Source of the DNA: Diphasiastrum complanatum | Taxonomy: Eukaryota; Streptophyta; Lycopodiopsida; Lycopodiales; Lycopodiaceae | Direction: 5' to 3' | Length of the DNA: 64,000 nucleotides | Assembly (NCBI GenBank): GCA_029204225.1 | Contig: CM055113.1 | Location: 22,329,605-22,393,604, forward strand | Shown: positions 1 through 64,000 of the stretch, piece after piece | Position numbering within the stretch: position 1 is the stretch's first letter | How the letters are laid out: the number at the start of each line of letters is the position of its first letter | Program-made: the position numbers and the translations under genes | The notes under the pieces: model-generated | Database searches by the model: none | Seen by the model: the letters and a program-made list of their open reading frames with translations, nothing else | What the model was told of the DNA's origin: nothing

Positions 1-2200
1 CAAGCTCCTCACCCAGCAAGTAGTGGTCAAAGTTTGACATTGCAAGGGTCCAAGGCTGCAACTGTAGAACTATCAGTTCCTTCACCCTACCACCAGGCTT
101 TCATCATGTTTCCTTACCATTACCAAACCGTCCATCCAAATCTGTTCCTACCACCAATTTTTTATGAATCCATCCCCTTGAGACTGATAACCAAAGTTTG
201 TGCAACCTGCAAAACGAAGGTTTTCCTTGAGACTGAAACTTCAACTGAGAGAAGAACCATGGAAACACCCAGAAGCGAATGGAGGATACAGACCTCCCAA
301 AAGTTAGAATCTGCCAAGAGACCAAAGATGAAACCGTCAATGGCAGATACAAGTGACAAAACAAAGAGACACATGGAAAGCACTTGAGCATGCAAGTTGT
401 GAAGCTGTTGAGAGCTCTCCAATTTTGAGAATGTCAACCAATTGCAACAATAAGACATTCTGGTTAAACTGCGACAATTCATGAAAAACAATTTTTGTGA
501 TAAAGATTGGCGACAATAAGCACTTGGTTTTATGTAAGCAAACGAGGATCTACACTTTTCCAAGTGACGATCGAAGATGCCAGTACAAAGCGAAGCGACA
601 TCGTCCAATATGAGTTGCAGTGGGTCCTGCAACACATTAGGGGTGGGATGATGTTGGCTGATTCTGACGAATCCCCAAGGTACTCAGACAAAGCAACTCA
701 AGAGCACCTCTCACCTTAGACCGAGGAGGTCTCTAAGAATACGAGACTAATGAAGACTGAGAGACGAGTATGAGAGCCGAGAAATACTAGCTAGGAAAGA
801 CAAGCGAGAACTGTGTAAGCCTCATGGTGAATCCCGGAAGATGGAATGACCATGTAGGAACTAGTATTTCTAAGCAAATGTAATAAATGCAAGTAGACCC
901 CTCTTAAAGAAAGTAGAGTGAGCCACCTTTTGATGGTGACCTCTAGTGGAGAGCATTATTGCACTTGTAATTTGTGAAATGTGGAAATTCCACTAGGATG
1001 CCACCTAAGGAGCTCTCTTGCTTATTTAAGAGACTCCCTCTTTGTGAAGAGGAGCTTTTTGTGAATTGTATCAACTCCATGCTGAAATGAGAAGAGCCTT
1101 CACGAGTTTGGTGCATCCATTGAGCTCATTGATCATGCTTGTTTCTTGAGCATTTATGATCTTGCCCTTCCCTCCTTTTGTGTGTGGTTGTGGATTTAGA
1201 GTGGATTAGATTTGCTGCTTTCCTAGAGTGGATTAGCCTCTTTTCTTGTTTGTGGATTAATGTAGGAACCAGCATTCAGGTAAACTAAATAGGCTAGATC
1301 TGTGGTGTAGTTCTTGCATATCTCTTTACAATCCAGTTCTTGATGTTCTTGAGATGTCCAAGAATCAATAGACTGGTTGGTTTCTTGATTCTTGGACTTC
1401 TAACATGCTGTAGATTAGTTTCTTGTTTCTTGGTTTGTCAATTTCATGCAAGTGTAGCTCAGCTTAGTAAAGTTTAGGCTCTGATTCAATTCGTTTTTAG
1501 GAGTAAATAGCTGTAGAATCTTCAGAATGTTCATTTGGACTGCACTCTGATCTGTGAATGAGCGTTCTTGGCTTGCATCTCTATTAGAATGTAAGTGCAT
1601 TCAAGAGAGACAACCCTGAGTAGTCCTCTGACAGGCAGGACAAAAAATCTATACTACATTGACAATCTGTCCCTTCTACCTGGTTTGGCATTGTAAGATC
1701 AAGAGCACACATAATGAATTCCCTGAAGCCTGGTAACAGGCAGAATACCAAGCCGTAGAAGTTGTAAGCAAGAAGAAAAAGAACCGTAGTAAACAGATCC
1801 TCTGGATCTTTGGATCTGTAAACAACACACCCTACAGGATCTTACTGAGGTGTTGTGATTGCACAAGATTGATCAAAGAACAGTATGCTTGAAAAATCTA
1901 AGGCAAGAGCACAATGGCATACATCTGATGAAAAAATAACTCTTCACTATGAGAAATGAATGTCAGAATTAATTCTAAGTGTTCATTATGGGAAAAAAAG
2001 GCTGCTCCCAGGTAGAGAGAGAAAATCAAGCATAGACAACTCGGGTAGAGAGAGAGTGAGTTTAAAACACCAAAATCTCAATATTCACAATGTGGCAAAA
2101 CATGCCCAGCTTTTCCTACATGAGAGAGACTCTAATTCCTACAGTTGAGTTGCATGGAAAGTCCACTTAACTAAACTAATTCACCTACCATAGATCCACA
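1..2200. other. Unassigned region; possible coding remnants at 34-387 and 507-719
   Basis: I recognise no gene family here. A Ser/Pro/Lys-rich frame is open at 34-387 (+) and another at 507-719 (+), both ending in stops. They could be the last exons of a gene entering from the left, or chance frames. A TATTTAAG box near 1022 is followed by a T-rich stretch, which would also fit the promoter of an LTR, but no LTR ends or primer-binding site were found. From 720 to 2200 I see no supported gene. Confidence 0.25.
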
Positions 2201-2204
2201 TGTG

Positions 2205-2370
2205 TAACTACATGCATGTATGTTGCATGTACTGCATGTCAACTCATAAAACTGCCTAGTCATGTGTAGATCACTGAAACTACTTTGCATGTTGCATGCA
2301 CTGATTGCATGTGGCTTGCATGCATACAGTAAAACTTTGCATGCTATCTAAACATCTGCATGTCATCATA
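2205..2370. promoter_or_regulatory. Cluster of TGCATG/CATGCA hexamers
   Basis: About ten TGCATG or CATGCA hexamers occur in 165 bp, some overlapping. CATGCA is the RY core bound by plant B3-domain proteins of the LEC2/FUS3/VAL group. The cluster is seen directly. A regulatory role is inference, and a short degenerate repeat is an equal alternative because no intact host gene lies next to it. Confidence 0.35.
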
Positions 2371-2521
2371 ATTGAACCTATCTGACTCAAATCCGAGCTA
2401 CACTAGAAGGATATGTGCTCAATTCACACTCCTTTTATGTACAACATGAATTTTAGTGGAAATCACCATGGACATGACCCCAAACTCGAGATAGGAAGAT
2501 AATATTTTATTAATCTTCACA

Positions 2522-3465
2522 GTTTCTATCAGTGATCTTGTGATAGAGTCCGAGCTTACACTCTTGCAATATGACACTGCAAGGGATTCATCCAATGAGT
2601 TGCTGGTGATGAGTAGCTTTTTGCTTCAGGCCTTCAAGGAGAATGATGACACATTGTCACAATGTCTGACTAGTGGATTCACACCAGCAACAAAGTATCT
2701 GCTCATCCCTTATCATACCAAGTAAGATATATTAAATGTGCTGTATAATGCTTTAACATTGGCATTTTCAATGGAAATAGTTCTCAGAATTGCAGCTAAA
2801 GAAATTTCAATCTTATTTTGCAGTGACCACTGGAGTTTAGACTTGATCTCTATTAAGAGATCTGTAGATAATAGTATTAAAGGTTTTTGTGTCAAGATGA
2901 ATTCGGCGAGCAATACGCATAAGGATGTAGATATATACCTTCCTTATTTAAGTAAATATATTCCTACAGATGTTTCCCATTCCGTGGACTGGCAAATCGT
3001 CAGTTTGGAGGTAAATTTTGTCTTTCTTAATAGCATTTTGAAATCAGTATTCTAATGTATTTGTTTCATTCTGATTCATTCTGTTTGATAATTGATTTCT
3101 TGTGTGCTGAATTTTATTGCAGTCACCCCAACAAAATGATTCATTTAGCTGTGGGTGGTACACATTATACAATGCCAAGTTATTTTTTGAGTGGTTTAAC
3201 CTTCAAGAAGATGTTGATATTTCTAAGGTAATAAATTCTATTTATTCTTATTTTTGGAATCATGATTGGTTTTTTATTTTGTTGATGTTTGTAGCCATTA
3301 CTAATACATGAATGTTCTATCTTGTAGTTTACACTTCTTGAGTACACATCAAGCCAGGTGTACAGATTTAGACAAGAAACTATCCTGAGTATACTAGCTA
3401 GGGCAAGGCTTCAGCCTCCCGTTATTGATGATGGTGCAAAGGATGATGTAGTTATACTAAATTAA
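2522..3465 (+). pseudogene. Ulp1/SENP-like cysteine protease (C48) of a transposon, 5'-truncated copy 1
   Basis: This is the C-terminal part of a SUMO-protease-like gene. Four exons can be laid out with GT..AG introns and no stop: to 2721, 2824-3010, 3123-3227 and 3328-3465. Exon 2 starts with Asp-His-Trp, the catalytic His of C48 enzymes. Exon 3 holds Gln-x5-Cys in QNDSFSCGW, the oxyanion Gln and nucleophile Cys. The residue between them that should be the catalytic Asp appears to be Asn, in KMNS. C48 proteases cleave SUMO-like tags, and related domains are common in plant transposons. A second, inverted copy at 23902-25283 shows the missing N-terminal part. Homology between the two starts at about 2522, so this copy lost its 5' end. 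What remains is more intact than copy 2. Confidence 0.75.
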
Positions 3466-3650
3466 GATTAGAACAAATACAGATGGCATAGAATAAAAAT
3501 ACATGTATAGAATTCATAGATAAATATACATTGATATATCAAATGCTGCTCCATTTTATGAATTTGGGAGCACAAAATATATGTACAAATGCCCAACTTG
3601 GGCTTTCATTTATTGAATGAAAGAGTGTATACACAAATTTTTACTAAAGT

Positions 3651-3878
3651 TTATTTGAAACTATTGTTCTCCCACAATGCTGATTGTTGTAGGTAGATCT
3701 TTGCAGCACGTTATCAGCTCCTGTCTTTTTCGCATCTGTGACATGACAAATATTGGTGAATGTGCAATTGTAAATGATGACATTTTCAACTATTTTGTTC
3801 TATTTTGAAATGGCAATAAACATAAAGTACTTACGAGTCTTCCGTTGATGATAAATCTGAAACTTGTTGGTAGATTGG
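3651..3878 (-). pseudogene. 3' end of transposon 'gene A', truncated copy
   Basis: On the minus strand this matches the last coding part and final exon of gene A at 23045-23653, including the exon border just after Thr-Glu-Asp-Ser. The match stops at about 3878, exactly where the tandem LTR-like units begin. It lies tail-to-tail with the C48 gene, the same arrangement as in the larger copy, so the two genes belong to one element. Function unknown. Confidence 0.6.
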
Positions 3879-5940
3879 TGTGGTGACCCAGTTATGGCCA
3901 TTTATCAATTTTATGACTTTTCAACTGTTAAATCTTAAGCCTTTGTGTTTATCGTTGTCTATAGCCTATTCATAAGTTGCATTCAGTGTTGTATGAGTTG
4001 AATATGTTTTCTGGCACTGAGGTTTTTTTTTGTTGCTTAATCTCTGGGATATGGCTATGCCTAACCTTTACTCTTTACAGTGATATCTAAACGGTGTAGT
4101 CTGCACTGAAAGGCCTTTGTAACTTCTATTTGCACTGACTCGAGCTATGGCATACACTTGGGTCCACTGAAATATTGTGAGCCATGTGTACAAAGTATTA
4201 TCTAAAACCTGTAAGGCATATCCTTTTTCAAGTACATACTTTTTTTGAAGGAAATATTTTATAAGACATGCCTTCCAATGACTTCTTAAAGGCAGCTTGG
4301 CATTTCCAAAGGGCAACCTTCGCACTTCTTCTCTCTCTCTTTTCATTTTCTCAGGGCAGCGAAGAGAGGTTCTTCTCCACGTAAGTCAGAAGGCGGCAAG
4401 CCACAAGTGCACCTCCAACCATCTCAGGCATCAGTCGCAGGGTTTCTCGTAAGACCAACGAAGGCAACGCTCTCTTCCTCTCATGCAGATCACCAACAAG
4501 GCGAAGGTTTCCAGATTCTCTAGCGGCAGCCATCAAGAAGTTTCAACACTTCTTCTTTCTTATTCATGCATATCTACAACTCTTATCCAGTCAGCAATCA
4601 GTCCTCTGATGGACCCAACGTTCTTCTAAAGTTCTTTATGGCAATTCCAGCTCCTATCTTCTTGCACATTCGACCTCCAATGATAGTCTAGAAGGCAGTG
4701 GAAGTCTTCTATTGGCTCTTCACACACCTCCAAGAAATAGTTTTGCAGATTTAGAGAGTTTGCAGATGGCCAGCGACCCTTATTCATCACTTCAGAGGCC
4801 TGTTTTTCCATGTTTGAGATAGCCACTCTATTCCTAACTGCTGATGCCTCTGCGGCAGCATTCTAGTGGTTTGCAAATGCCCTGTTCCATATGTCAGAAT
4901 ACCATTTGCTTGTTTCTTGAAGCAGTTTGCAGTGCTTGTTCTCTCTAGCACGAGTTTCTAATGCTATATCATGCCAGGATTATGCCATTGTAAACCATTC
5001 AGACACAATGTAGAATAGAGGCTCAGCTGCTCTGTTGGTGCTTTAATGTATATTAACTGCTTTTCCTATGCAATTCTTGTATAGAGGTGTAGCAATCCCT
5101 TTTCTTTGCGATGTCTAGATTGTAATGAATATATCTTTGTACTCTGCAAATGGTGAATACAAATAATGTAAATCTAAGTGTTCTGAATCACACAACTTGT
5201 TTCTATTGTGAATACCTTTTGTGCTTTTCATGGTGATTCATTTTGGTAATAGGAAGTTTATGGCATTGTCTGCTAATGCTTATTACACAATGTTTGGACT
5301 GAAATTGTCTAGTGAAGTGTCTCTAGCCTTCACTCTTGTGATTTGCGCAGATCATAGGAGTTAGATTCATGATAAGCTACTGTCAAGATAAAGGAATAGA
5401 TTTCACAATGTAGCTTCTTCTTTGTCGAATTATTTGCTTCCTTGAGTTCATTCCCATTTGAATCTGAAAACCATAATGAAGTATTCAGTATCTTTCTCCT
5501 AGGTGTTTGTTTTCTTTGCAAGGTTGTACTGGCAGCCCCTTACAGAAACATCTATTGATGACCAGCCTGTTCTAAGGCTTTGGTGTTGTCCAAGATGTGC
5601 TGATGTTGTCTAAAGACTGTTGCTGACAAATGCTGATTTTTCTATGTTCTGTTCATAGTTAACGACTTGTTGGTGCTGCTGTCTAAAATCACATTATTTA
5701 AATGATGCAGAGCCAAGTTTTTTAAGCTGATTTTCTATTCTGCATCTGCTCATAACTATGTCAAATGGTGCTGACTTTTGGAAGTAATATATGCTGAAGT
5801 TTTACTTGTTGAAGACTGTACAATCAAGGCTTTGGCTTGTCAAAGGCTGCAGACTGTGGCAAGTCATGATTTTTCAAGCTTCGACAATGGTTCCTGATCT
5901 CTGGTGTTTGCGAGCCACTGCACACTTGAGGAGGGGGACA
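3879..5940. repeat. LTR-like tandem unit 1 of 3 (about 2.06 kb)
   Basis: The unit starts TGTGGTGACCCAGTTATGGC and is repeated head-to-tail from 5941 and 8022. At its 3' end a purine tract (GAGGAGGGGGA) lies directly before the TG start of the next unit. This is the polypurine-tract/LTR junction of a Ty3/gypsy retrotransposon. The first part is therefore probably an LTR and the last few hundred bases an internal remnant. The internal LTR end and primer-binding site were not identified. Confidence 0.6.
4068..5010 (-). pseudogene. Antisense coding-like exons inside the tandem unit (possible captured gene)
   Basis: On the minus strand the unit holds protein-like frames: about 4626-5000 (contains NSLNLQNYFLEVCEEPIE), 4351-4536 (HERKRALPSLVLRETLRL) and 4068-4346 (basic start, then a hydrophobic part). 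Stops interrupt the first frame upstream. The same frames recur in unit 2 (6689-7020, 6414-6599) and in part in unit 3 (8752-8952). I do not recognise the family. Composition and length suggest exons of a host gene taken up by the retroelement, but conservation among copies may simply reflect recent duplication. Confidence 0.35.
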
Positions 5941-8021
5941 TGTGGTGACCCAGTTATGGCCATTTATCAATTTTATGACTTTTCCACTATTAAATCTTAA
6001 GCCTTTGCCTTTGCCGTTGTCTATAGCCTATTCATAAGTCACATTCAGTGTTGTATGAGTTGAATATGTTTTATGGCACTGAGATTTTTTCTTGTCGCTT
6101 AATCTCTGGCATATGGCTATGCCTAATCTTTACTCTTTACAGTGATATCTAAACGATGTAGTTTGCACTAAAAGGCCTTTGTAACTTCTATTTGCACTGA
6201 CTCGAGCTATGGCATGCACTTGGTTCCATTGAAATATTGTGAGCTATGTGTACAAAGTATTATCTAAAACCTGTAAGGCATATCCTTTGTCAAGTACATA
6301 CTTTTTTTTGAAGGAAATGTTTTATAAGACATGCCTTCCAATGACTTCTTAAAGGCAGCTTGGCATTTCCAAAGGGCAACCTTCGCACTTCTTCTCTCTC
6401 TCTTCGCATTTTCTCAGGGCAACGAAGAGAGGTTCTTCTCCACGTAAGTCAGAAGGTGGCAAGCCACAAGTGCACCCCTAGCCATCTCGGGCATCAGTCG
6501 CAGGGTTTCTCGTAAGACCAACGAAGGCAATGCTCTCTTCCTCTCATGCAGATCACCAGCAAAGCGAAGGTTTCCAGATTCTCTAGCGGCAGCCATCAAG
6601 AAGTTTCAACACTTCTTCTTTCTTATTCATGCATATCTACAACCGTTATCCAGCCAGCAATCAGTCCTCTGATGGAACCAGCGTTCTTCTAAAGTTCTGT
6701 ATGGCAATTCCAGCGCCTATCTTCTTGCACATTCGACTTCCAACGATAGTCTAGAAGGTAGTGGCAGTCCTCCTCTATTGGCTCTTCACACACCTCCAAA
6801 AAATAGTTTTGCAGATTCAGAGAGTTTGCAGATGGCCAGCGACCCTCATTCATCACTTCAAAGGCCTGTTTTTCCATGTTTGAGATATCCACTCTATTCC
6901 GAACTGCTGATGCCTTTGTGGCAGCATTCTAATGGTCTACAAATGCCCTGTTCCATATGTCAGAATACCATTTGCTTGTTTCTTGAAGCAGTTTGCAGTG
7001 CTTGTTCTATCACGAGTTTCTAATGCTATATCATGCCAGGCTTATGCCATTGTAAACCATTCGGACACAATATATAACAGAGGCTCAGCTGCTCTGTTGG
7101 TGCTTTAATATAGATTAACTACTTTTCCTATTCATCTACAAGTTCAGAACCTTTGTGTTCTCAGATTCTTGTATAGAGGTGTAGCAATCCCTTTTCTTTG
7201 CAGTGTCTAGATTGTAATGAATATATCTTTGTACTCTACAAATGGTGAATACAGATAATGTAAATCTAAGTGTTCTGAATCACACAACTTGTTTCTATTG
7301 TGAATACCTTTTGTGCTTTTCATGGTGATTCATTTTGGTAATAGGAAGTTTATGGCATTGTATGCTAATGCTTATTACACAATGTTTGGACTGAAATTGT
7401 CTAGTGAAGTGTCTCTAGCCTTCAATCTTGTGATTTGCGCAGATCATAGGAGTTAGATTCATGATAGGCTACTGTCAAGATAAAGGAATAGATTTCACAA
7501 TGCAGCTTTTTCTTTGCCTAATTATTTGCTTCCTTGAGTTCATTCCCATTTGAATCTGAAAACCATAATGAAGTATTCAGTATCTTTCTCCTGGGTGTTT
7601 GTTTTCTTTGCAAGGTTGTACTGGCAGCCCCTTACAGAAACATCTGTTGATGACCAGCCTATTCTAAGGCTTTGGTGTTGTCCAAGATGTGCTGATGTTG
7701 TCTAAAGACTGTTGCTGACAAATGCTGATTTTTCTATGTTCTGGTCATAGTTAACGACTTGTTGGTACTGCTGTCTAAAATCACATTATTTAAATGATGT
7801 AGAGCCAAGTTTTTTAAGCTGATTTTCTATTCTGCATATGCTCATAACTATGTCAAATGGTGCTGACTTTTGGAAGTAATATATGCTGAAGTTTTACTTG
7901 TTGAAGACTGTACAATCAAGGCTTTGGCTTGTCAAAGGCTGCAGACTGTGGCAAGTCATGATTTTTCAAGCTTCGACAATGGTTCCTAATCTCTGGTGTT
8001 TGCGAGCCACTACACACTTGA
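5941..8021. repeat. LTR-like tandem unit 2 of 3 (about 2.08 kb)
   Basis: Nearly identical in order to unit 1, with small indels, such as an extra segment near 7132-7165. It starts with TGTGGTGACCC straight after the polypurine tract of unit 1. At its own 3' end the purine tract and the first bases of the next unit are partly deleted, so the junction at 8010-8022 reads straight from the CACACTTGA end into a changed TGTCGTGAGCC start. Confidence 0.6.
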
Positions 8022-9720
8022 TGTCGTGAGCCAGTTATGGCCATTTATCAATTTTATGACTTTTCGACTGTTAAATCTTAAGCCTTTGCCTTTGCCGTTT
8101 TCTGTATTCAGTGTTGTATGAGTTGAATATGTTTTATGGCACTGAGATTTTTTCTTGTCGCTTAATCTCTGGCATATGGCTATGCCTAATCTTTACTCTT
8201 TACAGTGATATCTAAACGATGTAGTTTGCACTAAAAGGCCTTTGTAACTTCTATTTGCACTGACTCGAGCTATGGCATGCACTTGGTTCCATTGAAATAT
8301 TGTGAGCCATGTGTGCAAAGTATTATCTAAAACCTATAAGGCATATCTTTTTTCAAGTACATACTTTTTTTGAAGCAAATGTTTTATAAGACATGCCTTC
8401 CAATGACTTCTTAAAGGCAGCTTGGCATTTCCAAAAGGCAACCTTCGCACTTCTTCTCTCTCTCTTTGCATTTTCTCAGGGCAGCAAAGAGAGGTTCTTC
8501 TCCACATAAGTCAGAAGGCGACAAGCCACAAATGCACCTCTAGCCATCTCGGGCATCAGTCGTAGGGTTTTCTCATAAAACCAACGAAGGCAACGCTCTC
8601 TTCCTCTCATGTAGGTCACCAGCAAAGCGAAGGTTTCCAGATTCTCTAGCGGTAGCCATCAAGAAGTTTCAACACTTCTTCTTTCTTATTCATGCATATC
8701 TACAACCGTTATCCAGCCAGCAATCAGTCCTCCGATGGAACCAGCGTTCTTCTAAAGTTCTGTATGGCAATTCCAGTGCCTATCTTCTTGCACATTTGAC
8801 CTCCAACGATAGTCTAGAAGGCAGTGGAAGTCTTCTATTGGCTCTTCACACACCTCCAAGAAATAGTTTTGCAGATTTAGAGAGTTTGTAGATGGCCAGC
8901 GACCCTTATTCATCACTTCAGAGGCCTGTTTTTCCATGTTTGAGATAGCCACTCTGTTCCTAGCTGCTGATGCCTCTGTGGCAGCATTCTAGTGGTCTGC
9001 AAATGCCATGTTCCATATGTCAGAATACCATTTGCTTGTTTCTTGAAGCAGTTTGCAGTGTTTGTTCTCTCTAGCATGAGTTTCTAATGATATACCATGC
9101 CAGGATTATGCCATTGTAAAACCATTCAAACACAATGTAGAAGAGAGGATCAGAAACTCTGTTGGTGCTTTAATGTAGATTTACTGCTTTTGCTATTCAT
9201 CTACAAGTTCAGAACCTTTGTGTTCTCAGACTCTTGTATAGAGGTGTAGCAATCCCTCTTCTTTGCAGTGTCTAGACTGTAATGAATATATCTTTGTACT
9301 CTGCAAATGGTGAATACAGATAATGTAAATCTAAGTGTTCTGAATCACACAACTTGTTTCTATTGTGAATACCTTTTTTGCTTTTCATGGTGATTCATTT
9401 TGGTAATAGGAAGTTTATGGCATTGTATGCTAATGCTTATTACACAATGTTTGGACTGAATTGTCTAGTGAAGTGTCTCTAGCCTTCAATCTTGTGATTT
9501 GCGCAGATCATAGGAGTTAGATTCATGATAGGCTACTGTCAAGATAAAGGAATAGATTTCACAATGCAGCTTCTTCTTTGCCTAATTATTTGCTTCCTTG
9601 AGTTCATTCCCATTTGAATCTGAAAACCATAATGAAGTATTCATTATCTTTCTCCTGGGTGTTTGTTTTCTTTGCAAGGTTGTACTGGCAGCCCCTTACA
9701 GAAACATCTGTTGATGACCA
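8022..9720. repeat. LTR-like tandem unit 3 of 3, truncated (about 1.7 kb)
   Basis: The third copy of the unit matches units 1 and 2 until GTTGATGACCAG at 9709-9720, then switches abruptly to unrelated sequence. About 370 bp of the 3' part are missing. The break point is also the possible left boundary of the multi-gene transposon that follows. Confidence 0.6.
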
Positions 9721-9977
9721 GATGGCAATCAAATTCGAATCAGAAAAAATTGCAAAATGTTTACATATGCATTCCTTCCACAAGAATGGAAATATGAGCG
9801 CCAACTACCTATTGGAATGAAAAAGTGAGCGACATTTCCAAATTTGAATCAAGCATACAAGCATGGAGATTGGATTGATCGTACATAGTATATAATATAA
9901 TCAAAGATGAGTATTTTATTTTGCTTCATAGAATCTGGTCATAGTACTTTGATGCAACTAATTACTCTATTATTTTT

Positions 9978-12598
9978 TTGATAATGACATTATATCATCT
10001 ACATGTGGATATCCCTATTGATTTGGCACTTTTGCAGAGAAGAGTAGGCAAAGGAGTTCAAATATCTGCTGAAGATCGTTCTCGTTACAGGGCAGAAGGA
10101 AAGAAAAACGTGGATTTGTGGACAGATGGAACATTATATCCACAAGATCCAAGCACTATGACACATCCCACATTCTCTTCAATAACTCATTTAGTTACTT
10201 GGATATGCAATGGGCATAGTGGATTACTAGGATATTGTGAAAGATTGCAAAACCATGGAAAACAACTTTATATGAATAAAGTTCACTTTTTAGAAGGTGA
10301 GTTAATTTGGATATCCTCTTATTGTCAGAATAGAGATTGTCATCTCCAAAAGATGTTAGAAGAAAATGAACAACTTAAAAAAAATAATAAATCATTACAG
10401 AAGATAACAATCAATATCAAATCAGAACTAGAGCAAATGCAATCAGTCTTACAGTCTATTCGTATTAAAAACTTACAATTACTAAAGGATGTGGATTTGG
10501 TAAAGAAGAAGGCTGAAAGTAAGAAGCGAAAGTGACAAAGTTGCAAGGATATTCAAACGCTTTCAAAAGGAGGTTATCAAAATAGAAGGATCCGTGCATT
10601 CAAGTAGGCATATTCTAAATTTTGAGTTTTTAAATGACATTTGGATTTAATTTCAGCTATGGTGATATTCTGTTAACTATCTGTTTTTTTTGCAGATCTG
10701 CATTAGTAGCTCCTCGGAATATTAAAGACAATGCTTTACTAGGAATGTCATTGGCACAATATTGACTTGCAAATCCACTGAGCGTATCATGATGAACAAT
10801 AGGATTTCAAATGTAAAGTGTAAAATTGCAGAGTCTTTGATGGTGGACATTCAAAATATTTTAGATAAGACTATAGTTCAGGGTGCTTGTGATTTTGTAG
10901 GTATTAGTAGGGAAGCATATGCAACAATATTTAAACTAATAAGAGAAGCTTTTAAGCAAGTTCAAATTAGAAAATTCCCAATCCCTAGGACATATCACTT
11001 GAAGAAAGAGAGAGATACATTAAACATAGGTATGCATAAGATCACTGGAACTCCATTTCATATTGAGGAGGTGTATGAAACTGATGGAAGATCGATATTC
11101 AATAATTCATCAAACAATTTATTTGTTGATCTAAATTACTTGCTGAGATACATCGTCACATTCTATGATATAACCTATGAAAAGGTGTGGCAAAATAATC
11201 ATAGTACTTAAGTTAGATGAGTCAGAAATTGTGAAAGGGCAGAAGATGGAAAGGGTTGGTATAACTCTCATGAATGGTGCTCTATTACAAACAGAGAACC
11301 AAGAAGATTTCAAATTCAGTGTCCAGTCAGAAAATGATATATGGTGGTTGGCAGCGTTTCAAGTAACTAGCCTCATTATTACATTACATTCATTGAATAG
11401 TATTAATACATTGTAAACTGAGTATGATTAATTCTTTGGAAAGGTGCTGAAAGAGGATCATGATATATTATCATGGATATTCTCAAGGACATCTTATCCT
11501 AGGATCATCAAGGACCATATGGATGGAGGACTTCTCAATGTTCCAGGAGTTGGAGACTTCAATGTTGAATGGCACTTAGCAGGTGATTTGAAAACATTGA
11601 AATGTATGTATAATGTCTCTCACGGTGCTACATCAAAACACCCTTGTTTGTACTGCATGAAAATGGCAAAAGATGTAACTAGGAGTACAGGAATTACAGA
11701 TCCAAACTGGAAGCCTGTGCTGCCTATCCCCTTAAAAAATGTGCATGTTTGCACTCTTCATGCAGAAGTTAGATTGATAGAAAAGATCATTTATCTTCAT
11801 ATAGTTTTTGCTTGGAATACTAAGCCAGCATCATTAGCAAAGGAAGCTATCTCTTGATTAGAAGATGTTTTATCAAATGCAGGATTCCATAAAGGACATG
11901 TCAAAATTCAAAAAGATGAAAACCTTTCAGGAAAGAATGGGAACATGCCAACTAAGCCATGCATAGGAGGAGCAAAAGCACGTCGTTTTCTATCGAATCA
12001 TACTGGTAAGGCTTCTAATATTCAACACTCAGTCTGGACAAATATTATTGTTGCCACTCAGGACTTCGAGAAAGACGGCAAAACCAGAGTACTAAAAGTT
12101 GATGTATGGAAAAAGCTTGATAGTATGATTGCTATTTTAAGAAAAGAAAAATACTTTGATATTGATAAGAAAGCTATCCAAAGGACTTGTGTCGAGTTTG
12201 TTAATGCAATATCAAAAGCATGGGGAGAAGATCACATCACTCATTACATGGTTAGTATAAAATTTTCAAAATGCTTTCAAATTTTCATATATATTTAGAT
12301 CCAAACATAAGACTAACATTATGATTTTGACATATGCAGCACATACTAAGAGATCATACAACATTTTTTGCAAATACATATGGAAGCTTGAGTGTATGGT
12401 CATCATAAGGGATGGAGAAGTCACACTGGCAAGCACAAGCAGCATTTCATTGAAATACACAACATGGAGGAACCAATGAAAAACGAAACTACATTTGTCA
12501 ATTGTTTCAGAGTTCAAATTCGACATATAACAAAGTCCACACAATACAACAAGTTTAGAAAGGCATGCAAGTTCATACAGGAAGAGAAAATCAGATGA
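9978..12598 (+). pseudogene. DDE-type transposase-like gene of an unclassified multi-gene transposon
   Basis: A multi-exon gene with several breaks. The first exon (from about 10037, after TTTTGCAG) encodes an N-terminal part ending in a Lys/Glu-rich coiled coil and basic tail. The next coding block is 10762-11200. A block at 11177-11362 holds IIIVLKLDE, the likely first catalytic Asp. The block 11444-12250 holds LAGDLKTLKC (likely second Asp) and a CLYC zinc knuckle. The block from 12340 holds a GMEKSH motif, the likely catalytic Glu. The spacing and the Asp/zinc-knuckle/Glu order suggest an RNase-H-fold transposase. I recall a similar arrangement in uncharacterised animal and fungal proteins but cannot assign a named superfamily. 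Lesions are frameshifts near 10530, 10760 and 11185 and in-frame stops at 11855, 12406 and 12451. It ends tail-to-tail with gene B. Confidence 0.6.
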
Positions 12599-12642
12599 TT
12601 GTTGAGTAGAAGATCATCATTGCTGAGTAGAAGATCATCATG
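12598..12642. repeat. Short tandem duplication (about 22 bp, two copies)
   Basis: The phrase GAGTAGAAGATCATCA occurs twice in a row between the end of the transposase gene and the end of gene B. It is probably replication slippage. Confidence 0.6.
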
Positions 12643-12739
12643 ACATGTTCAGAATTGCTTTGCAAATTCATTGAACAAGAGAGGAAAAATACCCAATGTA
12701 AATGTATTGATTGTATTATACCAAAATACAAAGTGTCAA

Positions 12740-14239
12740 CTATTCATCATCAGATTTTGTTCCAGATTCTATGGTAGTATTTTCATGAAGAAACTCTCTG
12801 CTAGCGTATGCATCTAATAGATGTCCATTATCCTTATGGAAACTAAGCTCAATATAAGTGGAATACAATGAATAATGGGAGCTCCTTAAAGGAACATTCC
12901 CATCAGGAAAGCCTAAAATGTTTAAAACATAAGATCTTTTGACAAAAATGATCTTATTTGTCTTAACAAATTTATGTCCTCCTAAATAAAATGATAAAGC
13001 TTTAACTGCCATTATAAGACTCTCCTCGACTGGGCTCAGCTTGGAATGAGCAATACAGACCTCATTCTTCAAGAAATGCCGAAGATAGTGGCCCAGTCCA
13101 CTGTCCCTCTGGAACGAGGATGTGTGTTGTCTGAAATCACCTCGTCTCGCAGCAAAATCATCTATTATGAGAGCATCCTGCAATAGGAAATATGTTAGCA
13201 AAAACACATTCAGTAATTGAAAACATTCAAATGCAAGGAAGATTAAACACTTACACATTCTTCATCATCAACAGCAACCAGATCAGGATGATCAATATAA
13301 TGACCACGTACTGAAGTGGAATCATCAGTAAAATGCATTAATGATGGACAAGGGAAGCCCATCTGGGACTGAAATGCCGTGAATTCTTCATCGGATGGTC
13401 TGCCTCGCCCATCCTCAACTATATTTGATAAAGTCTTATTTAGACATTCTTCACCGGTTATAAGACCCTCCTCATCATCAAAATCAATACCAGCAACAAG
13501 GTCATCTGTCTCAAAATCTACAAAGTCAGAGAATTCGGAAATTGTGCCGAATAATAAACATAGAACCTCGTCCTCACGATAGTCAAAAAATTTACATAAA
13601 TTAGTAGTAGTAAAATATACATCATCATTAATATAATATACAGGCAAATTGAAAAGACATTTCGAATCCTCCATAGATTTGGATTCATCATCAAATGTAT
13701 TTTGGCCAATGAAAAAATCCTGGAGAACATCAGTAGTTACATCAATGAAGTCACTTTCTTTATCAGGAGTGTCGATAAGAAAGTGACTGATATCCTTAAT
13801 GGCTGACTGAACAGAAGGAGGGTCAGCAACAGGAACTTCATCATCATCTGGGATCTGAACTAACATAAAAAGTACGAAACCACTCTGATATTCAACCAAT
13901 CGACATTTTTTATTGCAATACGGACACATAGAACTACTTTTGAAAAGATCAAACAATTTGGTGAATATTCTATCCAGTCTATGTCTAAAAGCTGGGAAGA
14001 AATGAACAAGATCAGTATAATGCATGTACTGGAATGGACCTATGGAGAAAACATGCTTGCTAAGTATATAATCTGACATAATGTTCATAAAATACGTCAG
14101 AATTTGGTTGTGCAGTTCTGAAAACATGTAGATATGGCCTGAATAGACTGTGGAAGTAGTCTAGGTTTTCAGTAATCCCAAATTCACTCAAAAATGAACT
14201 CAAGCCTGATTCTCGTGAGGATGATGAGGAAGAGGCCAT
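12740..14239 (-). pseudogene. Transposon 'gene B': acidic protein with a CPYC zinc-like motif
   Basis: Two exons, 14239-13255 and 13177-12740, with a clear GTAAGTG donor and a TTGCAG acceptor in frame. The protein starts with a Ser run (MASSSSSSRES), then a hydrophobic and aromatic region, a CPYCNKKC cluster, a long Asp/Glu-rich middle and a basic, more ordered C-terminal domain in exon 2. One single-base frameshift near 14125 splits the N-terminal 38 codons from the rest; otherwise the reading frame is open for more than 430 codons. I recognise no family. It faces the transposase tail-to-tail and points away from gene A, so it is probably an accessory protein of the same element. Confidence 0.6.
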
Positions 14240-14540
14240 GGCAGTAACCTGAATATTGCACTTGTGGGGGCGGGAGAACTGAACCAAAACTAACTATCAA
14301 AATGGCGTAGAAAATGGATATGTACGGCAGACAGATACAGAATATCGCACTTGTGCGCGAGTAGATATAGTTGCAAGCAAACGGACAGCAATGAGCGCGC
14401 ACAAAAGCGATATGTCGTGAATTTCGAGAATGCAAAAGGTAAAAAATTATTCAATTTTTGTGCCATTTATACTAAATTTTCGCATGTGTGGTCAACAAAC
14501 TTATGACACGTGTCTACTTTCAATTGGACAACAGGCACAG
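14240..14540. promoter_or_regulatory. Left half of the divergent gene B/gene A promoter region
   Basis: Upstream of gene B. It holds AATATTGCACTTGTG at 14252, AATATCGCACTTGTGCGCG at 14341, and an inverted ATATCGCTTTTGTGCGC at about 14398-14414. The same motif occurs twice upstream of gene A (22837 and 22928). CACGTG/CACATG cores also occur on both sides. Shared transcription-factor or transposase-binding sites are an inference. Confidence 0.45.
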
Positions 14541-14709
14541 TGAAACGCAGGCATCCCAAAGGGAGCCGGGAACCACGACTTAGCTTCCCAGCCTTCAACT
14601 CTTCCATCCAAACCCACTTGACATACAAGCAGCCAACTCGCCATCAACGATCAGACTTAACCAACTTGAAGTTCCAAAAACCAACATTGAGATCCAACCT
14701 GGCACCATG
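14541..14709 (-). repeat. LTR fragment (739-bp LTR family), minus orientation
   Basis: Matches the first about 170 bp of the inverted LTRs at 15189 and 19517, starting TGAAACGCAGGCATCCC, and breaks off where the GGCGCC-rich module begins at 14710. It marks the left edge of the 8-kb palindromic composite. Confidence 0.6.
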
Positions 14710-15188
14710 TGTTGTAAAGCTACCTTTACAAGCTTTACTTCCGGCACCACTGGCGCCAGCATTGTCCCTGGCACCAGCAGCGCCCCTGCTGCTCCCAGCG
14801 CCAACGGCGCCGGTGCCACTCCCGGCGCCACTGTGACCAAAATCCAGCCGACGCCAAGTTCCTATGGCTAAAAATCTTTGATCGGTTCAAGCGAAGTCCA
14901 TAGAGCTCAGATCGATGTGCAATCACCTCACACAATCTAGGCATGATTGAAGGAAGTCTAGGGATCAGTAAAATCTAGAGAGAGAAAATCATAGAGAGAG
15001 AAAAACATGCTTTACTAGCCTGGGTAGAGTGCATGCTATGAGGGGGGGTGACGAATCCCACCAACACTATAGGGGAGTGCGGGTTGCGACTCAAGGCGAG
15101 CTCCAACCAAGTCTCAGCCTCCCTTGCTGGAATGTTGTCATGGCTCTCGCTCTGGCATGCTAGCGCCCCGGAGACTAGGGTCGGTCAC
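14710..15188 (+). repeat. GGCGCC-rich inverted-repeat module M, copy 1 (forward)
   Basis: An about 480-bp module that begins TGTTGTAAAGC. A GC-rich block of repeated GGCGCC palindromes follows, then a CTCTCTAGA-type stretch, and the module ends near GACTAGGGTCGGTCAC. The reverse copy is at 15928-16418, so the two flank one LTR like terminal inverted repeats. Frames across the GC-rich block are Ala/Pro/Val-rich translations of the repeat and are not taken as genes. Confidence 0.6.
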
Positions 15189-15927
15189 TGTAGCGCAGGC
15201 ATCCCAAAGGGAGCCGGGAACCACGACTTAGCTTCTCAACCTTCAACTCTTGCCATCCAAACCCACTTGACATACAAGCAGCCAACTCGCCAACAACGAT
15301 CAGACTTAACCAACTTGAAGTTCCGAAAACCAACATTGAGATCCAACCTGGCGCCATGCCAGATCGAGGGTCTCGATGTGGGTGACTTCCCTCCAAGCAA
15401 GCCGCCCGATGTACATCAAACTTAACCAACTCGAAGCTTGGTTACAAACGAGTAACATCCATTCCAAGCAAGCGGTCTGACTTAGATCAGACTTAACCAA
15501 CTAAAAGCTTCGTCACGAGTGCTGGAAGCCAACTTGGCGCCACGCGAGACTGGACAACCATAAACATGTAACTTCCACCCAAGCAAGCCATCCAATTGAG
15601 CCGACATGTTAGAGCCCATTCCCCAAGAGCTTAACCCATTCACGTTCATGCAAGGAACACTCAAAACCACAAGTCGCGACAGATATGGAGACAACCAGTT
15701 CCTGGACCAAATGGTCCCGACAGCATAGCGCTGGCGCCACGGACCGAATGGTCCCGATGGCATATCGCTGGCGTCCCGGGATACGACCCTCAACTATGTG
15801 CCAACTTAAAAATTTTGAAGCGGCCTTACAACTGGCACTTTTACCGAACACTGAAACCCAGAAGGTAATCAGAGTCACTTTGAGAAAAATCCAACTTTAT
15901 TGATAAATCTGAAAAGGTTACATTTCA
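15189..15927 (-). repeat. Solo-like LTR, 739 bp, minus orientation
   Basis: Starts TGTAGCGCAGGC and ends GGTTACATTTCA on the plus strand, so it has TG..CA ends in both readings. Its reverse complement is the LTR at 16419-17157, which is followed by a primer-binding site. That fixes the orientation as minus. It lies between the two arms of module M. Confidence 0.65.
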
Positions 15928-16418
15928 AGTGTGTGACTCCGGGGCGCTAGCATCCCAAGGCGAGAGCCATGACAACATTCCAGCAAGGGAGGCTGCGACT
16001 TGGTTGGAGCTCGCCCTGAGTCGCAACCCACACTCCCCTATAGTATTGGTGGAATTCGGCACCCCCCTTCATACCAAGCACTCTACCCAGGCTGGTAAAG
16101 CACATTTTTCTCTCTCTAAGATTTTCTCTTTCTAGAAAGTCATTTTCTCTCTCTAGATTTTATTGATCCCCAGGCTTCCTTTAATCATGCCTAGATCGTG
16201 TGAGGTGATTGCACATCGATCTTAGCTCTCTAGACTTCGCTAGAACTGATCAAAGATTTTCAACCATAAGAACTTGGAGCTGGCTGGATTCTGGTCAAAG
16301 TGGCGCCGGCGCCGTTGGCGCCGGGAGCAGCAGGGGCGCTGCTGACGCCGGGGACAATGCTGGTGCCAGTGGCACCAAAAGTAAAGCTTATGAAGATAGC
16401 TTTACACAATCACACACT
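15928..16418 (-). repeat. GGCGCC-rich module M, copy 1 reverse arm
   Basis: Reverse complement of 14710-15188, ending in a slightly altered outer border (AGCTTTACACAAT). Together with its partner it makes a foldback structure of about 1.7 kb with an LTR as its loop. Confidence 0.6.
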
Positions 16419-17157
16419 TGAAATGTAACCTTCTCAGATTTATCAATAAAGTGGGATTTTTCTCGAACTGACTCTAATTACCTTCTGGGTTTCAGTGTTC
16501 AGTAAAAGCGCCAGTTGTAAGGCCGCTTCAAAATTTTTAAGTTGGCACATAGTTGAGGGTCGTATCTCGGGACGCCAGCGGTATGCCGTCAGGACCATTC
16601 GGTCCGTGGCGCCAGCGATATGCTGTCGGGACCATTTGGTCCAGGAACTGGTTGTCTCCATATCTGTTGCGGCTTGTAGTTCTGAGTGTTCCTTGCATGA
16701 ACGTGAATGCGTTAAGCTTTTGGGGAACGGGCTCCAACCTGTCGACTGAGTTGGATGGCTTGCTTGGGTGGAAGTTACCTGTTTATGGCTGTCCGGTCTG
16801 GCGTGGCGCCAGGTTGATTTCTAGCGCTCGTGACGAAGCTTTCAGTTGGTTAAGTTTGATGTAAGTTAGACCGCTTGCTTGGAATGGATGTTACTCGTTT
16901 GTAACGAAGCTTCTAGTTGGTTAAATTTGATGTATGTCGGGCGGCTTGCTTGGAGGGAAGTTACCCACATCGGGATCCTCGATCTGGCATGGCGCCAGGT
17001 TGGATCTCAATGTTGGTTTTCGGAATTTCAAGTTGGTTAAGTTTGATCGTTGTTGGTGAGTTGGCTGCTTGTATGTCAGGTGGGTTTGGATGGCAAGAGT
17101 TGAAGGCTGGGAAGCTAAGTCGTGGTTCCTGGCTCCCTTTGGGATGCCTGCGCTACA
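16419..17157 (+). repeat. LTR of a retrotransposon, 739 bp, plus orientation
   Basis: Starts TGAAATGTAACC and ends CGCTACA. It is directly followed, after two bases, by a methionyl-tRNA primer-binding site at 17160, which identifies it as a 5' LTR. It contains an AATAAAG sequence near its start. The inverted copies at 15189-15927 (739 bp) and 19517-20254 (738 bp) have almost the same length. Confidence 0.7.
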
Positions 17158-19062
17158 TGTGGTATCACAGCCGACTGGCCGGTCAGCTATGCGGATCTCA
17201 CGGAAATGGCCACTATTTGGGGCTCATCAAGACAACTGTTGTGCAAGGTGCTTCCCACAGTGTAAGCACGGGTGCGTCCACGGTCGGGGTGGTCGATAGA
17301 ACGGGGGACTTGATGAGTCAAAGTGCTGCTCTCGAGGTGTCTTACTCGTATGTATTCGTGGTGAGTCTTAGTACTCGTGCTTTGCCTGGTTTGCATGATT
17401 GCTTGTGATACAAGGAGCTGATGGCTCGAGAAGGAACCTTTCTTTTGAAGGCTGATACCATCAAACAAAGAGGACTACAGAATCTGTGGGGCGGATTTGC
17501 AGTTCAAGTACTCGCACGTAAATGACAACGAAACAACTCAATGTTTGCAAAGGATGGATGGGTAGCCTATTTCTTGGGTTAGTTTTATTTGTGACAACGC
17601 CCACCAAGACGCAAGCAGGAAGTCAAAAGTTGGAAAGGGCAATTTCAGGGGAGATTTTCTATGGAGCAATTGGTCTTCATTTTGGGACGGCAACCTTCGG
17701 AACTGAAACTCACTGAGCATGGGTGATATCCAGTATCAGTTGAGTTTTTCCTCAAAGGAGAAAGACTAGGATCCTCTGCACAGATGGCAACAAGTTGGAT
17801 CGAGCCATAATCCTAGCAGATGGGAAGCAAAGTGTTGGAAAGGCTTTTTGTCCGAAGAACTCTACTCCAAGTCCGATCAGCTGGTTTTATAAGTGGAGGG
17901 GAACTATCACACACACCTCTCTCTTGGGGCAAATTTTGAATGAAAGTTGATCAAAATGAAGGCAAATTCGAGGTGACCTAGCCATACTCACACGAGGAGA
18001 ATGGCGAACTTTGGACCTAATAAGTTGACAAGTTTTTGTTGTGGAAAGGAAAGCTTGTTATAGGCTTTCTCTAGACCAGCAATGATGAGGAAACATATGA
18101 GTACACTGGCTTGTGTTACGTGTAAGGCAGCTGATCAATGAAGAAACTATGAAAGTTGAGTCTTGCATGAGAGACTTGGTATTTCGAATGGACGCTAAGG
18201 GATAGTTCGTGTTGAGATCGGACTAGTGCAAATTCTGGGTGCATGTGTCTGATCAAAGAGAGCTACTTGAAGCCAAGCTCAATGTACACTTCTTGTTTTG
18301 ACTGTGAGGCAACTGACCAGTGATGGAATTGTGAAAGTCAAGTTTTGCGCGACGGACATGGTGCTTCAAACAAACGCGAAGAGATAGTTCGTATGCGGAT
18401 CAAAGTGGTGCAACCCTTTGGATTTCCATGAGGTCAATGGTTACATTTGGGCTGATTCAAAGAGCTACTTCAAGCTAAGTGAGAGGTGCATTGCGGAGTA
18501 CTCAATATTTGCCTACCTTAAAGAGCCAAGAAGGAAATGTATCAAGATCAGGCTGGGACAAGGAGAGAAATCAAGGTGCAGAAGCAACAAGGCACGGAGT
18601 GGACCATAAAGTGGGCAATCAAACGATAAATCCTTTGGCTCAGGGAGCCTTGATACCTGTGCGGAACTGATCAAATCTGGAGCTCAGGGAGCTCAACACA
18701 AAGTGGATCAAGGACAAATCAGGAGCTCAAAGGAGTTCCAAAGTTGAAAGTCAGAAGCAACAGGGGTGAACATTTCAAAGAAAGGCCTCTATCACCAGTT
18801 AATAAGGTTCTTGGGTTTTATGAAAGCGAAATCAAATCTACGCTTTTCCCAGACAAAGAGATATTTTCAAGTTATGTAATTTTTTAGTACAAAGAGCTGA
18901 GCCTCCGACTTGTGGTGTGCCAGCTTCAATGTTAATAAAAAGTGGCCAGTAAATTGAGTACTATGCCAGTTAGCTTAAATGTATATTTATTTTAATTGGG
19001 AGACACCCTTACTTTAATCTGACATCTGATGAGGACATCAGATTTTATAAAGGTGGGGTGGA
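17158..19062 (+). mobile_element. LTR-retrotransposon leader/internal remnant; first arm of a large palindrome
   Basis: Begins with TGGTATCACAGCC at 17160-17172, one base different from the usual plant initiator-Met primer-binding site TGGTATCAGAGCC. After that I see no gag or pol frame, so the element is non-autonomous or gutted. From about 17391 to 19062 the sequence returns in inverted form at 20760-22348, forming arms of about 1.6-1.7 kb. No 3' LTR in the same orientation follows. Confidence 0.6.
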
Positions 19063-19516
19063 TGTTGTAAAGTTGCCTTTACAAGCTTTACTTCCGGCGC
19101 CACTGGCGCCAGCATTGTCTCCGGCGCCAGCAGTGCCCCTGCTGCTCCCGGCGCCACTGTGACCAGAATCCAGCCGCGCCAAGTTCCTACGGCTGAAAAT
19201 CTTTGATCGGTTCTAGCGAAGTCCAGAGAGCTCAGATCGATGTGCAATCACCTCGCACGATCTAGGCATGATTAAAGGAAGCCTGGGGATCAATAAAATC
19301 TAGAGAGAGAAAATGTCTTTCTAAGAGAGAAAAACATGCTTTACCAGCCTGGGTAGAGTGCTTGCTATGAGGGGGGTGCCGAATCCCACCAACACTATAG
19401 GGGAGTGTGGGTTGTGACTCAGGGCGAGCTCCAACCAAGTCTCAGCCTCCCTTGCTGGAATGTTGTCATGGCTCTCGCCTTGGCATGCTAGCACCCCGGA
19501 GACTAGGGTCGGTCAC
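19063..19516 (+). repeat. GGCGCC-rich module M, copy 2 (forward)
   Basis: Same start (TGTTGTAAAG) and order as 14710-15188, slightly shorter in the GC-rich block. It lies exactly at the end of the palindromic arm. Confidence 0.6.
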
Positions 19517-20254
19517 TGAAGTGCAGGCATCCCAAAGGGAGCCGGGAACCACGACTTAGCTTCCCAACCTTCAACTCTTGCCATCCAAACCCACTTGACA
19601 TACAAGCAGCCAACTCGCCAACAACGATCAGACTTAACCAACTTGAAGTTCCGAAAACCAACATTGAGATCCAACCTGGCGCCATGCCAGAGCGGGGGTC
19701 CTGATGTGGGTGAGTTCTCTCCAAGCAAGCCGCCCGACATACATCAAACTTAACCAACTTGAAACTTCGTTACAAACGAGTAACATCCATTCCAAGCAAG
19801 CGGTCTGACTTACATCAGACTTAACCAACTGAAAGCTTCGTCACGAGTGCTGGAAACCAACCTAGCGCCACGCCAGACTGGACAATCATAAACAGGTAAC
19901 TTCCACCCAAGCAAACCATCCAACTTAGCTGACAGGTTAGAGCCCGTTCCCCAAGAGCTTAACCCATTCACGTTCATGCAAGGAACACTCAGAACCACAA
20001 GTCACGACAGATATGGAGACAACCAGTTCCTGGACCAAATGGTCCTGACAGCATACCGCTGGCGCCACGGACCGAATGGTCCCGACTGCATACCGTTGGC
20101 GTCCCGGGATACGACCCTCAACTATGTGCCAACTTAAAAATTTTGAAGCGGCCTTACAACTGGCGCTTTTACGAAACACTGAAACCCATAAGGTAATCAG
20201 AGTTAGTTTGAGAAAAATACCACTTTATCGATAAATTGAGAAGGTTACATTTCA
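19517..20254 (-). repeat. LTR copy, 738 bp, minus orientation
   Basis: Starts TGAAGTGCAGGC and ends GGTTACATTTCA on the plus strand. It lies between two inverted M modules, the same arrangement as at 15189-15927, and at the centre of the largest palindrome. Confidence 0.65.
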
Positions 20255-20759
20255 AGTGTGTGACCGCCCCTAGTCTCCGGGGCGCTAGCATGCCAAGGCG
20301 AGAGCCATGACAACATTCCAGCAGGGGAGGCTGAGACTTGGTTGGAGCTCGTCCTGAGTAGCAACCCGCACTCCCCTATAGTATTGGTGGGATTCGGCAC
20401 CCCCCCCTCATACCAAGCACTCTACCCAGGCTGGTAAAGCACGTTTTTATCTCTCTAGGATTTTCTCTTTCTAGAAAGTCATTTTCTCTCTCTAGATTTT
20501 ATTGATCTCCAGGCTTCCTTTAATCATGCCTAGATCGGGTGAGGTGATTGCACATCGATCTGAGCTCTCTGGACTTCGCTAGAACCGATCAAAGATTTCA
20601 TCCATAGGAACTTGGCGCCGGCTGGATTCTGGTCACAGTGGTGCCGGGAGTGGGGCCGGCGCCATTCGTGTCGGCTGCAGCAGGGGCGCTGCTGATGCCG
20701 GGGACAATGCTGGCGCGAGTGGCGCCGGAAGTAAAGCTTATGAAGATAGTTTTACAACA
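20255..20759 (-). repeat. GGCGCC-rich module M, copy 2 reverse arm
   Basis: Reverse complement of 19063-19516, ending ..TTTTACAACA. The flank beyond (TCCACCCCACC) is itself the inverse of the flank left of 19063, so the palindrome continues outward. Confidence 0.6.
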
Positions 20760-22348
20760 TCCACCCCACCTTTATAAAATCTGATATCCTCATCAGATGT
20801 CAGATTAAAGTAAAGGTGTCTCTCAATTAAAAATAACTATACATTTAAGCTACTTGGCACAGTACTCAATTTACTGGCCACTTTATATTAACATTGAAAC
20901 TGGCACACCACAAGTCAGAGGCTCAGATCTTTGTACTGAAAAATTACATAACTTGAAAATATCTCTTTGTCTGGGAAAAGCGTAGATTTGATATCGCTTT
21001 CGTAAAACATAAGAACCTTATTAACTGGTGACAGAGGCCTTTCTTTGAAATGTTCACCCCTATCGCTTCTGACTTTCGACTTTGGAACTCCTTTGAGCTC
21101 TTGATTTGTCCTTGATGCACTTTGTGTTGAGCTCCCTGAGCTCCAGATTTGATCAGTTCCTCACAGGTATCAAGGCTCTCTGAGCTAAAGGATTTATTGT
21201 TTGATTGCCCACTTTATGGTCCACTTCGTGCCTTGTTGCTTCTGCACCTTGATTTCTCTTCTTGTCCCAGCATGATCTTGATACTTTTCCATCTTGGCTC
21301 TTTGACCTTGTGGAAAGCCAAAGGGTCGCACCAGTTTGATCTGCATACGAACTATCTCTTCGCGTTTGTTTGAAGTACCATGTCCGTCGCGCAAAACTTG
21401 ACTTTCACAATTCCATCACTGGTCAGTTGCCTCACAGTCAAAACAAGAAGTGTACATCGAGCTTGGCTTCAAGTAGCTCTCTTTGAATCAGACACATGCA
21501 CCCAAAGTTTGCACTAGTCCGATCTCAACGTGAACTGTCCCTTAGCGTCCGTTCGAAATACCAAGCCTTTCATGCAAGACTCAACTTTCACAGCTCCTTC
21601 ATTGATTAGCTGCCTTACACATAACACAAGCCAGCGTACTCATATGTTTCCTCATCATTGCTGGTCCAGAGAAAGCCTATAACAAGCTTTCCTTTCCACA
21701 ACAAAAACTTGTCAACTTATTAGGTCCAAAGTTCGCTAGTCTCCTCGTGTGAGTATAGTTAGGTCACCTTGAATTTGCCCCCGTTTTGATCAACTTTCAT
21801 TCAAAATTTGCCCCAAGAGAGAGGTGTGTGTGATAGTTCCCGTCCACTTATAAAATCAGTTGATTGGACTTAGAGTAGAGTTCTTCGGACAAAAAGCCTT
21901 TCCAACACTTTGCTTCCCATCTGCTAGAATTATGGCTCGATCCAACTTGTTGCCAATCTCTGAAGAGGATCCTAGTCTTTCCCCTTTGAGGAAAAACCCA
22001 ACTGATACTGGATATCACCCATGCTCAGTGAGTTTCAGTTCCGAAGGTGGCTGTCCCAAAATGAAGACCAACTGCTCCATAGAAGATCTCCCCTGAAATT
22101 GCCCTTTCCAACTTTTGACTTCATGCTTGCGTCTTGGTGGGCGTTGTCGCAAATGAAACTAACCCAAGAAACAGGCTACCCATCCATCCTTTGCAAACAT
22201 TGAGTCGTTTTGTTGTCATTCACGTGCGAGTACTTGAACTGGAAATCCGCCCCACAGATTCTGTAGTCCTCTTTGTTTGATGGTATCAGCCTTCAAAAGA
22301 AAGGTTCCTTCTCAAGCCATCAGCTCCTTGTATCATAAGCAATCATGC
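20760..22348 (-). repeat. Second arm of the large palindrome
   Basis: Inverse copy of about 17391-19062, with small indels and many point differences. It ends at GCAATCATGC, corresponding to 17391, so the primer-binding-site end is not repeated on this side. I see no gene here. Confidence 0.6.
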
Positions 22349-22590
22349 AATAATTATGCCTAGATCGTGTGAGGTGATTACACATCGATCTGAGCTCTCT
22401 GGACTTCGCTAGAACCGATCAAAGATTTTCAGCCATAGGAACTTGGCGCCGGCTGGATTCTGGTCACAGTGGCGCCGGGAGTGGCGCCGGCACCGTTGGT
22501 GCTGGGAGCAGCAGGGGTGTTGCTTGCGCAGGGGACAATGCTGGCACCAGTGGCGCCGAAAGTAAAACTTATGAAGATAGCTTTACAACA
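22349..22590 (-). repeat. GGCGCC-rich module M, partial reverse copy
   Basis: Outer half of the M module in reverse orientation, ending ..GCTTTACAACA at 22590. It marks the right edge of the 8-kb composite. Confidence 0.55.
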
Positions 22591-23044
22591 CGCAGGCACG
22601 TGTGAGATGACACCTGCACATGTGTCTCGTGTTCATTCGATTGCTCATAAACACGTGTCGCTCTCACATTCGATCGTACAAATCTCACACATGTAATGTG
22701 ACAGGGTGACATGTGTCGCTCTCGCATTTGTCTGTACAACTCCCACATGTGTGATAGGACATTCTTTCGCACGTGCGAACCCCGATATAAAATCACAAAT
22801 TTCGATGAATTGTTTTCAGTTTTTTTTTCGCTCCTCATATCGCATTTGTGCGCGCCCTTCACAATCAAAATTTCTCCTACTGCCTTCCATGCGCACAGGT
22901 CCGATACATCTGTCGACGTGTCACCCCATATTGCACTTGTGCGTCTTTCCTCAAATCTAATCGTTCCCTCTGATATTCGGCTCACATAGGTCCGATATAC
23001 CGTACATTCCGTTTGTACATAGCGGTCCTCTGTGAGTTCATGCT
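22591..23044. promoter_or_regulatory. Right half of the divergent gene B/gene A promoter region
   Basis: Upstream of gene A. It contains ATATCGCATTTGTGCGCG at 22837 and ATATTGCACTTGTGCG at 22928, matching the motifs upstream of gene B. It also has two diverged repeats of about 55 bp around 22643-22755 with TGTCGCTCTC and CACATGT cores. Together with 14240-14540 it probably formed one bidirectional control region before the palindrome inserted. Confidence 0.45.
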
Positions 23045-23653
23045 ATGAAAATAAGCACATGCTTGAAAATTGCTCACCTAAGTTGGTTTATCTCATTGCA
23101 TACATTTGTTGATTTTTTCTCGAGTGCTAGTGTTCGTAGGACACCAACTTTATTTGTTTGCAAGGATTTATCAAATGAGACTTTGTCAGATCTCATGGAT
23201 CAAGGCTGGGATAGTAAAACAAATAATGGCATAGAATGCAGGATTAAAAAGTCCTCAATGATCTTTCGTTATCACATCCAAAAGCAAATGCTCAGTCTCA
23301 CATTTAGCTACCAGAGATACAAGAAAATTGAAGGTACATGGCTACCACTGGATCAAGACTTTGAACTAAATGGTCACACAAACCGAATGGAGATAAGCAT
23401 TATCTACAATGAGGAATATTTGACTATGGTTGAGGTGGAAGAGCACTGGAAGCTTGATTTTATCAGAACAGAGCACATGCTATTACAAACCAATCTACAA
23501 CATATTTCAGATTTATCATCAACGGAAGACTCGTAAGTACTTTATGTTTATTGCCATTTCAAAATAGAACAAAATAATAGAAAATGTCATCATTTACAAT
23601 TGCACATTCACTAATATTTGCCATGTCATAGTTTCGAAAAAGACAGGAGCTGA
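23045..23653 (+). CDS. Transposon 'gene A': unknown protein
   Basis: An open frame of about 163 codons to a GTAAGTAC donor at 23533, then a short last exon from 23632 to a TGA at 23651. The true start is uncertain and could lie further upstream. The protein is hydrophobic near the assigned start, then mixed, with many Tyr, Glu and Lys. I see no known motif. It is divergent from gene B and tail-to-tail with the C48 gene. Its 3' end is repeated, inverted, next to the other C48 copy (3651-3878), so it is a standing part of the element and not a chance neighbour. Confidence 0.5.
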
Positions 23654-23901
23654 TAATGTGCTGCAAAGATCTACCTACAACAATCACCATTGTGGGAGAA
23701 CAATAGTTTCAAATAAACTTTAGTAAAAATATGTGTATACACTCTTTCATTCAATAAATGAAAGCCCAATTTGGGCATCTGTACATGTATTTTGTGCTCC
23801 CAAATTCATAAACTGGAGCAACATTTGATATATCAATGTATATTTTTCTATGAAGTCTATACATGTATTTTTGTTCTATGCTATCTATATTTTTTCTGAT
23901 C

Positions 23902-25283
23902 TTAATTTAGTACAACTACATCATACTTTGCACCATCATCAATAACGGGAGGCTGAAGCCTTGCCCTAGCCAGTATACTCAGGATAATTTCTTGTCTAAG
24001 TCTGTACACCTGGCTTGATGTGTACTCAGGAAGTGTAAACTACAAAATAGAAAATTCATGTATTAGTAATGGCCAATAACATCACCAGAATAGAAAACAA
24101 ATCATGATTCCAAAATAAGAATAAACATCTTGTTAAAGGATGAACCACTCAAAAAACAACTTGGCATTGTACAATGTGTACCACCCACAGCTGAATGAAT
24201 CATTTTGCTGGGGTGACTGCAAGATAATTCAGCACACAAGAAATCAATTATGAAACAGAATGAATTAGATTGAAAATATTTCATTAGAATACTAATTTCA
24301 AAATGCTATTAAGAAAGACAGAGTTTACCTCCAAACTAACGATCTGCCAGTCCACGGAATGGGGAACGTCTATAGGAATATATTTACTTAGATATGGAAT
24401 GTATATATCTACATCGTTATGCGTATTTCTCGCCGGATTCATCTTGACACAAAAACATTTAATAATCTTATTTACAGATCTCTTAATAGAGATCAGGTTT
24501 AAACTCCAGTGGTCATTGCAAAATAAGATTGAAATTTCTTTAATTGCAATACTGAGAACTATTTTCATTGACAATGCCAATGTTAATGCATAAAACAACA
24601 AGAAGCATTTAATATAACTTACTTCGTATGATAAGTTATGAGCAAATACTTTGTTGCTGGTGTGAATCCACTTGTCAGACACTGTGACAATGTGTCATTG
24701 TTCTCCTTGAAGGCTTGAAGCAGGAAGTTACTCTGCACCAACAACTCATTTGATGAATCTCTTGCAATGTCATATTGCAAGAGTGTAAGCCCGGACTCTA
24801 TCACAGGAATACTGATAGAAACTCGTCTGTCTTTGAGATCCAGGCAATCTAGAACTCTAAAATTAATACTAAAATCAAGTTCATCTAGTCTAAAACAAAA
24901 AGAAGTACCAATTGTATGTATAGCATCTGATATGTCTTTCTCAAATTTAAGATAATCATCCGAATCAATATATGCACAAAAATTTGGAGGAGGAGGAGGA
25001 GGTGGATGTGTCGTATCTACAACAATTATAGGAGTATCCAAAACAGAGGTAGCTATATTTACAACATTATCAACAACAGCATTATCTACAATGGATTCTG
25101 GGATAGGCTTCACAGAATCTGAAGGATTAGGCTTCACTTTATTAGGAGCACGCTTGGCGTATCTCAGAGAGCCACTGCTGCGGTTGCGCGTTCTAGGTCT
25201 AGCAGGTGGTGTGATGGCAACCGCAGGAGATCAGGATGAGCCAGGAGAGAAGAAGTCCCTCCTTGTCTGCTTTTTCGTATCCA
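23902..25283 (-). pseudogene. Ulp1/SENP-like cysteine protease (C48) of the transposon, copy 2
   Basis: Longest copy, inverted relative to 2522-3465. Exons: 25283 to 24623, 24515-24329, 24216 to about 24130, 24039-23902. The N-terminus begins MDTKKQTRRDFF, basic and probably nuclear, and continues through a Pro run (PPPPPPP) and a long unassigned region. The C-terminal protease part keeps His-Trp and Gln-x5-Cys, with KMNP where an Asp is expected. It is broken in three ways: an early TGA (about codon 18), a lost acceptor at exon 2 (AA instead of AG, as seen against copy 1), and a roughly 27-bp deletion that removes the end of exon 3 and its donor. Confidence 0.75.
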
Positions 25284-25319
25284 TGGGCGTGAACTATGTG
25301 ATAGAGGACTTGTGCGTGA

Positions 25320-25640
25320 AGGTTAGGATGAGAAGGGAGGGAACCATTGGTCAACATGATATCTCTTTCAAGCACAGTTACAGTGCCGTTAGAAAGCCCT
25401 CGACAGGAGCTTCTCAATGACACCCAACATGACCTAGTTCCAAGCAACCGTGAAGAAGTTATGGCCAGTTGGGTCAACTGCCCTTGAAAGAGATATCACG
25501 TTGACCAATGGTTAACCGACCAAAAAATGACTGGCCATAACTTCTTCACAGTTGCTCGAAACTAGATCATGTTAGGTGTCATTGAGAAGCTCTCGTCGAG
25601 GGCTTTCTAATGGCACCATAATCGTCTCAATCTGAGCTTC
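25320..25640. repeat. Nested inverted repeats around a CCATAACTTCTT motif
   Basis: ACCATTGGTCAAC..GATATCTCTTTCAAG at 25343-25370 is the reverse of 25485-25512, and 25380-25460 is the reverse of 25540-25620. A related stretch with GGGCTTTCTAATGGCACCAT lies at 34225-34335. Similar 'CATAACTT' and 'AAAGCTCTC' phrases are common in plant retrotransposons, so this is probably LTR-derived. From 25640 to 26340 I see nothing coding. Confidence 0.5.
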
Positions 25641-26339
25641 CGTTCAAAAGTTATGATTTTTTTCAACCACAGACTATTCTATGCACATAGTAGCTAGCCA
25701 TCGAAGACTGTGTGGGCAGGACTGCGAGCAGGAAAAGATTTAATTTTAGTATTTTACATTGCCAAAAAATTGTCGTCCTACGTGGCAATCCTTATAGGGC
25801 TCTTTCCAAAGCCAAATTCTCTCTAATGGATATACCCGTCTGTCAAAGGCACACCTACAACCTGATTCAGAACCTTATTTGATAATGGTAGCTCATCTTA
25901 AATATAGGATCTGTCAGGAACTCGTTTTCTAATTTCTACAGTTGCGTTTTAGTTCTTTCTTTATCGTTACAATCTGTAGATTATTGCTAAACTAAACTAA
26001 GCAAGAATAGGAAATCAAACTAAATCTACTCCTATTGAGATCAGAGAATCAACATCAGCACAACAACTTCTAAACTAAAGCAATGGAAGTCCTACAAAGT
26101 GCTTCCTACAATTGTCACTCAACAGTTGTAAGAATAACTCCTCAAGGAGTAGAAACCAGGAGACATCAGAAAATAGCGGAATGGTAGATCGATCTCTAGG
26201 TCCTGCACATCTACTTGATACTAATTTCAAACCAAACTTTAAGAGAAGAAAACATCAACAAGCACATTCATACATCAGTACCCAAACAAGAATGCATGAA
26301 GATGGAGCATCAGAAGAAATGCACGTAGAATGATCTTCC

Positions 26340-28905
26340 ATTAACAAAGCAACAACATTTCAATACAGATTACATGCCCTTGAACTTGTGGAGGAGGCCT
26401 AACAAAATCAATACCCCATTTGTGAAAGGCTTCGCTTTCAATTATTGGAGTAAGGAGATTGTGATCATCTTTTTTGGTATTCGTTGCGCGTTGGCAAATG
26501 CCACAAACTTTTACATAAGCGTAAGTGTCTTTGAAGGGTTGGCCACCAATCCAGCCAGAAAAATTACACTAGCAGTAGCATCAGAGGAGAAATGTCCACC
26601 CCTAATACCCTCATGTGTCTAGGCAATAATCTATTAGACTTCAGACTCATGGGTACAGCAATGTGTATACCATCAACACCTAACTTATATAGTTGTCTCG
26701 CAATAAGATGATATGGCAAAGATTTCATAATAAGTTTGATTTTTTGTGGTTTGCTCAACTGAGGATCAATCTCCCTAGTGGCTAGATATCTAGTGATATC
26801 ATCTACCCATAATGGAGTTGCATCTATAAAAAATAGACACGCATCTGGCAACTCACCATTTATTGGCTCATCAAATGCCTCAACATTAGGTAATTGTGAA
26901 AGATAATTAGCCAGAAAATGTTGTGATCCCTTTCGAATAACAACTTGAAAGTTGAATTCTAAAAGAATCAACAACCATTGTGCAATTCATCCAGTTTTGC
27001 AAGGTTTATTCAATAAGTAAAGAAAAGCATGATGGTCGGTATAAAAAACAAACAACTGGTTGAGCAAATAATGTCGAAACCATTGAACAAGATAGACCAT
27101 TGCTAGTGCTTCTTGATCTGTGGTGGAATAATTAACCTCAGTTGGAACAAGATGACGGCTCAAGAAACAGATTGGAAAATCCTTTCCAGATTCTCCGGGT
27201 TGCGTTAAAACAGCACCAATAGCATACTTACTAGCGTCCGTATGCACATGGAACTCCTTAGTATAATCGGGCACACGAAGAATGGGTGCGGTAACTAAAG
27301 CCTATTTAAGATCTTCAAAGGCTTTAATTTTGTCTTTTGTCCACCTTGGGTTGGTAACAATTTGATATACTAACCGTGCTTTATTGGCATAGTGTATTAT
27401 AAAAATTCGATAATAACTTGTGGGGCCTATAAAGATGTAAATTTCTTTCACTGTGTCGGGTAGGGGCATTTCAAGAATGACTCTGATCTTTTCAGGATCA
27501 GTGGCGATACCATTTCGAGAAATAATATGGCCCATGACCACACCATGGGTAACCCAAATTTGGCACTTGTCGGGATTTAATGAAATTTCAAACCTTTGAT
27601 AGCGAATGAAAACTTGTTCAAGGGCATCGAGATGCTTAACTTGAGAGGAATGCACACCAAGATCATCGAGATAAGTCTCTAGATTCTTGTGCAACAGATC
27701 TTTGAAAGCTCGTTGCATCACCCTTTGAAATGTGGATGGGTCATTGCACAGCTCGAATGGCATAACGTTATATGCAAAGGTACCAAACTATATAACAAAA
27801 GCCGTTTTGAAACGATCTTCAGGAGCAATTTGGACTAAGAAATAGCCACTAAAACCATTGAGGAAGCTAAAAGCTTCAGCTCAGAGACAAAGGAAAATGA
27901 TCCTTCTTTGTTTGATCATTAAGTTTCTTCAAATCCACGCAAATATGGAGTTTACCATTCTTCTTTGGCACCACCACAACTGGTGATACCCAACTGGTAT
28001 GCTCAATTTCATTAATGAAACCAGCATCGAGAAGCTTCTGAATATCTTCTCATATCTTCTCGCGATATGTTGGATTGGTGCGATAAGGTTTTGCACAGAC
28101 AGGTAGGGCACCATCCTGCAATGGGATTGTATGGACGACAACGTCAGGAGGAACCCATTTCATCTCTTTATAATTCCATGCAAACACATCTTGGTATTTG
28201 CACAATAACTGTTCCAAGTCCCGTAATTGGGTTGGATTCAAATGGGCTCCTACATGTACAGTACGGTCGATGTCTTCATCATCATCCTTCAAATTAAGAG
28301 GTATGGTCTTTGCAGGTCCTTCAAAAGAAGTAGATGATAGTTGAGGCTCCCGTTTTGGCTTAACCATATGAGTGGTGTAGTTTTTAAAATGTTGGGGAAC
28401 ATCATAAAGTGATCATCAACTACCTCGTGTGCGATCTTAGGAATATCCTCTATAGATTTACTTGTAGATGATGAAGCGTGACTAGGATTTCTGTGATTTT
28501 GAATCAAAGGTTTGATTGGCTGTTTCAGCTTTTCACGCATTTGGAATTGCTTATCAGTAAATCGTACATCAACCCTTGATTTGTTTGTTAGCATGTGGGA
28601 GATTTGTGGATTGGTAATAGTAGGCATGCATGAATGTTTTGGTGTTTTTTCATGAACTAAGTCTTCGTCAATGGTGTTCAAGATTTCATCATTGTTGTGT
28701 ACATCCCATTGATAGACTTTGAGTTTGGGTCGGTATACACGAGTGTGGACTAGTTGTGGATGTTGCACACAAGCCGGAGGTGATGGAAGCTTGATCTCTT
28801 TCGATATACGATGCTTTTCTAAATAGTCGGGATCCAGCAAGTGAATGAGCTGGTCATCAGATAACTCATGTTCTTCCCCAGTAAGAATTTCATCCTCATT
28901 GGTGG
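26340..28905 (-). mobile_element. Decayed Ty3/gypsy retrotransposon pol (RT, RNase H, part of integrase)
   Basis: On the minus strand, in order: the gag-pol linker and a pre-RT domain (DVFAWNYKEMKWVPPDV near 28250), reverse transcriptase with the YLDD active site near 27690, RNase H with HTDAS, QEALA and TDHHA (27274-26990), and the integrase zinc-binding region (CGICQ) and start of the core (GIDFV) near 26400. Gag, protease and the rest of integrase are missing. Frameshifts occur between 28300 and 27770 and inside the integrase. In-frame stops lie before ALVTAP (about 27300) and before IAQWL (about 26990). The right end at 28905 stops abruptly at the CACTA/SET unit. Confidence 0.85.
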
Positions 28906-28909
28906 ATAG

Positions 28910-29467
28910 TTATATGGGACACCATTTTCATATTGGGGTCATATGTACATAATTAAACCTAGTGAGCGTTTTCCAAATGCCGGATTGGGCATATTTTCAT
29001 TGATGATCATTGAAGTTCCCTTGAACAGTGCCATCACATTGATGCCGTACGCATCACCCCAATACAATTGGGGTGATTGGCATGCTTTGTGTCATCACCA
29101 ATCGAAGATGCAAATATATGGTTTGAATGCCAATGCATGTTCATTGGAGGAAAGGCGCATGCAAGGAAAGATAGTTACAAAGGCAAATCATATGTACATT
29201 GATGGATGCCCATATGTACATGGCAACATTGTAGCGTACATCAATAGTTCTATAGGCCACCCTTCTTTAACCAATTGTGATTTTGAGGAACGCACAAATG
29301 GACAAAAAGAGTTTTTTTCTAAAAATGTGAAGGGTACTTATGTGATGGTATGTGTGATTAGAACAATCAAATCTGGAGAGGAGTTATTCATAGAATATAG
29401 TTACAATCGTCCTTTGCCAAGATGTGTACAAGAGGCTTTGAGCCAAACAAATCCATGTACTCGATGA
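28910..29467 (+). CDS. SET-domain protein carried by a CACTA element, copy 1
   Basis: Open frame of about 174 codons from ATG 28943, with homology to copy 2 beginning at about 28910. SET proteins transfer methyl groups from S-adenosylmethionine to lysines, usually in histones. Seen here: N-terminal GLGIFS (the usual GxG-like start of SET), a central insert with many Cys and Met, then YINSSIGHP..TNC (the NHSCxPN position) and SGEELFIEYSY (the GEELxxxY motif with the catalytic Tyr). No post-SET Cys cluster is obvious. The 5' part present in copy 2 is cut away by the gypsy junction at 28905. About 250 bp downstream the CACTA transposase starts on the same strand. That transposase has stops, yet this frame is open. 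Confidence 0.7.
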   Translation, partial: LYGTPFSYWGHMYIIKPSERFPNAGLGIFSLMIIEVPLNSAITLMPYASPQYNWGDWHALCHHQSKMQIYGLNANACSLEERRMQGKIVTKANHMYIDGCPYVHGNIVAYINSSIGHPSLTNCDFEERTNGQKEFFSKNVKGTYVMVCVIRTIKSGEELFIEYSYNRPLPRCVQEALSQTNPCTR

Positions 29468-29689
29468 ATCAAACATATAAATTCTTGAATGGATGGTTTT
29501 TATCTACTTACATATGATGACATTGATTATGTTTAATGTATTCTATTATGATTTGTGTTGAGTGCATTGTTAGATATTGCTAGTTTGTATTAAAATTTCA
29601 AATTTGATGGATGATTTCACTAGATGTTGTCATATAATTAAGCATTTGTTAATTATCATCTAGCTCTAGCGACACCAATAATAGTAGGC

Positions 29690-30908
29690 CATGAGCTAAA
29701 TCCAAAAATAGGATGGCGTACGATGGTCCACATATAAATCAATTGTCTCGTCGACAGTGTAAAGGATTAAGACAAATGATGAAAATTGATGAAAGACAAG
29801 ATCATGATTATGCAAATCGGCCTCAATGTCATCGTAGCTCTTCTAAATCAAGTTAAAGTGCAGACAACGATGCATCTATGCATGATGAAAATGAAATCAT
29901 GGATAATTTAATAAATGATGTATACGAACATCATGATGTGGAAGGATCACACGTTGAAGAAGCTTTTGTGAGTGCCGAGGAGAACATGTTAAGAGAAGAA
30001 ATGAACACACCTCTATACCCTGGAGCAAAGACTTTTGGTTTGGCTACAACGTTGCTTTTATTAAACCTCCAAGCAAAATACAAATGGAGTAACGCAAGTG
30101 TTACATCTTTATTTGGATAAAGATAATTAAAATATTTTCTATCTTGTAATATATTTTGTCTTGCAAGCAAGTTTTGACTGTACATGTACTAAGTAAATTC
30201 ATTTGGTTCTGTACAAATTATTGTGTAAGATACTCCTAGAAGGAAAGACTATGCTAGAGACAAGATCCGAGGCACGTAAGACGTTAAAGTCATTGGAAAT
30301 GGACTACAAATTGCATCATGCATGTCCAAAGGATTGCATCTTGTATCGAGGTGAGTTTCAAGCACTTAGGAGATGTCCGATATATGACACTCCTTGTTAT
30401 AGAGATGGTTTACAAGGGACTATATTCCATGCAAGGTGCTACGACATTTTCCAGTAATTCCACGATTGCAACGAATATTTTGTTGCAAGTCCCTTGCAGA
30501 GCTTATGGATTGGCATGCAAATCATCGTTCTTTAGATGAGATAATGAGAGTTCCCTCATATTCACCTTCATGGAAACACATTGACAAACAATATCCAAGT
30601 TTTGCGGGTGATTCTAGAAATGTGTGATTTGGGCTTGCAACGGACGGGGTGAATCCTTTTTCTGTGAAAGCAAGCACATGGTCTACTTGGCCCGTGGTTT
30701 TGGTGAATTATAACATACCACCTTGGTTGAGCATAAAAAAGGGTCATCTAATGCTAGCACTTCTTATTCCTGGAAAACATATAGTGAAAATATGGATGTT
30801 TACCTTGCACCCTTAATTGAGAAATTAGAAATAATTGATGAACGTATCATAATTTCAAAAGCTAGATTTGAGGAGGAGTTAAAAATTTGCCTATGTTGGC
30901 AAATCTAG
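29690..30908 (+). pseudogene. CACTA (En/Spm) transposase N-terminal half, Transposase_21-like, copy 1
   Basis: First exon about 29700-30118 encodes GPHINQLSRRQ, an acidic middle and LYPGAKTFGLATTLLLLNLQ. The following exon (30203-30830) encodes the tnp2 domain: CPKDCILYRGEF, CPIYDTPCYRDG, PRLQRIFCCKSLAELMDWH, FGLATDGVNPF and NYNIPPWLS. It matches copy 2 (38998-37689) in order. Breaks: a TAA after HRSSSKSS near 29860, a frameshift near 30440, a TGA before FGLATDG near 30626, and a further frameshift near 30780. The sequence departs from copy 2 after about 30830 and the C-terminal domains are missing. Confidence 0.8.
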
Positions 30909-30927
30909 CTATGTCAAATAATGTAAA

Positions 30928-31960
30928 TTATGTACATAAGTGGGCCCCACACATATGAGACCATGGAGAGTTGTATGTCGATCGTGTCAGATCATAACCA
31001 ATTACATCGTCCACGCCTGTCAAAACATCAAAGTTGTACAGAGCTGGTCTTGTAGCATTGCTATCAGTCACATCATGAGCATTGATATCATCTACACTGG
31101 TGAGAATATCTGAACTATACCTAATCCATTTGAAGTTTGTACTATTATTATGATTGATATCTTGCACGCCAGTGAGGAAATCAGAATTATATGTTGTTTT
31201 TGTTGTTCTTGTTGTGATTGAAGGTAGTCGTACATTGCTTATGTGTTGATGATCTATTGTAATTGCGATCATAATAAGTGTAATACTCATTCATTATCTC
31301 GTCAAATGATACGTGCCCAACATTCGTAGCATATAAAGAAAGTTTCGATACACACCATATCATCGATTTATTCGGTGAGTAAAATGGGACTCCATCATCT
31401 GCCATGGCATTTTGAATGGTTTTTTCATTTGTTACCGATATTAACTTTACAGTGGCAAACAACTGATTTTTGTCAAAATTGCAGTAACCTTTGAAGCTAG
31501 CTGAACAAACTATATTTCCATCAAAATCCATACAATCAACAATATCATTGTTGTTATAAATATGACATGCCAAGACTGCAAGATCGTCAATCTTCACCAC
31601 GTCATTGTTATCCCACAATAATCTGTTTGCCATTAAGTCCAAAAATTTATCATAAATGTTTGCAAGATGAGTGATACCCGTCTGTGGGTATGGCAATGGA
31701 CAATCCATCTTGAGCACTTTTGAGATACTCACCATGCATTTATTTGAGCCAATTTTGCGAAAGAAACACATCTGGCTTGGTTGAATGTTCAAAATTTGAC
31801 CGAATGCAACGACTTCTTTTTGATATAGCAAGACAATGCGGACATTTTTCTCACGATCGTTTTCCATTGCAAGCCTTACACACAGAGAGAGAAATTATGA
31901 TGTCAACATACGTTGGAACAAACATACGTACAAATTATGTAGATGTAGATTTATAACACA
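30928..31960 (-). pseudogene. DUF8039-like transposon protein with three degenerate repeats at its C-terminus
   Basis: Main frame 31867-31187. The part IVLLYQKEVVAFGQIL..KCMVSISKVL..CPLPYPQ resembles DUF8039, a domain found next to plant CACTA/PTTA proteins. A single-base frameshift near 31200 leads into a second frame (31290-30928) with three tandem repeats of about 27 residues around the phrases FLTGVQDIN, ILTSVDDIN and VLTGVDDVI. The gene is tail-to-tail with CACTA copy 1, so it may belong to that element or be a separate insertion. The family call is by eye from the pattern only. Confidence 0.45.
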
Positions 31961-32066
31961 CAATGTAAATAGCAGGATAAATATACCCAGGTTTTGAAAT
32001 TGTTTGAAATTATCTCAAAATAGTTTTATGTAATTTAAATATCTTTATAAACTATTAGTGGATATT

Positions 32067-33337
32067 CCTTAGCCTTTCGCCATTGGTCCTTAAAGTTTGG
32101 CCCTTACCCTTTGCCACTTGGTCCTCAACCATTGGACTATAGTCCTTGGCCGTTAGCCCTTACTCCTTAGATCTTGGCACTTAGCCCTTACGTGCCATTG
32201 GTCCTTAAAGTTTGGCCCTTACCCCTTGCCACTTGGTCCCCAACCATTGGACTATAGTCCTTGGCCGTTAGCCCTTACTCTTTAGATCTTGGCACTTAGC
32301 CCTTACGCGCCATTGGTCCTTACCCCTTGCCACTTGGTCCCCAACCATTGGACTATAGTCCTTGGCCGTTACCCCTTACTCATTAGATCTTGGCACTTAG
32401 CCCTTACGCGCCATTGGTCCTTAAAGTTTGGACCTTACCCCTTGCCACTTGGTCCTCAACCATTGGACTATAGTCCATGGCCGTTAGCCCTTACTCCTTA
32501 GATCTTGGCACTTAGCCCTTACGTGCCATTGGTCCTTAAAGTTTGGCCCTTACCCCTTGCCACTTGGTCCTCAACCATTGGACTATAGTCCTTGGCCGTT
32601 AGCCCTTACTCCTTAGATCTTGGCACTTAGCCCTTACATGTCATTGGTCCTTAAAGTTTGGCCCTTACCCCTTGCAGCTTGGTCCTCAACCATTGGACTA
32701 TAGTCCTTGGCCGTTAGCCCTTACTACTTAGATCTTGGCACTTAGCCCTTACGTGCCATTGGTCCTTAAAGTTTGGCCCTTACCCCTTGCAGCTTGGTCC
32801 TCAACCATTAGACTATAGTCCTTGGCTGTTAGCCCTTACTCCTTAGATCTTGGCACTTACCCCTTACGCGCCATTGGTCCTTAAAGCTTGGCCCTTACCC
32901 CTTGCCACTTGGTCCTCAACCATTAGACTATAGTCCTTGGCCGTTAGCCCTTACTCCTTAGATCTTGTCACTTAGCCCTTACGTGCCATTGGTCCTTAAA
33001 GTTTGGCCCTTACCCCTTGCCACTTGGTCCCCAACCATTGGACTATAGTCCTTGGCCGTTAGCCCTTACTCCTTAGATCTTGGCACTTAGCCCTTATGCG
33101 TCATTGGTCCTTAAAATTTGGCCCTGACCCCTTGCCACTTGGTCTTCAACCATTGGACTATAGTCCTTGGCCGTTATCCCTTACTCCTTAGATCTTGGCA
33201 CTTAGCCCTTATGCGCCATTGGTCCTTAGAGTTTGGCCCTTACCCCTTGCCACTTGGTCCTCAACCATTGGACTATAGTCCTTGGCCGTTAGCCCTTACT
33301 CCTTAGATCTTGGCACTTAGCCCTTATGCACCATTTT
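32067..33337. repeat. 115-bp satellite array, 11 units
   Basis: Units start CATTGGTCCTTAAAG at 32081, 32196, 32311, 32412, 32527, 32642, 32757, 32872, 32987, 33102 and 33217. The period is exactly 115 bp except for unit 3, which is 101 bp because 14 bp between two CCTTA repeats are missing. Units are very similar. The unit itself is built of shorter TTGGCC/CCTTAC-like words. The period is not a multiple of three, so open frames across it are not genes. Confidence 0.95.
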
Positions 33338-33339
33338 TC

Positions 33340-33669
33340 TCATATTTAAATTCAAACAATATCTTATTTTTCTCAATTTGCTCCTGATCTAAGTCCACTG
33401 AGTTAAGAATTGTTGACAGTTCACAACCACTTAGATGCATTTTAGAAAAGTCCAAAATGGGTTTGGCAAATAAACAATAAGCTTCATACTATGAATCAAA
33501 ATTTTTCATTACACTAGCAAATGAAATCATCCTAGATGGATGTACATATCTGTCTCCAAATAGTGTAACTACTTCCTTACACTCCTGAAAAGAGAAAATA
33601 TGCTTCTCAAAATCTATATCAGGGGATTTATTAAATAACCACTCATGCCCTAGGATTATGTCCGTACGT
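33340..33669 (-). pseudogene. Coding-like start of an LTR element, unassigned
   Basis: Directly after the primer-binding site, on the minus strand, a frame runs toward the satellite with phrases such as GHEWLFNKSPDIDFEKH and CKEVVTLFGDRYVHPSRM. It has one in-frame stop (about 33498) and is cut at 33337 by the 115-bp array. It might be a gag-like N-terminus; I do not recognise it. Confidence 0.35.
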
Positions 33670-33681
33670 GCTCTGATACCA
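33670..33681 (-). promoter_or_regulatory. Retrotransposon primer-binding site (initiator Met tRNA)
   Basis: Minus strand reads TGGTATCAGAGC, the exact usual plant complement of the initiator methionyl-tRNA 3' end. It lies six bases after a CA-ending LTR on the same strand. Confidence 0.75.
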
Positions 33682-33687
33682 CTATAA

Positions 33688-34151
33688 TGATGACCAAGTG
33701 AAGATCTTCAATAATCTTGTCACATGCAAACCAAAAGAAAACCTGTGGAGTAAAATCACCCATTCAACAAGAAATGGCTTGTCAATACCCTAACCACTTC
33801 ACCCCCAAGCCAAGGTGAATGAATACAAGAGAGGAGGGGATCTTGCTCATAGAATCAAAAATTCCAATTGGGAGATGGGCAAGTTTCCATAGTATATATC
33901 CGCTCCCATAAAGAGAGAATATTTCTCTAAGGATCCCCATGCAACCTAATTAAGCAATTGACCTCCTATTTTTGCATTATAGCAGTCAAACACCATGCAA
34001 GTGCTAGGTCTGGGCCCTCATATGATTATTAATTACTTTTTTGACCAAGCCTGGCATGACGAGGCATAACTAATAACCATATACACTAGAGAAACTAGCT
34101 ATCCATGTCATGAATTATTCCAAATCCCTCATACTGGACATGGACATAACA
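33688..34151 (-). repeat. 5' LTR of an LTR retrotransposon (about 464 bp)
   Basis: Minus strand begins TGTTATGTCCATG and ends GGTCATCA, just before the primer-binding site. It contains a TATATA box (GGATATATACTATGG) about mid-way and a T-rich 3' part, as LTRs do. The outer border at 34151 is tentative because no second LTR was found. Confidence 0.55.
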
Positions 34152-34334
34152 TTTAAAAGCCTTATATTCCTCTACACAAGAAGCGGTTTGGCAATGAGAG
34201 CTACTCAAGGACCAAAACTTGGTTGACCGACCAAAACTTTGACTAGCCATAACTTCTTTACCGTAGCTCAAAATTGGGCATCTTGCATGTCATTGAAAAG
34301 CTCTCATCGAGGGCTTTCTAATGGCACCATAATC

Positions 34335-36035
34335 GTTTTTGGCTATGGTCGTCTGCGGTCGTCTGCGGTCATCTACGGTCATCTACGGTCATCTGCGATC
34401 CTCTGTGGTCCCTCTGTGGTCCTCTACGACCTCTCCGGTCTTTGCGGTCCTTTGCATTCCCTTTGTGGTCCTCTACGACCTCTACGACCTAAACACAACC
34501 TCTGCGGTCCTCTGCGAACTCTACGGTCATCTATAGTCTCTAGTGCATTTCGTCTGTGGTCATCTGCGGTCCTCTCACCGCGGCGGGAAGTTCTGAGGCC
34601 ATCTGTGACCTTTGTGATCATATACGATTCTTTACGGTCATCTAAGACCTCTTCGAGCCTCTACAGTCTCTACGGTCCTCTATGGTCCCTACTGCGGTCT
34701 ATCTATGGTCGTCTGCGGTCATCCTGTCGCGGCGGGAGGTTCTGAGGCCATCTGCGACCTCTACAGTCATATACGGTTCTCTGCGATCATCTATGACCTT
34801 TGCGAGCCTCTGCGATCTGTGCGATCCTCTATGGTTTGTGCGGTCCTTTGCGGTCCCTAGTGCAGTCCGGTTGTGGTCATCTGCGGTCCTCCCACAATGA
34901 CGGGAGATTTTGAGACCATCTGCGACCTCTACGGTCATCTATGGTCATCTGTGGTCCTCTGCGGTCATCTGCCCACACGATTTTAGAGTTTAGGGTCCTC
35001 TACGGTCTCTGATGTGGTCCCTAGTGCGGTCATATACGGTTCTCTATGGTCATCTACGACCTCTGTGAGCCTCTGTGGTCTCTACAGTCCTCTGCGGTCC
35101 TTAGTGCGGTCCGGATGTAGTCATCTGTGATCCTCCCACCGCGGCAGGAGGTTCTGAGCCCATCTGCGACCTCTACGATCATCTACGGTCCTCTATGATC
35201 CTCTACGGTCATCTACGATCCTCTACGGTCCTCTGTGGTCCTTTGAGGTCCTCTACAGTCCTTTGCGGTCCCTCTACAATCTCTCTACGAGCCTCTACGG
35301 TCTCTGCAGTCCTCTGCGGTCCCTAGTGCGGTCAGGTTGTGGCTGTCTGCAGTTATCTGCGGTCATCTGCGATCCTCTGTGGTCACCTGAGCTCCTCTCC
35401 TTTTGCTTCTCTCTCTGCTCTCTACCCTCATGCTTGCTGCTACTTAAACTAGTCTGTAAGAGCCCTAGGAGTATGAAGAACAACTTTATAATATTCATAA
35501 ACGAGATGTTGTGAAGTTGATTTGGGATGGGAGGCAATCACCACCCAAAAGCAATCACCTGTAGAGACCACAGAGCCTCCTCTGCAGTCTCTATAGTCCT
35601 CTGTGGTCAACTACGGTCATTTGCGACCTCTACGGTCTCGACGGTCATCTGCGACCTCCACGGTCCCTACTAGTGAGCTCCATCTGTGGTCCTCTGCAGT
35701 CCTCCCACCGCGGCAGGAGGTGTTGAGGGCATCTATGACCTCTGCAGTCATCTACGGTCATCTACGATCTCTGCGGCCATCTACAGTCATCTGCGACCTC
35801 TACGGTCTAAGCGGTGTTCTACGGTTTGGGGTGCAGTTCATTTGTAGTCCTCTACGATCATTTGCGGTCCTCTGGGGTCCCTAATGCGGTCCGTTTGTGG
35901 TCATCTGCAGTCCTTCCACCGCGACGGGAGGTTTTGAGGCCATCTGGGACCTTTGCGGTCATCTACAGTCATCTACGATCTCTGTGTTCCTCTGCGGTCA
36001 TCTACGATCATCTACGACCTCTGCGGTCTAAGGGG
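34335..36035. repeat. GGTC minisatellite with higher-order hairpin units
   Basis: About 1.7 kb of degenerate words such as CTCTGCGGTC and ATCTACGGTC. Within it, CACCGCGGCGGGAGGTTCTG-like segments recur at about 34577, 34729, 34891, 35135, 35705 and 35913, each followed by GAGGCCATCTGCGACC. The core CCTCCC..CCGCGG..GGGAGG can fold back on itself. A non-repeat insertion lies at about 35400-35560. The array ends within a few bases of the CACTA transposase stop, so it may be that element's subterminal repeat region. Confidence 0.75.
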
Positions 36036-38998
36036 GCAATGGCTCAAGATCATGTGAACTTGAGGCCATGTGTCTACCTCTATTCTGTCGTTGTCGCTTT
36101 CTAAACAAGGCCCTCTTTTTTTTTTCTTCTTCATATAGGTCTAACCATTTATCCATAACTCCATAATTATAAAGCATGAATGTAGAAATTTTTTCTCGTT
36201 GGAAGGGTGCCAACCTATGGACCTTTCCCATCCCTTGAGGTTTTTCACTAGTTACCTCTTCGGCTTCCTCATCACGCCACAATAGTGGAGCAGATGGATG
36301 TAGTTGGTGCAAAATTTCAGTAACATAAAAGAGAGATTCATGTACTAACCATCCCTCTGACATGCTACCTTCAGGCCTTGCCTTTTGACGCACAAAATCT
36401 TTTAAGACTTTCATGTACCTTTCCATAAAGAGCATCCACCTAAAAAGTCACAAATGGTTAAAAATAAGTGTTTTATTTAATGAGTTCATGTATCAATTGA
36501 TTTACTTTAAATACACATGCAAAAGATAATTTATGCACTTATACCTAGTGTGCACTGGACCAGCAATAGAAACTTCTTCAACCAAATGCACCAATAAATG
36601 CACTTGTGAGTCCATGATGAAAGTCAAAAAAATATCTCTCAAACATGCACACAATCTCCACCATATCCTCATGTCTCTTGCGAGGATCCAACTCACGGAT
36701 TTCTTTTGAACACATCCATCTGCAACATAATCAATCCATTTTATGTCTATTTGAATTTCCAATCAATAAATACTAAATAGAAAAATGCACCAAGTACATG
36801 TAAATACCTGACAATGATTGATAGTTTGTATATGGTCTCACAAACATCTTTTGACAAGCACCCACGAATTGACAATGGATAGATGAATTGAATCATCTTT
36901 AGCCAATCATGAGATTTGAGACCTTGCAACTTTCCATCCACTGTGAATGATGACCGTAGAGAATGGGCAAAACCAGTTGGTGTTCTAATGTCATGAATAA
37001 TGGAGCGCACATGGTTAAGCTCCTCCTTAGTGAATGTCGAAGGTACTTTTGGAGCATGATCTTCACCATCCTTTATCCAATATTCTTTTTTGGTGTTTGA
37101 TTCTTTTAGATCGTGTCTTGCAGCAATGGTATCTTTTTCACCAATCAAGTGTTTCCAAATAGATTCACCCACATTTTTAAATATGTGCATGGGATCAAGT
37201 AGGTGATTAATCAAAAGGTTATTCCAATATTCCAAACGATGAAATATAGATAATCTTTTCATACCATCGATTGGCTTTGCTTGAGATTCCTCTCATAGTA
37301 TTCGCCAATCTTTCACGGACATCCTCTTTGGAGGCATCTCTCTCTCAACTCTTCCACTAAAACCTCTTCTACGAGTGTCTCTGAATGGATGGCCTTCGTG
37401 CAAGTATTTACGATGATTTTCATAAACCACTTTTTGGAGACTAAAAGAGTATCTTCCCACAAGATTTGGCCAACATGAAAAATGAGCATTTTTTCCAGCC
37501 GTTTGAAAGCCTGCCAAACAAATGGATACTATCAATCACTATTAAAAAAAGTATATGTCAAAGAATAATTATAGCTATTGTAGTATATCATGTAAATGTC
37601 AAGAATTACTAGTTGTATGTAACTGTAAACAAACTCCTATGTACACAAGATAGACATTGTTTGAATGATTACCTGAGCATTCACCTAATCATGGATAGTC
37701 ATGCATTGTCCACATTACAATGGCATGTAGTGTAAACTCCCTCTCATGTAAGGGGCATGAAATGTCATATGTTTTTATCCCCTTCCACAAATCTTCCAAC
37801 TCGTCAATAAGCGGCTCAAGATACACATCCATGTTCTTAACCTTGTGTTGGCCAGAAATTAAAAGTGCTAACATAATGTGTCTCTTTTTTGTACTCAACC
37901 AAGGAGGAATATTATAATTTACCAAGCAAACAGGCCAAATGGACCACGTAGTTGCTCGTACACCAAAGGGGTTCACACCATCTGTTGCAAGACCAAATTT
38001 CACATTTCTTGACTCATTGGCAAAGCTTGGATACTCTTTGTTGATGTGTTTCCATGCAGGTGAATTTGAAGGTACCCTCATCATCCCATCCGTAGAGGTA
38101 TGCTGTGCATGCCAATCCATAAGTTGTGCAAGAGATTTACAACGAAATAAACGTTGCAATCGTGGAATTACTGGAAAATGTCGTAAAACTTTGCATGGAA
38201 TGGTTGCCCCTTGCAAATCATCTCTATATCGAGGAGTATCACAAATGGGACATTTCTTGAGTGATTCGTGCCTTCTGCGATATAAAATACAATCTTTTGG
38301 ACATGTATGATACTGCTTGTAGTCCATCCCGATGTTAGTCAACATCTTTCGTGCCTCATCTCTTGTCTCAGACATGACATTCCCTTCTGGGAGAATTTTG
38401 CTTTTCAATAGTCTGTACATGACAAAAGAAGTCATTGTAAAAAAAATATCACTCGATGTCCAAATTGTAAATTTTGTTTCAAAGCAAAAATGACAAGCAG
38501 ATGAAAATTTTTTTACTCAAATAATGATGTGAGGCTTTGGTCACTCCATCTATATTTGGCTTGAAGATTTAATAGAAGTAGAGAAGTCACCAAACAAGAT
38601 GTCTTTGCTCTAGGATACAATGCGGTCTTTGATTCTTCTCGCAATTTTCTTTCTTCTTTAGACAAAAGTGCCTCCTCATCTTGTTCATTGTGTCTAGCTG
38701 CAATATTGTTCTCGTACATATCATCCAACATGTCTCCCATAACTTCAAATTCATCATTCATTGGAAGCTCATTTTCATCGTTGGAACTTGTTTGCGAAGA
38801 AGTAGATCTAGATGAGCTAGATTCAGATGCATTAGTCTCTTGATTAATGTGCTTATCAATTTCCATCATCTCTTTTAAGCCTTGACGTAGACGACGAGGT
38901 AATTGCTTTATATGTGGACCGTTGTATTGCATTCGTCGTCTACGTCGACCATTACGAGGATTATTGTCTCCAACACTAAATGAGGATGAAGAATCCTA
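36028..38998 (-). pseudogene. CACTA (En/Spm) transposase, copy 2 (Transposase_21 and DUF4218)
   Basis: Exons on the minus strand: 38998-38513 (GPHIKQLPRRLRQGL, acidic middle, LYPRAKTSCLV), 38435-37689 (tnp2 domain with CPKDCILYRRRH, CPICDTPRYRDD, FGLATDGVNPFGV, YNIPPWLS), 37535-37270, 37262-36800 (LDPMHIFKNVGESIWKHL and the start of DUF4218, GLKSHDWLKM), about 36740-36550 (HLLVHLVEEVSIAGPVHTR) and 36440-36028 (ERYMKVLKDFVRQKARPEGS). The transposase cuts and joins element ends. Unlike copy 3, no DUF4216 domain follows; the frame ends in PLPP at the GGTC minisatellite. A stop after VKDWRIL (about 37293) and some uncertain borders suggest it is inactive, but it is the most complete transposase of the window. 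Confidence 0.85.
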
Positions 38999-39317
38999 TA
39001 TATCAAAATAACAAGAAGTAGGTTGAAACAATGCTTGATAAACATTTCCTCCCAATACTTGATAGATCTAAATGTTGCATATGAATATAAATTGCCTCTT
39101 AGTTTAAAAAGTATGAACATACCAATGTATCTATTAGACAGATTTGTCTTTTCAACTTGTTAACATTCAATGAACTCAAAGACAATTAATGCTCCTAACA
39201 TTTAATCTAGACAAATGACGAATAATGCTCCTAACATTTGACATATTTAATGACACAAACCAAATACAATCAAGATGCATGGATTATACATCTCTACATA
39301 TCAACAAAATTTAAATC

Positions 39318-40060
39318 TCACATTTGACTTATTGTCTTTTGCAAACATTTGGGTAGAGGACGGTTGAAACTATACTTGATGAACAATTCCTCCCCAAACC
39401 TGATAGATCTAGTGGCACAGACCATTACATAAGTGCCCTTTGCATTCCTAGTAAAATATTCTTCTTTTCCATTGGTGCATTCTTCAAAATCACAATTCGT
39501 CAATAGAGGGTGGCCAATGGAACTATTTATATATGCAGCAATGTTTCCATGCACATCTGGACGTCCATCAATGTATGTACGATTTGCCCTTGAGATGTTG
39601 CCTCCTTGCATGCGTTGCTCCTCTAAAGAACAAGCATTTGAATTCAAGCCATATACTTGCATCCTCCATTGGTGACGACACAAAGCATGTGAATCACCCC
39701 AATTGTATTGAGGTCCTGCATATGGCATCAATGTCACAACACTATTTAAAGGGACCTCAATACTACTCAATGCAAAAAGGCCCAAACCAGCCTCAGGAAA
39801 GTGTTCACTAGGCATGATCATGTACATTCGACCCCAATACGTAAATGGTGTTCCATTTAATGGTAATGGTGATTGGAGTGGCCAACACAAATATCTACTT
39901 CTAATAAAAGTTTTACTAATGGTTGCAAGCTAGTTGGAAGAGGAAGGTCAGACAAAGAACCTAGAATGTCTTTTGACACATCAACAGTGCGTAGTAATTT
40001 GCAATTATGTTTCAAACTAGTCATAATACGTCCCAAGATGTGTTCTCTTTTTTGAAGGGG
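39318..40060 (-). CDS. SET-domain protein carried by a CACTA element, copy 2
   Basis: The uninterrupted frame from 39890 to 39318 encodes about 190 residues. Upstream, 40060-39900 holds a further coding-like part (about 50 residues, with LPTSLQPLVKLLLEVDI) in another frame, so a small frameshift or an intron lies near 39895. SET features: EAGLGLFAL, PQYNWGDSHALC, GNIAAYINSSIGHP..TNC and FGEELFIKYSF with the catalytic Tyr. By eye it shares roughly 70% of residues with copy 1, and both stay open. The transposase exon follows about 320 bp downstream on the same strand. A lysine-methyltransferase role is inferred from the family; the substrate is unknown. Confidence 0.7.
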
Positions 40061-40268
40061 TGGTCAAGTTTGTGGAATCCACATGGAGTATCGTGGAGGA
40101 CTCATGTGCAACATCTAGGATAGGTGTGGTTGGGTGGTAAGAACGTTCTAGAGATTTGGAGACATGGATTGAATCACACGGCATTGATGAACTAATTATA
40201 TCATGCAAGGGGTCATCATCAACAAGAGCATCATCTAGGGCCAATGATGATCCAAAATAAATATTCAT
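40017..40268 (-). pseudogene. Acidic coding-like exon upstream of the SET gene
   Basis: Open frame starting MNIYFGSSLALDDALVDDD and rich in Asp, Ser and Thr. It overlaps the start of the SET extension in another frame. It may be an upstream exon of the SET gene or of the transposase. Confidence 0.3.
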
Positions 40269-40370
40269 GTGTTTATCCTATCAATAATATTCTCAATCTC
40301 TCTTGCAACTCTTTTTCTTGAAACCAACTTATGGTCCTTCTTCTGCAAAAGTTGAAAATGTTAGATGTAT

Positions 40371-40510
<140 letters not shown>

Positions 40511-40838
40511 CATGAAACATAAATTAATATATAACACAAACCGTAAACCAGTAGCACACAAACACACGCACGCACACACATACCCACCCACACTGACCCT
40601 AAACACACATGAAGAGAAAAATAGAGAGAACATTATAGAGTGCTAATCAAAACTCCCGAACCACACGATTATATCCTACTCTAGAATGTCACCACATGCT
40701 CCCTCCCTATGGCATTTGGGCTTTTTTGTGGAACTCATCTTCCAACAAAAAACATTTTAACCACGTCTTTAACGGAAGAAAACAAGGGCTACACACCTTC
40801 CTAGAATTGGGAGTGTTGGTTACCTTTAACTCTTTCAT

Positions 40839-40953
<115 letters not shown>

Positions 40954-40988
40954 TGAGTCTATTATGGGTGATTGAATATGGAAATCAA

Positions 40989-41153
40989 GATTAACTACAT
41001 CTAGTCATTCTATTTGGATTTTTTCTTTTAGAAGCAAGTGAGAGATTAACTTCATCTAATCATTATATTTGGATTTTTTCTTTTAGAAGCAAGTGAGAGA
41101 TTAACTTCATCTAAATATTCTATTTGGATTTTTCCTTTTAGAAGCAACTGAGA
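40989..41153. repeat. 55-bp tandem repeat, three units
   Basis: Units beginning GATTAACTTCATCTA at 40989, 41044 and 41099, with a partial fourth start at 41154. Few differences separate them. Confidence 0.9.
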
Positions 41154-41239
41154 GATTAACTTCAAAGTATCGTGGCACTCATCCTATCGCTCAATATTTA
41201 TTGGCCAAACTATACTTCAAGTGTCATAAGGGTCAAAGA

Positions 41240-42012
41240 TTAAAGCATTTTCGAAAAACACTTTAAAGAGTTTACCTCTCGTATTCTTGGATTCTCTGTG
41301 TGCACTCCATTGGCCCAAATATGATCGTTGACAATCCTCCTTGTCCGAATCCTAAGGCCTTTGCATTGTGTGCATGTACATGGTATCCTCTCATCATATT
41401 CTGATTGAAACTGGTCCACAATCCAATTGCAAATTGCACAAATTCTTTTAGTGTCATTCAAGTGAAAATTGACGTATTGTAACATGTGACAAAAATTGAC
41501 AAAATAGTCTTTGTACATTTAGTGCATTTTCAACCTTCATTTGTGATGGAGTGGTGTCTTGGTTTTCCAAAGAGCAAATCGGATTACATCACTATTACAA
41601 ATAAAAAAATTATGACATAAATCAATATACATACATGTGATGGATCAATAGGCGGTCTACGTCGACTGATGGAAGAGCTTGAAGATGAACCAGTCAATAG
41701 TTGTTCATTGTACTTTAGTCTTGATTGCTCCTTTTTTTTGTGATAGAGCTCAATTCTTTTTTCTTTCTCTAAATCACGTGGAGGTACGATAATTTCCCTA
41801 GAATTCATAATTCCAATCAAATGTCATTGTAAGAATAAATTTGCAAGAAAAATTATACACTCATATTCAAATAACAAATAAAGTGCAATTGATGTCAATA
41901 TCAATAACAATATATACCTGCTGTTGCAATCATGAGATGAATCGCTATCTGATGATGATGACATCGTCGATGACATATACACACTGTAGCCAGCTACTCT
42001 ATACCACATCAT
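41240..42012 (-). pseudogene. CACTA-associated N-terminal zinc domain (Transpos_assoc-like) and upstream exons
   Basis: Minus strand, upstream of the SET gene. Two exon-like pieces come first: 41980-41918 (Ser/Asp-rich, donor CAG|GTATATA) and about 41800-41645 (Lys/Glu-rich, then a Ser run and RRRPP). The block 41500-41250 follows, with IPCTCTQCKGLRIRTRRIV and NDHIWANGVHT. The C-x-C-x2-C spacing followed by His resembles the N-terminal zinc-binding domain found in CACTA transposases. An overlapping frame (LKEFVQFAIG) looks like the preceding helix, so a frameshift is likely. It probably forms the first part of CACTA copy 2. Confidence 0.45.
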
Positions 42013-43140
42013 AAGTAATCATTATGAGACCATATGTTCTGAACAAATATAATAAAATTTGTTAAAGACATGCCAACATCTAGTCCATGTATATTCTACT
42101 TATGCTTAATTTAATATTCTAGTAACATTGCTATCAAGAAAATTGCTTGGGTGGGGCAACACATGACGGGCAATCAAAATGAGGTTCATACTGACAAATG
42201 TTAGACATCAGTAGATAGTGCGTGCAGGCCTATCTCAACTAATTTAAAGACCACATAGCAGTCAATGTTCGAAGCTCTCATTTTAAACTTTGTCTAAGAT
42301 GAGTGATGATCTCAAGGTAAATCTCTTTGGATTGGCCTAGTGTTCCATGGTATCTCATGACGAGCAATATGCATTCGCCCTTTCTATCTATGGTTGCTTT
42401 CTATGCAAGCAATTATACCATTGATCAACATCTTTATTACAATGCTAAATGATATTTCAACTAATTACTATGATTTCATATAAGGTTATATAGGTCACAC
42501 ACCAACAATCAAAAATATTTATCATATAGGTCACATATCACTAAGGTCCTCAATATAACATAAATGCTTTTGATCATGAATCTAAATGACCCCGTGCAAC
42601 CACTTAAGAGGCCACATGACAAAAGCCAAAAAATATTATTTGACCATGTAATTATGTCATCAAATTATATCAAATCTATGACACCTAGATTATTAATAAA
42701 CTAAATGTTTTATGACATCACCGATTTGACATAATATTATATCATAAAATCTTAAAAAACTTGTCAAATTACTTGTTTAATAATAATATGTACTATTTTT
42801 TATCTCATGATTTTGTCTTGTATGTCAAATCTCAAGAAAAATAAAATTTATAACAATATAAAACTAGTTTTAACAACTAAATACTACCATAATGATCTTT
42901 GAGTTGATTTTTTTACATTCCATCATATTAAAAAAATATATTTTATGTAAAATCCTACAATAAAATATTCTCATAAAATCTAGAAAAGATTATGAGAATA
43001 TTGAATGACATTTGAAGCATGCAAGCCCATGTGGGGGACCCTCTCACGTGCCAAGAGAGGGAAAAAAAAAACGCGTGGAACATCCACGCATGGATATCGC
43101 GTGGATAACTTCTGCGTGGATAATCTACGCGAAACTTGAA
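42013..43140. other. AT-rich region without recognised features
   Basis: No supported gene. A cluster of GCGTGGA/TCCACGC words at about 43070-43135 can form small hairpins, and an ATGCCA..TGGCAT hairpin lies at 43140-43157. Confidence 0.5.
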
Positions 43141-43465
43141 TGCCAATAAAATGGCATTTTCGCGAGCATTCTTGCTCCTCTTCTTTTGCTTTCAAGTTTT
43201 ATAGGTGTTCTAATCTAGTGTTTAGTGCCCTTGCTTGCTATTGCTCTTCTAAGCTCTATAGATCTTGCTTGCTTGCTTGCGGTTGCTCTTCATTGCTAGT
43301 GATCTTGCTCTTGCTTTTGCTTGCTTTATTGATCTTCTTTGTTCTTGCCTACTATTAATCTATTGCTTTCTATTCATTGCTTACTCTTCTAATCTAAAAG
43401 TCTTCAATACTCTTTCACTTCCATTCTCCACTACTTTCTAACTTTTAAAGTTTTTCTTTGATACA

Positions 43466-44310
43466 ATGTCTTCAAGTGGTAGGTCAAGTGGAAGGTCAAG
43501 TGGGAGACCATCTAGGAGAAGAGCTCGTGAGGAGCCCGAAGAATATAATCAAGAGTGGTTTGAGAATCTATCTCCTCAACAACGAGATAGAATCAAAAAT
43601 CTTGTGTTATCTTCTTCGGGTGAATAATCCAAGAGAAGAGCTTCTGAAGATGCCCCTTCCCAAGAATCGTGTAGTGTGTATTATGATCTTAATCCACATG
43701 GTGGAGTTATAAAAAATGAGCGTGACAATGTAGTTCATGCCCGTTTGCGTGATTTAGTTGCTTTATATTTTGGTAAAGATTACATAATCGATTGGTCCCA
43801 ATTATTGTAGTTGTCACTTACAGAGTGCGCCAAAAGGTAAAATAGATGATAAGACTAGTGAACTTAAGTATGAGGAGATTGGAACCATCCGTAGCGGGTA
43901 AGGTGGATAACACCATGTTGGATAGATACTGCCCCAAAGTAGATGTTACTATTGATGGCCTAGTGATCCAAGGAGCCATGGTTGATGCAGGATCGATAGT
44001 AAAACATAGTAAAATTGGAACTGGGAGATAGATTGGGGATAGATCTAGAGCCTACCACCTTGACTGCTTTTTAGTTGGCTAACAATTCTGTGGTTTAATC
44101 AGAAGGAGAAACAAAAGTTGTTCCTATTACAGTAAACGGAAGAACTATACAAGTGGATTTCTACGTTATGAGAATGTTGGCTGGATACAAGAGCTACTCT
44201 CTCTCTGGAAAGACCTTGGTTGAGACTGAGCGACTACATTATAGATATTTTTGCAGGTCTACTGATTTTTGGTAGAGGGAGAAACAAAGTTGTGGTGGAT
44301 GGATATCCCG
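43466..44310 (+). pseudogene. Ty3/gypsy remnant: short N-terminal frame and retropepsin-like protease
   Basis: At 43466 an ATG opens a frame of about 53 codons rich in Ser, Arg and Gly, then SPQQRDRIKNLVLSS, ending in TAA. It is probably a gag start. From about 43930 the frame VTIDGLVIQGAMVDAGS shows the aspartic-protease active site, with Asp-Ala-Gly where Asp-Ser/Thr-Gly is usual. Further phrases follow (LGIDLEPTTLTAFQLAN near 44060, FYVMRMLAGY near 44165, ERPWLRL-like near 44215), as in gypsy proteases. Several stops and shifts interrupt it, so it cannot be active. The T-rich, TTGCTTGC-rich DNA at 43240-43440 may be its leader or LTR. Confidence 0.55.
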
Positions 44311-44944
44311 AAACCCCACTATCAAAAAGAGCTCATGTACCCTCTTTTGGGTGGGAAGAGGCAACTACCGACAAATCTGAGTCCAATTCAAAAGACTATG
44401 CAGGCTTGACATGATGGATGTATTATTCGTGAACCCACCTAAGGCCACATTGATGAATGAAGAAGTAATGATGCGAGGCTTGTCACTCCCTTGTATGAGC
44501 GTGCACAAATTTATAAATTGTGAGCTTGTCTATTTCTCATAAGCTTGCAAACTAAATAGTGATCGTTGAATGCGAGTGTCACAGAGTTATTCAAGTAAGC
44601 TAGCTTTACCGTTTAATATCACTTTCAACCCAATTTTTGTTTTGTACTTCAAATAATATGTAACACATGCATGCCAATTTAAAAAAAGATGACGTGATAG
44701 TTTTCTTCAAAAAATAATGCCGCCAAATAATACCATGGCTATGTCGATACAAGAAGCCAAAAAAATATAGTCATCGGTTGGCATGAATTATATAAGTACT
44801 CATGCATGTATCAACGATTATGTTCTTTATCAAGACAACTTTGGGGGGGGGGCGACAAGCACATGTCCATGTTGTACCACAAAATGATAATGCTTCTAGA
44901 ATACTATTACATATATGAACTGAATAAATGAGGTATGACTTTGC

Positions 44945-45130
44945 AATTGATGAAAGTTATTGAAGTACCTACAATGGTCCCGTTATCTACCAAATGCACA
45001 ATGGGATGCATATGGATGGTGAGAATCTAATTGGAAAAGTGATTCTCATTGAGGCACATTGTTTTGATTGAGGTTTTCTTTGTCCCCTTGATGGATGCTA
45101 TTGGTATCTCCTTGGATGAAATGTATTTTG
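44945..45130 (-). pseudogene. CACTA transposase fragment (part of DUF4218)
   Basis: Nucleotide match to 55085-55270 of CACTA copy 3: a stretch around CTACCAAATGCACA, CATTTGAATGGTGAGAAT-like phrases and GGATGAAATGTAT at the other end. It carries indels and stops. Around it (44415-44940 and 45130-45860) I see no gene. Confidence 0.55.
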
Positions 45131-45859
45131 TAAGTACATATGCACATCATTCCAAATTCTGTCATTTCATCATATGAATGGTTGTTCTTTTGAGCTGAGA
45201 TTTTTAGTATGATCACCTCACTCCCAAAAGCCAGCCATATGCTATAAGCATATCTTCTAGAGTTTGGTTGACTCTCTAGGTCTGGTCATCTTTCTCAGGA
45301 TGCTAGTATAAGTGCGCTCTCGCCTAAAGTCTGCCACTTTTAACACTTTTCACCCAGTAGGAACTTCACGTTAATTACATCCTGATGCTAAAAACGTCAG
45401 CAAATACTTAATCACACCAATCTCGGATATTCATCCTGTTTCTAGAAATGGTCTCATAACAAAATTCAGGAGAAAGAATAGGCACAGATCAGATGTTTGT
45501 ATACCCTCAAATCTCATCCTGGAGCAATGTACCTAGGTTTTAAGAAAAGAAATAGCAAACCACAAACAAACCAAAGATACAATAAGCAAACAACTAGAAT
45601 GATGTTCCCCGTGCCTATTTAAACAAGACTCGTCTAGCATCAGATCCAAATGTACGATGATCTCAATTGAATCCAATCTTTCCAGCTTTGCACCCTCGTC
45701 ACCTTTATATAGACAAGTGCCGAAGAAAGCATATTGCAGGCTGCTCCAACAAGCTGGGCTGAGGTAGTTCCAGTTATCGTGTGCTCAAATCTTCGCTTCC
45801 AATAAAAGTGAGCTCAGTAATGGCAAAAGAATTAACGCTGCTCGGCGAAGAGACAGACT

Positions 45860-46892
45860 TCAAGCATCGCCTGAGCTTTCTGGACACGGATTTCTCTCTC
45901 CTCCGACCTCGTCGTAGCTGCTAATTAGCTCTGTAAGAGTAGAGCAGCTCTCTGAATGCTGCAGTCTACTGCAACGCTGCGTGCTATCTGCTGCTGGTGC
46001 TTGCAATGAAGAATATGCCTCTATTTTCACACCCAGGGCGTTCCTTAACGATCTCCCAGACCCCCCAAAAGAATAAGATCTCCTCAAATAATTAATGGGA
46101 GTCACCGTCACAGGTAAATTCTTCACAGAAAGCAATGAGGACTTTTCTGGGCTCTCTAGGTCTTGTACTGCCTTTGTGAAAGGTTGTGAATTTCTTGAAA
46201 GAACTTGGGATGTCTCTCTCTCTCCCACTCTCCCTGCTGTCCTGTTTGCATCCCGGACGCAGGTACCAACGGCTTCATTGTTCTCTTCAGAAGCCTCATC
46301 TACTGATACGCACTTCAGCTCGTTCATCCCTTGATGGATTGTCTTCTGAAGATCTCAGTACTGAATCAGAAAACGCTTCTTCTTGCGCAAGAATGATATC
46401 CAATGAGCGATGCTCCTCCGGCATTGAAACGAGGCTTTGCCTGCACAAAGGACAGGTTGAGTGCGAGAAGAGCCACATGTCGATGCAGTCAGGATGGAAA
46501 GAATGGCCGCATTTTGGTAACATCCGAAGGCTTGCATTGTCTTGAAACTCCGTCAGGCATACAGCACACACCATTGCATCTTTGTCTTGCCCCAACCCGT
46601 TCAACACAAAGTAGCTCACAACTGGAAAAGAATTGAGAACGCTCATGTCAAGACCACCGTGAGATGACTCATCATGCTGCGTCATGATTTCTGAACCCCT
46701 CTGTCCAGATCCGTCCACTTCTGCCTCGGAGTAGGAATCACAGTTCTGTATGCAAACTGAGCAGAATCCCGTGAAAACGAAGGCTCCCATGACTACCCAA
46801 GTGAATACGTCCTGGGCCTGAACTGAATGCATGCTAGAATCACTCGACGTAGTAGACAAGGATGGCTGAAAGTCACCCATTCCATTATTCAT
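45860..46892 (-). CDS. ATL-type RING-H2 finger E3 ubiquitin ligase
   Basis: The only clear host gene. No intron, as usual for ATL genes. Frame 46892-46296 (198 residues): a membrane segment near residues 30-48 (VVMGAFVFTGFCSVC), the GLD motif (GGLDMSVLNSFP), then a complete RING-H2: CAVC, 15 residues, CGHSFH, PDC, ten residues, CPLC, with the Trp of ATLs (IDMWLF). Such proteins sit in membranes and pass ubiquitin from an E2 to targets, often in defence or stress. The first frame stops soon after the RING. A second frame, 46327-45860, is protein-like (Ser-rich, with NYLRRSYSFGGSGRSL) and probably the original C-terminal tail, in another frame. So a single-base frameshift, a read error or a true shorter protein must be considered. 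Confidence 0.85.
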
Positions 46893-47630
46893 GGTGGATC
46901 TAGAAGAAACCCACTGTTTACAGGGGTGACGGAAGTGTGCTATTTGCCATATCTCTAACTTTCTTCTACTGCCGGATCAATTAACACCAGAAACTACCCA
47001 AACATCATGAATGTCTCTGCATTGGAGCCACCCATAGTACCATACCAGAATAGTGAGAGCACAAATTATTTGAAAATTCGTGTACCAACCCAGGAGCAAT
47101 AGCATACACCTAAACTAATTACTGATCACCAACAGGATATGTGCCACAAGCTGAATATAATCGGAGCGATTATAAGGTGAGCAGCAGATACCAATGGTAA
47201 GAAGAAAGAAACATTAGAAGCGAAGCTTGAAGAATGACTTTCCTTTGCCATCCATCATTTTATGCATCACTCTCCTCGCTCCAACAACACTAGCTCTCAC
47301 ACACACTCTCTAGAACGTGCCAAATTTCCAATTTCATAACAGAATCCCACGGTGCCAAATTGCCAATCTGGGTGGGAGTATGATCCATGTGGTGACGGTC
47401 GTTTTTGGAAATGGAAAAGAGGGATGACAGGAGCCAGCGAACACAAGAACCCCCATAAAACAAGAACGACGTGCCATAGCGCATTGGTGTTTTAAGATTT
47501 GTAATATTTGACATGACAATCATTAACAATGCATAAACATCATTTTTGGGCTTGCCTTGCAAAGGCAATACTATGTGGTGAGGTCGGTCAATGGAGTTTG
47601 AAAAAAAAGTCAATGTTAAAGGTTGAACGG
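46893..47630. other. Upstream region of the ATL gene
   Basis: About 700 bp without a supported gene. It presumably holds the ATL promoter, but I see no clear TATA box or known element at a fixed distance. Confidence 0.4.
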
Positions 47631-47632
47631 TT

Positions 47633-49130
47633 GTGATGGTCTTTACATTTAAGGTTTGCACCTTTGTGCGTGGGAGGCCTCAAATGGTGTGCATGCATGC
47701 GAAAAATCACAATGATATGCAATCATCCAATGAAAAGCATGATTGTCCTTTTAAGTGTTTGCATGAGAGTAATTTCATGGGTTTCATGGGCGGTGAAGGA
47801 AGTAATGTTGGCATCTGCATTCAATTTCAACTCACTCCTTTTCCTGCCTGCATCCTTCGTCAACATAGAGGATTTTTCCCCAAAATGTGGTGCCTCGTGC
47901 ATGCCTCGCCGTCATTCCAAGACTACTGGATCTACGAGAGGTTTGTGGGACTGCAAGACGTTGATGCCAATATCGATGATTATGATGATGGTGATGGCGA
48001 TGAGGATGACCTGGATCTAGGGCTTGAAGCCGTTCAACAGGTGTTGTTAATGCAAATATGATCATTGATAATTTCCAAGATTAGCATGTGTTTTATGCCT
48101 TTGCATGCTTTAGAGTCTAGACGATGTAACAAATCAACGCTATCCTAATGTGGTCATAATGATTTGATTTGTTTCAAATACAGAGAGAAAATAGACAAAT
48201 TCGAGCTAGTGAGCTTCAGAAGATGATGGAATCCTTGCATATTGAACTGAAAAGCTATTCTCTATTCTCGATCCACTGGAGATTTCAATGTTTGGGATTA
48301 CATAAAAAATACTCTATTTAGCTTTGTCATGAGACAGGTTGAATTCCAAGCCACCACATAGGTACTTCTTAGATCATGATCATGCGCAAACCTCTTTTTT
48401 GCTGCTCATAAGATGGAGATATTTGTGTGTGCAAACGAGTGTGACTGCACTATAGTCTACTACCAATATTTTTGAGAAATGTTTCTCATGTTTTGCATCA
48501 ATCTAAAATGTGCAGACGTTGGGAAGAGACATTGAGGAGTTGCATGTGGCAGGCATGGGCTCGCTTTCAAAATGAAAGATATTTGACATCCTACTGACAT
48601 ATCTGTTGCGAGGAGCAACTCTTAAATATTGGAGATATTTTTTTCCACCCTTAAAGCAAGTTATTTGAAACAAGATGGTAGAGAATGAGACAAAGCGTTT
48701 ATGGACTTGCAGATCCAAGATCATGGATGCACCGTTTGAAGATCAGAGGAGACATATGAAACGAAAAGATGTAAGAATATATTCTCCAACTGCATAACTT
48801 TCTGAGCATTCTCTGCAAACCTTTATTACATGTACTGCACCTTGCATATTGATATGATTTCGGAAGTGTTCATGCAGAAATCAAGCTACAGCTTTGCGGA
48901 TCGTTTTCTAGCAAACTATCAGTACTTGAATCATACACACATAAAGCCCTTTCTTCATTAACAAAAAACTCAATTCTATTAAAATTGTAGACTCAATTCT
49001 ATTACATTGTATCCATTTTACGATTGTGTTTTCTTTTGCAGGACATATAGACAACGTCTTCCATATTGGCTGAAGAAATGATCGAATTTTCAGAGATGTG
49101 TCTTGAAGATTACTTTATTGATGGTTTGTG
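47633..49130 (+). pseudogene. Unrecognised exon-like pieces, possible decayed gene
   Basis: Several short frames have splice-like borders: to about 48040 (FQDYWIYERFVGLQDVD, then an Asp-rich stretch) with an AACAG|GTG border, a piece from 48182 (RENRQIRASELQKMMESL), a piece ending at 48771 (MDAPFEDQRRHMKRKD) with a GTAAGA donor, and a last piece near 49043-49130 (LAEEMIEFSEMCLEDYF). The order is consistent with one gene on the plus strand, but the frames do not all join. Family unknown. Confidence 0.3.
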
Positions 49131-49134
49131 ATCG

Positions 49135-50490
49135 TTGAAATTGTGAATATTGAGAAACTGAGAAACTGAGATTCTAAGAAACTGAGATTTTAAGAATTTG
49201 AGATTCTGAGATTTTCATCGTGAATGTTGTGAATAGTGATCGTGAATACTGATCGTGAACATTGTGAACACAAATCGTGGAATATTGAGAAACGTATATT
49301 ATGAGATACGTGAATATTGTGAATACCATTCAAATATAAAAATTTATCACAACAATATATTAAAGACTTTAAAAAAATCCTAAAATTTTAGGATTCATGC
49401 TATTATGACATGGCAAGGCCTTTGTGGTACGATACCACATCGTTCTTGTTTAACTTTACATTGTTGCTTAGTGATTGAAATGTTTTTTTTTTTTAACATT
49501 TTAGATTTCAACATTGACTATTTTGTGATTTGAATAATGTCAATCGTGACTTAAAAACATCATCTATAATTTTATTTGACTATATAAATGAATGATTTTA
49601 GATTTTCAACAATTGTAGTCTTCATTTGATAGTAATTATTATTATCATTATATTTGAGTATGTACCATCTCACAATCTCACAATCTATAGTCACAAAATT
49701 CTACATGATTTTTGGAATAGTAAATTCACAATATTGTAGTTAGTTTTTACAAAAACAATTATAGCTCACTATAAATTTTTTAAATTAATGTTCATGAAAG
49801 TTGTTGTAAATTTTATGATGTAATATTTACTATTTCATGATGCACGTTCACAATTTCAAAAAATTAATATTATAATTTATTGTTTATGATTAAATGAAAT
49901 TAGTCATAAATTTTGTAGTTTTCGACTCACAACTAAATGCACAAGAATGGACACAATTTGTGCAATTAAATATTCACAATGTCACAATCTGTATTAATAA
50001 ATTAAATCATAAATATTCATGAAAATAATCACATATATCATGATTCATTATTCACTAATTTCATAATTTGATATAATCTATAAAATTTATATTCAATATC
50101 AAGAAAAGTCACGATTTATTATTTATGATTTAAATTTTATAATTTGAGTAATTAGAAAAGTCGTTATTCATTATTTACAATTGCACTATAAAAAATGTCA
50201 AGATTCAATATCCATAGTTTCACAATCTACAAAAGTCATGATTGACTACCCACAATTTTGCAATTTTATATTTACAAAGGTAGTTTACAAATATGATTTT
50301 CATGATTGACTACTCACAATTTTCAAACTATTCACAATCAACATATAGATGATTGACAATGAACATCAATAATGAAAGTATTCAAAGTATTATGATCAAA
50401 TAGTTTCATGATCAGTATTCACAGTTTCACGATCAGGATTCACAATTTCACGATCAGTATTCAGAGTATTCATGTTTCAATATTCACACC
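49135..50490. repeat. AT-rich foldback-like element with TGATCGTGAAT/ATTCACGATCA ends
   Basis: The left end (49135-49330) carries repeated GTGAATA, GATCGTGAATACTGATC and GAGAAACTGAG words. The right end (50400-50490) carries the inverse words GATCAGTATTCAC, TTTCACGATCAG and CAATATTCAC. Between them about 1.1 kb is very AT-rich with scattered TCACAAT words. I see no gene inside. It may be a large MITE or foldback transposon. Confidence 0.45.
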
Positions 50491-51101
50491 TCAATCCATA
50501 GAATTGCCTTTGCGAGGCAAGACCAACAAGAGAGCAGATTTCAAGAGTTTAGATTTTAGATCACTATTTAGATTTTATAAAGTTGTAAAAACTGCTAAGA
50601 ACAATATCTATCAAACTGAATTATTGACGCAACATGAAATAATATCTAGCAGAGAATCTCAAACCATTAATTCACGTCATGCTCAATCTTCATTGCTTAT
50701 CAACTTTAACATAAAACAATATGACAAATTTCTCACATGCAGGCATGTACTAGAGAGATTAGTGTGTTCGAAAATCAAAAATTTCTCAGAATATTACTAA
50801 AATAGTGTTATAATGTCCTAGAAGACTCAAAGTGACTCTTATAAGCTAAGATCTCCATGCATAAAAAGCTTTGACAAAGCCTTGGATGTGGTACGAAAAG
50901 ATCTGGCACATTCTGAAATGTTCTATTAATTTCACAAATAATTAGGGAAGATTTGCTAGCCTATTCTCAGATCATAACAGTTGCAAGATCTGTTGACAAA
51001 AAATTTCGAAGAAGTGTGAAATAAATAATTGTGCTTAACCAATAAAATAAAATTTCATCCTTAACTAAAAAAGCCACTACAAACAAAAAATTTAAACTCG
51101 T

Positions 51102-51405
51102 CTTGAAAAGGTATGGTAGATCTGCTCCCCATCTCTCAACAACCTTCTGCTTGAGTACATCTGGGTGCTCCTTCAGCCAGCTTTGAGAAGAATGCCCTCT
51201 TGTCTCGATTGCGTCCCCTCCCAAAAAACAAAGGATGGACCTAAGTCATGCATCCCCATCCACAACTCTGCATAAGGCAGGCCTTCCTGCACAAGGAACC
51301 CACTCATCAATGCATGCAGCTATGCAACCTTCCTATCAACACCAGTGCGACCCCAATCATAGTGGTGGACTTTGCAACGCAGCCAAAGAAAATCTGCACC
51401 AGTTT
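51102..51405 (-). pseudogene. Phosphomannose isomerase (type I) fragment
   Basis: Minus-strand translation matches the N-terminal part of plant mannose-6-phosphate isomerase: LRCKVHHYDWGRTG, then PYAELWMGMHDLGPSF and VVERWGADLPYLFK. The enzyme interconverts mannose-6-phosphate and fructose-6-phosphate, the first step toward GDP-mannose and ascorbate. Only about 100 codons are present, ending after the FLFK-like motif. A TAG interrupts the frame near 51325 and a one-base shift occurs in a T run near 51230. The metal-binding and catalytic parts further on are missing. It is a captured or duplicated gene fragment, not a working gene. Confidence 0.8.
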
Positions 51406-52265
51406 TTTTTTTCCAACGAACTATATCCTAGTGTGTGTCTAATGAAGTAAGCCTAAAGCAGATGCAAATCCTAGGTGATTCGGGAATCACAAACAAAACT
51501 GAGGACACAAATTCAGAGGAAAAAAAGATTAAATGGATATGATTTGCAAGACGTGTCTAAAAGACTACCAAAGCCAACCAAAAACGTTAGGAGATCTTTT
51601 GGAAAACGAATTGGGTGCTTCTCTTTCACCATAGACATGCAAAATTAGCCAAGAAGTGAAGGGTAAAAATGAGAGGATCAAGTACGGGCTCTATTGCTGC
51701 CACGACAACAACAATAGTTGGAAGAAGAAGAGATGATGATGGAAAATCCAATGCAGACATAGGATCGCAAAATATATGATGATAATAATAATAATGGTCC
51801 ATTCATGCATCCACAAATTTTTAACCTTTTGCTTTTGCTTTTCTAGTTCATGCAAACAAAAAAACATTGACATCAATTGTATTGAGAGGTGGTATTAATA
51901 GATGATCATGAATCATGAATTTTAGTACAATAGAATCTTTACTATATATGGTTCTACCATATTTGTTTGATTCTCACTAGACAGGTTCTACCATATTTGT
52001 TTGGTTGTCACTAGACACTGGACAAAATGGATTCATAAATTTTCCTGACTAATATGCTATACCACGTTGAAAGTTTTTCTCATGTGAGACAAATTTGTGT
52101 CCTCAATGTTGTGGGTACTAGATAGCTGTTGAGATAGGTTGTGGCTTTGGAGTCTGAGCATTCAGATACTCTTTCATGCTATAAAAGTTAAAACTAAGGC
52201 TTCAACAATGAAACGTCAAACAATTACAACCTTATTATAACAAAAAACTTTGAATTTTTACATAA
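51406..52265. other. AT-rich spacer without recognised features
   Basis: No supported gene. A short direct repeat (GGTTCTACCATATTTGTTTG) occurs at about 51950 and 51985. Confidence 0.5.
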
Positions 52266-52267
52266 AA

Positions 52268-52408
52268 TTTGTTTTTCCTCGTATGAGTTCTCTCATAAAG
52301 TTGAGCTGAAGGTCCTTGAGAGGTGAAGGAAGAGATCCTTTGAGGTAGTTGTCATTAAGATCTAGGATCTGCAGTGAGAAGCACTGAACAAGCTCCACTG
52401 GGATTAAA
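52268..52408 (-). pseudogene. Leucine-rich-repeat gene fragment
   Basis: Minus strand reads IPVELVQCFSLQILDLNDN then YLKGSLPSPLKDLQLNF, a good plant LRR (LxxLxLxxNxLxGxxPxxLxxL). LRRs of this type come from receptor kinases or receptor-like proteins. Only one and a half repeats remain before a TAA, and no kinase or membrane part was found nearby. From 52410 to 52920 I see nothing else. Confidence 0.7.
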
Positions 52409-53049
52409 TAAGGGGGGGTGTATTAGAGGAGGGATGAAGCCAACCAAGAAGTTTTTGACACTTTTGCACTCAAAGTTCAAAAAAGCACCTTCGATCATGC
52501 TCCAATTTTCTACGATCTAGTTTTTATACGATGCTTCTAAGTTGGAGGTTTTGTTAAGTCTAAAGTGTGCAACCAAAAGACATATCAAAGCACAATCATT
52601 CTCATATGTACGCAAGAGATTTCCATCCTAACAAAAGCTTATTTTATCACTTATCAAGAAAGATCTCATTACATGATCACTTCTTTGAGATTCATAGTAC
52701 ATATAATCTCTTTGCATTCACTCTACTTTACTCACAAAAGGCATACACTAGCAGCCCGAACTCATCATACTTATGAAACGTCTACCATCAATTATTCGCA
52801 TAACTACTGCCTAAACTTAATCCTATCAGCTACCTAACTGTTAATCGTTTATCATGCCACTTGATCTTGAAACTATTCTCAACAACTTTATACCAGAAAA
52901 AGTGTTCACTGAGCTATGAACTCAACAAATTCCCACTAAAAGAGGACGGGCGATTTTTGAGGCACCTTTTGAGTGTTTCTTTGAAAGATAGTTTTTAAAA
53001 TGAGTCGCGTGGGGAGCAGAATGCTCGAGCCTCGAGTCCGGTATTTGGC

Positions 53050-53290
53050 CTTGGAATAAGCCTACCAAATTTGAACTTGGTTTTGAAACATTTATAGAGA
53101 GGGATATAGAGAGGGTTATAAATCCACTAGAAGGCCTTGGAACATACATCAGAATATTGAATCTAGTTTTAGGGGTATACCGAGACTGGCCTTTGTATAA
53201 GCGTACCAAATTTGAACTTGTTTTTGAGACATTTATAGAGAGGGTTATAAAGAGGGTCCAGGTGGCCAGAGGCATTCTAGGACACTCTAC
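53050..53290. repeat. Direct duplication of about 140 bp
   Basis: The phrase GCCTACCAAATTTGAACTTG followed by TTTATAGAGAGGG-like text occurs at about 53060 and again near 53201, with small differences. The minus-strand frame across it is not taken as a gene. Confidence 0.6.
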
Positions 53291-53599
53291 TAACCGAGAG
53301 CAATACTGAGACTGATGAAAAAAGGGCCCCTCGGTATAACCCACGGTATAAAACAGAATGTAAATGGATCTCACTTTTGGAGTTTGCTACCTATCATATT
53401 GAATTCCATTTTATATCAACTTTGGTTGCCATATGCACAAGTGAATAAAGAAATTTATGTATCACAAAAAAATGATGATCACAAATTGTGTACTCACATG
53501 CATTGACTTCTTATTCGATGTCAACTAGTCAATCAATAAAGTGTAATTGCATCTGTGAGCAATATGATTAATATTACAATGAATTGAAATACATCGTAT

Positions 53600-55270
53600 C
53601 GTCTCACTCATTCATTTGATGGTTCATCGTTATCATTTGTCGCATCATCCTACGACAAATCTGCCAAACCAAATGAGTCTATCTCTAATTCTACCCAAAT
53701 ATCTCCTATAGCTTCATCATTAATAAGTTGATCTTCAAAAGCTAATGGCAACGGTGATGACGAGTAAGATCATGAAAGTGCGTCGTGTGTCATCGAACCA
53801 TCCGATGATGATGCATCATGCTCAACGTCATCATTAGCTTGTGAGGCTTGCACATGATCATCCTCCAAAATTGTGACATTGAATCCGTCATCACGATCTT
53901 GTTCATGAGGTGCATTACTGGCAGCGCCATGTCCTCCATGACATCTCTATCTTCAAAATTTCTCTATCTTCGAGGAGCACCATCTGGGATCTGAACGATC
54001 GAGGTGAAAGACCACCTACAATCAATCGATGTTACCATAAACGTTGACTCGTAGTTAGTATCCATAGCTATGCTACAGTTTTTTGCGTATTACTATACAC
54101 AATACACATTTTTTGCAATACACTAAAAATCAATTGATTGACAACAAAAGAGCATAGACATCAAAGAAATGTACCTGCTCACATTGTTGTGAAAAAACAA
54201 ACATGTTGCTTTGATCTGTCCAAAGCTTGGTGGAGTCGATGGCAAAATAACCACTCTCATCTTTCTTGACAGTTGCATTGGGACCATTGCAAATAACTTT
54301 GAACCATTTGACATCAAATATGAAAAAGCTGAATTGCCTAGATCCAACTTCGAGGATGTCATTGATTGTCCCACAATAATCAAGTTGAAAAGAGAGTAAA
54401 TTGGTGTCCGTCATGCTTGCTTGACTCTCTTGCATAAAATTTGCCATGACTCCAGAATCGTACATGTTTCTATTTTTGTCAATACGCTCTGTACACAAGT
54501 GTTGTCCATGCATCCACAGTGCATTGTATTTTTTGTACTGAACGAAATGGAACCTAATGTGTTAGGGATACAACAAAATCTACAAAATTTCATGTATTAG
54601 TAAACATGGGAAGGTTGATCATCATAGCTTACATGTAAATTGCACCCCCTTGCATATTCCCGCTCTCTCTCTGTTACTTCCTGGTTGTTTGTCAAGGCTT
54701 CTCTAAGTGCATCCAAGCGTCATGTCCTTGGGTAGAAGGGCGAGGTCAAGTGAGTATGGTTGTCTTCTTTGCCCTCTCCTGAAAGTGGCTTGAGCGGTTT
54801 GTCTATGGGCCTTGGCATCTTCATATAGCGAAATCCACTTTTGCATTTCCTCGCTATTAAGAATGCAAAACTTATTTACCTTCTCCTTGAAGGACTCACT
54901 CATTCTCATGATCACTCCTTTTCCTTGAGGAACCTCCCCAACAACACACTCGTCGTCCTTCTTATCCACAAGATGAGGAAAAGCATCCAATGGCTATGGA
55001 CCGTGCCTGAATTAGAAAAGATAAATCAATGTTAGCGAGGGAACATGGGGATTACCACAATAATAATAGTCTAGGATGGATTAAGAATAGGCAATTGATG
55101 CAAGTAGATGATGTACCTGCAATGGCCACCTCATCTACCAAATGCACATTGAGATGCATTTGAATGGTGAGAATGGATGTGGGAAAGTGCTTCTTGATCA
55201 AACACGCCTCCTCGATGGAGCTTTGTCTTGCCACCTCAATGGATGCCAGCGGTATCTCTTTGGATGAAAT
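53600..55270 (-). pseudogene. CACTA transposase 3' part (DUF4218 end, DUF4216, acidic tail), copy 3
   Basis: Minus strand, in order: 55270-55110 with HLNVHLVDEVAIAG (end of DUF4218), 54990-54700 with QGKGVIMRMSESFKEKV and LNSEEMQKWISLYEDAK (same exon as the end of copy 2), 54513-54170 with DYCGTINDILEVG, FDVKWFKVI and ESGYFAIDSTKLW (DUF4216), and an Asp/Glu-rich tail to about 53600. The first half of the transposase and any SET gene are absent. Stops and shifts are present, so it is inactive. It shows what the missing C-terminus of the family looks like. Confidence 0.75.
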
Positions 55271-56380
55271 GTATCTTTATAAGAAAGAGAAACAACAATG
55301 AAATATGTGTTAGTAAAATCATCATCTTGAATCACCCCAAGAAAAAATGATATGAATCGCAAGCGCATTCACTGTACCTCACCAAACTACTGATTTTGTA
55401 GATTTCACTCCTTAACTCCTTGCATCTCTTTCAAAGAGTAGATATTGATTTTTCCACATTGGCAAGATTGTTAGAGGTGATCTATTTCTAACCAAAGATC
55501 AGGTTATGGATCTAACTTAGGAGATTAAAGTTAAAGAAAATAAATAATAATTACAGTCTGAAATTATCCACAAACTCTAACAAACAATTTATAAAAGGCT
55601 TCCAAATACAACTATCCTTAGAATCTAATTCTAAGATATGAAAATTCATTCAACTAGAATCTCTAGGAGAATTATTAAGATATAGAATGATTAAAACTCA
55701 ACTCTGAGTATCCCAGATACTCTTTTGAGTTAAATGCTCATGTTTCTAGCACCAAATGCAAGAAAATAATATTCATTCATCTTAATAGACTTGTTTGTCT
55801 CCTATAATAGCTGGAGATCCAAGTAAATGAAGACCTGTACTCAAGCATTTGCAGATCATAAACTGTAGTAGAATAGTATTCCACTAGATAAATTAAATTC
55901 CCCACGAGTAAAATATTGATGAATAATGAAGATTGACGATTAGCTTCATGGTTGCTGCTTATGAGATATATATACAAATATCGCTTTGGGATTACATTAT
56001 CAAGTCATTGGACTGGTCGTTGTATGACAGTACACCGTAGATCAGGATAGAGACTAATGCACTTGCTTGAAGTGCCTTGTTAGAGGCCATCGACGAAGTG
56101 TGCCCACCGAAGGCGGTCGAGTGATGGTGTGTGTGTGTGTGTGTGTACTTATCTTGTGAGAATGTCTGTGAGATCCATAGGTTCTCAATAATATTGGAGT
56201 AAAGAGATTCAAAACACTGATCTAAATTCTTACTCAATTAACAGACCAAGACTTAATCGTCACACTTAAGAATCATTACAATTCTTTACAATCCTCTGAC
56301 AACAATTAAGTATCTATTTACGAGCCGTCAACCGTAAATATTTTGATTCGTATGATTCGTCAATCATAATTTCACAACAA
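55271..56380. other. AT-rich region without recognised genes; short (GT)n at 56126-56146
   Basis: About 1.1 kb with no supported gene, containing a 21-bp GT run. It may include LTR remains, but no ends were identified. Confidence 0.5.
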
Positions 56381-56429
56381 CACCCGCCCCAATTTGCGAC
56401 GTTTTTTGTGACGTGAATCACGAGCTTAA

Positions 56430-56910
56430 TTTTTTTTAACTTCGTCTCGGACGTCGGAAAAACACGTTGCTATAAGGTCGTCGGAATCCGAAGACTTTAA
56501 AAAACGTCGCATTCCGACAGGCACAATGTGCCGGATTCTTAAACATATTTTTCCGATGACCCGATCTGACATGGACGTCGCAATGCGACGTTTGACGTGG
56601 ACGTCGCACTGTGATGTCCAAAGACGTCGCAAACGCTCTGACGTGGATGTCGCATTGCGACGTCTCGGAATTCAGTCGGATTTCGACATCTGTAAACACA
56701 TAATGATGCCAAAATTTCACCGACGGATGTCTGACGCCCATCCGATGTCCATCCTACGTATGCTTGGACGTCGGAATCTGACGTCCCATAAAGTTGTCAA
56801 AATCCGACGTCTGTTAACCAAATGATCAAAAAAAATGTTCGACGTGTGTCCGACATCTATCCGACGCGTTAGGACGTCGGATTCTGACGTCCCAAATTAG
56901 GTTAAAAAAA
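56430..56910. repeat. GACGTC-rich repeat block, left
   Basis: More than fifteen words of the type GGACGTCGGAATCCGACGTC occur in direct and inverted form. A similar block is at 58980-59360. Such motif clusters at both ends are typical of CACTA subterminal regions. Confidence 0.6.
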
Positions 56911-57559
56911 TAAAAAATGCGTAAAAAATAGCTCGCACATTTTTATCGGGCTGTTCTTGGAGTTGAGTTCTTGGAGAAGCGATGTTCGTGAATTGTTTTT
57001 AAAACAATATTTTTGAGTTGCATTCAACATTTGGATCAAACAACAAACTAAGCATGAATACTTTTCATTCTTAAACTACTTTTCATTTTATATTTTATTG
57101 CATTATTTCATGTTCATTATGAATGACAATAGTTTATTGCATTGCTTTGTGCACATCATAAATTTCATTTAGATTTTTAGATATGATATTGATTGTTGTT
57201 TTAAAATCCGACATTGCACATGGTTTTAATTTCTTAGTTGGTTATTACATCAATCCACATCCCTAAATTTGACATTGCACATATAAAAGCAATGGCAATA
57301 TAGCACGATCATTTGCAATAATAATATTTTCATAATATGAATCAATGTATTACAAAATTTGTGCTTTAATGTCGCACGACTCTTTCTAAATCTAACATCA
57401 ACTAAAATTTATAAACCTAATCTACTCGTCGTCATGACATCCAGTCTGCATGAACACAAGCAAACAAACTACATTAATATTTAATGTTTGATCGTATTAA
57501 ATTAAATAAAATTGACGTCATGATACAAACCACATTAGTATGAATACAAAAAATAGTAC

Positions 57560-58090
57560 TTACATTTGGAGGATGACCCTCGCTCTTTAGTTTGTCGACT
57601 AATGCGTCATACGATTCCTTATAGGCATATTCGTATTCCTCCTTAGTTGGCAGACGTCCATAGTCCACCAACTATCCATGCATTCAATTTAAGTTGAAAT
57701 TAATTTAGAGCTACGTTGAAGTAGCTAGTCATAATGCATATTAAAAAATAAAAGCATATGAAATCAAAGATAAACTATAAGAGTAGTGTAAGTTCACTTA
57801 CCATGCTTGCTTGCAATCCCGCCTTTCCGCTCGAGCCCAACCTAGAATTGCCTATCCCATGCATCCTAGCGACCGCAGCATCTTTCTGAATCTTGTATTT
57901 ATTTGGTCATTTTCGTTCATCCGCTTTTACACGGTTCCAATCATTTCTTGAACACCAGGAGGGCTTGGATTTCCTCTCCCTATAAGCTCGTCATGCCACA
58001 TCACGACGATGCCTAATCCATAAGCTCATATGCTTATGAACTTCCTTCTCCTTGAATTCCTCTTCTATCAAACACTATTTATTTATCTAT
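57560..58090 (-). pseudogene. PTTA/En-Spm Transposase_24-like remnant
   Basis: Minus strand: a basic exon (about 58080-57800) with WNRVKADERK and AAVARMHGIGNSRLG, then, after an intron, 57665-57565 with VDYGRLPTKEEYEYAYKESY and LVDKLKSEGHPPN. The layout (a basic stretch, then a GRxPTxxE-type phrase) resembles the plant transposase_24 domain of En/Spm-like proteins. Stops occur in the first part. It lies between the two GACGTC-rich blocks, which supports a decayed element of about 3 kb. Confidence 0.5.
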
Positions 58091-58123
58091 CACTCTTAAA
58101 TACTCTAAACTAATGCATAATAC

Positions 58124-58125
<2 letters not shown>

Positions 58126-58167
<42 letters not shown>
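58126..58167. repeat. (AC)n microsatellite, about 42 bp
   Basis: Uninterrupted AC dinucleotides. Confidence 0.95.
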
Positions 58168-58170
<3 letters not shown>

Positions 58171-58268
58171 TATTCATCTACTATTACCCTATATCACACA
58201 CACACTCTCTCTCTTTCTTTATTATCTTAAATTTGAAATGCAAGACACAATACATACACACTTCTTCT

Positions 58269-58392
<124 letters not shown>

Positions 58393-58590
58393 CCCAATTC
58401 TTTCATCTATCATTCTTAGTCCTAAATAAATAAAAATCTAACAATCTATTACTACCATAGATTATGTATTTATCTATAATCTTAAATTCCACATCAATGC
58501 AAAATGTTAAACATTATCTTAAATAGCTCTAACAATCTATTATAAACACTATAAAAAATTAATCTATTATAAACACTGTCACAATCTATT

Positions 58591-58756
<166 letters not shown>

Positions 58757-58979
58757 TCTTTCACACTCTCTATCTCCTCTTAAAGCAAACAAACAAACAA
58801 AAAGAAAAACAACAAAAATCAAGCACCAACCTCAAACAATGATCTTCAAGCACTGATCTTCAAGCACCTTCAAGCAATGATCTTCAAGCCCTCAAGCACT
58901 GATCGCCCTCAATCGCTCCAAAGATGCTCAAATCTACAAAAGACAAAGTGAAAGAGAAGGTGCTGGATCGCGCAAATTG

Positions 58980-59360
58980 GAATATTGAAACAGACGTCGG
59001 AATCCGACAGCCTCCAAACACATTGGAATCCGACGTCTGTGTCCATTCAGAGGGCCGGACAAATGTGCCAGATGTCGTGGACAGGCTTTTTGGCTTGCCG
59101 ACGTGGAAGTCGAAATCCGACGGATTCCGACGTCCACGTCGGATTACACGTATTTTTTTTTTAAATCTGTGACAGGTCATATCCATGTCTGCAAGTCGGA
59201 ATCTGCATGTCAGACTCCGACGTGCCTTTGAAAAATTGGTTGCCACCCATATTTCCTGATCGCCAGACTCTGATTTTCGGATTTTTTACTGGGACGTTGG
59301 ACCTTGACGTGTCGGATTGCGATGGATTATGAAATTTTCGAACATACGTCGGATGCGGAC
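58980..59360. repeat. GACGTC-rich repeat block, right
   Basis: Repeated GACGTCGGAATCCGACG-type words in both orientations, matching the block at 56430-56910. It probably forms the other subterminal region of the same relic element. Confidence 0.6.
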
Positions 59361-62300
59361 GTCAGAATTTGCGTGATATGTTATTGTGTTTTCTGAAATC
59401 CAAAACCATAATCATTTACAGGATACTAGAATATATGTCCCACATAACTCAGGAAAAGTAAGAATCATTTCAAAATCTTTTCACTAAGAAAATATTGAAT
59501 TTAGGAATATTCTTCAAACATGATTCTTTAACTGAAGTCCAAGATTCAAGTTCTATAAACCACTAGTAATTAAAGACTAAATGTATACCAAAATGATAAT
59601 CATCTTCAACTACAAAAAAACTTTAGATTATAGATCTAGAATCAAATCTAGATATCCAAAGTCTTGCTGATATCAATTCAGTTATTATTTTTGGATTCAT
59701 TATGATTCGTTATCCAATTGAGCTCTCTGGAATACAATCACTAATGAGCTGAGTCTCTTCCTTAACTAAGGAATACTCTATCCCAAGAACACTGTATATC
59801 CAATGCACACAATTTTAACTGATGAACCTAAATGATTTACTAATCATGCGTCTTACAAGCAATATAATTCAAAACCATCAGTTCCCGGTGAATCCTCATC
59901 ACATTGATCGTTTTACCAATTAATTTCATCCTAGAGTAATCAACTACTCAAGTTAATTGCCAATGATTCAGAAATCTCAAAATGTCTAGGTGCAGATCTC
60001 AATTATACTAGTATGACCCACATTTAGATCCTCATCCAAACCATTTATAAGTTAATCCATAAATCTCCAATCCAAAGATTTGTTAACTCTGCAAGTATCT
60101 GTCAAAACAATACTTAATCACATGTTTATGTTCACCGACTAGCTTAAGTGCACCAAATAACCCTAGTAACCAGGAATACACAGTAGATTCATACAAGATT
60201 AATCATGCAACATATGTGAATAATCTCACTGTGACCCAGTACATAAACACATTTTTATCTGGCAAATTCCTCCAGAACCCACATATGTTTATCCAAATTC
60301 AAGAAAAGTCAGTAATAAGTGCTTCCACTAAAGGATTCACTCTAATACAAATAGGACTTCTCCTTTAAATATTTTTACTCTGAGTGATAGAACTACTATT
60401 CCATTGAAATCCATTTATGCAATAAAAATATTCTAGGTTTAAGAAATTGAAACATTTTAACCTTAGAATTTATCTGAATTCCAAGTCTATTCACACAAGA
60501 AGTAATTTATATGACATAACAGTCTTTCAAGAGAATAACTTTGTGCTAAAAAGAATTCATATAAGCAAGTCTGATGTCTTATATTCGAGAAATTACTAAG
60601 AAGGAAAGGATTAATTAAGAAAGCGAGAAATAGATTTGAGGGCCTCTAATTTTGTAAATATTAAGATACCACAATGGGATCTAGATCAAACCTCAAAATT
60701 TTCCAAAATACCCCACATTTGATCAAACGGTTTTATTTTTCCCATATCGCGACTAGGTACTAAAACACCCATTGAACATCAGATCTTTACAGTCCTAGAA
60801 TTCCTTTTCCAAAATTACTGGTGTTCCATACCATCAGCTTTTCCTTTCAGAAAATCCTTAACCACCTGATATTCTGGAGATCCATTGATCATCTAGTTGT
60901 CCTATAATCACTATAGGATATTATCTCTTGTTTCCAAACACTGGAGAATCCATTTATTTAGCTGACTGGCATGCCCATCAGATGGATACCACAAATCCAC
61001 ACCTAATCCTATGATCTAAATAGAAGAATTAACATGGTTCGATATTACATTTTGATTCTTCTGGGTTAATGATAAGCTTCGAATCCCCATGGATCCAAGA
61101 GCATTAACTCTAGGGGCAAGCTTCTATCAATTAACAGATCCAATGTAATCCATGTATCAAATTCTATTTCTAACATCACAATTGACATCCAAAACTGTAA
61201 ATAACTCAATGGTTACAAAGATATCAGTTACAAATTCAATTTAATGAACTTAATCTAGGAAATTGATATCAAGTATTAAGCAATTATTTACTGGGATTAC
61301 CAAAATCCTAACTGCGAAATACATTTTCCGATCACACTTACTACCTCAGATGTGCACTCTTCTTTCCTCCTCAGAATTTTCAATTCCTTAAAAATCTTCC
61401 AACTAAGGTATCAAGAAGACGTAACGACATTAGTAAATGTTTAAAAATTAATTACTGTAGGAAAAAGCCTAAAACAATTTCATTTATGTCCTATACCTGG
61501 GCTGAATATCTGATGTATCAAAAACCATCTACTAGTATGAAAAACACTACTAGTCTGATCTTTTGAATATAATTCACCATAGGATCTAACTGGAAATGAA
61601 ATCAGTTTTATACTTTTGATCAGTTCCTATCAATTACAAATTCTCCAATAAAATTGGACTGTTTTCCTTTTTATTGACTGGTTTGGCATTACTCCTCCAT
61701 TATTAACAAAACTATCCAAACTTAAATTACGAAATTACATGAATGGAAATCCTACCAATAGGATTTTAGAAACTCTTAAACTGTATCCAAACAAAATTCC
61801 ACTGATCGGATAAAGAGTTCTATCCTCACTCATGTTATCTGGTCATTTCTTTTTGTTTGACGGTTTTAAAATCAATTTTGATGAGTATCTTGCACAAACG
61901 TTAACTATCCATTTCCAACGATCAATATCAATTAGAATTATCCTGGACAAGTAACAGATTTCAAACTTTAACCCAAGTTCGGAATTCAACAGAAAAGGAA
62001 AAATTCAATTTTAACTTTCAATTTGGGAAGAACTTTTCTTCCAAAGTTTAGTCACCAGCAAACACAGTTCCTAAAATATTAAATTTTCTTTGACCGGGTA
62101 CTGGTTTTTTGGAAAGGTAACTCATGAGGGACAAATATCTTGCTCTCAATCCTAAATCTATGAACCGAATTCATAGATGGCCTGTTAGAATAGCAAATTT
62201 TATATTGTTACCTCCAACGGTTATGGCTTAATGAATCTAATTCATTAACCCTTATCAATCCAGTCAGATTTACTAAAATCGGAATCAAGATTGGCTTTTT

Positions 62301-63410
62301 TCCTTACGGTTTCCATATTGAAACTCAACTTAATTCTCATGCCTTTTCTGGAAGCCAACGAATGGGAAATTCATTACCAATCAAAGACTCTCTTCACATG
62401 AAAAAAATAGCTCAATCTACGAATAACCAACAATTAGACTCCCAATGCAAGAGTTTTTCTTTTTTTCAACCATGCAAAATCCCAAATCCTTATGGCCAGC
62501 AATTACCCCCACCCCTCTTTCTCAACAACCCTAAATACAAACACCTGATATGTTTGTGCTTCCCAAGGCGGCCCCTTCTCGAGAGAGAGACAGAAGGTGG
62601 CCCCTTCTCAAGAGAGAGACAGAAGCAGGGATTTTGGAGATAGCATGATCTCGAGAGGCAGGGTCGCGTCCACCCAACATGAAGCTACAAATCACAACAG
62701 CCAGGTGTCGCGCTCCAACTCAGCCCTCTACAGCACGTTACATCAACTGCCATCAACGTTTTTTCAGACTCACCTTTCTGGTTCAAACCCCCTAGCGGCA
62801 ATCACTCGATGAAGATCATAATTACCAGAAGTTTTCACAGGCAGCCCTCCATTGATGTAGGTGATTTCAAGGGAAGAAAGGCAGGTTGCATGATTTCGAA
62901 CTTCAACAAATTCTCCCTATTATTATCCACCCAGTGCTCCTACAACTCAAGCACTTCTGAACAACCATCGCTGTGTTACCAGTCAAGGTTAGGCAGAATC
63001 GGGTAGTTGATCACAGCTCCAGCGCCTTATCCCAACTCAAGCTGTCCAGGATTTTAGCGAGGAAGGTCCAACAGTTACCAACTGCTATTATTAACTTTCA
63101 GTCGGTTGATCAATCAATACTTCACCCTGTTGATTCAGTACAGGCCTTACTACTGTGGGACAGCCATCATTGATCAAAAATCTAGAGTTTTGTAACCAAG
63201 GGTTGCAAATCCTTCGAGGGTTACAGTCCACGGGTAGGGAGTAGTAAATTCTTAACAGATGACCCCTAAGATGATGATACGAGAACACAATAGGAGGAGA
63301 CTATGGAGCCAAACCACCCAACCAATCTTAGATCAAAACTGGATCTAGCCCCAAGCCATGCCATGTGAAGCAAGAGGAGAAGAGAGAACCTGGTAACATA
63401 AACCCAATAT
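59361..63410. other. About 4 kb AT-rich DNA without recognised genes
   Basis: No supported gene, RNA or repeat array on either strand. Short open frames at 62362-63173 (Ser/Gln-rich) have no recognisable domain. A repeated GAGAGAGACAGAAG word occurs at 62580-62625. This may be old retrotransposon sequence. Confidence 0.5.
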
Positions 63411-63416
63411 GTCGAC

Positions 63417-63530
63417 GGGAGAATCCCCACCTCAACTGGTTAGCTTGGCATCCAAAGTTTCTTTGGTCCCAGGTTCGAACCTCCCCTTGGAAACCAAGAA
63501 GCATTATATAGAGAGTAGAGTCCTGTGCAA
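63417..63530 (+). mobile_element. tRNA-derived SINE-like sequence
   Basis: Contains an A-box-like CTCAACTGGTTAG at 63431 and a B-box GGTTCGAACC at 63472, about 40 bp apart, as in RNA polymerase III promoters of tRNA-derived SINEs. It is not a tRNA gene, because the acceptor and anticodon stems do not pair. The 3' border is unknown. Confidence 0.55.
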
Positions 63531-63769
63531 GAAACCATGCAATCCCCATGCAGGTCAACTATAAATAGGTCTCATCTCTTCGTGCATTCCTCCTGCCTAT
63601 ATCCGTCATACAGGCATTCAATACTCCATATGTCTCAATTAAAGCGTCTGGGTCCTCTCAAGGTAATTAGTCACAAACAAGCCTCAGCATGGAATTAAAT
63701 CTCGGGTGACCAATAATCTCGAACACTAGAGGGCCGGTCTACCATATTAGGACTATTCCAGGTCCTTAA

Positions 63770-64000
63770 CCGAATATGGCCATAACAGTTGGGAAGGAAC
63801 CGATAATGGATGCAGCAATCCAAATTTTTTAACATGTTCTAATTTGTGGATCTGACATGAAGTACATTCCCGAACCATCATGTATATGTCTTTCTTCATC
63901 CCTGGCCATTTGAAAAGACTTTTAACCTTTTGATAGGTCTTTAATATTCCTGAATGACCATCACTAGGAGATGAATATAATTCATAGAAAATCTGATGTA
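63770..64000 (-). pseudogene. Ty3/gypsy integrase zinc-finger region, cut by the window edge
   Basis: Minus strand shows SSPSDGHSGILKTYQKVK, FKWPGMKKDIYMMV and CTSCQ, the HH-CC zinc-binding domain that precedes the integrase core in gypsy pol. The frame is open to about 63775 and then stops before the catalytic core. The upstream RT and RNase H would lie beyond position 64000. Confidence 0.75.

What the first reader, a model, noticed from the sequence alone, without database searches (positions are those of the whole stretch)
28910..40060. A CACTA transposon family that carries its own SET-domain gene
Two diverged CACTA copies (28.9-30.9 kb plus, 36.0-42.0 kb minus) both have a SET-domain gene 250-320 bp upstream of the transposase, on the same strand. 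The two SET frames differ by roughly 30% of residues, yet both remain open and keep the YINSS..NC and GEELF.. motifs, while the transposase of copy 1 has several stops. A stable, selected SET cargo could let the element write histone marks that help it escape or use host silencing. Capture of a SET gene by a CACTA family is not something I know as established.
Basis: partly seen in the sequence, partly recalled or inferred. Interest (0 to 1): 0.85.

Follow-up and report, generated by a model that had tools for sequence, protein, structure and literature searches.

The report
SET domain inside CACTA transposase genes
Two decayed copies of a plant CACTA jumping gene both carry a piece resembling histone-marking enzymes inside or beside their transposase gene, and a liverwort has predicted genes of a similar layout, so this looks like an old working part of the element and not a chance neighbour.

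Summary
Both tnp2-type (CACTA/EnSpm) copies carry a SET reading frame just before the tnp2 part. The frames are 72% identical over 179 residues, with dN/dS 0.12-0.19 by method; dS is similar to that of the adjacent transposase, so both diverged together under purifying selection.

Corrections: in copy 2 SET lies inside the transposase gene, with a Transpos_assoc match upstream (41.24-41.52 kb; E 4e-5, below Pfam's cut-off) and the tnp2 exons downstream. Copy 2 is broken too. No terminal inverted repeats were found.

The key new evidence is from the liverwort Riccia sorocarpa. Predicted protein P0055 holds the C-terminal part of SET, then tnp2, and matches both window copies colinearly. P0029 holds the SET N-terminal half before tnp2. 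These are 2 of the 120 tnp2 hits listed; neither holds a whole SET. Two fern-side relatives whose models reach upstream lack SET.

SET genes in other DNA transposons are in print (HarbingerS and MuDR of Phytophthora; PMC12730594). New here is SET within a CACTA transposase gene of land plants. Enzyme function is unproven. The host genome could not be searched.

The parts
41243..41518 (-). Copy 2: Transpos_assoc (PF13963) N-terminal part of the tnp2 transposase; a GT donor-like site follows near 41.27 kb (by eye)
   Evidence: E 4e-5, 24.1 bits, cut-off 27.7; translation; sequence
39899..40027 (-). Copy 2: N-terminal extension of the SET protein, in another frame than the SET ORF (relative to P0001)
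   Evidence: P0001 residues 1-43 match, 34/43 identical
39321..39929 (-). Copy 2: SET-domain ORF (203 aa)
   Evidence: PF00856 E 6.5e-7; P0001 89%
39021..39070 (-). Copy 2: 50-bp relic of a second SET 3' end in the SET-to-linker spacer, 86% identical
38516..38995 (-). Copy 2: acidic linker exon of the transposase (NGPHIKQL...LYPRAK); acceptor-like TATAG just before it (by eye)
   Evidence: (46% to copy 1)
37692..38423 (-). Copy 2: tnp2 catalytic core, first part
   Evidence: PF02992 E 1.1e-49
36750..37517 (-). Copy 2: tnp2 core continued, with an in-frame stop near 37.29 kb
   Evidence: PF02992 E 1.8e-8 for 37293-37535
36031..36762 (-). Copy 2: DUF4218 C-terminal part in two pieces
   Evidence: PF13960 E 2.7e-7 and 3.8e-10
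34347..36028 (+). GC-rich array of about 10-bp units (CATCTRCGGTC-like) directly abutting the 3' end of copy 2; possibly a subterminal region, unproven
28910..29464 (+). Copy 1: SET-domain ORF (185 aa), 5' end missing
   Evidence: PF00856 E 4.6e-6
29695..30114 (+). Copy 1: transposase linker (YDGPHINQL...LYPGAK), with an in-frame stop
30155..30813 (+). Copy 1: truncated tnp2 core with a frame change and an in-frame stop

Best explanation
The window holds two dead copies of a CACTA/EnSpm family in which a SET domain is a built-in part of the transposase gene, in the order Transpos_assoc - SET - acidic linker - tnp2 core - DUF4218. SHOWN: this order (copy 2), SET before linker and tnp2 (copy 1), SET sequence before tnp2 in two Riccia sorocarpa protein models, and past purifying selection on SET at the same depth as on the transposase. 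INFERRED: splicing of one primary transcript yields a SET-tnp2 chain, or a Transpos_assoc-SET protein plus a separate tnp2 protein. The SET part is thus brought to element DNA or to the transposition complex, where it methylates histones (or a non-histone partner) and keeps the element's own chromatin expressible, or steers integration. I put about 0.8 on the anatomy and selection, and about 0.35 on local methylation that counters silencing.
For: Pfam SET in both copies and in P0001. Co-divergence: SET dN 0.157/dS 1.26, tnp2 dN 0.172/dS 1.14 (NG86). Transpos_assoc match upstream of SET. P0055 (Riccia, 773 aa) carries SET 197-293 (below cut-off) and tnp2 484-657, aligns to the copy 2 SET at 38/131 identity, E 1e-12, and hits SET then tnp2 in order in both copies. 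P0055 scores 32.8 bits with a profile of the four window-type SETs against 19.5 with generic Pfam SET. P0029 (Riccia) carries the SET N-half before tnp2. The Asn of 'YIN' and the Tyr of 'ELFxxY' are invariant in the four window-type SETs and P0055.
Against: Neither Riccia model holds a whole SET domain, P0029 has no Pfam SET match, and both are gene predictions whose DNA I did not see. Copy 2 has a stop right after 'ISQM', and P0001 and P0002 end at the same place, which suggests a separate SET protein. The canonical His of the NHxC motif is Ser or Cys here, so catalysis is doubtful. AF2 models failed (pLDDT 30 and 36). Two relatives, P0007 and P0008, have an upstream part and no SET. No element ends were found. 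The Transpos_assoc part is seen in copy 2 only.
Confidence: 0.6

Rival explanations
1. SET is a separate accessory gene of the element (its own start and stop) that lies in an intron of, or between exons of, the transposase transcription unit, as a diffusible anti-silencing factor.
For: The frame ends right after SQM in copy 2 and P0001, SQV in P0002; a methionine is shared at the start of the downstream linker (MQYNGPHIKQL / MAYDGPHINQL), possibly a second start; P0001 is annotated as a gene of its own, 232 aa.
Against: P0055 and P0029 models run SET sequence and tnp2 in one chain; copy 1's frame runs six codons past 'SQ' before its stop; in copy 2 a GTGAG donor-like sequence coincides with the SET stop (by eye); no start codon was mapped in the window copies.
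Confidence: 0.35
2. The SET domain is no longer an enzyme; it serves as a protein- or chromatin-binding module of the transposase that guides complex assembly or target choice.
For: The His of NHxC is Ser in both window copies, P0002 and P0055, Cys in P0001; the Cys after the second Asn is lost in P0055.
Against: The glycine motif 'GLGxF' is kept in both window copies, P0001 and P0029; the YIN Asn and the C-terminal Tyr are kept in the four window-type SETs and P0055; past selection was strong.
Confidence: 0.3
3. SET was captured independently in the lycophyte and liverwort lineages.
For: On the best tree P0007 and P0008, which lack SET, lie between the window copies and the Riccia rows; one gain plus one loss and two gains then need equally many changes.
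Against: Same position in the gene; Riccia SET fits the window-type profile better than generic Pfam SET; shared unusual 'YIN-S-[ST]-x-G'; with only rows of known state compared, one SET clade is not rejected (AU p 0.073). I lowered this from 0.2 to 0.15 after that test replaced an uninformative one.
Confidence: 0.15
4. Chance: a host SET gene or pseudogene beside unrelated transposase fragments, or one recent duplication of such a pair.
For: Both copies are decayed and element ends are not found.
Against: Two copies diverged at dS about 1, same order and strand; the same order in Riccia.
Confidence: 0.03

Closest known systems
HarbingerS and MuDR DNA transposons of Phytophthora with SET histone methyltransferase genes (Kojima and Jurka 2014, cited in PMC12730594; I read PMC12730594's introduction and passages, not the 2014 reports)
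   Same: A DNA transposon carries a SET gene.
   Different: Other transposase superfamilies, oomycete hosts; here tnp2 (CACTA/EnSpm), land plants, SET within the transposase gene. The 2014 reports were not seen, so the position of SET there is not compared.
Fungal EnSpm, Plavaka and other DNA transposons with a TET/JBP dioxygenase (PMC12730594; introduction and passages read)
   Same: CACTA-group elements carrying a chromatin-modifying enzyme; its author proposes escape from methylation-based silencing (abstract passage).
   Different: A DNA-methylation eraser, not SET; fungi.
Plant CACTA (En/Spm) tnp2 elements
   Same: Transpos_assoc, tnp2 core and DUF4218, the domains that other plant tnp2 proteins list (here).
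   Different: None of the other 118 listed tnp2 hits matches the window-type SET profile with E below 3. Many are fragments that do not reach upstream; of 92 rows outside the group of 28 relatives, 23 have 200 or more residues upstream of the core.
Vandal (MuDR) anti-silencing factors of Arabidopsis (PMC12730594's introduction and reference list; the name VANC is recalled)
   Same: A transposon protein acting on the element's own silencing, which is the hypothesis here.
   Different: VANC is not a SET protein (recalled); the silencing role here is untested.
ATXR5/ATXR6 plant SET proteins
   Same: The only SET proteins among the 5 PDB sequences that the window-type SET profile reached up to E 10, best E 0.37.
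   Different: No significant similarity; a lead only.

Membership tests
CACTA/EnSpm | tnp2 transposase core (Transposase_21) | tested here: met
   Copy 2 E 1.1e-49; copy 1 by homology to copy 2
CACTA/EnSpm | DUF4218 in plant tnp2 genes | tested here: met
   Copy 2, two pieces, both above cut-off; copy 1 is truncated before it
CACTA/EnSpm | Transpos_assoc in plant tnp2 genes | tested here: inconclusive
   Copy 2 E 4e-5, but 24.1 bits against a cut-off of 27.7; missing 5' part in copy 1
CACTA/EnSpm | CACTA/CAC terminal inverted repeats and 3-bp target site duplication | tested here: inconclusive
   No pair with at least 9 of 13 matches and a 3-bp duplication in the ranges scanned; copies are decayed or truncated
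CACTA/EnSpm | Subterminal short repeats at both ends | tested here: inconclusive
   10-bp array abuts the 3' end only, almost all in one orientation
SET-domain protein | Pfam SET above curated cut-off | tested here: met
   27.4, 30.2 and 33.0 bits against 22.4 for copy 1, copy 2 and P0001; P0055 19.5, below it, and P0029 no match
SET-domain protein | Catalytic and cofactor residues (Asn and His of NHxC, C-terminal Tyr; roles recalled) | tested here: inconclusive
   Asn and Tyr kept, His replaced by Ser or Cys; no structure model of use
SET-domain protein | Histone lysine methyltransferase activity | not testable with these tools
   Needs a bench assay
HarbingerS / MuDR with SET | Harbinger or MuDR transposase | tested here: not met
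   The transposase is tnp2; no Harbinger or MuDR family among the Pfam matches of the ORFs scanned

The most novel reading that the evidence does not exclude
A CACTA clade of non-seed land plants has carried a SET domain inside its transposase gene since before liverworts and vascular plants split. The transposase, or a splice form of it, writes a histone mark on the element's own chromatin, coupling transposition to control of silencing in one gene.
Probability: 0.35. Interest if true: 0.82.

Novelty: new variant of a known kind. Interest (0 to 1): 0.62.

Why it matters
If right, it adds CACTA elements of non-seed land plants to the transposons that carry a histone methyltransferase-like protein, and places that domain inside the transposase gene. 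That makes a clear question testable in liverworts, where transformation is routine in Marchantia (recalled): does a transposon write its own chromatin state? It also warns annotators that gene models such as O6H91_01G035400 (P0001) and R1sor_002856 (P0055) are probably transposon parts.

Tried and rejected
Terminal repeats: scanned CAC..GTG pairs for both copies; the best hits had no target duplication and look like chance. CACTA-motif scans were at chance level. Structure: AF2 with 4 and then 5 sequences gave pLDDT 30 and 36, so no fold search was made. PDB by sequence: nothing up to E 1 with one sequence; the profile gave ATXR5/6 at E 0.37, not used as evidence. A match of P0001 to an NCBIfam model of a bacterial effector (E 0.016, 14 bits against a cut-off of 550) is generic SET similarity and was set aside. 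Longer proteins (about 350-1,100 aa) with the SET part as query: 154 candidates, none at E 0.001. P0055 and P0029 are in that length range and were not reported, so that negative is weak. Viral contigs: 189 stretches matched a pattern, none a relative. My first clade test (four SET rows against 75, AU p 5.9e-37) is uninformative, since the 75 held close sisters of unknown SET state (P0014, P0054). Redone: with those sisters joined to the SET rows, against all 73 others (most of unknown state), p 0.0013; against the 21 rows that reach upstream and lack SET, p 0.073. Considered and dropped: the 34.3-36.0 kb array as a proven subterminal region.

Literature searches without a CACTA-SET report among their listings. 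PMC8616336 came up with both words; its passages on them concern host-transposase fusion factors, Pack-CACTA and reference titles, not SET in CACTA. Searches (Diphasiastrum; Riccia) were listings only. Open-licence papers only were searched; the Repbase Reports of 2014 were not seen.
Full report
WHAT IS THERE. The window is from a plant, most likely a clubmoss: the best protein match of the copy-2 SET ORF is P0001, 'hypothetical protein O6H91_01G035400 [Diphasiastrum complanatum]', 89% identical over 98% (Lycopodiaceae). The species is inferred, since the match is not exact and the host genome could not be searched. Two copies of a tnp2-type transposon lie in opposite orientation. Copy 1 (+): SET 28910-29464, linker 29695-30114, tnp2 core 30155-30813. 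Copy 2 (-): Transpos_assoc 41518-41243, SET 39929-39321, linker 38995-38516, tnp2 38423-36750, DUF4218 36762-36031. Pfam SET scores are 27.4 and 30.2 bits (cut-off 22.4) and tnp2 168.9 bits; Transpos_assoc has E 4e-5 but is below its cut-off.

POSITION OF SET. Copy 2 shows it is inside: the N-terminal Transpos_assoc part lies 1.3 kb further upstream on the same strand, separated from SET by sequence with two GA-repeat runs, and a donor-like site follows it (by eye). Copy 1 lacks its 5' end from about 28.91 kb (P0001 matches it only from residue 57); reverse transcriptase and RNase H frames lie on that side at 26987-27787. Its Transpos_assoc part cannot be seen.

STATE OF THE COPIES. Both are dead. 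Copy 1 has an in-frame stop in the linker, a frame change at 30418/30424 and an in-frame stop in the core. Copy 2 has in-frame stops and a frame change in tnp2, and the SET reading frame changes upstream relative to P0001. P0001 itself lacks four residues at the 'INSSIGHPLL' motif, so it too is probably a decayed copy annotated as a gene.

SELECTION. Over 179 codons SET has dN 0.157 and dS 1.26 (NG86), 0.151 and 1.12 (ML), or 0.159 and 0.84 (LWL85), so dN/dS is 0.12, 0.13 or 0.19. Over a 130-codon tnp2 stretch dN is 0.172 and dS 1.14 (NG86), or 0.152 and 1.25 (ML); stop codons were skipped, YN00 failed for both, and dS near 1 is close to saturation. Differences by codon position are 27/28/72 for SET and 28/16/54 for tnp2 (one-sided binomial p 5.6e-8 and 7.7e-6). 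In 5000 neutral simulations with 127 changes, the SET frame stays stop-free in 0.94%, and the fewest amino-acid changes is 65 against 51 observed. The similar dS suggests that SET was already there in the common ancestor of both copies, and excludes a recent segmental duplication.

RELATIVES. A search for SET relatives gave 2 of 106 candidates at E 0.001: P0001 and a fragment P0002 from an unnamed source. A search with the SET part in longer proteins gave 0 of 154. A transposase search gave 327 hits among 7,989 scored candidates, of which 120 are listed. Scanning the 122 proteins held with the profile of the four window-type SETs gave, besides P0001 and P0002, two matches of note: P0055 (32.8 bits, E 3.2e-10) and P0029 (18.1 bits, E 1e-5), that is 2 of 120 tnp2 hits; the other rows reported had E of 3.2 or more. 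Both are Riccia sorocarpa, a liverwort. P0055 (R1sor_002856, named 'SET domain-containing protein' by UniRef) has SET at 197-293 (E 0.0013, below cut-off, profile positions 36-104) and tnp2 at 484-657. It aligns to copy 2 SET at 38/131 identity, E 1e-12 (hhalign probability 95%), and on the window it hits SET and then tnp2, in order, in both copies. P0029 (R1sor_021033) has no Pfam SET match but carries the N-terminal SET half (BLASTP E 2e-6; hhalign E 1e-4, probability 57%; tblastn E 3.8e-4 and 5.2e-4 on copies 1 and 2), before tnp2. So neither model holds a whole SET; each holds the half that the other lacks. A third listed Riccia protein, P0014, starts at the linker. After SET, P0055 continues with 'RGPHFSQLSRR', like 'NGPHIKQLPRR' in copy 2 (by eye).

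DISTRIBUTION. The tree used 79 of 122 core rows: the two window copies, P0003-P0068, and every row of P0069-P0122 whose number divides by five. It puts the window copies, the Adiantum rows and the Riccia rows in a 30-row group (support 100/98) apart from 49 others. Of the 28 non-window rows of that group, few models reach upstream of the linker. P0055 and P0029 have SET sequence; P0007 (Adiantum) and P0008 (unnamed) have an upstream part, in P0008 a weak Transpos_assoc (E 3e-4), and no SET. P0011 and P0060 (Adiantum) also reach upstream, but into what looks like unrelated sequence. So SET is not universal in the group. My first test of SET rows as one clade counted close sisters of unknown state as lacking SET and says nothing. 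Redone: joining those sisters to the SET rows against all 73 others, p 0.0013, where most of the 73 are of unknown state; against the 21 rows that reach upstream without SET, p 0.073, not rejected. On the best tree, one gain with a loss on the fern side and two gains need equally many changes; the shared position and the specific SET kinship lean to one gain. Horizontal transfer is open.

HOW IT MAY WORK. The anatomy suggests one transcription unit with a SET module between the N-terminal domain and the catalytic core. Whether SET is joined to tnp2, joined to Transpos_assoc, or made alone is unsettled: SET ends right after 'SQM' or 'SQV' in copy 2, P0001 and P0002, and six codons after 'SQ' in copy 1, but a GTGAG donor-like sequence sits at that point in copy 2 (by eye), and the Riccia models read on. 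Residues: the glycine motif is kept where that half is present, as are the Asn of YIN and the C-terminal Tyr; the His that follows Asn in canonical SET proteins (recalled) is Ser, or Cys in P0001. Activity is open. I favour local histone methylation that keeps the element expressible, at about 0.35, with a non-enzymatic module close behind.

KNOWN OR NEW. PMC12730594 (introduction read; [quoted passage not shown] My searches (listings) and passages of PMC8616336 showed no report of SET in CACTA elements; they cover open-licence papers only. I therefore file it as a new variant of a known kind.

LIMITS.

Noticed in passing
window 32079-33326: Tandem array of a 115-bp unit, 11 copies, 93% matches, between the two transposon copies.
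   Followed up: no
window 34347-36028: GC-rich array of degenerate 10-bp units abutting the 3' end of copy 2; with up to one mismatch its two motifs occur in the window only at 34-36 kb, all on + but one.
   Followed up: partly
window 39021-39070: A 50-bp, 86% identical relic of the SET 3' end in the spacer between SET and linker of copy 2, a sign of an earlier tandem or nested duplication.
   Followed up: partly
window 54624-55430 (-) and 44488-45134: Fragments of other tnp2 transposases; the 55-kb piece is nearest P0005 (69% over 59 aa), which lies in the fern-side part of the tree. No significant SET match near either.
   Followed up: partly
window 26987-27787 (-): Reverse transcriptase and RNase H frames of a retroelement on the side of copy 1's missing 5' end.
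   Followed up: partly
window 46296-46976 (-): RING-H2 finger ORF (PF13639 E 7.4e-13), probably a host gene.
   Followed up: no
window 31187-31894 (-): Open 235-aa frame without a Pfam match just after copy 1.
   Followed up: no
P0060 (Adiantum nelumboides): Gene model joins a glycosyl hydrolase 79 N-terminal piece to a tnp2 core, probably an annotation artefact or insertion.
   Followed up: no
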